Below, piece after piece: positions 1-64,000 of a stretch of DNA of 64,000 nt (position 1 is its first letter; each line of letters opens with the position of its first letter). The DNA is from Zychaea mexicana. Its lineage: Eukaryota; Mucoromycota; Mucoromycetes; Mucorales; Lichtheimiaceae. The position numbers and the translations under genes were made by a program. A model generated the notes under the pieces. The model was given only the letters and a program-made list of their open reading frames with translations. It was not told the origin of the DNA and did not search any database. Location of the stretch: contig NW_026516718.1 in NCBI RefSeq assembly GCF_025766255.1, positions 1 through 64,000 on the forward strand, written 5' to 3'.

Positions 1-1198
1 AAGTGAGGATCCGCAAAAGACATAGCCCAAAAAATCGAATTCTCTGAGTGTATTTCATCGACTGACGACCACACCATATTCTGTGCATTGATGTTTTAAT
101 GCGAGCTGCTCTGTGCTATTCAAACAAGAAAAGAGAGACTTGACTTCTGTTGCTTCCCAATCAAAAACACTTCTTCCATCTCTTCGACATAAAGCACTTC
201 TTTTCTCACTCCCACTTCTCTTTTGGGGAACGGACTTCACCAGCAAAGGTAATGACAAGCAGTAGCAGACGCTTGACGAAGGTGACACGTAGATAAGCAA
301 TGCAGCAACAACACCACCAGCAGAACAATGGCTGTAGCGTCAGCAGCAGCAATAGCAACCACGATGAACAGCAGCAGCCGCAACAGCAACAAGAATGAAG
401 TCATGGTGGTTTCGAGGCCCGGCATCAGACGCTTTTGTGAAAGGACGAGGAAACCAATAATCGCCTGTATAGATTTTCCCCCGTCATGCGTCTTATCGAT
501 GGCCTAGGCATTGTGTAGCCTCGGTGTCGAGTAGAAGAAAAGCGCGTCAATTAAATAGAGACACTTCATAAGGAGCCATGTAGAAAGACGAGGTTAGTGA
601 GTACGTGTAGCCTGGAGTGTGCATTTTGCAAAGGGGAATGTCAGTGAGGTTGCATCCCCAATGCCTCAGAAAATGACAGACCCATACTTCGGCGTGTCCT
701 GGTTTGGCAAGTGACGCTGTCAACTCTCTTTTCTTTCCTTTTTTGGATCAGTTGACCAGGCGATCAACATACAAGATTTAAATGCACTGCATGGAAATAA
801 TTTCTGCTACTTTGCTCCTCTCTCTCTCTATTCTTTAAATTATGCATATTGTGACTAAGATTTCGAATGCCAAAAAGTACCCTGGCACAGTGTCGACAAG
901 TATAACGACGAAACGTGCTGGTCGCGTTCAAAAGGTTGTCGTCTCGCCCAGGACTACCCGTAGCAGCAGTGGCAGTGACAGCGGTATGTAGTAGTAGCAG
1001 TATGTAGTTTAATAAAAGCATTTTTTTCTTTTAAAAAAAAAGGCAGCATTGCGCTGTATAAATCAAAAAGATACGTTGTCGTTTTTCTGCTGTTACGTAC
1101 GCGCGCGCGTGTGTGTGTGCGTGTGTGTGTTTTTGTGTAACTTAAAAGTCATCAGGTGAAGAATAATCCAACCCTGATGTGAACTCACTCCTCACTAT
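1..1198. other. Left-edge stretch without a recognisable gene
   Basis: I see no convincing coding exon here. Short open frames at 55-300 and 237-425 have simple-repeat composition (CAG/CAA-rich around 300-400) and no recognisable motif. An alternating purine-pyrimidine tract (GC then GT repeats) lies at about 1097-1130. The stretch may hold untranslated sequence of a gene beyond the window edge. Confidence 0.4.
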
Positions 1199-1406
1199 TA
1201 GGCCTGGTCAAAGGCCGCTGAAGCTTCAAATCTGAAGGTCGTACAGTAAAAACATTCTAGCCAATTATCACACTGAAGAAAACGTATTACTTAAAAAAGG
1301 TAGCTTCAGCTGTGATCATTCAACCCTCGCGCTCTTTACTTTTTAGGTGAAGAAATATTTGTACGACCTTCAGATTTGAAGCTTCAGCGGCCTTTGACCA
1401 GGCCTA
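1199..1406. repeat. 46-bp perfect inverted repeat with ~116-bp loop
   Basis: Bases 1199-1244 are the exact reverse complement of 1361-1406 (left arm begins TAGGCCTGGTCAAAGG). The intervening ~116 bp is AT-rich and not palindromic. A perfect match of this length is not expected by chance and suggests a foldback or MITE-like element, or a recent inverted duplication. The right arm overlaps the start of the broken coiled-coil gene that follows. Confidence 0.85.
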
Positions 1407-2641
1407 TTGTATTTCCTATTTTTTTTTTCTTTGTTGAAGTGACTTCTCCAGCATCATCCCAGTTCCCGATTTCCACTACTGCCCCACGCTCAGATTCCGC
1501 ACAGCTGCGCATCGCACCAGCATCAGCACCGTTAGCAGTACAAGTATCATCGGGCGAACAGGCTACCGCGTCTGCCCCTCCAGCGCCACCAAGCCAACCA
1601 GGGGTTGCCCTCACAAGAAACAGGTGCAAGTTTCACAGACGACACCAGCAATTTGACGATGCGTTACCTGACGATAACAGCAAGAAGGAGAAGATGGTAG
1701 CGATGACGACGACGAAAGTTCGATCCACCTAGAACTGAATCAGCAGCAGCAGCAGCAGTCAATCTCGAGTAAGTCATTTTTTTTAGCTATTGGGTGTCGC
1801 TTTTCGTCTTTATGTATACTAAGATTATGTTTTAATTCACTTATAGATGTTGCTGAGAAACCGTGCCCCTGTTTCTTGGAGCTCTTAAATGTGCTGGGAA
1901 ATCGTATCAACAACATGCCCTTGGCCAGTGTCGACACCGGTGACCTTGACGATGATGAGCCGGTCGTAATCCACCCTGTTCCGGAGGCTCGTTCGACTCC
2001 AGCGTTGCTTGACCACGAGCCACAGGAACTTCTTTGTTTGCCAGAAGAAGATCGTGCGCTTTTTGATTGATACTATCATGACAGCCACGACAACGACAGC
2101 TACGAGCCAACATTCGATTCACTACCATCGCGAGATAATAGCACTGATGATACAGCCACTGTCCCAATATCAACAGAAACAGCCAACACCGCACCATCCT
2201 CCCTATCGTCCTCATCACCTGCATCACGCAAACGTCCAGCATCAATTGCGGCCAATGTCAAGAAGTCTCACAACAAGAAACAGGCCACCAAGAACGCAAT
2301 AATCGACGCCATTACTGCAAAGGAAAGTGAAGCCCTGCCAGGTACCAAGAGGCAGTGACATTAGCTAAAGAAAACCAAAAGGCTGAGATGGAAGAGCGTC
2401 GCCTGGCTCGAGAACAACAGCAAGAAGCAGAGGAAAGACGCCACTGCGAGGAAATGGCCATCAAAAGCCAACAACTCAACATGGAACGCGAACTTGCCTT
2501 GCAAAGAATGGAGCGTGAGCGCATGCTAGCCAAGGAAAGCAACGAGACAAGACGCGCCGAGACAAGGGCCGCGTTGGTCAAGGAGATGTTGGTGGCTGGA
2601 AACAGTCTGAAGGATATCGAGCAACTTTTAAAGAGTCCTTA
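1376..2641 (+). pseudogene. Broken gene for a Pro/Ser-rich, acidic, coiled-coil protein
   Basis: A run of coding-like segments on the plus strand changes frame repeatedly. A Pro/Ala/Ser-rich segment (to about 1680) is followed after a frame shift by an acidic plus poly-Gln segment (about 1681-1768). A good GT-AG intron (1769-1846) then joins in frame to an acidic segment that meets TGA at 2068-2070. The same frame resumes with Ser/Thr-rich sequence and a basic cluster near 2230-2290. A second shift near 2340 leads into a highly charged Glu/Arg/Gln coiled coil (2355-2641) ending in a normal stop. This layout resembles fungal Myb/SANT-like or transposon-derived DNA-binding proteins with a C-terminal coiled coil, but no DNA-binding domain is visible. 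The one in-frame stop and two shifts argue for a pseudogene; wrongly read introns could explain some of them. Confidence 0.55.
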
Positions 2642-3422
2642 GTTTTTTATCTAGCCAAATTATATTATTATACAGACATAAAATACATACATGTTCTAAG
2701 ACCTAGAAGTAATGAACCTAGTACTTGACTTACCTGGCTGTTCATCATACCTACTACAGCCCTAGTATAGCCGTTTACCACTGCCCAATGTTTAAAAGTT
2801 CATAACGAGTCATTTTGTATAAGGTGAGTCATAGCCATGTTTTGCTACTATACATAAATACAAGTAATACCTCATTTACGAAAAGCTCATTTACATCTCT
2901 TTGTTCCTCTTCCCATGCCGTCTGAAGCACGAACTGACCGCCAAACGATACTTCTTCTGTTAAAGCAAGCAGTCGAGTTCCAAATTGTCTAAGAGTACTT
3001 TATGCGGATATCGGGGTACGCAGTTTAACGTTAGATCAGCCAGAAATAGCTGCCATGGCGACCCATATTGCTTCCCATTTAGGAGCCGTCGTTCAATGGC
3101 TGGCTGTCTTTCGTCATAGTTCATAAACGTATCTGCAAACGCATTAGCGATTTTTGTCATTCCTTATGGAAATCCACTTGCTTGTTCTTAAAATGGTTCA
3201 GAATTATTTGCCACTTTTTTGAGTCATCAAATACTTTGTAGATGTAAGAAAAAGCCCATCGGTTGTACGTGTAAATAGACTTCCGTACACTATATGAATC
3301 TATGTGGAAAGCTGGTGTAAAAAGCAACAATGCTTATATATCCATCCACGCAGCTAGCCGATATATTATTTATTCCTTTTGCCGCCCTTCTATCCCAATT
3401 TTAGTCCGAAATAACGATAGCA
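2642..3422. other. Intergenic stretch with an unrecognised minus-strand coding-like fragment
   Basis: On the minus strand, 3160-2960 gives an open frame that looks coding (aromatic and hydrophobic, e.g. GSPWQLFLADLTLN). Around 2965 a second coding-like stretch in another frame follows (EEVSFGGQFVLQTAWEEE) and ends near 2830. The junction has a TTTAACAG acceptor-like sequence. I recognise no family. It may be the 3' part of a decayed gene or a short gene with a missed intron. Nothing else is supported here. Confidence 0.3.
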
Positions 3423-5017
3423 ATGAAGGAAGCATTACAGGAGCAAGGATGGTACCTCAGCGAAGAAGGAATTAATATCCTTAGAGAACAACTTGATCAT
3501 CCTAACGCTTCTTTAGAAGACCTGGTGGCAGCTGCACTCGATGTACGTTTCTTTAAAAAATATACCCTGACAACACGTTTAGTGCGCGAAATCGCGTTTT
3601 ACATGGCAAACAATAACTGTGCATAATTTAGACCGATTTACGACACATTGGTGAACCAAGAGATCGAAAAGGAGAACCTGTCATTGCAGGTCCAACAGTA
3701 TTACAAGTTCAACAAGTTCAAAATGTTGCACTGCCGTCTACGCATCAAGTTGAACACCCAAGGCTTTTGCGGGTCGTGTTTAGCGACGGGGGTAAAAAGA
3801 AGCTCACAGGCGTTGAATTTCTGGGACACGTCGAATCGATAAAGTACAGTATAGGACCTACTGGTACATATTCATTATTGGTGACTCTGATGGTATTTAA
3901 TGATTTGGCAGGTTACTTACGCCCCCTGGATCGAAATTCTTGGTGACAAAACCGATTACTATCAAGGATCAGTTGTTGCTGCTAGGCCCTGGGATGTTGA
4001 AACCTTTGGGTGGTCATGTCCAAGAAATGGTGCAAGCGTGGCGTGCGGGCAAGGTAATCAGTAGCATCAAATGGTTATTTTTTTCTTCTTTAGCGTTCCA
4101 CAATCACAGGTACTTATGTCCGTCGTATCTTTTTTTTTTCTGGGTTTCTTCTATAGCAATTTGTAAAACGTGGGTTACAAACGGATGACGATAGTGGACC
4201 ACCACCATTTGTTCCTTTCAAAATCAAGCCAGCAGCTTCAAAGGAAGAGAAGAAGAAAAAGCCATCATCAACGGATACTAGTAGCAACAAAGACATGAAG
4301 GGCAACATTAATGCGGTTGATGCCAAACAGCAAAGCGAGAAAGGAGAAAAAAAGTCAAGGAAGAAGGACGAAGGCGCTGCTGATGGCCATCACAAAAAGG
4401 GCAAACGGAAAGAACCCAAAAACAAGGCCGTTGAAACGACGGATAGCAATATCAAGAACAAGAACAACAAAAATGATCGAGCACCGAAGAAGGAACAAAA
4501 TAACAAGTCTAAATCAGAAAAGTCCAAATCCGACAAAACGCAGCAGCAGAACAAATCTACTAGTGATAAGCCTGACAAGCCCACCGGCAACAAGTCTTTT
4601 GAAAATAAGCCCAGATCAGACAAATCCAACGATAAACCAAAATCTGGCAAAGCGAGTGAATCCAAATCGGACAAGCCAAACAAAGCGGCAGACAGTAAAC
4701 CCAAGAACAATGACAAACCGCCAAAGTCTGACGGACCCAAATCTGACAAGCCGAAAAAGCAAGATAGACCCAGAAAAAGTGAGCGGCAGGATGATGATGA
4801 TAATAATAGGAATAATCATGCGAAAAGCACATCGGGTGAAGCTCAAGGACCTCCAGCAATTAATACAACGGAACAAACACTGTCAGATCAAGAAAAAAGT
4901 AGCAGTCGAGGTCGAGGCAGAGGACGTGGGCGCGGCCGTGGTGGACGAGGTCGCGGTGGTAGCGGAGGAAATAGAGGTCGAGGAAGAGGACAAAGCCAAG
5001 GAAAAGATACCGAATAA
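3423..5017 (+). CDS. TDRD3-like OB-fold protein with C-terminal RGG box
   Basis: Four exons (3423-3542, 3632-3843, 3912-4053, 4157-5017) with GT-AG introns give a continuous 444-residue frame. Residues ~1-160 match the DUF1767/RMI1-type OB-fold of TDRD3. Landmarks are GWYLSEEGI, ALDTDLRHIG across the first splice, TVLQVQQVQNVA, LTPPGSKFLV and GGHVQEMVQAW, then the TDRD3-typical GPPPFVPF. The rest is a long Lys/Ser/Asp/Pro-rich disordered region ending in a Gly-Arg (RGG/RG) box at ~420-440. In animals TDRD3 is the OB-fold partner of topoisomerase III-beta and binds methyl-arginine through a Tudor domain. No Tudor domain is visible here; an RGG tail takes the C-terminus. A role in DNA/RNA topology with TOP3B is inferred from the N-terminal domain only. 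An RMI1-like role is the alternative. Confidence 0.85.
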
Positions 5018-5464
5018 AAAGATCCGTATTATACACAGCACTGTTGCTTGATTCTTTTTATTGTGTTGCTTAGTATGGGACAAGTGGAGAAACTAGTAAA
5101 GTTTGAACATCAAGCCCATAGCGAAGAAGCAGGTTTGGTTACTGAATAGATGGACCATTGTCACCTTCGCATCTTTGGGTCTTGAGCCCCTTCCCTGGTG
5201 TATGTAGAAGGAGATCAAAGGAAAAAGGCCTGCTTAAGGCTACTGCATAAAATGATCGACTCTTCTAAAAAGCTTTGTGTATAATGCAGATATGTAGTGA
5301 TATAAAATAATGCAAGACTTTCATTTTAAACTTATAGCAAAAAGTGTATAGAAATAAAATGGGGAGGGGATAAAGCAAAAAAAAAAAAAAAATAGATAAG
5401 CGAGCAAAATGATGGGTCTGGTAGAAAGGAAAGCTACTACCAAGTACGTAACAATTGTCATGGG
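5018..5464. other. Convergent 3' intergenic region
   Basis: This lies between the tail-to-tail TDRD3-like and kinase genes. It holds AT-rich sequence with AATAAA-like stretches (for example about 5354) and a poly-A run near 5376-5390, consistent with the 3' ends of both transcripts. No coding signal is seen. Confidence 0.5.
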
Positions 5465-7328
5465 CTAAGCCGCAACAGGGGATACCTTCTTTCGATTCTT
5501 CAGAATGGTTGCCTTGTCTAGATCAAGAGCAAAAGGCTTAAGTTGACGATGTTCCGTCGTCCTTGAGATGTGTGTGGTTTTATGGTCCTCTTCCTCCTCT
5601 TCATTCTCTTCGGTGAGATGGCCAAGCTTTCTAGCCTTTTCTTCGCCGATCCGCTGGACAGCATAAGTGATATCGAGGATTTCCTTGATGGAGGCGACGC
5701 CGGGGGAAAAGGCATCCTTGCGACGACGGTTGGATTTGGTTGTCTGGGTATCAAACTCTGAAGGTATAGCAGCGATCGGCATAGGCGACGGTACAGGCGC
5801 AAAGTGTTGCTGTTGTTGGGTGATCCAAGGGTGACGCAAGAACTCATCGACGGTGTATCGCTTATCGGCATCCACACACAGTAGATGGGTGATGAGATCC
5901 TTGGCTGCGTCCGAGATCGGATCCCACCACGGACTCAAGAACGTGTATTGGCCCTTGGCGACCTTGTGCGTCAGCGCTGGGATCGACTCGTCGTAGAACG
6001 GAGGGAAGCCACACAGCATGGTGTAGAGCACACATCCCAATGCCCACATATCCACTGATTTCGAGTATTTCTGGTCGCGCACAATTTCGGGAGCCGTATA
6101 GCCGACCGTTCCGCAAGGGGTGCCGGTTGCCTATTTAATGACGATGCTTATTTTTAAGCTTTCTCCCCCTCCCCCAGTACTGACTGACATCACATCACGA
6201 GTTTTGGTTTTTTTTGTTTACTTTACCTGATCCCAGATGACCTTGCTTAATCCAAAGTCGGCAATCTTGACAAGACCGATACCGCCACCACCGACGCCTG
6301 GCACAAATTCACCCTCATCCACCTTGTCTTCATCAAACGCGTCCTTGGGGCTTTTGGATGGGACGATCGGGATGGCTTCGAATAGGATGTTTTCCGGCTT
6401 GATATCCCGGTGCACGACACCACATTCTTCGTGGAGATGGCGGATCCCATGGGCAACCTGGAGGATCACATGGCGTGCAAGGTCTTCACTGAAATATGTC
6501 AGTTTGACAATCTGGTGGAACAGCTCGCCGCCCCGACAGAGCTCCATGACCAAAAAGTAATGATCGTCTGATTCGGAAAAGTGCAACAGCTGCACAAGGT
6601 TCTGGTGTTTGCCGCTCTGCATAACTTGGACTTCTTTCATAATGTTGGCACGCTATAGATTGACATGGAACCGTAAGCTTCTTCTTCTCTCTGTCTCTCT
6701 CTGTCTCAGAGGGCATTTATTATCTTTAATTTACCTCGGTTGCCCGTGGCTTCTTTTTCAAGCTTGCATGCAAATGCTGAGTTCGACCATGCTATCAAAC
6801 GCCCAAAAAAAAACCGTGTGTGAGTTTTTTTCTACTGTCCCCAGGAAATAGACGAGTTCGCATTTTACCTTGTCGATTTCGTGCTTGCGAACAACTTTGA
6901 TAGCAACAAGTTTTCCGGTCTGACTATCGCGTGCTTTATAGACAATTGAAAAGGCACCGCTGTTGTGGGTACGACTTATTAGCATACTGTATATGCAATA
7001 CACATATATCATTAAATACTTACTCGCCAAGCTTTTCAATTATCTCAAACCGTTCTAAACCGGCATAACTAGGCAAACGTCGCTTTCGAATGCGTTCCTG
7101 TTCAAATATTTGCTGTGCCGTGAGCGAAGGCTGCACAGAGAGCTTGTTGGGATCAGCAACGATGAGGGTTCGTTTGGAACCAGTAGTACCGTCGTCGCTG
7201 CTGCTGCTCTTGTTTTCTTTAGAATGTTCCTCTTGTTGTTGTCGTTTCTCTTGTTCTGACGACGTCATTGCTACAGACGTTCGCTTTTGCTTGCCTCCTT
7301 TGAGCAAGTTTTTAATCTGCGAAAGCAT
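5465..7328 (-). CDS. Srk1/Rck2-type MAPK-activated protein kinase
   Basis: Exons on the minus strand are 7328-7024, 6959-6869, a short exon ending at 6735 (5' edge uncertain), 6652-6227 and 6130-5465. All joins keep frame. The Gly loop is rebuilt by splicing as LGDGAFSIVYKA, and the catalytic Lys lies in VAIKVV. The HRD loop is HRDIKPENILFE and the DFG motif is ADFGLSK; GTVGYTAPE and DMWALGCVLYT follow. The insert between PENILFE and DFG, with DEGEFVPGVGGGGIGLVK, is the hallmark of yeast Rck1/Rck2 and S. pombe Srk1. These kinases act downstream of the Hog1/Sty1 stress MAPK on translation and mitotic entry. The N-terminus is Ser/Gln/Lys-rich and the C-tail is basic and acidic. The small exon before RANIMKEVQVM has several in-phase acceptors (about 6752-6809), so 6-25 residues there are ambiguous. 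Confidence 0.9.
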
Positions 7329-7793
7329 GCGATTGAAGAGTCCCCTTTTAAAAAAAAAAAAAAAAAAACGAAAGAAAAAAAAGAGGTGTCAAGAAATCGG
7401 TCATTGGGCGCGGTTTGACCATCGCTTAGACTCCGCCCTCACGCACGCACGTACACAGAACATGGGAGACAACACATGAGAGAGAAATCGAAAAATAGAG
7501 TGTTTCTATAGTGTCATATCCTAAAAGCACACACAATCGCGGGTAAACATGGGCGTAGATGCTGGTGTAAAATGCGATTGTTTTTTTTATGTACACACAA
7601 GCCTTCGGTGTTTCTATAGTATAAAATAAGAGGAAGTAAGGGAGAAGAATATAACCAAAGCAAAAGCAGGAGAGGTGTCTTGTATGAAGTAGAAGAGGTG
7701 CTGGTGGAGGTGGTGGTGATGTTGTTATAAGGGCATGATGGGAGAAACAAAGTGATTATTATAATGTGCTAGTTTTTTGAAAAAAGGGGGCAT
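7329..7793. other. Upstream region of the kinase gene / 3' region of PDB1
   Basis: Contains a poly-A tract (about 7350-7368) followed by a purine-rich AAG-type run just upstream of the minus-strand kinase start. The rest is non-coding sequence with CTT/CAC-type minus-strand simple repeats (about 7640-7720). I see no gene. Confidence 0.5.
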
Positions 7794-9577
7794 TTATGCG
7801 CCAATCTTCTTGTCCAAAACGTCTCTGCAAAGATAAAAGCTTAGTTAGTATACCAGTACTTGATGATTGCAGACAGCGCATGTATAAGTTATTGTAGGCT
7901 TACCTAACAGTCTTGACAATGACCTTGTCATCAGGGAAGGCAAAGTCTTCAAGGTTCTTTGCATAGGGGGTGGGGACATCGGCACCAGCGACGCGAACCA
8001 TGGGGGCATCCAAGTAGTCGAAAGCGTCAGCTATTCCAAACAAGAAACGTCAGTATTTTTGGGAGGCCCTGGTCAATTCCACCACACACACACCCATCCT
8101 ACTTTTTTAAGATGAAAGAAGCCCTCTTCCACTACAAACTTACATTCCATGACCTGAGCAGCGATCTCAGAGCCAACGCCAAAGGAGGCCCAGCCACCTT
8201 CCACAGTGACGATACGGTGGGTCTTCTTGATCGACTGGGCAATGGTGTCCACATCGAGGGGACGGATGGTGCGCAAGTTGATGACTTCGGCAGAGATACC
8301 GCTCTTGGCCAACTCCTCGGCGGCCTTGATGGAGAAACCGACGGAGCGCGAGTGTGAGACGATGGTGATATCCTTACCCTCGCGCTCGACCTTGGCCTTG
8401 CCGATGGGCAAGACAAAGTCGTTGGAGAGGGCCTCGGCGGACATGGGGTGGGAGACACCGTACTCCAACTCGTTCTCAAGGACAACGACAGGGTTGGGGT
8501 CGCGAATGGCGGCCTTCAAAAGACCCTTGGCGTCTTCCGAGTTCCATGGCGAGACAACCTTCAGGCCAGGCACAGAGCCGTACCATGCGGCATAGCACTG
8601 CGAGTGCTGGGCGGCAACACCGGCAGCAGCACCGTTGGGACCACGGAACACGATGGGGACCTTGACGGTACCGCCAGACATGTAGTGAGTCTTTGCGGCA
8701 GAGTTGACGATTTGATCGATAGCCTATATATGCACACACACACACACACACGCCAGGATCTTTTGTTAACGTTCCTTTTTCCCTTTCTACGATTCTGTAC
8801 ACGCTTGCTTGCTCTCTCAAGGGGGGGGTGGGTGTTCTTCTTCTCCACTGCTACTAAAAAAACTACAAACTGCTACAGCTGTTGCTCACCTGCATGGCAA
8901 AGTTGAAGGTCATGAATTCACAGACAGGCTTGAGGCCACTCATGGCCGAGCCAACAGCCAGACCGGCAAAACCCATCTCGGTGATAGGGGTGTCAATGAC
9001 TCGCTTTGATCCGAACTTGTCCAACAATCCCTTGGTGACCTATCAAACACAAAAAAACGCATTGGTTGGTTGGGTTGGGTTGGGTTGGGGAAAGGGAGAT
9101 CCGTGAGGGGGGGGGGAACAGAGTAAGTCGGAAGAAACTTTTTTTTTTAATTTTTTGGCCCAATCTTTTTCGTGTATTTTCCCGACTTCTCCCATATGAG
9201 TTAATTGAGAGTGTATAATAAAATTTACCTTGTAGGCACCGTTATACTGGGCAACTTCTTCACCAAGGATGTACACCTTTTCGTCGCGCAACAGTTCTTC
9301 CTCCAGAGCTTGGTTCAAAGCATCACGCACGGTCATCTTTTGATTTTTGTATTTCAATATAGACATGTATGTGTGAGTTGTTGTTGTTGTTGTTGCTGGT
9401 GACGTGTTTTTTTTATTATTATTCCACTCCTCCCCCTTTTTCCCTTACCTCGACAGCGTTGCTGGAGTTGAAGCGCTGTTGGCCAGCAGTGAAGGCAGAG
9501 TAGATTGCAGGCTTGGCAGCACGACGAGCAGATGCGGCAACAGGAGCAATGCGCTGAAGGGATGTGAGGAAGGTCAT
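7794..9577 (-). CDS. PDB1: Pyruvate dehydrogenase E1 component, beta subunit (mitochondrial)
   Basis: Six exons (9577-9449, 9336-9229, 9039-8890, 8723-8144, 8030-7904, 7824-7794) splice to 374 residues, normal for eukaryotic E1-beta. The first ~40 residues are Arg/Ala/Ser-rich and form a plausible mitochondrial presequence. The mature part starts [15 protein letters not shown] and contains [63 protein letters not shown] and the C-terminal transketolase segment with VEGGWASFG. Its family role is the thiamine-diphosphate-dependent decarboxylation of pyruvate with E1-alpha in the mitochondrial matrix complex. The last exon is only 31 bp and encodes the C-terminal DVLDKKIGA. Confidence 0.96.
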
Positions 9578-10366
9578 TGTGTCTTGTCCAGGGTATTATC
9601 AAAAAGGAGGCGAAGAAAGAAAGAAAAGCAAACAAGAGACAAGAAAAAGGGATTGCTGGGAAATTGTGTGAGCGGGCGGGCGGATCGGGTGGCTGTTGGG
9701 GGTGGCGAACGCGAATTGCTCCGAGTTGTCCCATGGTTTCCCCCGCTTTTACTTTGGCGATAGCTCTCTCGTTCTATGACTTATCGACTCCGGTCCGCCC
9801 ATTTGCTTCACACGGTCCTATTATACCCTTCCTGCTTTCTGCCTGTCTATCTCTTTCTACTGCCCCCCACCCCATCGCCCGGCCCTCAGATGGCTTGCAC
9901 TGTTAAGCTCGGCTGTATAAGCTTCTGTTTTTCTTTTTGGGTGCGAACTGTGCGTTGCACAATAGTCCATTCAATCAGATATCTCTTCTTTTGCATTGTT
10001 CTTGTTGTAATAGTGTGTATAAATATATATTGTGTACGAGTGATTGTGTGCTTTTTGTTGCTGTTGTTGGTTGCGCGTGTGCGTGTGACGGTGTGTGGAG
10101 TCAGTGTGGAGTCAGTGTGGAAAAAGGGATAGTGGATAACAGTATAAAATAAATACGAGAATAAAAGAGAAAACGAATGAGCGAGAGACTAATGTATATA
10201 TGTGTATGTATATAAACAAAAGAGAAAAGTCTAAGGGATTGTGATAAGTGGTAGCTTATTTCGATAGGTAGTAGAGAGGGGGTTGTTTGATATATATATA
10301 TATCTATATATATACTCATGAGAGCATACGACTCATGAGAGGAAGGTACTTTTTGGATCAGCCAAC
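9578..10366. other. PDB1 upstream region and Ppz 3' region
   Basis: The ~790 bp between PDB1 (start 9577) and the Ppz gene (stop 10367), both minus strand, shows no coding exon I can support. It holds pyrimidine-rich tracts near 9810-9880 and an AT dinucleotide run at about 10290-10313. It probably contains the PDB1 promoter and the Ppz terminator. Confidence 0.5.
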
Positions 10367-12219
10367 TCATCGTCCGTTCGTCTGGCCGTTTGTGCCATTC
10401 GTCTTTTTGTTCTTTGAGCGTTCCTTGGCCAGTGGATGATCTGCAGGCGTCAGTAGCTCAAAGCTACACAGCAGCTCCTCACTGACACTCATCACTGCGC
10501 CAAAGTTGTCAAATTCGCCGCAGTAGTTTGGTGCAGAAAACACCGTGACCAATGTGCGGTCGTTAAAGAACTCGTAGCCGTCCTCTACCACCATGTGTGC
10601 CCGGCATACCAAGTCCAGATCAAACTTGGCAAGAAACTCATTGATCACCTTCTTGCCAAAACAGTACGACACGCCTCGTTCGTTATCTTCCCAATCGTCC
10701 GTCAAATCCGCCGGATCGCTCCATAAAAGATCCTAATGAACACAATGTGAACAATAACGGTTGATCGGTTGAGTGCGATGGTTATCAAGTCTGTAGAGCA
10801 CTTATTGTGCAAAGAAAGCGTCAACATACGTTTAATAAGCCATAGTCTGGCACATCGGTAGGTCGCTGGATGTTGCGCACCTCGTCCATGTTGTGCAGCG
10901 AAGGCGATAATCCACCATGGACGCAAAAGATCTTGCCTGCCACTAGGGCTGCAATAGGCATGGTATTGAAGGTGTCAACAAAAGTCCGCCACATTTTCGG
11001 ATTCAAGCGACGTTTGCATTCATCATAGAAGCCGTAAACTAAATCGATTTTTTTGGTTTTAGCAATGCTTGCATACAGAAACCTAACCCCTTCCCCCCCC
11101 CCCTGGATCTTCCTCGCATCCACATGGTGTTTACTAGTCAAGGAAATACAAAAACTCACCTTTTGTGACATTGGCACATTCATGGTTACCACGGAGCAAA
11201 AAGAAGTTTTCGGGAAACTTGATCTTGTAACAGAGGAGCAGCAGCATGTTTTCCAAAGACTGCTTGCCTCGGTCGACATAGTCGCCCAAAAACAGATAGT
11301 TACTGCTAGGTGGGAAGCCTCCCATTTCAAACAGTCGGATTAAATCGGTATATTGACCATGGGTATCACCAACAATCTTGACAGGAGGAGACAACTCCAA
11401 AAGCGACTAAATAAAAGAAGAAGAAAGGGGATTTTCAGTTTCCCCGAAAAAAGTATTTCAAGGGGAGGAAGGGGAGAGATGAAACATATTAGCTACAACC
11501 CCCTCCATACTTACAGGTTGACTCAAGAAGATTTCCATTGCAGCACGACAAATGGCCACGACCTCTGCATTCTTGAGACAAAGTTGCTTGGTAATTTTTG
11601 AATAGCCAGCGTTCAAAAGCCGTTCAATGTAATCATCTAATTCGGCAGGCGTGACGGAGGCTGTATTGTAGCTAGCGACCGAGTTGACTGTCAACTGGTT
11701 GATCGAACCGACGGTCAGTTGATTGTTATTGCTCAGGTCGCCTTCACCGAGCGACTGTCGGTGACTAGTACTGCCTCCAGCACCTTGAGGTGGCCAAAAG
11801 TCAGAAGCGGCGAGCAGTTTGTGTTGTTGTGGATGAGCTACTTTTCCACCGAAAGGATCTTGTTGTTGTGCCTGAATGGTATCTTGCTCGTCATCGTCTT
11901 GTGGTTCCTCTTGTTGTTGTTGTTGTTGTTGTTGTTTATTGTCACGATTAGGGAAATTCGGATTGAGTTGAGCGAGTGCCGACGTGGCTCCACCCGATGA
12001 TGATGATGAACGATTGCCTCCTACTCCTCCTCCTCCTCCTCCTACAGGCAATGATTGGCGATGTTGGGAATTGAGGAGAATGGAATTGACCGATTGGGTA
12101 GTGTTGACGCTGTATTCGTTATCCTCAGAAGGCGGGGGACGAGCAGGCGGTGGCATGCTCTTGGTTGCTCGGCGACCTCCTCCCTTCTTGTTGCTACGTT
12201 TGGATATATTGTTGCCCAT
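10367..12219 (-). CDS. Ppz-type serine/threonine protein phosphatase
   Basis: Four exons (12219-11515, 11406-11160, 11038-10830, 10732-10367) splice to 508 residues. The N-terminal ~190 residues begin [12 protein letters not shown], a likely N-myristoylation start, and are Ser/Asn/Gln-rich. The catalytic half has the PP1-type signatures [26 protein letters not shown] and [12 protein letters not shown] myristoylatable disordered N-terminus joined to a PP1-like catalytic core is the fungal-specific Ppz1/Pzh1 design, and the length is close to S. pombe Pzh1. Ppz enzymes affect salt tolerance, K+ transport and cell integrity. I chose the MGN start over an in-frame Met 42 bp upstream because it preserves the myristoylation signal. 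Poly-Gln is encoded by CAA-type repeats near 11910-11940. Confidence 0.92.
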
Positions 12220-12952
12220 TGTTACTTTTGTTGTTGTTGTTGCTATGTGTGTGTACTCCAAGGTAGTGCTATCAAGTGTTTATAGGATGGTCAGAGAGGG
12301 AAGAAGAAGAGAGGGAAAGGGAGAGAGTGTGTGAAAATTGGCATGCCGCACACTCACTTTCTTCAACATCTTTTTTTTTTCTTTGCCAATCCTTGGATGT
12401 CGGACAATGCAATGGGGTGTATATATATAGTATATATAGCTTTGGGAACAATGCGTGTCAATCCTTTTACTACTATTACTGCACGTCTTCTACCTTCCCC
12501 CCCCCCATTATAACCAGTTCTCCTCACCTTCTTCCCCCCCCCCTTCTTTCTACCTAGTAGATACAGAAATTCATGCACTTTGCTAAAGCAGAAACATATA
12601 AAGGCATCATGTCCTTTTCAAATGTTTTATTAGAGGAAAATAAACAGAGAATGTTATTAAAAAAAACGTGTGGTTTGCGGAGGGGTAAGGGTTTCAAGAG
12701 AGACAAACAGGTATTTTACAGAATAGATAGAAGATTAGGAAAGAAGGAGAAAAGAAAAAAAAAAAAAAAAAGAGGGATATTCGAACTATAGTAGTAGAGT
12801 GTTGTGTGTTGTGTGTGTATGTGTTATAGTGATAGATGATGACTAGTAGAGAAAGATGATGAAGGGAACGTAATATTATATGAGTCGGTTAAAGTGTGCA
12901 AAAGTTGGGTTATACGGGGAGACACAAAGAGAGAACGGATCTAAAATTCTGT
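12220..12952. other. Ppz upstream region and Zds1-like 3' region
   Basis: Contains purine-rich (GGGAAGAAGAG) and poly-T/poly-C runs, short AT runs (12420-12440), a poly-A tract near 12758-12772 and GTGT repeats near 12800-12820. No coding exon is supported. It probably holds the Ppz promoter (right of 12219) and the Zds1-like terminator. Confidence 0.5.
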
Positions 12953-15461
12953 TCATTTCCGGTAATGGCTTAGTGGCACGTTGTCTTCTTCATCAGACGA
13001 GCTTTGGCTAGTCCGTCTTGGTACAGCAGCAGCAACACTGTCGTCGGAGAAACGGCGTTCTGCACTAAATTTTGGCGGCCGAGCTGTTGCTGTTGCTGCT
13101 CTGTTGTTCATTAATGCTGCTGCTTCATTAGCTTCGCCTTGCTGGTAATATTGCTGCTGCTGCTGCTGCTGCTGCTGATGATGTTGCTGGGAAGACCATT
13201 GGGTATTGCTAGTATCACTACCGCTACTAGTAGTATTCTGGTTTCCTTCACCTTGTTGCTGTTGTTGTTGTTGTTGTGGAGGCTGAGGGTTAATGATGGA
13301 AAGATACCAAAACATAAACTCGGATATCAAGACTTGTTGATGCAAGGGTCTTCTTGGGTTGGTCAATTTCATGTGCGACAATCGATACACTGCACGCTCA
13401 ACGTGAATCGGTAACCGATAGCTGTTGATGTACTGCTTGGTAACAAGAGGTTGTTGCTGCTGTTGTCCGTTTACTCCGTTTTGTGGAGCCTTGGGTCCTG
13501 AACCTGCCACCAATGCCTTTGCACGCATTGGGTTGAATTTGGGTTCTTTGCGTGTGATCGATTTCAGTGAGAGTGAACGTGAGATGAATGCTGCAAACCC
13601 GCGCTTCTTGTTATCGGGGTCATCGTTCATTGAAGTGACTCGGGTCAGTTGCAATGTATCCCGTTCCTTTTCGCTAATGTGGCGTGCGTCGTCTACGCGT
13701 CGTAAGGATCCTCGTCGACTCTTCTTTTTCTTTTTATCGCCGTTCAATAGATTGCTTATCCATGATGGCTTTCTCTCTACTCTTTCGTTCATGACAAGGT
13801 CAGAGGCTGAACGTCGTAATGTTACCCTCCGTTCATCCGTTAATGTTGTGATAGCAGCAGGATTGGATTCGGCAGATACACCAGTATCTGAATCATCATT
13901 CGTATTAATAGTAGTAGCAGTAGTAGTGGCTGCAGTGGTTGTTGAAAGTGTCGTGTCGCTTTCCTGCACTTGCGCCCTTTCTTCTGACGTGTCAACTTCT
14001 GGGATCGCCGCCATTTCTTCCGATGGGGGTGTTGCCTTGTCTTGGTTCTTTTCATCTTTCATGGTGGGGTGATGATGACGATCTTCGTCCATGATTTTTG
14101 AAAAGAGTTGTGATTCCGCGTCATGAACGCGAGAAAGAATGCCATGCTGTGAGTCATCTGGTTCGAGGCTGGCGCTGCCAAGGTCGATCCATTCGCTCAG
14201 GCTGACAGGATGGTCATGCAGACTGATAGGCTCGGCGGAAGGCACGTGTCCCATGCGTTCGCTTGTGTCGGTGGAGTGACGTGGTGCAGGCGCGGGTCGT
14301 CTGCTGCGTCGTCGATCTCCAATACCTCCGCGGGGTCCTCCTTCGCTTGGTGCACGTCGGGCTGAAAAGGCCGAGCGACGTAACAATGAGCGGTTCTGTG
14401 TAGGTGGTGCCAATATGCGAGAGTCGTCTACCACAGTAGAGTGACGATCAAATACATGGCCTGTGCGTGTCAATCAAAGAAAATGTCAGACGTGTGCATT
14501 GAATTAAATGTTTTTTTTTTAACCGAAAAAGTACAAATTTAAAACATGGGCTGGACTTGCTTACCATCTTTCCCATGTGCATGTTCGGCTATTCCCGGTA
14601 GCAAGCGAGCGTCTGTGTCCTTGGGACTGACGGGCGAGTCGCTCTCACTTGTGCTGTCCGTGCTGGTGTCCTTGTCAAAGTCCTCGAGGGCGTCGTTGTA
14701 GGACATTGACCTGGACAGCTGGGATTTTTGACGTTTCACTTTGGACCCTTTCCGAGTTGGAGCCGCTCCGTGCACCTGTATCCAATGAACAAATTCACTA
14801 GGTGCAATTTGCGGGTGCTTATGCGCAGGCACCCTTTAAAAAGTAATGACGAGTAACGCACACACACACACAATGATTAGTTTTAGGATGACACACTCCT
14901 CTGTTTGATCTTATCGATAGACTGCTTGTTAATTTACCATATCAAGTTCGACAGATTGGCCATGGCTTCGTTTGCTGCTGCTGTCGCTGCTTCTTCGGGT
15001 GGATGATCGCTGTCTTGTTTTAAAGTGACCGATGTTGTTGTTGTTGTTGTTGTTGTTCCTGAGTGGGTCGTCGAGGACGCTAATACTCGTGGCTGCTGTG
15101 GTGTCTCGGCTACTGTTGCTGAAGAAAAAGAGGAGGCTGTGTTGCTATTTTGTTGCTCTTGAACGACAGTGTCGAAAGCAGCACTCATATTACTACGTTT
15201 GGGCGATTCCGAAAAAGCTGCCAGGTGATCGCTTGGCAGTTCGTTGGCATTTTTCTCCAAGTAATCCGAGAGCATCATTGCAAAGTAGACACCCGAGTCC
15301 GACTTTCTGGTTCCAGCGTTCTTGTTGTTGTTTTCTATTTCTGTATTTTGGGAGGTCGTGGTTTGCTGTTTTTGCCCAGCATTAGAGGATGTCGTGGTGG
15401 TGGAATCATCTGGGACACGGTCAGCATCCGATGGCATCCTTGCCATGGCGACTGTTGACAT
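12953..15461 (-). CDS. Zds1/Zds2-like regulator with C-terminal Zds domain
   Basis: Three exons (15461-14938, 14833-14565, 14460-12953) splice in frame to 766 residues. Most of the protein is disordered: Thr runs near residue ~150, a basic serine-rich middle and two poly-Gln tracts near the C-terminus. The diagnostic part is the ~45-residue Zds C-terminal domain near residue 600, with SYRLPIHVERAVYRLSH, KLTNPRRPLHQQVL and SEFMFWYL. In yeast, Zds1/Zds2 bind PP2A-Cdc55, keep it in the cytoplasm and help control mitotic entry and exit and polarity. This C-terminal domain carries that activity. CTG/TGC repeats at about 13150-13175 and TTG repeats at 13256-13275 (plus strand) encode the poly-Gln and may vary in length between strains. 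Confidence 0.88.
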
Positions 15462-18400
15462 TATTGTTTTGAGTGAGAGTCGAGCCGCAGGGTGCTGTTG
15501 GTGTTGTTGTTGTTGGCAGCCTTTGTGTGTGGGGAAGGAGCAGAAAGAAAGAAAGAAAGAAAGAAGGAGAGGGAGGGAAAGAAAAGAAAGAGTGAGAGAA
15601 AGAGAGAGTCCGTTGCTATGTCAGAACACACCAACGAACACTACAGGCGCTATTTGATATTGCACACACACACACACTCACTCACACACAACACAGCAAA
15701 AGACAAAAGTGGGGTTAGAAAAAGACAAGAGAGAGAGAGAGAAAGGGAAGAGAGTGCGGGTGTCGTGCGGTTGTGTGCGATGATTGCTCTCTGCTCAACA
15801 ATATTTCCCAGAATATTAGAAAAAGGAAAAGCAAGAAGAAAAAAAGAGGTCAAGTAACTAAAGGAGAAATGGAGCATTAAAGTATAATCTTACAGTAACG
15901 GGCCAGAAACGAACCCCGTCACGGGCGAAAAAAAAAAAAAAAAGGGACTTGCCGCTTTCTCTCTTACTTACTTCTGCATCTTCTTCTTCTTCATGACGCA
16001 AAAGCCCTCTTCTTCTCGAGCTGTGCATACGAGCAAGACAAGGCGGGGTGTATTCTGTAAAAAAGTAATGGACAACGGCACTATCAGCGATCATGTAAAG
16101 CAACAGGGTCCCAATGAATCATTGTGGGAGGTGTAATTGTTATTATAGTTTCGCTGGTGTTTGTATTTTGCGCACTATTGTGTACCTTTGACTGCATATA
16201 TATCAATCGAATGAGGGGGACGCCAACATGCATCCCAACTTGGTCGCTGCCTGGTTGGGGCTGTGGCCTTGGCTGCTATATGTATATTACTTTTATGCTG
16301 AGCAGCGTACCTGAACATTTTTTTCATAATATGCACAGCAGCTTTTTTCTACAAAAAAAAAAAAAAAATAAATAGGATGGAATGACGCACGTGCCACGAG
16401 GGACTTGAAGACTAATGAAGGGTACACACTCCACCGGTCACGGTTGTCCTCTCCTCCATGGGATATATATATAGAGCCCACAGTCGACATGATCATGCAA
16501 GTGTGTGTGTATGCACGGTGTAATTAGTGAGACGATACATAGTTTATTGCGGTTGTTTAACATTCGTCGGGCTAATAACAACAACAACAACAGCAACATA
16601 CAACGGCCAACAAATAAAGAATGTGTGTGACAAGCACACCTTGCACAAAGAAAAAGATCGTCAAATGCGACAAGTCTGCTTCCAAAAATATATATATATA
16701 TCGCATCAACAATCGATGCTTGTTTAGAAAGCATTCCCCGCCCCCCCAGAAAGAAATAAAGGTGCATGTGTCTTTGAAGTAAAAAACGCATATTTTGTTT
16801 ATCAAAGCATGATATGCTGTGCAGCAGGAAACACTATGCTATTACATACAAATCTTTCTTCTATTCCGTCGCACGAGCAGATGCTCTATATAAGTTCATA
16901 AGCAACGATTCCAAGAACACTTGTTTGCTTTGCCATAGCGCTTCCTTTTTGGTCACAGTACACGGTCTTTCGATATGTACCTGACAGCTACTACGCTTTA
17001 TAGCGTCGCACATACAGTGAGACTGTATGTAGCAAAGAGGACACAAAACAGCATATGTAATAGTCTATTCTCAGTGACGTTTCGTTGACCCTTGACATTT
17101 ACAAAGTGGGTTTTGCGTCAGGCGCCCGTACATAATTCATAGGACATCCCCAAGAAGTTTAAAAGAAGCTTTCATTCTTTGAGCATATTTTTCCCAAACA
17201 AACAAAGGTTCCATATCTAGAAGCTTAAGAAGCTTTCAAATGATGATTGCATTTTACACTCTCTCCTCCTCAGTTATATATCTCCTCTTCTTTCCCCCCC
17301 TCCCCTGTTTACAAACTGTCAATCAAGCAAATCTTCTTCTTTAAACTCTCAACCACCACAAAACACAGTTTTACTTTAGGGTATGATTGGCCTGACGTAA
17401 TAACTTTCCTTTTGCAGTCGCAAAATCTATTATGCATTCACACAAGAATTTAGATGACTACTTACGTGAGTATGTAATAATATGTATCATAGTATGTATA
17501 TTATGTGTTGTAGCTGAGCAAAATGCAGGAGCTGATGATCTACGTCGTCTCGGCAAGTTCCTGAGTAAAAATATTCAAATTTTATAGAGCACTCAGTCAT
17601 GTACAAAGACCAGTTATGTACCTGAGATATATACTTGGAATTGTGTGTGTGCAAAGAAAAAAGGAGTGCATGCAGCAGTGGCTCTCAAAACAAAGCCTTA
17701 AAAATGTAATTGTATGAGAAGGGGGTGCCAGATGGAATATTCCATGCCTAAGGATGATGGAAAAGCAAAAGGGCCAACTGCGATGTGTCCACATGGCTTT
17801 CAAACCACGTACCGTAAATTCTGAGCAGTACACTTTTATGATATATTGAGAATGCTGATGTGTCTTGCTATTCTTTGTAGATCTGAAAAAAGTGTCTTTG
17901 ATTGCTGTCCATCGGCCAGCTCGTCGGACCACCGGAAGATTCATAGTTGCATAGTGTTGCTCTTCGTGGACGTAGTATCTAAACAAGCAGGTTTGGGCAC
18001 AGGTTAGCCGAGCGTTTTTAAACTTCAATCGACACATAGATCACTACCAGGTTCACTGGCTGCTGATGATGAGCTATGTAGTAGTCGCTGGAATGAGGTC
18101 TTGTTGACTATCAAGTTCTGTATCTCACGGTGATTCTCTTGCCCTCCACAGGTTTTTACGTGCAAAAACGAGCAACACACACACAAGTAGTATATAATGT
18201 TCTCATCCCAAAAACCAACACGACATATTCACTCCTCCATACCTGATTATTGGATTCGCATGTTCGCTTTTCGCTTAGGAATCTTTGTACTACTTATCGA
18301 GGAATAATACATTACGTAATCGAATTAAACTTTAGAGAGCGGTAGCTTCGATACTATGCTACATATCTTTCGTTATTTTGCGTGTATGCTGCAGGACCGT

Positions 18401-19451
18401 TTTGATATGCAAGATTCTACAGTGCCATCACATGAAATGCTGTATTGTTGCTGACTAAGACACGCCGGCTACTTGATACAGATATTATTCCAGATATATA
18501 CTGTTACTTGATTATATCATTTCTTCTGACCATGTGGTATATCGAGTCTCTGTAACGTCCAGCTCACATCATTGTAATTCAATCTTATCTTGCAAGAGCG
18601 ATTTTGTATCATAGCGTGCCTTTTCATTTTCGCGGAAAAGGTCCGTTCGCGACACAAAAATATAAAGGGATGTAATTTTGTGCTTTTTGGTGATCTCTCA
18701 GAAACGACGAACAAGAGTTTTAGAAAGCACCAAAAAGTCCGTTGCTGAACACTTTTTATGACAGCGATGCTCGTCATGAAGATTTGCTCCGGCGAGTTGT
18801 TGTTGTTGTTGTGTCGATGACTGTGCCATAAAAATGCGCGTTCATGTGTGTCGTTAGATTACCCTTTCACTCTCCGACAGTAAAAAGTGCAGTAATAGAT
18901 CCAGTACACCTACTTTGCAAGAAACGACGCGAATTGGCTCCAAAGAAGACTAGTATCTCAATGTGTATGCGTTGCATTTATCAAAGTGTACCACACCGCC
19001 GACAGTATGTAGTAGAGATAAACGTCAACAGGGGTACAGTAGAGTGCGGCACTACTTGATCAGCTCCACGAGTGCTGTTTACCCCTAAATTAGTCCGGAA
19101 GGAAACCTACTATTCGTTCCGCTCTATATCATTACGGTCTATCTATTATTGGCGCTGCTGTAACTCTCTTGCCTACACGACACCTGATATAGAACACTCA
19201 AGATAGATCGTATGGACATGGTATATCACTTTGTGTCCACTGTTTATCTGTTTACATGGAGTGCGAGATCGAAAGATAGCGGAGTGTGTCAGTTCCACTG
19301 GCCGTGCGAACCTTCTCAGCTCATCCCCGAAAAGAAGTTTTCTTTTTGGTTCCTTCTTTTTCAAAGAGCCTTTTTTATCCTTGTTTGCCCCAACGCAAGA
19401 GATCAAAAAGTGGAGGCGGCCAGTACAAACCGCATAAAGATTAACTCTCCA
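15462..19451. other. Gene-poor 4-kb region
   Basis: Just upstream of the Zds1-like start there is purine-rich (GAAA)n (15543-15566) and GA-rich sequence (about 15720-15745), CA repeats (15662-15690) and a poly-A tract (about 15929-15943). The rest has no exon I can tie to a family. A possible small spliced frame at 17421-17586 is listed separately. Open frames at 17597-18037 and 18517-18777 (minus) lack recognisable features. A pyrimidine run (TC)n precedes the next gene at 19651-19680. Confidence 0.4.
17421..17586 (+). CDS. Possible short two-exon ORF, unrecognised
   Basis: After a TTTTGCAG acceptor-like site at about 17417, a short coding-like segment (MHSHKNLDDYL, from about 17432) runs to a good GTGAGT donor near 17466. 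A TTGTAG acceptor near 17513 joins it in phase to EQNAGADDLRRLGKFLSKN, with a TAG stop near 17586. The splice signals and charge pattern look gene-like, but the product is only ~40 residues and no upstream exon was found. It could be the 3' end of a longer gene, or chance. Confidence 0.2.
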
Positions 19452-20642
19452 ATGATGAGCCGCCCCTTGTATTCAAACTGTGTCTCGAGTCGTCTTCTTC
19501 AACTCTCAAAACGCAGTTTCAGTTTATCAACCAATCACAATTCCCACTTACAAATTCGGCGTCGATTGTCGAACAATGCTTCTGCAGCTGTTACTGCAGG
19601 CATTCTTTACGCAGGTACTTGAGAGGCTTTACGTTTACCCTCTCTTTCGCTTTCTCTCTCTCTCTCTCTCTCTCCCCTCTTGATCAATATTTATACGCCA
19701 CCATTTCTTTGGTTTGCCTTTTTTTTTTCTTTTTCTAAATACCCTCTCCTTTCTTCCCCCATACAGTACGTCGACCGAGAATAATGACAGCAAGTGAAAT
19801 ATTGTTACCTAGCATCGCCATGGGCCCTTCACAACAACAACAACACACCGCCGCCGCCTCAGTAATGAATGGCCATGGACCTGAAGCCGAATATATCGCT
19901 GTCGACCGAAGTGATCAGGGTTTTACGTTTAGTCCTGCACAAGAAGCCTTATTTGAAGAACAAGAATCGCTTGCCATTGTGCAGGAACTGACAGCTTCTT
20001 CGGAATGGCATGAAGTTAAAGCTTATGGTCACATGTCAGATACGGCCCGGGAAGTTTCTTTGACAGCTACGACACTGCGCGGTGATGGCAAGATCGCTTT
20101 GCGACCTTTAAAGTTTTTCAACCATGACAAGACGGAATGTGTCATTGTCATGCATCTTGGTCGTAATTTGTAAGTTGCTATGCCAACATGAGAGATCAAG
20201 TATGTTACAGAGTGGTCTTTAATGCTCCTATTTTAGGTGCGGACATGCTGGAATTATCCACGGCGGCATGCTGGGAACGTTACTCGACGAACATTTGGCC
20301 TATGTTGTAAGTGGATCTGATAGAGTGCATATGCTCGGGTGTATATATATATATATATATTTAGGAAAGGTTGAGATCTGATCTGTCATCTCGTGGTTCT
20401 AGTCACTTCCTAGTCTGCCAAATTATACGGGTTTCACAGCGAATTTGTCGGTTGATTACCGTAAACCATGCAAGGCTGACCAGTGGGTTGTCATCCGTGG
20501 AAAACTCGATCGGGTCGAAGGCCGCAAGGCGTATGCCCATGCGCGAGTGGAAACGGCCATTGACCACACGCTGTTGACTGAAGCAACTGCATTGTACATC
20601 AGTCCTCGCACTGCTGGTCCTTTGAAAGAAGGTCAGCCGTAG
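19452..20642 (+). CDS. Hot-dog fold (PaaI/4HBT-like) thioesterase, probably mitochondrial
   Basis: Four exons (19452-19614, 19767-20169, 20237-20306, 20403-20642) splice to 291 residues. The N-terminus is rich in Arg/Ser/Leu with few acids, as in mitochondrial presequences (RLLQLSKRSFSLS). The catalytic hot-dog signature is CGHAGIIHGGMLGTLLDEH, with the HGG loop and the acidic residue on the central helix, followed by the beta-strand pattern YTGFTANLSVDYRKPCKADQ. Proteins of this type hydrolyse acyl-CoA esters; the substrate cannot be told from the sequence. The next gene (100% same strand, 435 bp on) is a fatty-acid elongase, so a lipid context is plausible but not proof of coordination. The second exon carries a Gln/Ala-rich stretch that is probably a linker. 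Confidence 0.85.
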
Positions 20643-21076
20643 TGGCTAGCCTGTCAAAAAGCTCACCGTGTATTTTGTGCATTAGAATCAATCATCATCC
20701 ATCCCATATAGACAATAAATTATTCCCCATAATCACAACAAAACTGCGGATGAGCGTAGGAGAGCCAGCGTTAGATAACAGAGTTGATTGTCATAGGGGG
20801 GGGGGCACATGTCTCGTTGCTTGGAAACCCAAACCCAAACTCTGGGGGAGATCTGAGTTTTGTTCGGATAAGGATGTGTTGAGGCAGGGCCTAGCAAAAA
20901 GGCTCAACTATTAAAAAAAAAAAAATTTGGGTCTGTCTGAGGCAAATCATATAAATACCGACGGGTACTTGCACCCTTTACAGCCTTTTTTCTTCTTGCT
21001 CGTACTTGCTCTCCACCCCTTGTTTTTTTCTCCTCTTCTCCTCTTTACCTGCTCCAGCAATTGAATCAACAACATC
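20643..21076 (+). other. Intergenic region upstream of the elongase
   Basis: This 434-bp stretch carries a poly-G run (20797-20805) and a poly-A run (20912-20924), then the TATA-like motif listed separately and a long C/T-rich tract (20980-21050) typical of fungal core promoters. No gene is seen. Confidence 0.5.
20950..20957 (+). promoter_or_regulatory. Candidate TATA box of the elongase gene
   Basis: The octamer TATAAATA lies about 120 bp upstream of the elongase ATG and is followed by a pyrimidine-rich stretch, the usual arrangement around a strong fungal transcription start. This is a position-and-motif call only. Confidence 0.4.
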
Positions 21077-22040
21077 ATGAGCTCACTCGGCGTCATTGAC
21101 AAGCTCACTGCGATCCCCGGTGTCCCGTTTCCCGAATACTACGAGTTCTTTATGGATTGGAAGACACCTGTTGCTATCGCCTCCACCTATGCTGTCGCCA
21201 TCCATCTGCTCAATCCAAAGGACGGCAAGCTGTCCCGTGTCGAGGCAAAGAACCGCGGTGTGTCCAATGCATCGTCGTCGAGCAAGTTCATGACCGCTTT
21301 CGTCTTTTTGCATAATTTTGCCCTTGCTGTCTACTCAATGATCACCTTTTACAACATGGCCAGCGGTATGAAGCGAGCATGGTTCCAGCGAGATGTGGAT
21401 ACGCATTATGCTGTAAGTACAATTGTCGGGTTTATATGTGTCCTGGGCACCGGGCACTGGAAAGCCGGTCGGTTGTTTTTGATGTGCAGGAGCAGGTTTC
21501 CACTAACAACTTTTTGGATGCTTTGTTTATTAGTACTGCGATACGGATGAGTTCTTGTGGGATGAATCATTGGGCTACTGGGGCTACTTGTTTTACCTGT
21601 CCAAGTACTACGAGGTCATCGATACTGCCATTATCCTGCTCAAGGGCCGTCGCTCGTCCTTGTTGCAGACCTACCATCACTCCGGCGCCATGTTGACCAT
21701 GTGGGCCGGTATCCGCTACAAGGCCACTCCCATCTGGATCTTTGTCTTGTTCAATTCCTTCGTCCACTCCGTCATGTACTGCTACTACGCCGCTACCTCC
21801 ATTGGCCTGCATCCCCCCGGAAAGCGCTACTTGACCTCGATCCAGATCTCCCAGTTCTTGGTCGGCATGTCCCTGGCTATCAGCTATCTGTTCGTTCCTG
21901 ACTGTGTGGTTTCTCCCGGTCAGCGTTTCGCCGTCTTTGTCAACGTCGGCTATCTTTTGCCTCTCACCTACCTCTTTGTCGACTTTGCTCGCCGTACTTA
22001 TGGAAAGCGCATTGCTGCCAGCCTCAAGAAGTCCAACTAA
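21077..22040 (+). CDS. ELO-family fatty-acid elongase
   Basis: Two exons (21077-21412, 21534-22040) give 280 residues, within the ELO range. There are about seven hydrophobic segments. ELO signatures appear in order: KYYEVIDT (KxxExxDT box), QTYHHSGAM (the HH catalytic box, with Gln where many ELO proteins have the first His), NSFVHSVMYCYY, and a basic C-terminus ending KRIAASLKKSN, a plausible ER-retention signal. The Q-T-Y-H-H form resembles Mortierella-type elongases as I remember them. The enzyme condenses malonyl-CoA with long-chain acyl-CoA in the ER membrane. Chain-length and saturation preference cannot be read from sequence. Confidence 0.95.
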
Positions 22041-23289
22041 ACGAGGGACCATTTGCATATTTTCACCTTTTTTCGCCACACCACCTCCTCACCCCCCCCT
22101 TTTCGCCACATCGATTTTCTTACACTTTACATATAGTCAGTATATACACACTCACACATAACAACAGCGATTCTCGTTCTGTTCTACCCATTGTATCTTT
22201 GAATTTAGTTTATTACCCCTCTCACCAGCACCAGCAACAACCAAAAAGAACAACAACAGCCATCGCCGCCGCCGCCCCCCCCCCACCAAAAACACCAACT
22301 TTCATTCTGTCAATTAGCATGCATCCTCTATAGTTTAAATAAAATCTACACCAACATGTGGCGCACTTTTTTTTTCGCCTCCCATTTGTTGCTCCTCTTT
22401 CATCCTACACACATATGCATTCTAGTGTTGATCATCCTGTCTCGTGATTGGTGTCACACAGAATCTGGGTTCTGACATTTCTTATTGTTCTCCGGCTGTT
22501 GCTTGGGAAAGCTTGATCAATCGCTTTTGTTATCGTTGCAAATAGATAATGCAGGTACACGACAAGGGCTGGATGGGAGGAAAAGGGAACAGCTCCCGCA
22601 GAGGAGCGGCATCATTTAAACCTTTTTTTTTTATCAAATTCAATCGCCGACGACGCCACGCATATATTTCTTGAACAAGTGATGTTAAGCTTTTTCGCTA
22701 ATAGTAAAGTTAAACCGGCCTTTTCATTAAAGACATATGCATCAGCGCACGCGATTACTTTGGATAAATATCTACATATCGTCATGTCAACTATAGTTAT
22801 ATAGTTGCTGCAAGGAAAAATGATGATGATGATGATGATGATCTAGCAAGCCATCATCTCATCCTTCTTGCTCCCAGAGCTGTGTAACTCAATTCTACGG
22901 TTGTTACATGGGCTATGGCGCATCTATATATTACCGCAAACGAAAGTATGTATCCCCTGTCGAGTAATAATACTATTCAAGTGTACGTTACAAGTGGTTA
23001 TCTGTCGTCCATGTGCTATCATATATATCTACAGTAATTGGCACCATTTCGCACACAGAGTTAATTATATATTCCGGTAAGATAGCTGCATCGATACTCG
23101 AATATCACTGCTGCAGTCGTATAAGCTCTCGTAAAAAAAATTTCCTGAGCAAGCCTACATAAGATGATGAAGTGTCAATTGGTCAGTTTTATTGAGATTC
23201 GTCCTCACCAGAATATGCAATCGTTTACGTTATACATAAGAGTCCTTCTATGCCGCTGCAAATAGAAAGTTTAGTGTTGAAAGGGTATC
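22041..23289. other. Elongase 3' region and non-coding stretch
   Basis: C-rich runs (about 22094-22100 and 22275-22284), CAA repeats and AATAAA-like sequence near 22338 suggest the elongase 3' end. An (ATG)n microsatellite sits at 22820-22842. I see no coding exon. Confidence 0.5.
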
Positions 23290-23290
23290 A

Positions 23291-25280
23291 TGGACGTTCT
23301 AGTTGTTCTTTTATCCCTTTTAGTTGGATATTATATCAGTGCTATCAAACAGTATATTCCTGCTACTGCCCGCATTAAGACCACAGAAAACGAATGGGAT
23401 CTTTGCTCTGTTGTGCAGGTACACGCAGGTAAATACGAATTGTGTTTTCAAATGGCATTTTGATTGCCTACTTTTCGTCATCCAAACAGCAGCTATGGAT
23501 GTACAGCCGGTTGACTCTTCACAGCATTCAATTTATAAAATTGTAATTTTAGCATGTAAACATGCCACCCATACCAATTCTTTGCAGAATTTAGTTTTCG
23601 TATGTATAGGTATATGCTGAACATAACATTCAAGTGACCAAAAGCAAGCGAAAGTCATTGATCCGAACAGAGAAGTGCGTTATCTTTAAAGATCGACAAA
23701 AAACCATGAAGTCATTAATCATAAGCGATATTCACTATGTCACCAGCGTCACTCTACCAATCTTTAAAAAATACTTGATGTATTGCCAACCATATTCGCA
23801 AGTTTATTACGGCATCTCATATGAAAGATTTGAGATCATCATTTATGATATAGAGCGGAATACAAATATCGATAGGATTTATGTAATAGAAATACTATTT
23901 GATAGAATTTAAACCGTCTGTAATAGTTCACATCAGATGGTGCATTCTGGTATTGATAAAAGAATGGACGCGCCCAGGTGGTCATAAGTGTTTTGGGACA
24001 CGGAATGAGAACTTGATGCTCTGGTTGTAATGCTGAACTCCAGGCAAAACTTTTGCAACAACCTTGTTTGTGCAGGTACCGACATACGATTAATATCCGA
24101 TAGATAAACGCTAAGTTTTAGACATGGTTGGTAAAGTACATGGGTTGGGTTGCGCTGGGTTGTGTTGCGCATATGGATGTTTACTGAATAGCGGACTGCA
24201 AACCATCAGTTACATTGTGGATCATAACTTCTTTGTTTACGACTTAATTTCAAGTAAGTGTAATGGGAATACGAGAAAGAATATTCAATTTAGCGAATTA
24301 CAGCACATATCTCTATAATGGTACGAGGCAGTACTGGGTTTCACGGTCGGCTTCCGCTCGGGTCCTTGCATTGTTTAATTACATTAGTGTTCCTGGTTCA
24401 AGCGCTAGTGTACTGTGTAGCAAGGCTTTGGAACAACAAAGAGCAGACGAGACATCGTCTGTCATCGGTTTCATCTTTGCAAACTTGGCTGTAGTCACAG
24501 GAAAGCAAGGAAAAACTCGCAGAGGATTCAGATAAAATGTATCTTCCGACCATACCATGGCCACCACAACGCCAGAAGTGGTATGTAAGGAAAATACAAA
24601 GCCAACGAAGAACAAGGGCTACTGTAGCTGAAGCGACAGCTGAATGTAGCTTTCATTGCCAAAAAAAAATCTGTCTATACTCTGCTCTGGACACCAGCAT
24701 TCGATTATCCAGGCAAAGTAAGCATGTCCGTGGACGGATCGCCATCGTGGACCGGTTTTGGAGGTACCCCTTATCGGAAAACCCACGGCACGACTCCAGA
24801 ATCATGGAACACACGAATTTTGGCTCCAACGACGTTGACTTTTCGATGAGAAGAACCAAACACACAGCCTCACTCCTGACAGCCTTTGACGTTAAATATA
24901 GAGGAATTCTCGCTCTCTGACCGTTAAAATCGTACACATGCCGACAATAGATACGATATCTCTTGGTGGAATACGCCAGACATGGTATGCAAGGTTCTTG
25001 GCATACAGCTTCTTTTGAAGCTGGAAGTCTACGACGGTATAGAAGAAGAGCCCGGCCTCAATATAACACATACAGTAGTGTTCCAATGCATATCATCACT
25101 CCTCATTACTACCCTGCTTCTCTTGGCAGCGGTTCGGAAGCTTCCGGTGACACCGACTTATCCGGGGACCCTGATTGCTCTTCTAAAGACAAGATATGCT
25201 ATGTCCGTTACGATCCCAAAGGATTCTACTATGACCCGAATGACGAGCAGAAAATATCATGCTACAGCTTCATATAATCA
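23291..25280 (+). pseudogene. Decayed coding fragments, possibly a membrane-protein gene
   Basis: Several coding-like pieces lie on the plus strand in different frames. At 23290 a Met starts a hydrophobic, signal-anchor-like segment (MDVLVVLLSLLVGYY) followed by a hydrophilic run to about 23433. Around 24620-24850 a frame reads GSPSWTGFGGTPYRKTHG and similar. Around 25080-25180 a hydrophobic stretch (SLLITTLLLLAAV) is followed by a Pro/Leu-rich segment, and the adjacent frame gives KDKICYVRYDPKGFYYDP. Stops and frame changes interrupt all of them. Pieces 1 kb apart may not belong together. I do not recognise a family. The pattern fits a dead gene for a membrane protein. Confidence 0.35.
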
Positions 25281-25601
25281 ACGCTATTCGAGAAACGTAT
25301 AGTGACCATATATACATAGTTGTACATAATTATCGGTAGTCTATATTTCTATTATAAGCCGTTGCAGCTAGATGAGAATCCCGGTTAATTTATTAAAGAA
25401 CTCTATACCATCGTAATACGATACCTCACAAATAATGATTGCGCTAGATATACTAGTTACTAGTTATATATATGTACCAAACAAGAAATGTTTTTATTCC
25501 AAACACAATGAAGCGATTAGTGGGGAAAAAAGAGTGGATGATTATAAACTATAAGCGTGTAAAAGAGAAAGTAAAAAGAATCAAAGGGTTGTGTTGTCTT
25601 T

Positions 25602-26938
25602 TCATGCAGTACGCTTGGGCAAGCCTTCAGCATTAAGGAGCGAATCGTCTTCCGAGGTCAAGACACGTGGGCCATCGTGCACTTTGGTGTGCAATAAGCG
25701 ACTCACACTACCAGGAGCAAAGACGGGAATGGCGTTTTCATTAAAGGACGAGTGGCCTTGTGGCACAAAGTCTTGACCAAGAGGTGCGCCAGCAATGACG
25801 TTGTAAGGATCGGTAAAGTAGGTTGAAGCCTGACCGGGGAAGTAGTGAGAAACGAGCTGAATAATTTCGCGCATATTTTCCTTGGGAGCGTAAATGACTG
25901 CATTTGGTCCTGCGTCGTAGGTATATGCGGCCTTGAACTTGCCATCGGGCGACGACTTGTTGTACTCGGTGACAAGACGAATGATGGCACGCGAAGTATC
26001 GTTGAGGTAAAAGATAGGGGGGAATGTGTCGAGACAGACAGCGTGGAACTGGTTCGAGTCGCGCATGGTGATTTCAGCAAACGACTGGAAATCACGCTCC
26101 AAGATGGCCTTCTTCATAGCTTCCATGCGGCCAGGCACGATATTGTTGATACGCTCCTGCATCAGGGGGCTGCTCTGGACCGTGTGCTGCATACCTTCGG
26201 TCGACGAAGTACCCTTCTTGGCATCCGAGACAACACATACCAATGCCTCCAACTCGGGCCAATGCGATTCAGGTGCCACCTGAACAGCCATGGAATCCGA
26301 ACCATCCTCTGCCTCACCCTTTTCCCAAGCAACAAAACCACCAAACAACGAACGGCAAGCCGAGCCAGAACCCTGACGAGCAATTCGCGATAATTCAGAT
26401 ACGCTGACATTCAGATCAAAAAGTTTGGCCAGAGTGTAAACCAATGCAGCAAGACCCGAGGCAGACGAAGCCAAACCTGCAGCAGTAGGAAAGTTGTTTT
26501 CAGAGCACACGTGAACGTGGTAGGTCGACAAAGGCTCGAGGCTTGCATCGGTCTGTTCCATCTTTTGACGAAGAGCGCGTGTCTCGCGGAAACAATTGTG
26601 CATGCGGCGGTTCTTGGTAATGTCTTCTTCCTTGCCATTCAACCACAAACGATCTTGTGTGTATTCCTTGCCAGCCGAGATGGTTGTCTTGCTATGCAAA
26701 ATGTCTTGAGAAAGCGTCACGGACAACGAGTCATTGGTAGGCAAGATGAGTTCGGTATCGCGTTTGCCCCAGTATTTGATGACCTGACGAGAACGATGCC
26801 ACAATTTTAATTACATTTCTTCCTTTTTTTCCCCCGACAGTCATGAATCTCGGTGCCAATCTCTAGATGCTGAAGCCTTCTTTACGAAGTAATACTCACT
26901 GCAATGTTTACGGGTGCCGTGCAGGTAACTGTCTTCAT
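25602..26938 (-). CDS. MVD1: Diphosphomevalonate decarboxylase
   Basis: Two exons (26938-26900, 26783-25602) give 406 residues, normal for eukaryotic MVD. The first exon encodes only MKTVTCTAPVNIA, the conserved N-terminus, joined to VIKYWGKRD. The GHMP-kinase ATP-binding loop is PTAAGLASSASGLAAL. Further family motifs are RQGSGSACRSLFGGFV, VVSDAKKGTSSTEGM, the acidic-site region MRDSNQFHAVCLDTFPP and TYDAGPNAV. The enzyme makes isopentenyl diphosphate from mevalonate diphosphate using ATP, the last step of the mevalonate route to sterols and prenyl groups. A 38-bp-scale first exon holding the start is a common fungal arrangement for this gene. Confidence 0.96.
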
Positions 26939-27147
26939 GGTGGTTTGTGGTTGTAGGATTCAAAAGAGAGGAACGCAAAATAACGAGTAGGCGTTGACAG
27001 GCGGGGTTTTGTTTTAAAGAAAAAATAAGGGGTTTTGGTGGCGAACAGGTTTCCCAGTTACAGTACATTGCAGGTAACATGATCAAACCTTCGTCTTTTC
27101 ATTGTTCTCCTTATATGCCGATGGGATGTATTATACATTGCTTTTTA

Positions 27148-29875
<2,728 letters not shown>

Positions 29876-30463
29876 ATGGGTAAAAGACGTGCTCTAAACA
29901 AACCAGCAATGGCAAGACGCGATCCTAGCAACGACCACGACAACAGTGACGGCAATTTCGAAAAGCGTGTCACCGAGCTTCTAGAAGAACCATTCTGTTC
30001 TGATTTAATACAAGTTATGATAGATAGCCTTCTTCAAGTGGCAAGGCATAGCACCCTTTCGATACATGAAAAGGCAGCAGAGTGGCGAAAGCAATGGATG
30101 ACTCAATATGGTGAGCAGCTGCCTGTCAGTCTGGATCAAGCTTTCGAATTGTGCAACCTCGCATCAACGAAGAGTAGTGAAAGTGAAAAAACGATGCTCA
30201 ACCGTGGTGACAGGAAGGTTGGTGAAGATATCCGTATGTCGTTACCGATTCCTTCGGGTTGCTTTGGTGAAGACATGTGCGAGACCATGGTACCGATTCC
30301 CTTGCCAACCACAGCAGCCGTCATGGGATCGTCGTCGTCATGGTATCCACCCTTGGCAACGTGCGAAGATCCGATGAGCGAAGAGGACGAGAATGCTGGC
30401 GAATATGCTGATGATGCATACGATAGTGAAGACAGTGATGATGATGGACCAATTAATATGTAA
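29876..30463 (+). CDS. Unrecognised acidic-tailed protein
   Basis: A single open exon from ATG 29876 encodes 195 residues. The start is basic (MGKRRALNKPAMARRD), the middle has a helical, hydrophobic segment (LLEEPFCSDLIQVMIDSLLQ) and a Trp-containing stretch (AAEWRKQWMTQYGEQLP), and the last ~30 residues are strongly acidic (Glu/Asp) ending DDDGPINM. No catalytic motif or transmembrane segment is seen. Basic and acidic ends suggest a nuclear or chaperone-like protein, but that is a guess. An upstream exon cannot be excluded because a TTTGTAG acceptor lies 7 bp before the ATG. Confidence 0.6.
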   Translation: MGKRRALNKPAMARRDPSNDHDNSDGNFEKRVTELLEEPFCSDLIQVMIDSLLQVARHSTLSIHEKAAEWRKQWMTQYGEQLPVSLDQAFELCNLASTKSSESEKTMLNRGDRKVGEDIRMSLPIPSGCFGEDMCETMVPIPLPTTAAVMGSSSSWYPPLATCEDPMSEEDENAGEYADDAYDSEDSDDDGPINM

Positions 30464-30721
30464 TTCGAAATTTACATACTCACAAGGCCAAAGTAGCAAT
30501 AATAAAAAGAGTAGTTACTGCAAACTGAAATATATTGGTATAAAAGGAAAAAATATAATATGTGGTGGCTTTTTATGTTGAGTTGGATTGAACTGTAATG
30601 TAGTGTCGTGTACGCGTGTGTTGTGTGTTGAAGTAATCGGGAGAATGAAAAAAAATTATGTACATAGTAAATTTGCTGTTGGATGAATGGGTGGGCAGTT
30701 GATAACGGTTTAATAGTAGGC

Positions 30722-32325
30722 TCACTTTCGGTGTTTGCCTTTCATCTTTGATACGCAATTGTTGCAATACCATTTGCCTTTGGGTACGGTCTTCAAATCG
30801 ACACAAGCAAGATGGAACCATTCGATCTCGCACTAAAGTAGCATTATCAGCATTGATAGTGAGCAGGTGATACACACAACAATATGGAGGAACAATTCTT
30901 TTGTGCAACCTACATCGGTATTGTCGCACGCGACCATTTCTCCATATGACACCTGCTGGCAGTAGCAGTACAATGGCTCATTTGGATCGATTGGTAGATC
31001 GGCAGGAACAGTACTATAAAGATGTAGTTGGTTTAGCTATAAAATGTATCGTTGACCCACGCTCAAAAGCGAAGTAAGATAAATTCGCACTCACGTTTTA
31101 CTTTTCTTTCCTGCAGAAATGAACGCGCTTTGTGTTAGCCCATGATTCAAGCAAAAGCGGTCTTTTTTTCTTTTTATCTTACCTGACGACAACGCTTGCT
31201 TCTTGTCAACATGTTTGATTGGTCTGGGCTCTTTAAGTGCTTGTCGAACAGTACCAGATGGTGGCGATCCTGGATCCTTGATCTTGCGCTCTAAAAGTTG
31301 GACGCGAATAAGTTTACTTTATGATACTTTATCTTCCAAAAACAGAATTCAAAGTATCTTAACAAAACAAAACGTGAAAACTTACTCTTTGCAGTACCAG
31401 CTTCTAGAAATGGGCGTACGAGGAGAAAGAGGGAGGGAGAGAGATGGCATCATTAATTAGTACTCTTTTTTTTATGAGCAAAATCAATTTTTAAACGTGA
31501 AAGTAGTACTCACCTCGCTTATCACCCTTCCCATCTTTACGGTCGTAGCCGCGGCTTACTTTGTCACGGGCCACTTCTCGTAATAAACTGCGTGCTGACG
31601 GTGCCAAACCAGGTTGTGCGGTGATTCGATCCCGTCCTCCCAACGGACTGTCTTCTTCAAACTTGACTAAATCAGCATCCAAACGATTACAATGGCGTTC
31701 CACCTATAAACCGAACAAACCCAAAGGAAAAAAATTATACACAATAGAAATCAATTAACGGAGAGTGGAGATTGTAACGTTCCATAACCAAATAACAACA
31801 ACACCATAGACAACGACGCCAAAAAAAAGGGCCTTTCACTTACAGCGTCAAATGTCGTTTTGGCAAGCGCAACTTTCTCTTCACCACGTTTCAATGTTTC
31901 TGTTAGCAAAGTGGCCAGCTGCTTCAACCGTTCAATGCGTGTAATCGGGTCGAGTTCTTTGATATTGTTGATCAACTCGATGGATTCTTTCGCGACAGTC
32001 TCTACTAAATCTAGAAAAGAATTCTTTCTTAGTTCCACTGTAGTTGTTGCTTTTGTCACACGCGTTCATTAGCTTCTCAATTTCCAAAACTTACCTTGAG
32101 CATAGCCATCGAGTTCTCGCAACAAGGTAAAGTTTCTTTGTAATTCGAGTGGTAGGGCTTCAATGGCTAGGGTTTTTCCATAGCAAAGTTCCTTGATTAG
32201 GACAACGATTTCCAAAGGAGGGACTAAATTCTTCTGGTGTTGTGAAACTTTTGCTTACTGTCAATGTAGTCGTCAAGATATATAAGATTGTCGACGTGGG
32301 CTTTTGCGGTCACTGGCGGCTTCAT
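30722..32325 (-). CDS. ING-family PHD-finger protein
   Basis: Nine exons (32325-32259, 32223-32095, 32010-31844, 31703-31514, 31403-31386, 31290-31183, 31111-31096, 31013-30914, 30832-30722) keep frame throughout and give 301 residues. The N-terminal ING domain runs over ~120 residues ([40 protein letters not shown]). A Lys/Arg-rich linker and a C-terminal C4HC3 PHD finger follow ([34 protein letters not shown]). ING PHD fingers read histone H3 trimethylated on Lys4 and recruit histone acetyltransferase or deacetylase complexes (yeast Yng1, Yng2, Pho23). Which complex cannot be told. Two internal exons are only 18 and 16 bp, and both encode part of the linker. Confidence 0.93.
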
Positions 32326-32566
32326 TTTTTTAATCCAAAAGAGCTTTTGAAAGGGGGAGAAAAGAAAATCACAAAGGTGCTCTTTTACTTTGGACCCGCC
32401 TGTTGGGCCCCACCTGAGATGGTGGTACAGGCTTGCCAAAAATTCAAGTGTCGGTTCGGTTAAACATTTTTCGAGATTTATGGAAATATGCGTTGTAGAA
32501 AATAAAAACTTCGGCCCAAAGATTAACAGACAAGTTCATTCCGTTTCAAAATTTTGCACATTCGGC
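32326..32566. promoter_or_regulatory. Shared divergent promoter, ING-like / PER1-like
   Basis: The ING-like gene (start 32325, minus) and PER1-like gene (start 32567, plus) are head to head with 241 bp between start codons. No obvious TATA box is seen. The sequence is a candidate bidirectional promoter. Confidence 0.55.
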
Positions 32567-33586
32567 ATGTTGCTGGCAAACATGCACTCTCGCTGGGTTG
32601 TCATGACTCTACTGCTGGTTGTGGTAGCAACAAGGTCAAGTATAGCCTCGGAGGGAGACGAACTACCCGAATTTATCAGTTGCGTCAATTCGACCATTGC
32701 AGCACAGTGCAGCAGCAGCACGGCACAACAACAACAACAGCAGCCGCTGTATCTACGGCTTACACTATGGACTTGCGAAGACAATTGCCGGTATAATTGC
32801 ATGCATAGTGTTACCGACGCTCGACCCGGACCCATGTACCAATTCTACGGCAAATGGCCATTCTATCGTCTCTGGGGCATACAAGAGCCTGCATCGGTGG
32901 CCTTTTCCCTCGGCAATCTCTATATGCACTACCACTACCTTCGCATGCTGGCCAAAGAAATCCCGACAAAGTACTATCTACGTCCGTTTATACTGGGCTA
33001 TGCGGCAGTGAATATCAATACATGGATCCAATCGACAATTTTCCACACGCGCGACCTGCCGTTCACCGAAAAGCTCGACTATTTCAGCGCAGCCATGTCA
33101 ATCTTGTACTCGGTATACTATGCCACTTTGCGGATATTCCAAATCGACGACCGACGCAAACAACTGCTTCTGGGAGGCGTGCTTTTGGGTCTTTTTGCAA
33201 CACACATGTTCTTCATGTCATTTGTCGCGTTCAATTACGTCTACAACATGATCATATGCGGTATCTTTGCAGTACTTCAAGGCGCCATGTGGGTGATGTG
33301 GTACTTTGTCGTTGGTTATCTGCGGCAAAACAAGCGAGTGCTTTCGTACGGGCACTGGGTGCTCTATGCAACCGGGGCGAACGCATTGACGGTGATGCTT
33401 GAAGTATTTGATTTTCCACCGATTGGACGCGTGTTTGATGCACACAGCTTGTGGCATCTTTCGACGATCTTTGTTGCGCCATTATGGTATCATTTTGTAA
33501 TTCTGGACTCCCTCAACCAAAGTACCTGGTCCGTGCTTCCACAAAATGATGGCGACGAAGACGACGCTGTTATCCTCCAAATATAA
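32567..33586 (+). CDS. PER1: Per1/PGAP3-like GPI-lipid remodelling protein
   Basis: An intronless frame gives 339 residues from ATG 32567 (a second Met is 5 codons on). It starts with a signal peptide (VVMTLLLVVVATRSSIAS). A luminal Cys-rich part with a poly-Gln insert and WTCEDNCRYNCMH follows. The family signature is FYGKWPFYRLWGIQEPASV, then about seven membrane segments with conserved His residues (HTRDLPFTEKLDYFSA, SLWHLSTI, PLWYHFV). Per1/PGAP3 removes the sn-2 acyl chain of GPI anchors during lipid remodelling in the ER/Golgi and belongs to the CREST hydrolase superfamily. The length fits the family. Confidence 0.95.
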   Translation: MLLANMHSRWVVMTLLLVVVATRSSIASEGDELPEFISCVNSTIAAQCSSSTAQQQQQQPLYLRLTLWTCEDNCRYNCMHSVTDARPGPMYQFYGKWPFYRLWGIQEPASVAFSLGNLYMHYHYLRMLAKEIPTKYYLRPFILGYAAVNINTWIQSTIFHTRDLPFTEKLDYFSAAMSILYSVYYATLRIFQIDDRRKQLLLGGVLLGLFATHMFFMSFVAFNYVYNMIICGIFAVLQGAMWVMWYFVVGYLRQNKRVLSYGHWVLYATGANALTVMLEVFDFPPIGRVFDAHSLWHLSTIFVAPLWYHFVILDSLNQSTWSVLPQNDGDEDDAVILQI

Positions 33587-35598
33587 CGAATTTGATGTAT
33601 TATGATTAGCAGCAGAAATAGAATAGTTACGGATACATGTTTATGCATGAATCTTCTTGCTTGTAAATAAAAAGACATCTCCTCCACACACATAGAGTAA
33701 GACAAAGAGGGTGGTTGTAAAGATAATGATGCAGTGGTGTTAGCAGTGTGCATAAGCTGGTTCAAGGGACAATAATAGATGATCTTGTACAACAGCACAA
33801 CAGAAAGGAATAAAAACAAGCATCGTCTCCGGGAAACGGGGGCTCCTGGCCACATATGCCAATCATTGATTATGCGTATCCTGTAGCTTAAGCATTACAC
33901 ATTACATACATCCATGTTAAGGGATTTTGGAAACAAACATAACAATAACAAATCCATGATGAGTTGTTGTTACTATGTATAACATCAATAACAGAAAGTT
34001 GGGGGCTACATAACAAGCAAATGTTTTTGCTTCGCACTGACCACCTGTGTTATGAGTGTATACACACACACACACACACACACATCTTGCCGATCACTTG
34101 CTGGCCTGTTAATGTGTGTGTGTGTGTGAACAATGTGCGTGCCTGTGGTATTATTAGCTTCGGAAGAGTACAAAGCATGAGCCGATGGCTTAAAGAGAAA
34201 CCATGCAGCTAAGACAGAGTCCGCGGAGGGTCGGGGGGGGGGAGGGGTGAAGAGCAAAGTCAGACGATCAACTGCTCTTCGGCTCATTAGCCAAAAAAAA
34301 AAAAAGAGTTCTGTTCTGGCGTATGATTGTTGCTGAAAACAGCAGAGTGTGAGAGTGTAGCGTGGTGGCACCCATTTTGATGACAGGGACAAGGTGAATG
34401 CAAGAAATTTGGAAAGTGGGAATAAGAAAGCGGAGAGTGGTTTAGTGGTCGTTGCGTTGCGTTGCGTTTGGGTGCAAGAGGGTGGCAAACTAAAACTTTA
34501 AAAGAAACACGGAGTGCCACACGTTATTGGAGGCTCTTACCCTACCTTGTTCGTCAAAGCCGAATGACGCAGCGCCGACATCCAAAGAAAGAAAACGAAG
34601 CTGATGTCTGCTTAATAATGGTGCTGGTGCTGATGATGGTGTCTGATGGATGATATGCGCGGAGTACAAGGAAGCGACGACGACAAGGAGGCAGCAGGTA
34701 AAAAAAAGCGCAGAAAGGCTAGAAAGAAAAAAAAAGAGACTGAAACGGGCAATATTGGGTCCCGGATTTACGATTGCAGCAAGAAACTCATGTGGGCTGT
34801 TTGGGGGGGGGTGAGGGGAGAGAGAGAGGGGGGGGGGGCAGCAGGCAAGGAAGCAAAGAAGCTGTGATGGTTGCTGTGGTGATTGGGTGATGGTTGTGAT
34901 GGTGATGCTATTACCAAAGAGGTCAATCCGAAAGAGGCGTAAACTTTTTTTTTGGTTGCTGCTGTGTTGTTGTTTACCCACGAATGAACAAACTGGCATT
35001 GACAGCTGTTTACGTTGTTGCGGCATAAACGCAATAGAATAGCTGCTGCTGGCTGAGAGTGGGTGGGTGGGTGCTTGAGTAAGCGGATGAGCGAGAAATA
35101 GTGATAATTCGATGCGCAGTACCTGCAACACACCTGCCCCCAAGGTATAATAACCCCGGAAAGCTAGACCCGATCTGCAGAGGCGAGCCATGTAGAATGG
35201 GCAGTAGTTCAGTCTGCAACGGCAGCAGCATGGCGTAATCCATCTGACCATATTCGGGGTGGCCATTACAGTTGAAACACTTGCGCTATCGAAGATCTTT
35301 GTTTTGGGAAATCGCAGCGGCACTCTTTGGGGGAGCAGCCTGGAGGAGGCAGTGCTTGCTTGCCATCATTTGGAGGAGGGTTCTTGGTCGTCTCCATCTG
35401 CTATTTGCTCAATACTGCTATTATGATCATTATTAGCGAGAACAAACACACATCGCGCAGGTATACAACAACATCAACATCAACAACCGTGCCTTGTTGA
35501 TGACCGGTTCATGCTCCGCTGCTGACCATTTTCTGTTTGATACTCCTCCCTTTTGGAGTTCCTTCTATTGTTTATCTGTCGCAAGTTGTTGTTGTGCT

Positions 35599-35632
<34 letters not shown>

Positions 35633-35938
35633 GGCGGTGAGAGAGCAACCCAGAATCACGACTATGAAAAGAAAAGAGCGAATGATTTTGGGGGGTCGGG
35701 ACGGCCGTTCCGGTCGGGGTGCTAAGCACTTCCGCGCCAAATTAGAGTTTTGCCGCATGCAGTTCATTGGCAACGGACGACGGCCTTTGCGCCCGGAAGT
35801 GTTCCATGTTTCTGTGTGAGTGATTAGAGGTGGTTGATCCTTACGTGTTTTCTACTAGATCGTGGATCACAAAAAGCGAGTCCCTTGGGGAGCAAATGCC
35901 AAGAGGGAAAGAAAAGACACCGCATGTATGCAAGCGAA

Positions 35939-35975
<37 letters not shown>

Positions 35976-36465
35976 TCGCTCTTTCGTTCGTTTGTTCGCA
36001 TTCATCATCAGCCGATATGGACTCGAAGGAATCAGACGAGAGCGACAGGATTTCAAACAGAAAAGGGGGCTTTCCAGGCTAAACCGCTTTCAATACAATG
36101 GGAAGCACCTGACCCTACAGGATGGGATGCACTCTTCGCCTCTCCTCTCTCAGCACCCATCCACAGTCCATAGTCCATTCCTCCTCTCAACACCCCCTCC
36201 CCCCCAAACCCAAACCCACTCACCCCACCTGCTTTTTCTCCACCCAGCACGCCCTCCCTCCCCGTTTCGTACTATGTGCGTGGTGTGCGCTGTGATATGT
36301 GTGTGAGGTGTGTTCATTTAAAACAAACGTCCATTTTTTCAGAGCTTTATAATTTTCTCCTTCTCTTCCTTTTCTCTCTCTTCCTCTTCCTCACTCCCAG
36401 CGTTCGACTACTGTTGTCAACAGCAATACTCCAACTCTCTTTATCCATAATCCTACGGTATTCTA
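33587..36465. other. Long simple-repeat-rich upstream region of the forkhead gene
   Basis: Nearly 2.9 kb without a supported exon. Simple repeats include (CA)n 34063-34083, (TG)n 34114-34128, poly-G runs (34231-34239, 34803-34836), (GA)n 35599-35629 and (GT)n 35939-35970, followed by a C/T-rich tract (36180-36420) up to the forkhead start. Open frames at 34490-35323 and around 35830-36300 follow these repeats and show no domain. The length suggests an extended regulatory region or long 5' UTR. Confidence 0.5.
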
Positions 36466-39265
<2,800 letters not shown>

Positions 39266-40193
39266 TACAGCGCGCAACATGCCAGCCTCTACATGTCATA
39301 TCGTCTGCTCGCTTGTCTTTATATATCCTATATACTATACTACTATACGTTTACGACCAGCCAAACACAAACACACGCACACACACGCACACACATCTCT
39401 TTCATATTCTTCTTTTGCAAGTACAAAAAAAACACCAATCATCCGCATGTATACCACCAATCATCTTCTTCTTCTTTTCTTTCTTCGTTGTACCATTTGT
39501 TTGCGTTTTGTTACATGAAAAATCTGCTTTGTTTTGTTATTTCGCCTCCCACGCACGCGCTCTCTATTCTTCTTCTTCTTCTTCTTCTTCTTCTTCTATA
39601 CTGTATCTATCTTTCCCGCCCCCCTTCTTTTTCTTCAGCTATTCACTGTTTTATTACTTTTACTATCGCGCATGCGTATGTAATGTTAAAAAGAAAGACA
39701 CAAACCGTTAATAGCCCTTTTCTTCTTCTCTGTATTGATTACCTCCCAAGCTTGTGAATATGGCCCTTCCCATTCAACTAAAAAAAGAAACTTTCATGTT
39801 GTTTTCTGCTTCCACCCTCCCCTCCCCTTTTCAGGCCTTTTGGTCTCTCTGTGTCTGTCTGTCTGCCCTGTAACGCCTTCCATAAATGGTAATAAAATAG
39901 CGGGCGTTGAAATTTGCTTGTGTCAAAGCTTGAGGGAAGATGTGTGTACATTAAAGCAGCGGGATTACCATTTCCGAGTGATTCTGCATATCAGCAGCGC
40001 ACCTGATTGTACTTCCCTATTTGATCCACTTCGTTGTTACTCACACATCCTTATTACCCCTTTTCTTTACTCTTAACTTTGACCAGTCAGTAGTACTGGT
40101 GAGTAAGTTTTAGCCAAAGCCCCATATCAGTTCATATCATATATCACCAACGCTGTCGTCGAGTTAGTAGTACCCTAGCAGAACGTTAGAGCT
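39266..40193 (+). other. Forkhead 3' region and spacer
   Basis: Pyrimidine-rich sequence with CA/CACG repeats (39369-39396) and a (TTC)n run (39568-39597) fits the 3' UTR of the forkhead transcript. From about 39840 to 40190 nothing is supported. Confidence 0.4.
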
Positions 40194-41966
40194 GTGTTTC
40201 CTGATGTAGATGCGGAGGATCACGTCATCCACCTTAGACCTCCAGAGCTGTACACATTGTTCTCCAAGGTTTACCACCTACCGTCGCACGAACCCCCTAC
40301 GGCAATTACAAGCAAGCGCCAAGCCGGCAAAGGTTTTGACAGACAAGCTACGGTGGGGGGGGGGCATTTTTCAATCTAGCAAAGATTGAGAATGCTCTGC
40401 AACGCGATGCTTTTCGCTTTCGATGCCGCCTGACCTTTGTCGATCGCTACACTGTCCGAGCCCTTGGATCCAAGTTCATTGAAAAGGCACCATATCAAAG
40501 CAAGAACGAGCAGGACGTCGAAGCAACAATGGACTGCAGAGAAAGTGAGTCGGAACACAAGCAGGAGGACAAAGGAGAATCAAGCGCAGCAAAGGCCCCT
40601 GTCAAGGAAAACCGGATAAGAAAGGGAAAGGCAAGGCAACAAATAAGCCAGTAACAAAGGCAAAAAGAAGGCCAGGAAGCGCAAAGCCGAGCGACACCAG
40701 AGCGAACCTGCACCAAAGCGGCGAGCAATACAAGATTTGAAAGACAAGGTGGAACAAGAAAAATCAAAGAAGCAAGCGCAAATCAAGCAGCTGTCGTCGC
40801 AAATAGCAAGCTTACGTAAGAAGTGCGCCCGCTTGGAAATTGATCGTGCGAATACTGGTCGCGAATTCCGAAAGGGTCGCAAAACAGGAAATCTGGGATT
40901 TCAACCTTTATGGAAGACTCCATGGTATACGAGTAGTAGCAAATCAAGTACTGTAGAGTCTGAACTCGCAAGCTCCCAAACAAAATTGGCGGATATCAGA
41001 TCCGAGTTATACGTATTGGAAGGAGGAGCCGGAGGCAAGGCCATGGGCAACGTGGGAGAAGCAGATAACAAAGAACAGGTATTTCTGGTGTGATAAAGGG
41101 AACTCCAGGACACAGAATAATGTACTGACACGTTATCACCCAATGTTTACATAGCGGATCATACAAGATAAGATCGTCAAGAGTCTACATAGCAAGAAGC
41201 CGTTGAGAGTCATTGGGATTGACCCTGGGATCGTAGTCGCGGCTACAGCAAGCCTGAGCGAGCTTTCGACGATTCTACAAACTCTGGCGCCTTACACTGG
41301 TAGCGTGTCACAGCAAGGGGAGGATCCACAGGCCGCAGTAGCAACAGCAACTACTTCAGCAGCAGCATCTTCATCCACAACCACATCAGAAACTCATATA
41401 CAGCAGCAAAAAAGAAGGCGGCGACAATGGAAGCTCGTCATGCAAGAAGAGAAGAATGCAAGCGCCGCACAGGCAACAACGATGGCGATAAGATTAGACG
41501 ACAGAAGGAACAGCGGACAAGAGATATACGCCACACGGTTTTTCACTGCAAACTAGCTTCATCTTGGCGCTTGCGGCGCTCTGTGGGCTCTGTAACTTTT
41601 TTTTTGGCGCACACAATAAGTTACAACAGAGACTTGGCAGCGCAGAAGCAGATACGGTGCAGATTACAAATGAATATCCAAGTAGCAAAACATGCCCAGC
41701 ATGTTACCATCTGATGAAGCTACACAAGTATCGTATCGATGAAAAGCTAAAGACGGCAAACGGTGCGCTTCGGTGCACCAACCGCAATTGTCTGCATCAT
41801 TGAAAAAAGCACGTTTGGACGGGATGAAGCGGCGGGTTACAATATCTCGACTATTGGTGTCATATCCAAAGCAATATCGTCCGACAACAAGCCGCTACCC
41901 ATCTTCTCGCCATCAAAACACCGATCTTTCCAAGTCGCTTCCCATGTGAAGCAGTATCTGACGTGA
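40194..41966 (+). pseudogene. Broken Fanzor / TnpB-like RNA-guided nuclease gene
   Basis: Coding segments in series carry the hallmark motifs of the TnpB/Fanzor RuvC nuclease. An N-terminal part (about 40197-40640) has FRFRCRLTFVDRYTVRALG. A charged coiled-coil part follows (about 40676-41093). RuvC-I is LRVIGIDPGIVVAATA (Asp codon 41221-41223). RuvC-II is ITNEYPSSKTC (Glu codon 41672-41674). A zinc ribbon has CPAC at 41693-41704 and CTNRNC at 41774-41791. RuvC-III is FGRDEAAGYNIS (Asp codon 41823-41825). The three catalytic motifs lie in three different frames. A poly-G run near 40353-40362 and a TGA just after the zinc ribbon also break the reading. Fanzors are eukaryotic TnpB relatives that use a guide RNA and are linked to transposons. 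This copy looks inactivated, although one or two introns could explain part of the frame changes. Confidence 0.7.
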
Positions 41967-42594
41967 CTCTAGTTCACCGAGCTCATTAGCCTCCCGCGCG
42001 ATGCTGGATCAAAAATATTGAACGCCCATCTTTTTTGTTGCCTGTACCTTTGTGTACATTACTTTCATTTGCAAAACCTACAAGCAAAATACATAGCTTT
42101 TTTTTATCTTATTGGTTTCCACATTTACAAAACATACATACAAAACAATGCTATGGAAGCACTATTACAGCCGCATTAAAAGAAAAACTTTTTTTGTTTG
42201 GAATTAAATAAAAAGATGATCTAGTTGACTATAATGAAAGATAGAATTTATAACGGGTTGTTCACTCAGATCAATTTTGACAGACATGTCGTCCATCAAG
42301 GCCAAAAAGGGGGTTTCTGCCTCGCAGAAGCAACTTGCCTCTCTCTCTCTCCACGAATGGAAAGAAAGAAGCAACTCCTCCACTCTGAGTACAAGGATGA
42401 TTGTCATCATTGTGAACTAATGTGTCCTTGATCCCTTTTTGCCCTCCCTTTTTCGTAAAAAAAAAAAAAGTCAAAGGAAAAAGAGAAAAAAGACACGCAA
42501 CCCAGGCCCTCGAACTCCACTCGCCGCTTTAACGGAAAAAACGCGAAGCGACAAACTCCGAACCATTACTACGCCTTTAGCTCCTAGGAATTGA
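41967..42594. other. Spacer between the Fanzor-like pseudogene and the prenyltransferase gene
   Basis: AT-rich sequence with poly-T and poly-A runs (42097-42105, 42459-42471). I see no gene. A possible transposon right end or guide-RNA scaffold would be expected just downstream of a Fanzor ORF, but no structure could be defined by eye. Confidence 0.4.
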
Positions 42595-44205
42595 ATGTCG
42601 AATCTACCATACAGCCAACGACCTGAATGGAACGATGTTGTACCTGTAGCGCAGGACGACGGTCCTAATCCACTGGTTCCTATTGCTTATGCTGCCGATT
42701 GTAGGTTTTCTACTCCTTCCTGTCTCTTTTTAAGTTGGCGTTCTTTAGTTAACCATCCAAGCGGAATCGAATAATACATCAATAAAACAACAGACAGAGA
42801 TGCCATGGACTATTTTCGGGCTGTAAGTCGAACAGAAGAAAAGTCGCAGCGCGTACTGGACCTTATCGCCGATATTATCGACATGAATCCTGCACACTAT
42901 ACAGTGTGGTAAGTATAACAGGAAATGCTGTGATAAGTTTCGCCTTCAATATTAATGGAAGATACGATCTTGCATATTTTTAGGCAATATCGTCAAGAGG
43001 TTTTGTTGGGTATTGGTGCGGATCTGCGACAGGAGCTCGAGTATGTCGATGAAGTTGTTAGGGAACAGGCTAAAAACTATCAAGTGTGGTATGCTACAAA
43101 AGGGGATTCGTTTGGTTCTTTGGACGTGTAACTTGTCTTTATTTTGTGGGTGGGTACTGTTACTGAGCTCTTCCGATTTTTGGATGGATGATAAAGGCAT
43201 CACCGACAAGTGATTGTGGATAAGTTGGATGATGGATCAAATGAATTGCCTTTCATTAATGCCATCTTGGATGAAGACTCCAAAAATTACCACGCTTGGT
43301 CATATCGGTAAGCTCTATTCCATGTATTTAAATATCTTAGAAAGGGAACAAGAGTGTATACCTGGGAGACAAAAAATATACCGTTTTACTAAATAATAAA
43401 AGGTTTTGTCTTTACTAAAGACAATGGGTAGTATCACGGTTTGACCTATGGGACCAAGAGTTCCAATATACCGATGACCTGCTCGTATTTGATATCCGGA
43501 ATAACTCTGCATGGAACCATCGCCATTATGTTTTATTTAATCGACCAAAAGGTGCATCACAAGCAGATATTGATAGTGAGATTGAGTAAGTTTGTGTTTT
43601 CCTTTCACAAAGTTTCTTTGCATATGTATATATCTATATTGCACAACATAAAAGCTCTGAAAGAAAGAATGGAGGGAGAAAGGACTAAGCGTGGTGCGGT
43701 ACTTAATATAGATTCACAAAAAAGAAAATACAGCAAGCACCGAATAATTCAAGTGGATGGACTTATCTTAACGGGTAAAAGATAGACAAACTCTTGTCAC
43801 GGATATATGCAAAGAGTTATCATAACTAAAAAAAGAAACTGGATCTGTATGTTGTCTACAATTAGATTACTTGAAGCATCTGAGGAACCGCTTAACCAGA
43901 TCGAACCATTTCTTAAAGAACTGCAGGCAAAGGAGATTCATTCTCCACATTTGTACTCTACATTCATTGATGTGCTGGAGCATAATGCAAAGAACAACTC
44001 TGCATCTATTGATGCTGCAGCTTTACAGGTACTAATTATCGTGTACTAGATGCAAGATTCCATTCTTAAGAAACAAAATATCCTAAAAAATAACCATGGA
44101 TTATCCCTTTATATGTGTGTTTAGATGTGTGATGATCTTGCCACCAAATACGATGTGATCCGACGGAATTATTGGTTATACAAGAAATCTCAACTAGCAG
44201 CATGA
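42595..44205 (+). CDS. RAM2: Protein farnesyltransferase / geranylgeranyltransferase-I alpha subunit
   Basis: Eight exons (42595-42700, 42794-42908, 42984-43088, 43197-43307, 43421-43585, 43712-43774, 43866-44028, 44125-44205) join in frame to 302 residues, within the family range. The prenyltransferase-alpha repeats are clear: NPAHYTVWQYR, KNYQVWHHRQ, KNYHAWSYRQW, NNSAWNHRHYV and NNSSGWTYLNG. Several introns split the Trp codon or the Arg after it within these repeats. The alpha subunit is shared by farnesyltransferase and geranylgeranyltransferase I. It pairs with a beta subunit to attach prenyl groups to CaaX proteins such as Ras, Rho and a-factor-like peptides. The C-terminus ends YWLYKKSQLAA. 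Confidence 0.93.
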
Positions 44206-44508
44206 TTTTATTTAAACACCAAATATATATCTTGAAGTCAACTTGGGAAAGCAAAACTCTATTACGCGCATCTTGGTCGTCATTATGGTTTTTAGTTTAT
44301 GTGGAAATACTAGCGAAAATGGGTCATAGATATATGCGATCTGGTTCTATGTATAAGTACTACATAGAATACAGACAGAATTATACAGTATAAGCACACG
44401 CTACGGGAGTCCGTTATTGTGGATAATAAATGGTTGTATGCATAAAGGCTGAATAAAAAGGCGGAGTTAGAGTCGACTAGATGATAATGGAGCAAGAAAA
44501 ATTACTTA

Positions 44509-46998
44509 TTAGCGCTGCTCCACGAAATCTTGCATGCCATATGGCATGGCTAGCTTATGATGGAAATATTCGCGACTTGCTGATCAGAGAAAAGGCTGGG
44601 CTTGTAGCTCTTTAAGCAGCATTACGACAGCTACCAAACTCTCAAGTGTGGCGAGATTTTAGCTGAAAAGTTAACGTTACACATACATAAAACCTTCAAA
44701 AAGAAAAGAAAATGTATGATATATACCCGAGACATATTCTTGGTCTAGCGTGAAAAGCAGGCCATTTCGCTTCAAATTCAAGACGCACTTCGCCTTCGGG
44801 AGTGAGCCAGCGTTCCGGTCTGAACTCTTTAGCATCGGGACCCCAGACTTTGATGGATCTTCCTTGAGCATAAGGGCTCCAGCCTATGTAATCGCCAGCT
44901 TGAATGTGTGTACCATCTGGAAGAACATCCTCCTTTAAGGCGTATTTGATATTACTTGGGATAGATAAATGCAAACGCAAAACTTCGTAGAGCCTTTTAT
45001 ATACAGATATTTAAGTTACGAGTTCTCGGATCTTGACTAAAAAATTATGTATGCATATAGATGAATATGTCAACGTACACAGCATGGGCATAATTCATTC
45101 CCTTTATAGTTTCATACAGAGCAGCAGGATCGTTCTCAATCTCGTCGGTGACATGTGACGTGATTTCTTCAAGCAATTTGTTTTCAATGCGAGGATGCAA
45201 TATCAAATTGTAGAATGTCCAAGAGGTTGCTACAGTACAGCAGTAGTGTCTCTGCCTACAATATCATCATAGTAGTCGTAGTACTTAGTTGTTAACGCTG
45301 TGAATGCCTCTCCTGCGTATATCACGTAACATCTGATGAGATACATCTTACAAACTTGTCACATACTTGCAACAATAAAGTTGAGAACAACATCTCGCAA
45401 GCTCTTCTCATCTAAGGCTCACCAGTCTCGTTTCGAGTGTTCGTAAACCGTGATAGCAAATCCTTGAACTTCAGGCCCTCGGTCATTTCCTTTTTACGTT
45501 TGGGAATGACTTCATGAGCTCCTTAAATTGCATACCTGATATCAGGGACCTTTGGCATAAATCTTCAAAGTTGTCTAAAAGTAATGCACAAAAATGTAAG
45601 GCATATAAGTCCTTTGTTCAAGTGTGAGAGATATTCTGGAATTGAATCAATGGGGATATTAATACATACCCTTGAGAATAAGGTCAATATTAGCAGGTTT
45701 AATGGTGTTGGTATGTACCTCTTTTTGTACCGATCAGATATGGTCCTGTGTTACGTATAACATATGCAAACTAGCACGATCAGTCGAGTCAATCTTCTTT
45801 TGGCGATATACAAAGAAAACGATCGACAACCAATGGAGACAGTTAACTACTTCTAATCCATTGTTCCAACTTTATCGTCGACTATGAACTAGCAGCACGT
45901 CATCCGATGATTCGGTCAACCAGGCCGTTAGACAACAACGCGATGATGATTACGCCGCATTACGCCTCAGCAAATCGTCTATTTGATGCGTTCGAAACAT
46001 ACGGATAATCGACCCAATCATTATCATCCAGCCTCAACTCGCGACCGCCATCGACTGGTCAAATGGCGGATGCACTGGTTACCCTCTTACCCACTACGTG
46101 AGTGTCGCTGTGGGTGTCAAGCTTACTGAGCGAGGAGATGACATCTCTCAAGGCCACGATCAGCCACCCTCTGGCGCCCTCACACGAGATTCACCCTATT
46201 GATCAAATTATGAACAATCTCCCTAAATCGGAACGTAGATTCTCCCAGGATCAATGGCTCAAAGTCTGGAGAGCACTGCACGACGAACCACTACAAACAG
46301 ATGCTGAACTATCTTCACAGCGACTCCCTTTATATTCACCCCACCAATCAGAGTGGAGTTTTTCTATTGTATATCACCCGATAATACAATTTCCTCCTTG
46401 CTTTTAGTGTGCATCATCTCGCTCTCTCCCGCTCATCTGCGATTATCTTAAACATTTCTTCTGTTTTTTTATTCAATTTTCTATTCGTTTTCTCAATGGT
46501 TTTCTTATTGTCCTACTACCCCTCTTTGTAACATTACCATTCGAGCATCGATAATTCCGTACCGCAAGCAATCAACCGTATGCCTTATGGCACTGGTCAA
46601 TCCAGCCTTCCATAAATAGAACAAATATTTAAACTATAATATATGCAAGTTAGTTGTCGGCAGATCGAATATAATAGCTGAGGTTGGAAATTTGGGTTGG
46701 AAGGAGACGAGTACAAGTGAACGGAGAAAAGTCAGGGGCATGTATGTAGAATAGATATTTAGCTCACCGTGTCAAGGTGTCCAAATCTTACATGCAGGTG
46801 TAAGGAAATCAAGGATCGTTGAACGGTTGCCGAGAAGCATACGGATAGATCACCTAGAACAGAATAACACTTCTTGTATGAAATGTTGAGTTGATGTTCA
46901 TCAAAAAAAATCTCTGCCATTGTATTTCGCAGAAAGTACAGTAACTGCTGTAGCACCCGCAAGCCCAAGTGCTTGCCACGAAGACGAACTTTCCGTAT
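44509..46998 (-). pseudogene. Cytochrome P450 pseudogene (copy A), interrupted
   Basis: Decayed paralogue of the three intact P450 genes to the right. From 3' to 5' on the minus strand one finds the last exon (44509-44664, diverged), the haem exon (~44725-44990), the I-helix exon (~45073-45240, with an indel) and part of exon 4 (to about 45530). The rest of exon 4 and exon 3 are missing, exon 2 remains (45673-45755), and exon 1 lies far away (46764-46998). Intron 1, ~110-145 bp in the intact copies, is about 1 kb here and holds a LINE-like fragment. In the haem motif the expected FHAGPRxCxG reads FHARPRICLG, losing the Gly. The start codon of exon 1 is also lost (TTAAGC where the others have ATGAAT). 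Copy A groups with copy D in the haem exon. Confidence 0.85.
45890..46420 (+). mobile_element. LINE-like retrotransposon 3'-end fragment
   Basis: Frame pieces on the plus strand resemble the C-terminal part of mucoralean non-LTR (LINE-type) polyproteins. One reads HRLVKWRMHWLPSYPLRECR followed by CRCGC, the Trp-Arg/Leu-Pro lead-in to a Cys-rich knuckle. After two stops and a frame change another reads HPIDQIMNNLPKSERRFS. The fragment sits in the enlarged intron 1 of the P450 pseudogene. The identification rests on remembered similarity, and the edges are approximate. Confidence 0.45.
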
Positions 46999-47593
46999 GC
47001 TTAACTCAATAAAGGCGTTGGTTGGGAAAGAAGGAGAGGAAGTTATAAATAAAAAGGGAGAACATCTACTGCTTGAAAAACTGCAGGGTGAAAAGACGAG
47101 TAGGTTATATTTCACATGTAAAAGTCCTTGAAGGGTGATGTCCGCTTGCATAGAAGGCCCGCAAAATGCTTTTTGAAGTTGATGTCATATGCACATCCAC
47201 ATGTCAGTCTTCATAACTGATTAATCACCGTCATACGTAGATACGCATACTGATAGTATTAAATGGCATGCTGACAAGGCGGAATGATTGGAGACGAGAA
47301 TCCTTAGGGAGAGAAATGCTTTTCAAAAGATAGACATTACAGTAACGTTTGGTTGTAAAAATAATGCAATAAAATTTACGGAGTAAAATCTCGCGTAAGT
47401 ACAAAAGCATGAACTGGGAAAATCTATATGCTACATAGAGCGCAGGCAGAGCTATTTATGTGAACGCTAATGAGCTTGAAAAAAATCTAATGGGTATATA
47501 AAGTTTTATTAGCATCCAATGTTTGTATAAAGGTTGACTAGGAAAAATGGGGTGATGACAGATAAGTGGTTAAGGATTAAAAATAAACGATTA
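46999..47593. other. Spacer between P450 copies A and B
   Basis: Just upstream of the copy A exon 1 is a diverged version of the 5' flank shared by copies B and C (GGGAGAACATCTACTGCTTGAAAAACTGCAGGGT at ~47057-47093 in parts). The rest is AT-rich with no gene. Confidence 0.5.
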
Positions 47594-49736
47594 TTAGCGC
47601 TGCTCCACGAAAACTTTCATGCCATTGTGCATGACTAGCGTGACAGTGGGAGTATACGTGACTTCCTGATCAGGAACAAGGTTGAACTTGTAGCGTCTGA
47701 GCAGCATGGCGATAACCACCAAACTCTCGAGAGTAGCAAGCTTTTGTCTGTATAGAAAACGTTAGGTCTACATAAAACTTTCACTTTTCACCATAATTAA
47801 AAAATAAAATATACATACCCGGGGCATGATCTTGGTCCAGCGTGAAAAGCAGGCCATTTCGCTTGAGTTTCACGACGCACTTCGCCTTCGGGAGTAAGCC
47901 AGCGTTCCGGTCTGAACTCTTTAGCATCGGTACCCCAGACTTTTGTGGATCTTCCTTGACCATAAAAGCCCCAGACTATGGAATCGCCAGAACGAACATG
48001 TGTACCATCCGGAAGAATATCATCCTTCAAGGCGTATCTGGTATTGGCTGGAAGCGATGGATACAAACGCAAAACTTCGTAAAACCTTTTCATGTACAGA
48101 AAGAAGAAATGTATTTAAACCATGAGTACTTGGATCTTGACTAATATACATCCAGATGAATTGATCAACGTACACAGCATGCGCATAATTCATTTTTTTA
48201 ATAGCTTCATACAGAGCAGCAGGATCGCTCTCAATCTCGTCGGTGATATGTGACTTGATTTCCTCAAACAACTTGTTTTCGATTCGAGGATGCAACATCA
48301 GATTGTAAAATGTCCAAGAGAGGGCTACAGAAGTAGAGTCTCTGCCTATAGTAGTGGTAGTTGTAGTAGTTGTGAATGTTTGTAAATCAATCTTTTTAGT
48401 TCTCTCTCCTGCGGATGTCATGTAATTTCTTATGATACACTTATATCAAGCGACTTGGCAAATTTGTCACATACCTGCAACAACAAATGTGAGAATAGCA
48501 TCCCGCAAGATCTTCTCATCTAAAGGTTCACCAGTCTCGTCTCGAATGTTCATAAAACGTGATAGCAAATCCGTGAACTCCTGGCCCTCAGCCATTTCCT
48601 TTTTACGTTTGGCAATGACCTCGTAAGCAAAGTTGTCGACAACCTTGACATGATCCTTGATGCTAGTTTGCCATGGGAACAAGATCGGTTTAATTGCCTC
48701 GGACAGTTTCCAGACAGGGGACACCATCCGCCATAATGAATTCGATAGTATCGCATCAAAAGATTCAGCAAAAGGAACCTTGTCCTCCTGCTGCAATCCA
48801 TTAATTTTGACACCAAATCCCAACCTGAGTAAAATTGTTACATGAGCTTCTTAATATGCATATCTGGTATCATCATCATCATGATTTGGTGTAAGGTACC
48901 GCCTTTTTGACAAGCAAAAGGAATCAGTGCCCTAGACTTCAACGTACAATACAAACGAATCCAGCGTAAACTTGAACATAAGGTCATGGAAATTGACTGG
49001 TTCTCGGTTGACAGCTGCAACATCAAAAATCCCCTTGATCATGTAGCGCAGCTCTTTCACGAAGACAGTGGTGAAATGGTCGCGAATGTACATTGCGTTG
49101 AAAATGAGACGAGCAGCCTTTTTTTGGTGAAGCCATTGATCGCCGTAGGCATCAAAGATATTATGACCGAATAGATCGTTGAATGCTTCTTGAAACTTGG
49201 GACCTTTGCCATAATTTTGCAAGTTGTCTAGATATAGTACACAATGATGTAAGACATTCAAGTCATTCGCTCAAGCGTGAGAGCTATTCGGGTGTCGGGT
49301 TAATTTGCATATACGTACCCTTGAGAATATGTTCAGTGTTGGCAGGGTCGATGGTGGCGATGTGTCTTTCAACACCGAGACTTGACATGGTCCTGTGTTA
49401 CGGATAACATATGTGGAGGTTGGAGATTTGGGTGGCGAGGGAACGAGTGCAGGTGGACGGGAAAAAGTGAAGATGATGAATCTAGAATAGATCTTTAACT
49501 CACCATGTCAAGGTATCCAACTCTTCAAAAGTATGTGCAAGGAAATCATGGATGGTTGAACGGTTGCCGAGGAGAAAGGGTAGACCACCTAGAAGAGGAT
49601 AACCCTTCTTGTATGGAATGTTGGCTCGATGTTCATCAAAAATGGCTCTGTCATTGTATTTCGCAGAAAGTGCAGAAACTGCTGCTGCACCCGCAAGGCC
49701 AAGTGCTTGCCACGAAGACAAAGTGTCTGTATTCAT
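47594..49736 (-). CDS. Cytochrome P450 (copy B)
   Basis: Seven exons (49736-49504, 49392-49319, 49227-48948, 48824-48475, 48345-48174, 48085-47819, 47747-47594) with sizes 233/74/280/350/172/267/154 splice to 509 residues. A short hydrophobic anchor lies near residues 8-24 (WQALGLAGAAAVSAL), followed by Pro-rich hinge-type sequence. The I-helix oxygen-activation motif is VAGRDSTSVALSW (Ser in place of the second Thr). ExxR is YEVLRLYP, the PERF-type motif is RPERWLTPEG, and the haem loop is FHAGPRSCPG with the Cys ligand. It is an ER-bound monooxygenase of the CYP52/CYP86-like type, probably of the CYP509-like mucoralean families. The substrate is unknown; fatty acids or alkanes are possible. 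Exon 4 resembles copy D and exon 6 resembles copy C. Confidence 0.92.
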
Positions 49737-49908
49737 GATTTAATAAAGGTGTTCGTTGTAAAAAACAACAGAGGATTTTCTTTAGAAAAAGGAAAAAAGA
49801 AAAATGAATAAAAGGGAAAAAGAGGAGAATATATCTACTGTCTGCAAAACTGCAGGGTAAAAATGGGGGTAAACTGTAGTTGTATATTTTAGGGGCCTAT
49901 ATTTCTTG
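49737..49908 (-). repeat. 5'-flank repeat, copy 1 (upstream of P450 copy B)
   Basis: About 170 bp immediately upstream of the copy B start are almost identical to 52466-52636 upstream of copy C, including GGAAAAAAGAAAAATG and ACTGCAGGGTAAAAATGGGG. Identity then drops off sharply at TTTCTTG. This shared flank marks a duplication or a gene-conversion tract that includes the promoter. Confidence 0.85.
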
Positions 49909-50335
49909 CAGGATGAGTATTGAAGCTAATGCCACACGACTGTCTTCAATGCTGATTACTGTATTCACCGTCGTATCTGTGTGTACAAACTAAAAGCATA
50001 AGCGAACTGCGTAGTGACAAGGTCGAATGATAGGAGCCGAAAAATTCACGAAAGAGAGACGCCTCCAAAAGATCATAATCATGACAGTATCGTTTGTCTG
50101 TAAAAACAATGCACTGAAATCACAAAGCAAAATCTCGCGGAATATGACCAGGGAAAATCTATACTACGTAGAACATAAACAGAGTTATGTAGGTAAACGC
50201 TAAGGGAACTTGTTACGGGTGGGTGAGAAATAATCGGTATATAAAGCTTTATTAGCATCCATTGACTGCTTAAAGACTGTACAGAAAGAACGGAGTTGGA
50301 GACGGATGGGTGGTTATGGAGCAAAAAACCACTTA
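49909..50335. other. Intergenic spacer between P450 copies B and C
   Basis: About 430 bp of AT-rich sequence without a coding signal. The part from 50220 to 50335 resembles the 3' flanks of the other copies (TTTATTAGCATCCA near 50245-50260, seen also near 47505-47520), so it probably carries the copy C terminator. Confidence 0.5.
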
Positions 50336-52465
50336 TTAGCGCTGCTCCACGAAAACTTTCATGCCACTGTGCATGACTAGCGTTGCGCTGAGAGTATACG
50401 TGACTTCCTGATCAGGAACAAGGCTGAACTTGTAGCGCTTAAGCAGCATGACGACAACTACCAAGCTCTCGAGCGTGGAAAGCTTTTGGCTGGACAGAAA
50501 ACGTTAGGTCTACATCGAACTTTCACTTTTCACCCCAATTAGAAAAAGAAAAAGAGAATATACACACCCGGGGCATGATCTTGGTCCAGCATGAAAAGCA
50601 GGCCATTTCGCTTGAGATTCACGACGCACTTCGCCTTCGGGAGTAAGCCAGCGTTCCGGTCTGAAATCTTTAGCATCGGGGCCCCAGACTTTGGTGGATC
50701 TTCCTAGAGCATAAAGGCTCCAGACTATGTAATCGCCAGAACGAACATGTGTACCATCTGGAAGAATATCATCCTTCAAGGCGTATCTTATATTAGCCGG
50801 AAGCGGTGGATACAAACGCAAAACTTCGTAAAACCTTTTTATGTACATAAAGAAGGAATGTATTTAAACCATGAGTACTTGGATCTTGACTAATATAAAT
50901 TCAGATGAATAGATCAACGTACACAGCATGCGCATAATTCATTTTTTTAATAGCTTCATACAGAGCAACAGGGTCGCTCTCAATCTCGTCGGTGACATGT
51001 GACTTGATTTCCTCAAAGAGCTTGTTTTCAATTCGAGGATGCAACATCAGATTGTAGAACGTCCAAGAGAGTCCTCCAGCAGTGGTGTCTCTGCCTGTAG
51101 TGGTTGTGAATGTTTGTAAATCAATCTTTTTAGCTCCCTCTCCTGCGGATGTCATGTGATATATAGTGAATCATATATAATAAGCGACTTAGCAAGTTTG
51201 TCACATACCTGCAACAAAAAAGGCGAGAATAGCATCCCGCAAGCTCCTCTCATCTGAGGGTTCACCAGCCTCGTCTCGAACGTTCATCAATCGTGACAGA
51301 AAACCCTCGGGCTCCTGGCCCTCGGCCATTTCCTTTTTGCGTTTGGCAATAAATTCGTACGCGTAACTGTTGATAGCCTTAACATGATCCTTGATGCTAG
51401 TTTGCCATGGGAACAAGATAGGTTTGATCGCCTCGGACAGTTTCCAGATAGGGAACACCAGCCGCCAAGAGCCATTGGATTGTAGCACATCAAAAGATTC
51501 GGCAAAATTAGCCTTGCCCTTCTGCTGCAATCCGTTAACTGCGACACCAAAACCCAACCTAAGTTAAATTGTTACATGAGCTTTTTTATGTGTATATCTG
51601 GTCACATTTGGGTGTAACGTAGCACCTTTTTGACAAGTAGAAAAATCAGTAATCACGTGATCAACGTACTGTACAAATGAATCCAGCGTAAACTTGTACA
51701 TAAGGTCTTGGAAATCAACTGGTTCTCGGTTGACAGCTGCAACGTTTAATATCTCCTTGATCATATATCGCAGATCGTGCACGAAGACAGCGGTGAAATG
51801 ATCCCGAATATTCATGGCGTTGAAGATGATATTAGCGGCTTTTCTTTGGTAACGCCATTTCTTGCTGTGGTCATTAAAGATATGTTCACCAACTAGATCG
51901 CTGAATGCTTCTTGCAACTTGGGGCCTTTGATATAATCTTGAAGGTTGTCTAAATATAGTGCGCAATAATGTAAGGCATATACGTCAATCGTTCAAGCGT
52001 GAGAGCTATCCTGGAATTGGATTAATTTGTATATACATACCCTTGAGAATATGTTCAATGTTGGCAGGGTCGATGGTGCTGATGTTTCTTTTAATACCAA
52101 GACTGGACATGGTCCTGTGTTACAGACATCATATGCAGACATTTGAGATCAGGGCTGCGACGGGACCACTGCAAATGGACGAGAGAAAGTGAAGGTCATG
52201 TACCATTTTTATGAGAATGGATATACACTCACCATGTCAAGGTATCCAACTCTTCAAATGTTTGTGTAGTGAAATCATGACCAGATAAAACGTTGCCGAG
52301 GAGAAAGGGTAGACCACCTAGTAGAGGATATCCCTTCTTGTATGGAATGTTGGCTCGATGTTCATCAAAAATGGCTCTGTCATTATATTTCGCAGAAAGT
52401 GCAGAAGCTGCTGCTGCACACGCAAGGCCAAGTGCTTGCCACGAAGACAAAGTGTCTGTATTCAT
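50336..52465 (-). CDS. Cytochrome P450 (copy C)
   Basis: Seven exons (52465-52233, 52114-52041, 51949-51670, 51558-51209, 51094-50923, 50834-50568, 50489-50336) with the same sizes as copy B splice to 509 residues. Key motifs are intact: VAGRDTTAGGLSW (I-helix), YEVLRLYPP (ExxR), RPERWLTPEG and FHAGPRSCPG (haem). The I-helix has the unusual GG after TTA. The N-terminal anchor is WQALGLACAAAASAL. It lies tandem with copy B on the same strand, 600 bp apart. Predicted to be an ER monooxygenase; substrate unknown. The closest relation to copy B is at the 5' flank, exon 1 start and haem exon. Confidence 0.92.
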
Positions 52466-52636
52466 ATTTCAATAAAGGTGTTCGTTGTAAAAACAACAGA
52501 GGGTTTTCTTTAGAAAAAGGAAAAAAGAAAAATGAATAAAAGGGAAAAAGAGGAGAATATATCTACTGTCTGCAAAACTGCAGGGTAAAAATGGGGGTAA
52601 ACTGTAGTTGTATATTTTAGGGGCCTATATTTCTTG
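52466..52636 (-). repeat. 5'-flank repeat, copy 2 (upstream of P450 copy C)
   Basis: Near-identical partner of 49737-49908, with only a handful of substitutions and a 1-bp A-run difference near the start codon. It contains the promoter-proximal sequence of copy C. Confidence 0.85.
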
Positions 52637-53470
52637 AGGGATGAAAGGTTAGATTTCGTACACATTTGCACACGTCTGTCTTTGTTACTGATTACTCACC
52701 ATCATATATGGTGTATAATCTAAGAGCATTTGAGAACTGCGTACTGACAAGGTGGAATGATAGGAGCCAAAAAATAATCAAGGAAGAAATATGCCTCTCA
52801 AAAGATAGACATGACTGTATTATTTGGCTTTGAAAGTAGTGCAGAGAAAATCACAGTAAAAGCTCGCCGTAGAAAAGATAATACATTTCACCTTGTTATA
52901 CCTGGTTTCCTTCATTCATTTTATTGGTTGCCATATCCGTGGGATGCATTACACTGCGAACACACGTGTTATTGGTCGTTGTACGTGTGGCCTGACTCTA
53001 GCAGACATTGTGCAGAGGGCATAATCACGAATAATAACCGAGTCTGATATACAGTCATATCAGGAATCGCTGAAGACGTGGCACAAGTGGTTATTGAAAC
53101 AAGTTGACGACAAAGCGATTGCTCCAACTATACTCACCGTTACACAGCATTACCTCCCTCATATCCCCTACATACTACGGCGTTTGTGACCCTTGGTAAA
53201 TCATAGCGCATCTGCAATGGAAAGAGCAGTAGGTCAAGGAAACTTCCTGGTGTAAATGCTGGTATGTTATCCGTGGAGCTGCTCGTACTCTCTTCCTATC
53301 TTATGCTCAGAACGAAAAACATGGATTCTGAGCTGCTGGTAAATCACCCAATCGTATCCACGAACCCCGTGTACAAATAGCTACCAACAGATGAAAAAAG
53401 TCAAGTAAATTCGAAATATAAGCAGGCCTTATATCTATTTGACTCATTCGATCATAGATTTCACTTACCT
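52637..53470. other. Spacer left of the decayed minus-strand frames
   Basis: A 78-residue plus-strand frame at 52811-53047 shows no recognisable motif. The rest is AT-rich with no supported gene. Minus-strand exons of the decayed gene to the right might continue here, but no in-frame partner was found. Confidence 0.35.
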
Positions 53471-54560
53471 CCACAGTAAAAGAGATTTATCCTACGACAA
53501 GAGGTCCATCCTGTGTCCAAGCCTTCATTCCATGGCTCGCCAGTTCTCGAAATTCGTCTATTGTCAGTTGCACAAAACTGAACAACTCCACAGGAGCACG
53601 AGGCACAGGAACGATGCATGACTGCAGCATATACTTTTGCTCGGTGCCACAGGACATTGCAAAATGAGCATTTGGAAGTGGACGATTGCCATAGCAACAA
53701 AATTTCGAAAACCGGCCGTGTACAATATCGGGCTTGCCAGGGAAAAGGGATCGGTAGGATCTCCCGTCGAATATGTTATTCATCGCGCTTTCGTCATCCA
53801 TGCCATCATCATCACCGTCATTGGCCGAATGTACTCTTACGCTTGGCTCGGTGGCGTAAAGCTCAAGAGTTTCCGGTCATACACGGGTAATGCGAGTTGA
53901 TCTCGTACTGTCAGTTGCTTCACAAGGGATGCCAAAGACTTTTTGCCTGTGGTAGATTCGGTATCTTTCTCATATAGGACCCTCTTGCATACATCACATA
54001 CTTTCGTGAATGTCGACAAGGAACATTTTGCACCGCTCGGACAAGCACGATAAGGCTGCACTAGAAAGCGGCGCATCGTACTGGCTTTCTACCAGTGATG
54101 AATTAGGAGTGGACGTACTTGCTCGTTTTGCGCTTGGGTAGGGTCGATATAATTACTAATTATCTTGATAATCCTGTCGAAATTGTCCCCTGCTAGCCCT
54201 CGCTTTTAGGCTTTAGCAAAGCTGTCTAGAGAAGCCTGGATGTTTGGTGGCAGTTCGTCGTCTTCGTTACTGAAATATATGTCACACGGCAGCAATTCAC
54301 GTTTCTGATCGTGCAACGCGCTAGCCGATGAAGCCGATGACAAGCCTGATGTGCTGTACCCGATATCATCTGGTTCTATCTAAAACTCCGTTGCAGGTGG
54401 CGAATCATATAATCCATCGCTTCGCCCCTTTCGTTATCTCCAATAGATCGCATGTCCACGTCGAAGTCGTCGATCGTCTCCACCAACTCGTCGCAGCCCT
54501 CGATGACATTACTTCGTAGTCAGCATATCTGGATCCATCTGCTAAAACAGTTAGCGATGA
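53471..54560 (-). pseudogene. Decayed Cys-rich coding region, family unknown
   Basis: Minus-strand segments look coding but are broken. From the 5' side, an acidic stretch near 54260-54120 (EDDELPPNIQASLDSF) with a stop precedes 54076-53837, which reads SLASLVKQLTVRDQLALPVYDRK and has CDVCKR. After a stop and shift come 53801-53471 with CSFCNVLWHR, HRSCASCSC, RRISRTGEPWNEGLDTGW and a good GTAAGT donor at the end. The CxxC-type pairs suggest a zinc-binding protein, possibly transposon-derived. Multiple internal stops indicate it is not functional. I do not recognise the family. Confidence 0.4.
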
Positions 54561-55282
54561 TACTGGAGACCTAGTTCTCTATACAATAATAATTTATATC
54601 TGGAAGTGGCATTGTCACGTTGACATCTTGCGAGATATCCTTTTTTGCTCAGGCTGTTTGAGGACTCGTTGATGGGTATACTGCAGCTAAAACACGTGAA
54701 AGATTCGTTGTGTCTGAATACCATCATTGCTGCGGAGACACAAGATCGTAGAACCGAAGATGTAAAGATATTACTTATTATGTTTTACTAGGGAAGCAGT
54801 GTGTAGTTATTGTTAGTTAATACGGTGTATTGTCTCTTGTTGTGCCATCTGGATCTACGCATCATCTGATCTATGGCGTTTGAGTAAGTATGCATGTAAA
54901 GCTGTGAAATCAGCCAATAAATATGTACAGTAACAACATACATCTCAATGGCTATTATATAAGCAGACAAGCTCGAAGAATCTTCATCGATACAAAAGCT
55001 GCGGATCAAACATTGGTGCTTAACTAGAGCTAATCCCGATAAAGAAAGACAATATGCATCATCATGCATACATGGGAGGTAGATGTTCAAGGCTCCTTGT
55101 ACGGGTGAAAGTTGGAAAAGTTTGCACCCTTTAATTATATTGTGATGTGTGCCATCAGCAATGTAATAATTAATACACTATACGTTGACCCATTTCACGT
55201 GCAGACTATGCGAGAAAATTATTGAAAGGAGGCTGTTTTTTTTTGAAATGGAGTTCGTATATTATGCGGCCATATCCAGATA
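54561..55282. other. AT-rich spacer left of the transposon-like element
   Basis: About 720 bp of AT-rich sequence. A 100-codon minus-strand frame (54788-55090) has no recognisable motif and an unlikely composition. Nothing is supported. Confidence 0.4.
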
Positions 55283-56038
55283 CAGTCGACCCCCGATAAG
55301 TTCAAACTTGAAATGGTGAAAGTTAACGGATGCTAGGACAAACTCTCAAGTACGGATATTTATGTATCCAGACACATTTTGATGTTACACGGATTACCAA
55401 CGCTCATGAAGTTGTCTATGGATCATGTAATTCACATAGCCTAGTATCTAATACATTTTCTGGCTGGATTGAACTTTTTTTCACATATTCTATTCTACTT
55501 GATTCTGATGATGGAACACGTAATCCACATAGCCTGTTATCCAATACATTAACCTGGCCGAATTGACCTTTTCTTCACATACATAATAGATAAAGATACA
55601 CCAAATGAAGAGACAATGGAAGACCAAAAAGCATCCGGTGAAACAGCGACTGCTTGCTGCCTAGCAGTACCATTGAAGACCAGAAATAATGTACCATGTT
55701 GATACTGTTTTATCTTTCTTGGCTTCCGATGGAGATGAAGAGATTATACCCAGTTTCCCTTCTAAATTATGAGACTTACGCGACAAGCTTCAAGAAAAAC
55801 TGTTTGCTAGACAAAGCTCTTTAGATAGCTTTTTTTAAGTATTTTGAATACCATATTCAATCTAATCTAAATACGTTTGAAATAAATTATGTGCAGTGCT
55901 TATTTTCTTTAAAGAACATATGGGAGAGCATTTTTTATTATAACCCGATGAGGCTTCAACCCTGGATGATACATTGAAAGTGAATTAAACGGGGATTTGA
56001 AAATTTGTTAACGGATGTGATATAAGGGGGGTCGACTA
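55283..56038. mobile_element. Non-autonomous pogo/Tc1-like element with TA target site
   Basis: The left end reads CAGTCGACCCCC and the right end is the inverted TAGTCGACCCCC (GGGGGGTCGACTA at 56027-56039), each flanked by TA (55281-55282 and 56039-56040). A TA duplication and CAGTCGA ends are typical of the pogo/Tigger and Tc1-mariner group. The second, outer part of the arms is imperfect (CGGATG near 55328-55333 and CGGATG near 56012-56017). The ~756-bp interior has no transposase frame. It holds an internal tandem repeat of period ~93 bp (GTAATTCACATAGCC at 55427 and GTAATCCACATAGCC at 55520). Confidence 0.6.
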
Positions 56039-56761
56039 TAGCACATTATTCAACCTGTCCGATAAATCAGGTCGTATTACCTCCTCCGCAGTAACAAAGA
56101 TACTGAGCAAATTATTGCGGCCCCAGTATATTCATACGGATAAATACAGAAGAGACTATAGGACTTTCCCTCAACATATATTCTATACTTGCTTGGATCT
56201 TCTCGGTGGGAATGTGGATGAACACCTTTGTACAACGATGGCATGTGGTACAGAACCACTAATAGTAGTACCTATCATTTAAGCGCACGCACTGTATTTT
56301 TTCCACGATCGTATTTTTGTACTTGCGCGAGATTTACTCTGTAATTTACTCTGCACTATTTTTACAACCAAACAATACAGTCATGTCAATCTTTTGGAGG
56401 TGTCTCTCCTTCTTAAGTTTCATTCGGTTCCTATCATTCCACCTTGGCAGTACGTCATTCTCTTATGCTATTGATTTATGCAACACACATATGATGGTGA
56501 ATAATCAGTATTAAAGACAGATGTGTGGGAATATATATGACACTAGCTTCAATAATCATTTTTTGACCTTTCATGGAAGTAAGCGTCACCCTTCAAGTGA
56601 TATACGCTTATATCTGGAATTCAGTTTACCCCTCTCTCCATCTTGCATTTTTCCGAACACTAGATTTAATCCCCTCTCTTTTCCCTTTTATTCATTCAAT
56701 TTTTCTCTCGTTCCTATTATTACTCCCTCTTCTTTTTCCAGCGAACACCTTTGATTGAGTT
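56039..56761. other. Upstream region of P450 copy D
   Basis: This 720-bp stretch begins right after the pogo-like element and ends at the copy D start. The last 120 bp are C/T-rich (TTTACCCCTCTCTCCATCTTG and similar), a likely core promoter. It does not resemble the shared B/C 5' flank. No gene is seen. Confidence 0.5.
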
Positions 56762-58951
56762 ATGAGTACGGAAACTTTATCTTCTTGGCAAGCACTTGGG
56801 CTTGCGGGCGCTGCAGCAGTTGCTGCACTTTCTGCGAAATACAATGACAGAGCCATTTTCGATGAACATCGACCCAACATCCCATACAAGAAGGGTTATC
56901 CTCTTCTAGGTACTCTACCCATTATCCTCGGCAATCGTATGACTGTTCACGAATTCCTTACACAAACGTTCGAAGATTTGGATACCTTGACAATGTGAGT
57001 TAAATATCCATTCTATAAACTGGATGGCCTCCACTTTTTCCCGTCCACTTGTACTTGTTCCCTCCAACCCAGATCTCCAACCTCCGCTATATAATTCAAG
57101 CGCCCGGCAAATAACGTTACATATGTTATACGTAACACAGGACCATGTCAAGTCTCGGTATTAAAAGACGCATCAGCACCATCGATCCTTCCAACGTTGA
57201 ACATATTCTCAAGAGTACCTATGTCCAAATTTATTTGATGTCAGGATAGTTCTCATACTCAATTGAATGACTTAAAATGCTCTACACTATTGCGCATTAC
57301 ATTTAGACAACTTTCAAAATTATGCCAAAGGTCCCCAGTTCCAGGAAGCATTTAACGATCTATTCGGTCACGGTATCTTTAATGCCAACGGCGAACAATG
57401 GCGCTACCAAAGAAAAGCCGCTAGTCTCATCTTTAACGTCATGAATTTCCGCGACCATTTCACCGCTGTCTTTGTGCAGGAGCTGCGATATATGATCAAG
57501 GAGATTCTTGATGTTGCAGCTGTCACCGGAGAACCAATCGATTTCCATGACCTCATGTTCAAGTTTACGCTGGATTCATTCGTATTGTACGTTAAAGTTT
57601 TGGGCACTGATTCTTTTTACTTGTCAAAAAGGCGCTACGTTACACCAAACTATGATGATGATACCAAGAAGCTCATGTAACAAATTTATCTAGGTTGGGA
57701 TTTGGTGTCAAAATTAATGGATTGCAGCAGGAGGACAAGGTTCCTTTTGCTGAATCTTTCGATGCAATCCAATTTAACTCCTCTTGGCGTATGGTGTTCC
57801 CTGCCTGGAGACTATCCGAGTCGATCAAACCGATCTTGACCCCATGGCAAACCAGCATCAAGGATCATGTCAAGGTTGTCGACAATTTTGCCTACGAGGT
57901 CATTGCCACACGAAAAAAGGAAATGGCCGAGGGCCAAGAATTCAAGGACCTGCTATCACGATTTATGAACACTCGAGACGAGACTGGTGAAGCCCTAAAT
58001 GAGAAGAGCTTGCGTGATGTTATTCTCAACTTTATTGTTGCAGGTATGTGACAAATGTGCCAAGTCGTTTAACATGATAGATGTTTCTCATTAGCTGTTA
58101 AGGGACATTCGCAGAAGAGAGAAGTAAAAGGTTCATTAACAAACATTCACAACAACTACTACTACGATTATTACTATTATAGGCAGAGACACTACTGCTG
58201 TGGCACTCTCTTGGACATTCTACAATTTGATGTTGCATCCTCGCATTGAAAACAAATTGCTTGAAGAAATCACGTCACATGTCACCGACGAGATTGAGAA
58301 CGATCCTGCTGCTCTGTATGAAACTATAAAGGGAATGAGTTATGCCCATGCTGTGTACGTTGATATATTCATCTATATGCATACATGATTTTTTAGTCAA
58401 GATCCGAGAACTCGTAACTTAAATATCTTCTTTCTTTCTGTATATAAAAGGCTCTACGAAGTTTTGCGTTTGCATCCATCTGTCCCGAGTAATATCAAAT
58501 ACGCCTTAAAGGATGATGTTCTTCCAGATGGTACACACATTCGAGCTGGCGATTACATAGGCTGGAGCCCTTATGCTCAAGGAAGATCCATCAAAGTCTG
58601 GGGTCCCGATGCTAAAGAGTTCAAACCTGAACGCTGGCTCACTCCCGAAGGCGAAGTGCGTCGTGAATCTCAAGGCAAATGGCCTGCTTTTCACGCCGGA
58701 CCGAGAATATGTCTCGGGTATATATCTATAATTTTTTCTTGTTGTGGAAGCCGAAGGTTCTATGTATATCTAACGTTTATATTAATACTTGTTACAGCCA
58801 AAATCTTGCCACGCTTGAGAGTTTGGTAGCTATTGTCATGCTGCTTAAGCGCTACAAATTCAGCCTTGTTCCTGATCAGGAAGTCACGTATACTCCCACT
58901 GTAACGCTGGTCATGCACAGTGGCATGAAAGTTTTCGTGGAGCAGCGCTAA
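56762..58951 (+). CDS. Cytochrome P450 (copy D)
   Basis: Seven exons (56762-56994, 57141-57214, 57307-57586, 57694-58043, 58183-58354, 58451-58717, 58798-58951), with exactly the same sizes as copies B and C, splice to 509 residues. All core motifs are intact: VAGRDTTAVALSW (canonical I-helix), YEVLRLHPSVPSN (ExxR), KPERWLTPEG and FHAGPRICLG (haem, canonical). It is transcribed divergently from copies B and C, with its own 5' flank. Copy A (pseudogene) matches it in the haem exon, so A and D form one sub-lineage and B and C another. ER monooxygenase with unknown substrate; its I-helix and haem loop are closest to the P450 consensus. Confidence 0.93.
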
Positions 58952-60316
58952 TAAGTGCTTTTTTTTTGCTCCATAACCACCCATCCGTCTCCAACTCGGA
59001 CCTTTCAGTTCAGCCTTTATATAACCATTGTATGCTAATAAACTTTTTATATCCACCATTTATTATTCACTGTAACGAATTCTCTTGGCGTTTACATACA
59101 TAGCTTTGTCTCTGTTTTGTGAAAACCGTAGGAAAGAAATCTTAAAACAGAGCCATCTTTTACTTATTACATAAATGAAACTCCCAACACACTCGACCAG
59201 TCAATGAATTTTTACTCTTTTCAGATGATTACCACAGCCTTTTTCCTGACATATCATAGTCCGTTTCTTTTTTTCCATCTCGATATGCGAACATCTTTTT
59301 TTTTCTATTTTCTGCTTCAAAAAGGTTGTATAATGTGCTTTTTTTCCAATCGGACATGTTCAAACGATCCATAAGAAAAGTTGAAACTTCCATATCCATC
59401 CGTAAATCATTATCTTCTCTTTCTACGTTCTTCTTCGTCTTCGTTTTCTCCGTCGTGGCCTTGGACTTCCTGATCAGCAGATAGAGCTACGTTTATTACA
59501 AATAATAAACAGTTATACCAAAGATATTGTCAATAGTATAATACTCTCTTCTCTCGATAGTATTTGTTCAAGTCGGCAACTATCCATCCTCTACATTTCG
59601 AGTCATACAAAGCTTTATTTCTGATATCAAAACGTAATTCACGCTTAGTGAAAGAAGCTTTATTTGTCTCAATTCAAGATTCACTATTCTAATACATCTA
59701 CCGTTTTTTTTTCGCCCAAATATATGGCGCTGCAGCTATGCCATGATGAAGGCAACAATATGCTGGGTCAATAAAAGCGTCGTTGTTTCTCGGGTGCGCA
59801 GCATAAATATTGCCGCGAGTGCTAGATATTCATGATGGCGGTGGTCAAGGATAAAATTTAAATTACTGGAAGCAAAATATATATCTTCATCGTATCAAGA
59901 AACATCTATCGTAACACACAGTGTTAGAGCTTTTCTTTTTGAGTTGGTGATTGACCAGATCTATGTTCCATTGCGCGTTTTCCTATAGTAGTGCAAAATA
60001 TCTTCTTATCCACTCGCTCTTATCAGCAGTACTACCCAGTATACAAGAAGAATTATATTCACGAGCGAACAATCGCCAGTGTTGTAGGGGTGGAGCGGGA
60101 TGTGTTGAATGAATGGACCTTTAATCACTCTCGCATATATAAGGACCGCTTGAACGTGGTATCGTAGGTCGAGGATCGCTATACGTCTTTTTACCTGGCC
60201 AAGGAGGATGCCAATTAAGCGCTATATGAATCATGGAGCTTTGATGCTGATAGTACCAAGCGCATCTGCTGCTGAAGCTTGTGTGCAAGCAACTTTGTTG
60301 TGTAGCAGGCGCATGC
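58952..60316. other. AT-rich region right of the P450 island
   Basis: The first ~110 bp are the copy D terminator (TATGCTAATAAACTTTTTATATCCACC resembles the 3' flanks of the other copies). From 59100 to 60316 the sequence is AT-rich with poly-T runs and no supported gene except the fragment at 59410-59486. Confidence 0.45.
59410..59486 (-). other. Possible isolated 3' exon
   Basis: After a TAAACGTAG acceptor-like site, the minus strand reads ALSADQEVQGHDGENEDEER followed by RKRR and a TAA stop. The acidic-basic tail is typical of nuclear proteins, and the splice site looks good. No upstream exon was found within 1 kb, so it may be a leftover of a duplicated gene or chance. Confidence 0.25.
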
Positions 60317-60354
60317 ACCTCCCATGGCTTTTTTATAGTTGGACCATGGGAGGT
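60317..60354. repeat. 11-bp perfect palindrome arms with 16-bp loop
   Basis: ACCTCCCATGG (60317-60327) and CCATGGGAGGT (60344-60354) are exact reverse complements around a T-rich 16-bp loop. This is a stable hairpin. No gene context explains it; a chance inverted repeat is possible. Confidence 0.5.
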
Positions 60355-61110
60355 ACCGAGCGCGTTTCTGCCAGTAAAATCGCTTTCCCCTTAGTATTAA
60401 ACAATCTTCTCCATAGAACCTTGTGTGAAAAGTCACGAAAGGGATTGAATATCAATGGAGAATAAGTGTCCCCCCTAAATGCATGAAGGTATCGTGCTAT
60501 GGTGGTATTCTTTGGGCTTCTCGAAAATCTTATCCCCACATATTTGATAGATGGTGTTCACACACTTTATTGCTTGGTAACGACCGACATTAGCATAGCC
60601 CCTTCCTGCACTACCACGTATCGCGGTGAAAAACCTGCTCTGTCTTCTGATGTAAGCTTGTGCGGTACAGTAGTATGTGAAGCTCGAGGAATACATCGCT
60701 ATGACACCGCATAACAAGTAACAGTTTATGTTTCAGGTTTTGATGGCAAAGTTAACCACGTTCCTGCTATACTACAACCAGCTAACAAGGCGAATATTGT
60801 ATATTTACTTCACTCACACTCACTTCCAACGTATCGTTATGATACACAAACACACGATAAACTACGTAAATAGCACATAAGATAGCCAGTAACATAAAAG
60901 AAAGAATGAAATTATTGTGTTGACAAAAAAAATAAGAAAAGAGGTCGCGTTTTTATTGAGTACAATGAGGGAAAGAACGACAGGTTGAAATGAAAAGCGA
61001 ACAGCCAGACAGGGCCGACCAGGACGGCCATAAAGAATAATGTGAAAAGTATCGACCCCACCTCTGGAGGAGGCAGAGTCGATTTTCGGCTACGGTATAG
61101 TAGGTGACAA
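60355..61110. other. Spacer between the hairpin and the GC-rich island
   Basis: Contains no supported gene. Short frames at 60475-60717 lack motifs. AT-rich sequence with poly-A runs (60925-60932) precedes the island. The minus-strand frame 61316-60912 runs into this region from the GC-rich island. Confidence 0.4.
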
Positions 61111-61230
61111 GGTCGCCCGCCAGGACAGAGACCCAAGAGTAGAACGCGACGACGCGCCCGGCGGGCGACCCCACGGCGACGACGCACCCGGCGACCACGG
61201 CGACGACCACGGCCACAACCACAGGGCCAA
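61111..61230 (-). other. GC-rich structured island (ncRNA candidate or basic ORF)
   Basis: A ~120-bp block of strongly GC-rich sequence in an otherwise balanced region. It contains an exact 11-bp inverted repeat: GGTCGCCCGCC (61111-61121) and GGCGGGCGACC (61160-61170). It also has repeats of the type CGACCACGG. On the minus strand one frame is Arg-rich (GRGRRRGRRVRRRRG) and another is Val/Ala-rich, neither with a known domain. A good splice donor (GTAAGTAA) at ~61355 and an acceptor (TTTGTGCAG) near 61235 suggest the island is the second exon of a transcript downstream of the UBX gene. Whether it is a coding exon or a non-coding RNA cannot be decided here. Confidence 0.4.
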
Positions 61231-61591
61231 GGGCTGCACAAACACAATACAGAATTAGAAACAGAATGCATACACCATGTTAGCAAAGGAAAATGTGCAT
61301 ACGTGATTGGGGGCAATGGGGTATTGAAAGAATGAAGGGAAAGAAAAGGTTACTTACACCAGACAAGGACCAGAGGTGGACAAAGAAGAAAAAGAAAGGC
61401 AGTAGTGCAGATGAAAGCCTCGTTTTATACAAGAATGCTCTGCACACTCACTCACTCCTACCACGCCCAACCCACCCCCAAAACAGCAAAGAAAAACATT
61501 TGCAAAACGGCAATTTATTATGGTTTGCGCCAACTCTTTTGTTGTTTGTTTTTCGGCTCTTTCTCTCTCTCTGTTTCCGAGCTTTTTCTTT

Positions 61592-64000
61592 TCAAGTGAA
61601 CACAAAGTTTACAGCGGCATTTACCAGGCCGGCCTCCTGGATCGGCTGGTCAAGTGATTCGATCAATTGTTTACGGTTGAAGACCAGCTACAAACAGAGC
61701 AAGAAAGAAAGTGTGCGTGTGAGAGAAGAAGGCTCATTAGAGTTTACGCCACGCTCGTGGTCCAGCGCATGGTTGTTTTTCTTTTTAGTGCTTTACCTCG
61801 AATGGTCGTTCCTGTGTTTCAGGTACTTCTGCCTTGACGAACTCAAACAAGTACCGGACTGGATCCGTCTTCAAGAACCGCCGAATGACCCGTTTGCCGT
61901 CCGCCATCCGCAACTGTATACGCGTCGAATTTGCAATGTCCGTCGGCTCATCACGCTTATTGGGCTGTATAGAATCCAGCACCGATAACGTTTGCTCTTC
62001 TGCCTCATCTTCGGCACCACCTTCCTGTTCTTGTACATCCTCCATTTTGCCTTCTTCTTTCCCTTGTATCTGCTGCTGTGGTGATGATGGTGATGATGAT
62101 AGTGATGACGATGCTGCTGGTTCTTTTTGTTCTTCAGTCGAGTCGGTAGGCTTGCCGTGCAGCGATGCCGCAATGGCAGCATTGAGTTGTTCTTCCTCAC
62201 TCATGTCTGAAACGCTCTATGTACCACCACACATAGAACAGGGACAAAGGAAAAACAAATAAGTACTGCCCCTTGCTGTTTTGATCAAGCTGTTCCTTTT
62301 CTTTCTATCCTCACCTTGGAAGACATTTTTGCCTTCTTCTTCGTTGCCGATGATGGCGCGTTATCCGAGCCCCCTTGTTGTTCCAAGAATTCCGTGACTA
62401 TTATACACATCGTTTCATCACCCCAAAAAGACGTGAGCTTTCTCTTCTTACGGCCAAAGCTGTGTATAGTGTATGCATACGAACCTTCCATGATGAGATC
62501 ACTCGGCGTTGGGACTGATTCCCACACTTTGACGCGTTCACCTAAGTAGTAAAGGTTAAGATGTGCATCCGCCATACGGTCCAATAGCCAACAAATCTAT
62601 TAACGTACCTGTACGAGCATCTATCACTGCAATGTGTGGGTATTTCTTGATGGGGTAATACGTCAAGTATCGTTTGCCCTCGGGGTTTTCGCGTTCATAC
62701 TGTGATATCGCACATCAGCCATCATAGACCCCATCACTTTCTTGCCTTCTAGCCCTTGAAACCCCAATCAATAGCAGCAGCTACCTGTAAAAACACAAAG
62801 GATTCTCGCACAATATCCTTTATAGTCGAATCACTCCAGAGATCTCGGTTTAAGATTTGGCATGTAAATTCCGTGGCGTCTTGCACGTTTACCATCATCC
62901 ACTTATTCTGTTCCCGTGCAGTAGTGCGTGCCTACGTATTCCGTACACAGACGCCAGATAAGTAAGCACAAAAGGGCCTTGTCATCATCCCATCCATTTA
63001 AAAAAACACAAGGGCAACAAGAAACGACGTACTTCTTCAAATCCACCCGAGTACATCAGATCGAATGGCGGTCGAAACAGATCGGCTAACCGCTTTGCCT
63101 TTGCACTGCTGACAGCGCCAAATCCATTTTCACCGCCTGATCCCTGCCCTGGTGCAATATTCCGATCTACATTGTTCATTACCATAAGCATATTGACGTT
63201 GAATATAGCAAACAAGGCATCCCACATTACAGCCACTTGTTGGAATTTCTGCGTTTTTTCTCTCTTCGATCATCCCCTTTCTTTTACACTCTCCCCTCAG
63301 CTCCTTTTCCTTCTCCCTTCTTTGTTTTCATTTTCTGTATAGAAACAACATACCCAAGTTTCTAATGAAATCTGGGCCAGGACTACCGCTTGACGAATCC
63401 CCTTGATTGAATACAGAGCGTCGAGCAGGGGCAGCTATGTAAATCAGAGACACAAAAAAAGAGACATCAATGGGTCATTATCATGCACATATTGAGTAAT
63501 CTGGTCTCCACAATAAACATACACTGTGTATTTCTCCATTATACATACCTTCGCCTGAACCCCATAATGACGACGAGCCTGCATCGAAAAGATGTCTGCT
63601 TCCAGCAAGAATATCACGTCTAGGTGCGATCGGTGCTCGGATCTGATGTTCTTGACGCTGGCGTAGTTCCCGTTCTTCACGTTCCAGCTGTCGAGCAAGA
63701 TCTTCGTCTGACACAGCAGCATTGCCCATATGGGGTGATGAACTCGACGAATCGCCTCGTGATTCCGTTTGCATGTCTTCTTGACCGCCGCTTTCAAGAA
63801 ATAACGTCACTGCAGTTTCAACATTGCCATCCGCCACCTACACATGCACATATAATAGAAACTTCAGGTTCTTTTTCTTTCTCTTGGCTTTGTGTGTTTG
63901 TCACGCTCTCTTCAAAATATTATAGTAAAAGGCGTTCGAGGATCGCACATCGTACTTGAAGATATTTTTGAGCGGTTTCTGTTGAAGCATTTGTAACAGC
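61592..64000 (-). CDS. UBA-UAS-UBX protein (UBXN7/Ubx5-like), 5' end cut by window edge
   Basis: Ten exons (from 64000: 64000-63956 partial, 63837-63549, 63434-63354, 63166-63033, 62931-62785, 62699-62609, 62541-62485, 62397-62315, 62216-61797, 61687-61592) join in frame over 480 visible residues. The start lies beyond the edge. The UBA-like part reads VTNASTETAQKYLQ and VADGNVETAVTLFLESGG. A coiled charged linker (EREERELRQRQEHQ) follows, then RSVFNQGDSSSG and the UAS thioredoxin-like domain (REQNKWMMVNVQDATEF, ILNRDLWSD, YYPIKKYPHIAVIDARTG). The C-terminal UBX domain has RIQLRMADGKRVIRRF and ends RKQLIESLDQPIQEAGL. UBXN7/Ubx5 link the Cdc48/p97 ATPase to ubiquitinated substrates. One acceptor (63166) was chosen over an alternative because it keeps GRNIAPGQG-like continuity. 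Confidence 0.9.

Follow-up and report, generated by a model that had tools for sequence, protein, structure and literature searches.

The stretch of DNA analysed here, termed the window, comprises the first 64,000 positions of one contig (C257:1-64000) in the assembly of the mucoralean fungus Zychaea mexicana (50.3 Mb, 305 contigs). On its plus strand is the remnant of a nuclease gene, which is divided among several reading frames and is followed by a short non-coding block. The neighbours of the remnant are an open reading frame rich in Gln, Asn and Ala (37871-39265) and a gene for a protein prenyltransferase alpha-subunit, recognised by two stretches of PPTA repeats in the interval 42937-43589, of which one scores above and the other below the cut-off. 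The open reading frame lies upstream of the remnant; it has 464 codons with runs of Gln, Asn and Ala and is without a Pfam match. The features of the remnant are the following.

40134..40379, plus strand: start of the remnant, part of the large N exon (residues ~188-267 of the relatives) in frame 3; tblastn match to the N exon of the relative on contig C252, 47% over 81 amino acids.
40340..40654, plus strand: N exon in another frame after a G-run (FRCRLTFVDRYTVRALG, then a Lys-rich linker); 61% over 36 amino acids to C252.
40647..41078, plus strand: N exon in a third frame, up to the splice donor, with the Lys-rich linker and the coiled coil; matches loci L026, L023 and L022, and more weakly L019-L021.
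41079..41154, plus strand: intron of 76 nt, GTATTT...ACATAG; the in-frame join is between NKEQ and RIIQDKIV.
41155..41390, plus strand: catalytic exon with RuvC-I (IGIDPG, Asp 41221), then a Ser/Ala-rich loop.
41394..41600, plus strand: helical part after RuvC-I and ahead of RuvC-II, in another frame; borders approximate.
41601..41803, plus strand: RuvC-II alternative Glu (ITNEY) with the zinc ribbon (CPAC...CTNRNC); a T-run and a deletion precede this piece, and its frame differs.
41804..41966, plus strand: RuvC-III (FGRDEAAGYN) to the stop codon TGA at 41964-41966, in another frame; 94% over 53 amino acids to the relative on contig C284.
41967..42036, plus strand: post-stop block, 70 nt to the end of a T-run, from the alignment of 3′ ends; putative omegaRNA scaffold.

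The original prediction placed a dead Fanzor/TnpB-like gene at 40194-41966. Homology to sister copies sets the ends at 40134 and about 42036, outside this range. The helical part at about 41394-41600, KKAATMEARHARREE...RDIRHTVFHCKLASSWRLRRSVGSVTFF, is in a different frame and was absent from that first reading. The motifs are exactly where they had been placed: the Asp of RuvC-I at 41221, the Glu of RuvC-II at 41672, the Asp of RuvC-III at 41823, and the zinc ribbon. They are not coincidental. The three patterns G[VI]DPG, E..[TS][TS]..C..C and [NG]RD....[YFV]N, which were composed after the sequence was seen, occur in order and at the spacing of the remnant once on the plus strand; the ordered trio is absent from the minus strand of the 64-kb window and from all of 200 first-order Markov windows of 64 kb.

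The motifs had been reported to lie in three frames. Real breaks do remain, but one of them is the intron at 41079-41154. This is one of 3 possible in-frame joins, and it was chosen because the relatives on contigs C54 and C224 have a 67-nt intron in this position. The window copy is 5′ truncated, its likeness to the relatives' N exon starting at residue 188, the frame listing has an in-frame stop near 40176, and with respect to C284, the nearest relative, there is a gap of 43 bases after the T-run, at about 41598-41606. The view that this copy is dead is borne out by the truncation, the stop, the frame breaks and the deletion; it is a pseudogene and the full protein cannot be encoded by it.

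Related copies were expected elsewhere in the genome and are present. A protein search with the RuvC-I piece finds 7 places, the window included, and a DNA search with the remnant finds, besides itself, C284 (83% over ~490 bases) and C58 (88% over 125 bases). Eight loci were read (C54, C224, C252, C293, C264, C157, C284 and C58). C54, C224 and C252 are 94-99% alike by segment, and C264 and C157 are 97% alike. Three of the eight (C54, C224 and C264) have an open catalytic exon that contains DPG, RD and, six residues ahead of the zinc ribbon, the Glu; none of the nine loci read, window included, is intact over the whole proposed five-exon gene described below. C54 has an insertion in the upstream piece u4; in C224 the frame of the N exon is broken and u3 contains a stop; in C252 a stop lies between u2 and u3, and the catalytic exon is broken; C264 shows insertions and breaks; C157 has a stop inside the zinc ribbon; C293, cut off at the contig start, is truncated and has a break. 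C284 consists of the C-terminal part only, and C58, with a nested transposon, consists mostly of upstream exons. Activity of such relatives, which the prediction had also pointed to, is unproven: the Fanzor half of C54 and the catalytic exons of C224 and C264 are open, and from these frames activity can be predicted at most. Between C224 and C264 the catalytic exon has a dN of 0.45 with dS saturated; six young comparisons give dN/dS values of 0.13-0.47, based on few substitutions. A value of 0.58 between the window and C284 is set aside, since out-of-frame residues enter into it.

Further matches to the zinc-ribbon part are on C278, C239, C248 and C107 (32 matches listed, some weaker); others are found by the 3′ end (C112, and C107 again), by u3 (C190, C167, C169 and C278) and by u1 (C234 and C129). 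In the catalytic exon of C284 (L025), the RuvC-II Glu is replaced by Asp (ITNDY). A separate group among the 32 matches, at C13:582909, C243:70259, C68:470972, C201:240804 and C190:229663, displays open frames of 114-260 amino acids that are 38-39% identical to the zinc-ribbon/RuvC-III part; judged by this identity, it probably represents a further Fanzor family.

The better preserved copies reveal the layout of the gene. In C54 and C224, the 67-nt GT..AG intron joins the N exon to the catalytic exon in frame, and in C264, whose N exon is broken nearby, a 90-nt intron gives an in-frame join. The two exons of the Fanzor half form frames of 570 and then 297 codons in C54, each with 0 stops, and the second carries the entire RuvC/zinc-ribbon half. 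The coiled-coil module that had been noticed before RuvC-I is real and recurs in three genera, being present in relatives from Zychaea, Fennellomyces and Circinella. In the AlphaFold2 model of the Fennellomyces protein P0002, residues 111-210 form long helices with pLDDT values of 68-89 for blocks of ten residues, and this coiled coil is the sole well-modelled part of the protein.

Upstream of the N exon, four pieces termed u1 to u4 are conserved across the C54/C224/C252 group, C264 and C58. The pieces u2 and u3 form a single open frame in C54 and C224. C252 offers in-frame GT..AG joins between u1 and u2 (n=2), u3 and u4 (n=10) and u4 and the N exon (n=7), counted without a control; with so many alternatives, the joins alone are weak evidence for one gene. 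In the Fennellomyces proteins P0006 and P0007, u1 is by eye fused directly to the zinc-ribbon end, which suggests that u1 is part of the same element. The five proposed exons sum to ~1,400 codons, twice the usual Fanzor1 size, and may form one gene rather than two. The u1, u2+u3 and u4 pieces match no Pfam family at E<=10, and u1 alone has no match in the PDB. A role of u1-u4 as the transposase of the element was considered and found no support.

Fanzors are the eukaryotic counterparts of TnpB and Cas12. The assignment of the remnant to a Fanzor/TnpB-like nuclease is upheld by the catalytic halves of its relatives. Six were compared (C54, C224, C264, C157, P0002 and P0003), which are three near-identical pairs and thus amount to about three independent lineages. 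All six and the window have DPG at RuvC-I, and in all of them a Glu precedes the first zinc Cys by six residues; this alternative Glu of RuvC-II is a Fanzor1 trait (PMC10711439). The second zinc pair, Cx4C, and the RD are also present in six of six, as is the motif D-x(125,275)-[TS][TS]-xx-[C4]-x(5,50)-RD of Bao and Jurka (PMC3627910), which was coded with a self-chosen zinc spacing and which C157 passes with a stop inside its zinc ribbon. A regular expression for Fanzor-related TnpB, DPGx(120-160)Ex6CxxCx(12-18)CxxCx(4-8)D (PMC10711439), matches none of the six; compared with it, the second pair is Cx4C, the zinc gap is 23-24 and the gap from DPG to Glu is 125-167.

Profile searches point the same way. 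A profile of the six sequences against 177635 PDB sequences matches at E<=10 only two proteins, both Fanzor1: SpuFz1 (E 5.8e-4) and, weakly, GtFz1 (E 0.12). The single C224 exon finds SpuFz1 only (E 0.0051). No match named PpFz1 is found at E<=10 in this PDB set, which may lack its sequence. An hhalign comparison with 28 of 43 TnpB-type hits gives P 76% and E 2.3e-5 over 57 columns from Glu to RD, with the Glu, the zinc ribbon and the RD aligned. The Pfam model PF07282 matches all six members at E<=0.1, with a best score shown of 22.1 bits, below the curated 26.3; it matches the zinc-ribbon piece of the window with 17.4 bits (E 0.0052), also below the cut-off. A search of the genome with PF07282 finds only another TnpB-like family and not that of the remnant, and the NCBIfam model guided_TnpB matches one of the six members (E 0.0091). 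Outside the TNB/RuvC-III part of ~60 residues, similarity to solved Fanzors never passes the threshold, and the AlphaFold2 models are poor (mean pLDDT 50.7 for P0002 and 39.2 for the C224 catalytic exon).

Among 5.8 billion protein sequences, a single query yields 4 relatives of 3090 candidates, and the profile yields 6 relatives, three of which were part of the profile itself, among the 7995 scored. The protein relatives are from Zychaea, Fennellomyces and Circinella only. Such searches need shared 5-residue words, and the result therefore reflects divergence and not an absence of remoter kin. On the sequence evidence as a whole, the region is very probably a 5′-truncated, mutated copy of a DNA-level mobile element that encoded a divergent RNA-guided nuclease of the Fanzor1 type in Zychaea mexicana.

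A guide RNA had been expected near the 3′ end, and a comparison of 3′ ends does reveal a conserved non-coding block directly after the gene. In C224/C252/C54, C264, C284 and the window, the stop codon is followed by ~70-76 nt that end in a T-run; seven of eight 3′ ends were aligned, C157 being left out since most of its post-stop block is deleted. Identity in the block compared with the coding exon is 47/69 (68%) and 473/846 (56%) for C224-C264, 43/67 (64%) and 252/453 (56%) for C224-C284, and 39/67 (58%) and 241/453 (53%) for C264-C284. In its last part, these pairs reach 34/42 (81%), 31/40 (78%) and 32/40 (80%), respectively. The end is therefore clearly conserved, and the first part of the block is slightly above coding DNA or not above it. 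A 3′-end pattern occurs 8 times in the genome, compared with 0 occurrences of its reversal as a control; the pattern has no match in the window, where the last bases have diverged. The copies are separate insertions with unrelated flanks: the 25-nt flanks past the element end have a mean identity of 29%, the highest of 28 pairs being C224 and C264 with 14/25 bases (56%). At C252, an exact 11-bp target-site duplication, TTTTTGATACT, is present at both borders; five of its bases form the T-run at which the element also terminates. Of the eight loci searched with up to one mismatch allowed, C252 alone has such a duplication at its border. Elsewhere there was either no hit or a hit with one mismatch at a distance from the border (C224, C284 and the window); the upstream bases covered were 1,045 for C293 and 5,507 for C157.

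In SpuFz1, a conserved 75-nt scaffold that follows the stop makes up the omegaRNA together with 14-15 nt of flanking sequence (PMC10432273), so the anatomy of the Zychaea 3′ end fits. By conservation and position, it is plausible that the post-stop block is an omegaRNA scaffold whose guide would come from the flank beyond. The block may instead be only the end that a transposase binds, which is the less likely reading, though it carries appreciable weight. Conservation peaks at the very end, as expected for a transposon end, and a stable fold is missing: folded as a single sequence, the block does not outperform shuffles (z -0.37 to 0.63). In the RNAalifold structure, 2/20 pairs have changes on both sides. 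Covariation is weak in the closing helix GACGU/ACGYC, which is paired in 85.7% of cells, a percentage reached by 16/500 shuffles; 3/5 of its pairs are invariant and one slid control has a covariation of 0.153 compared with 0.148 observed. Against a simple transposase end is the position from stop codon to element end and the length of ~70-76 nt, which match the SpuFz1 scaffold and the PpFz1 omegaRNA, both of 75 nt (PMC10432273; PMC11423790).

Other readings of the locus itself are far less probable. The weak Pfam scores and the poor structure models would suit another RuvC/RNase H family, such as a resolvase or transposase, or a chance set of motifs, yet this has only a slim probability given the 200 simulated windows without the trio, the restriction of profile matches to Fanzor1, and the Fanzor-like Glu placement and zinc ribbon. 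It is still less likely that the window copy is a live gene whose frames are broken by introns and homopolymer errors of the assembly. One break is indeed an intron and several others are at runs of G, A and T, but the 5′ truncation, the in-frame stop and the 43-base deletion are against it. Least credible is a prokaryotic TnpB/IS607 insertion that arrived by contamination or recent transfer. The TNB signature is shared with TnpB-type proteins, and a second family in this genome, on contigs C57, C246, C79 and C295, is close to them; however, the intron at a conserved place, the eight dispersed loci on contigs of a fungal assembly, the protein relatives in three fungal genera only and the PDB matches to Fanzor1 only largely refute a prokaryotic origin.

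With the Fanzor1 reading, working copies would by analogy act as known Fanzors do. The block after the stop would be transcribed together with the first flanking host bases to produce an omegaRNA composed of scaffold and guide. The protein, with its Asp-Glu-Asp RuvC site and zinc ribbon, would then cut a site that matches the flank, either the empty site or another copy of the flank, and such cutting would favour the keeping and copying of the element. The omegaRNA, the cleavage and its role in persistence are what we infer for this family.

Other mobile sequences are found in or near these elements. Inside the decayed Fanzor element of C58 (L026), at 2572-3357, is a Harbinger-type transposase (Plant_tran, E 2.4e-50), which has at least 100 related matches in the genome. 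It was rejected as the mobiliser of the element: none of the listed matches is inside the C54, C224 or C252 elements (one is ~10 kb away on contig C54), so the transposase of C58 is taken to be a nested insertion. In C264 (L022), ~1.5 kb of other sequence at 7565-9045 splits the u3 exon, and an open reading frame within this insert is, by eye, presumably of the ISXO2/Merlin transposase type. Bao and Jurka describe Harbinger transposases inside MCi-5 Fanzor elements of Mucor (PMC3627910).

The second TnpB/Fanzor family (L015-L018) is at C57:109681, C246:152963, C79:331865 and C295:351135, and four of four copies are above the PF07282 cut-off. By eye, DPG can be made out in the C57 copy, as can a Glu that precedes the zinc ribbon by six residues. 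Five of the 43 protein hits of this family carry an organism name, of which one is Zychaea and four are bacterial; the family may be Fanzor2 or a transfer.

The window copy is a fossil, and interest rests on the family. Most Fanzor1 proteins have 600-700 residues (PMC11423790). It can be proposed tentatively that Zychaea, Fennellomyces and Circinella share a distinct Fanzor1 branch with one five-exon gene of ~1,400 codons and an omegaRNA scaffold of ~76 nt, the protein being composed of an unrecognised N-terminal half, a Lys-rich coiled-coil module and the catalytic half. If the five-exon reading is true, these proteins might rank with the largest and the most divergent of the Fanzor-type RNA-guided nucleases. 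If a branch has retained the catalytic residues and a compact 3′ block, with most of the rest replaced or added, it would reveal which parts are essential, and it would provide several subfamilies within one genome for a comparison of the protein with its putative omegaRNA.

The statement in the original prediction that Fanzors are known from few fungi is out of date. According to Saito et al. (2023), Fz1 is highly spread among fungi (PMC10432273), and the fungi with Fanzor1 that Bao and Jurka (2013) name include Rhizopus, Phycomyces and Mucor (PMC3627910). Among the papers listed, with subscription papers and supplements outside the scope, no Fanzor account was found for Zychaea, nor by way of Circinella, Fennellomyces, Mucorales or Mucoromycota. 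The Fanzor1 kind is known, and the Zychaea/Fennellomyces/Circinella branch looks new; within the literature covered it appears undescribed.

The MCi-2 and MCi-5 elements of Mucor circinelloides resemble the Zychaea elements in being mucoralean, with a conserved 3′ region that carries the Fanzor and no recognised terminal inverted repeats (PMC3627910). MCi-2 elements have variable 5′ ends, conserved 3′ ends and duplications of 11-12 bp, and lack terminal inverted repeats (PMC3627910). The 11 bp in one Zychaea copy is of that size, but the MCi-2 duplication pattern ATAATTNNNN(N) differs from the C252 duplication given above, as compared by its description and not by sequence (PMC3627910). PpFz1 of Parasitella parasitica, whose structure is solved, is likewise a mucoralean Fanzor1 with a 75-nt omegaRNA, and has an FRI domain inside RuvC (PMC11423790). 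GtFz1 of Guillardia theta (PDB 9cer) shares the Glu before the zinc ribbon, CTNDSC and GAFNI; its aligned stretch has NRN at RuvC-III, whereas the Zychaea family has NRD or GRD.

The closest likeness detected in the PDB is to SpuFz1 of Spizellomyces punctatus (PDB 8gkh), although detectable similarity is limited to the TNB/RuvC-III part. SpuFz1 elements have 30-nt inverted repeats (PMC10432273), and none were noticed in Zychaea, where the borders were read by eye. A further difference from SpuFz1 is the Lys-rich linker and coiled coil that precede RuvC-I in the Zychaea protein. Both have the Glu before the zinc ribbon, the Cx4C second pair (CTNPNC) and NRD at RuvC-III, and the conserved 75-nt block of SpuFz1 from the stop codon to the element end (PMC10432273) has its likeness in the Zychaea family.
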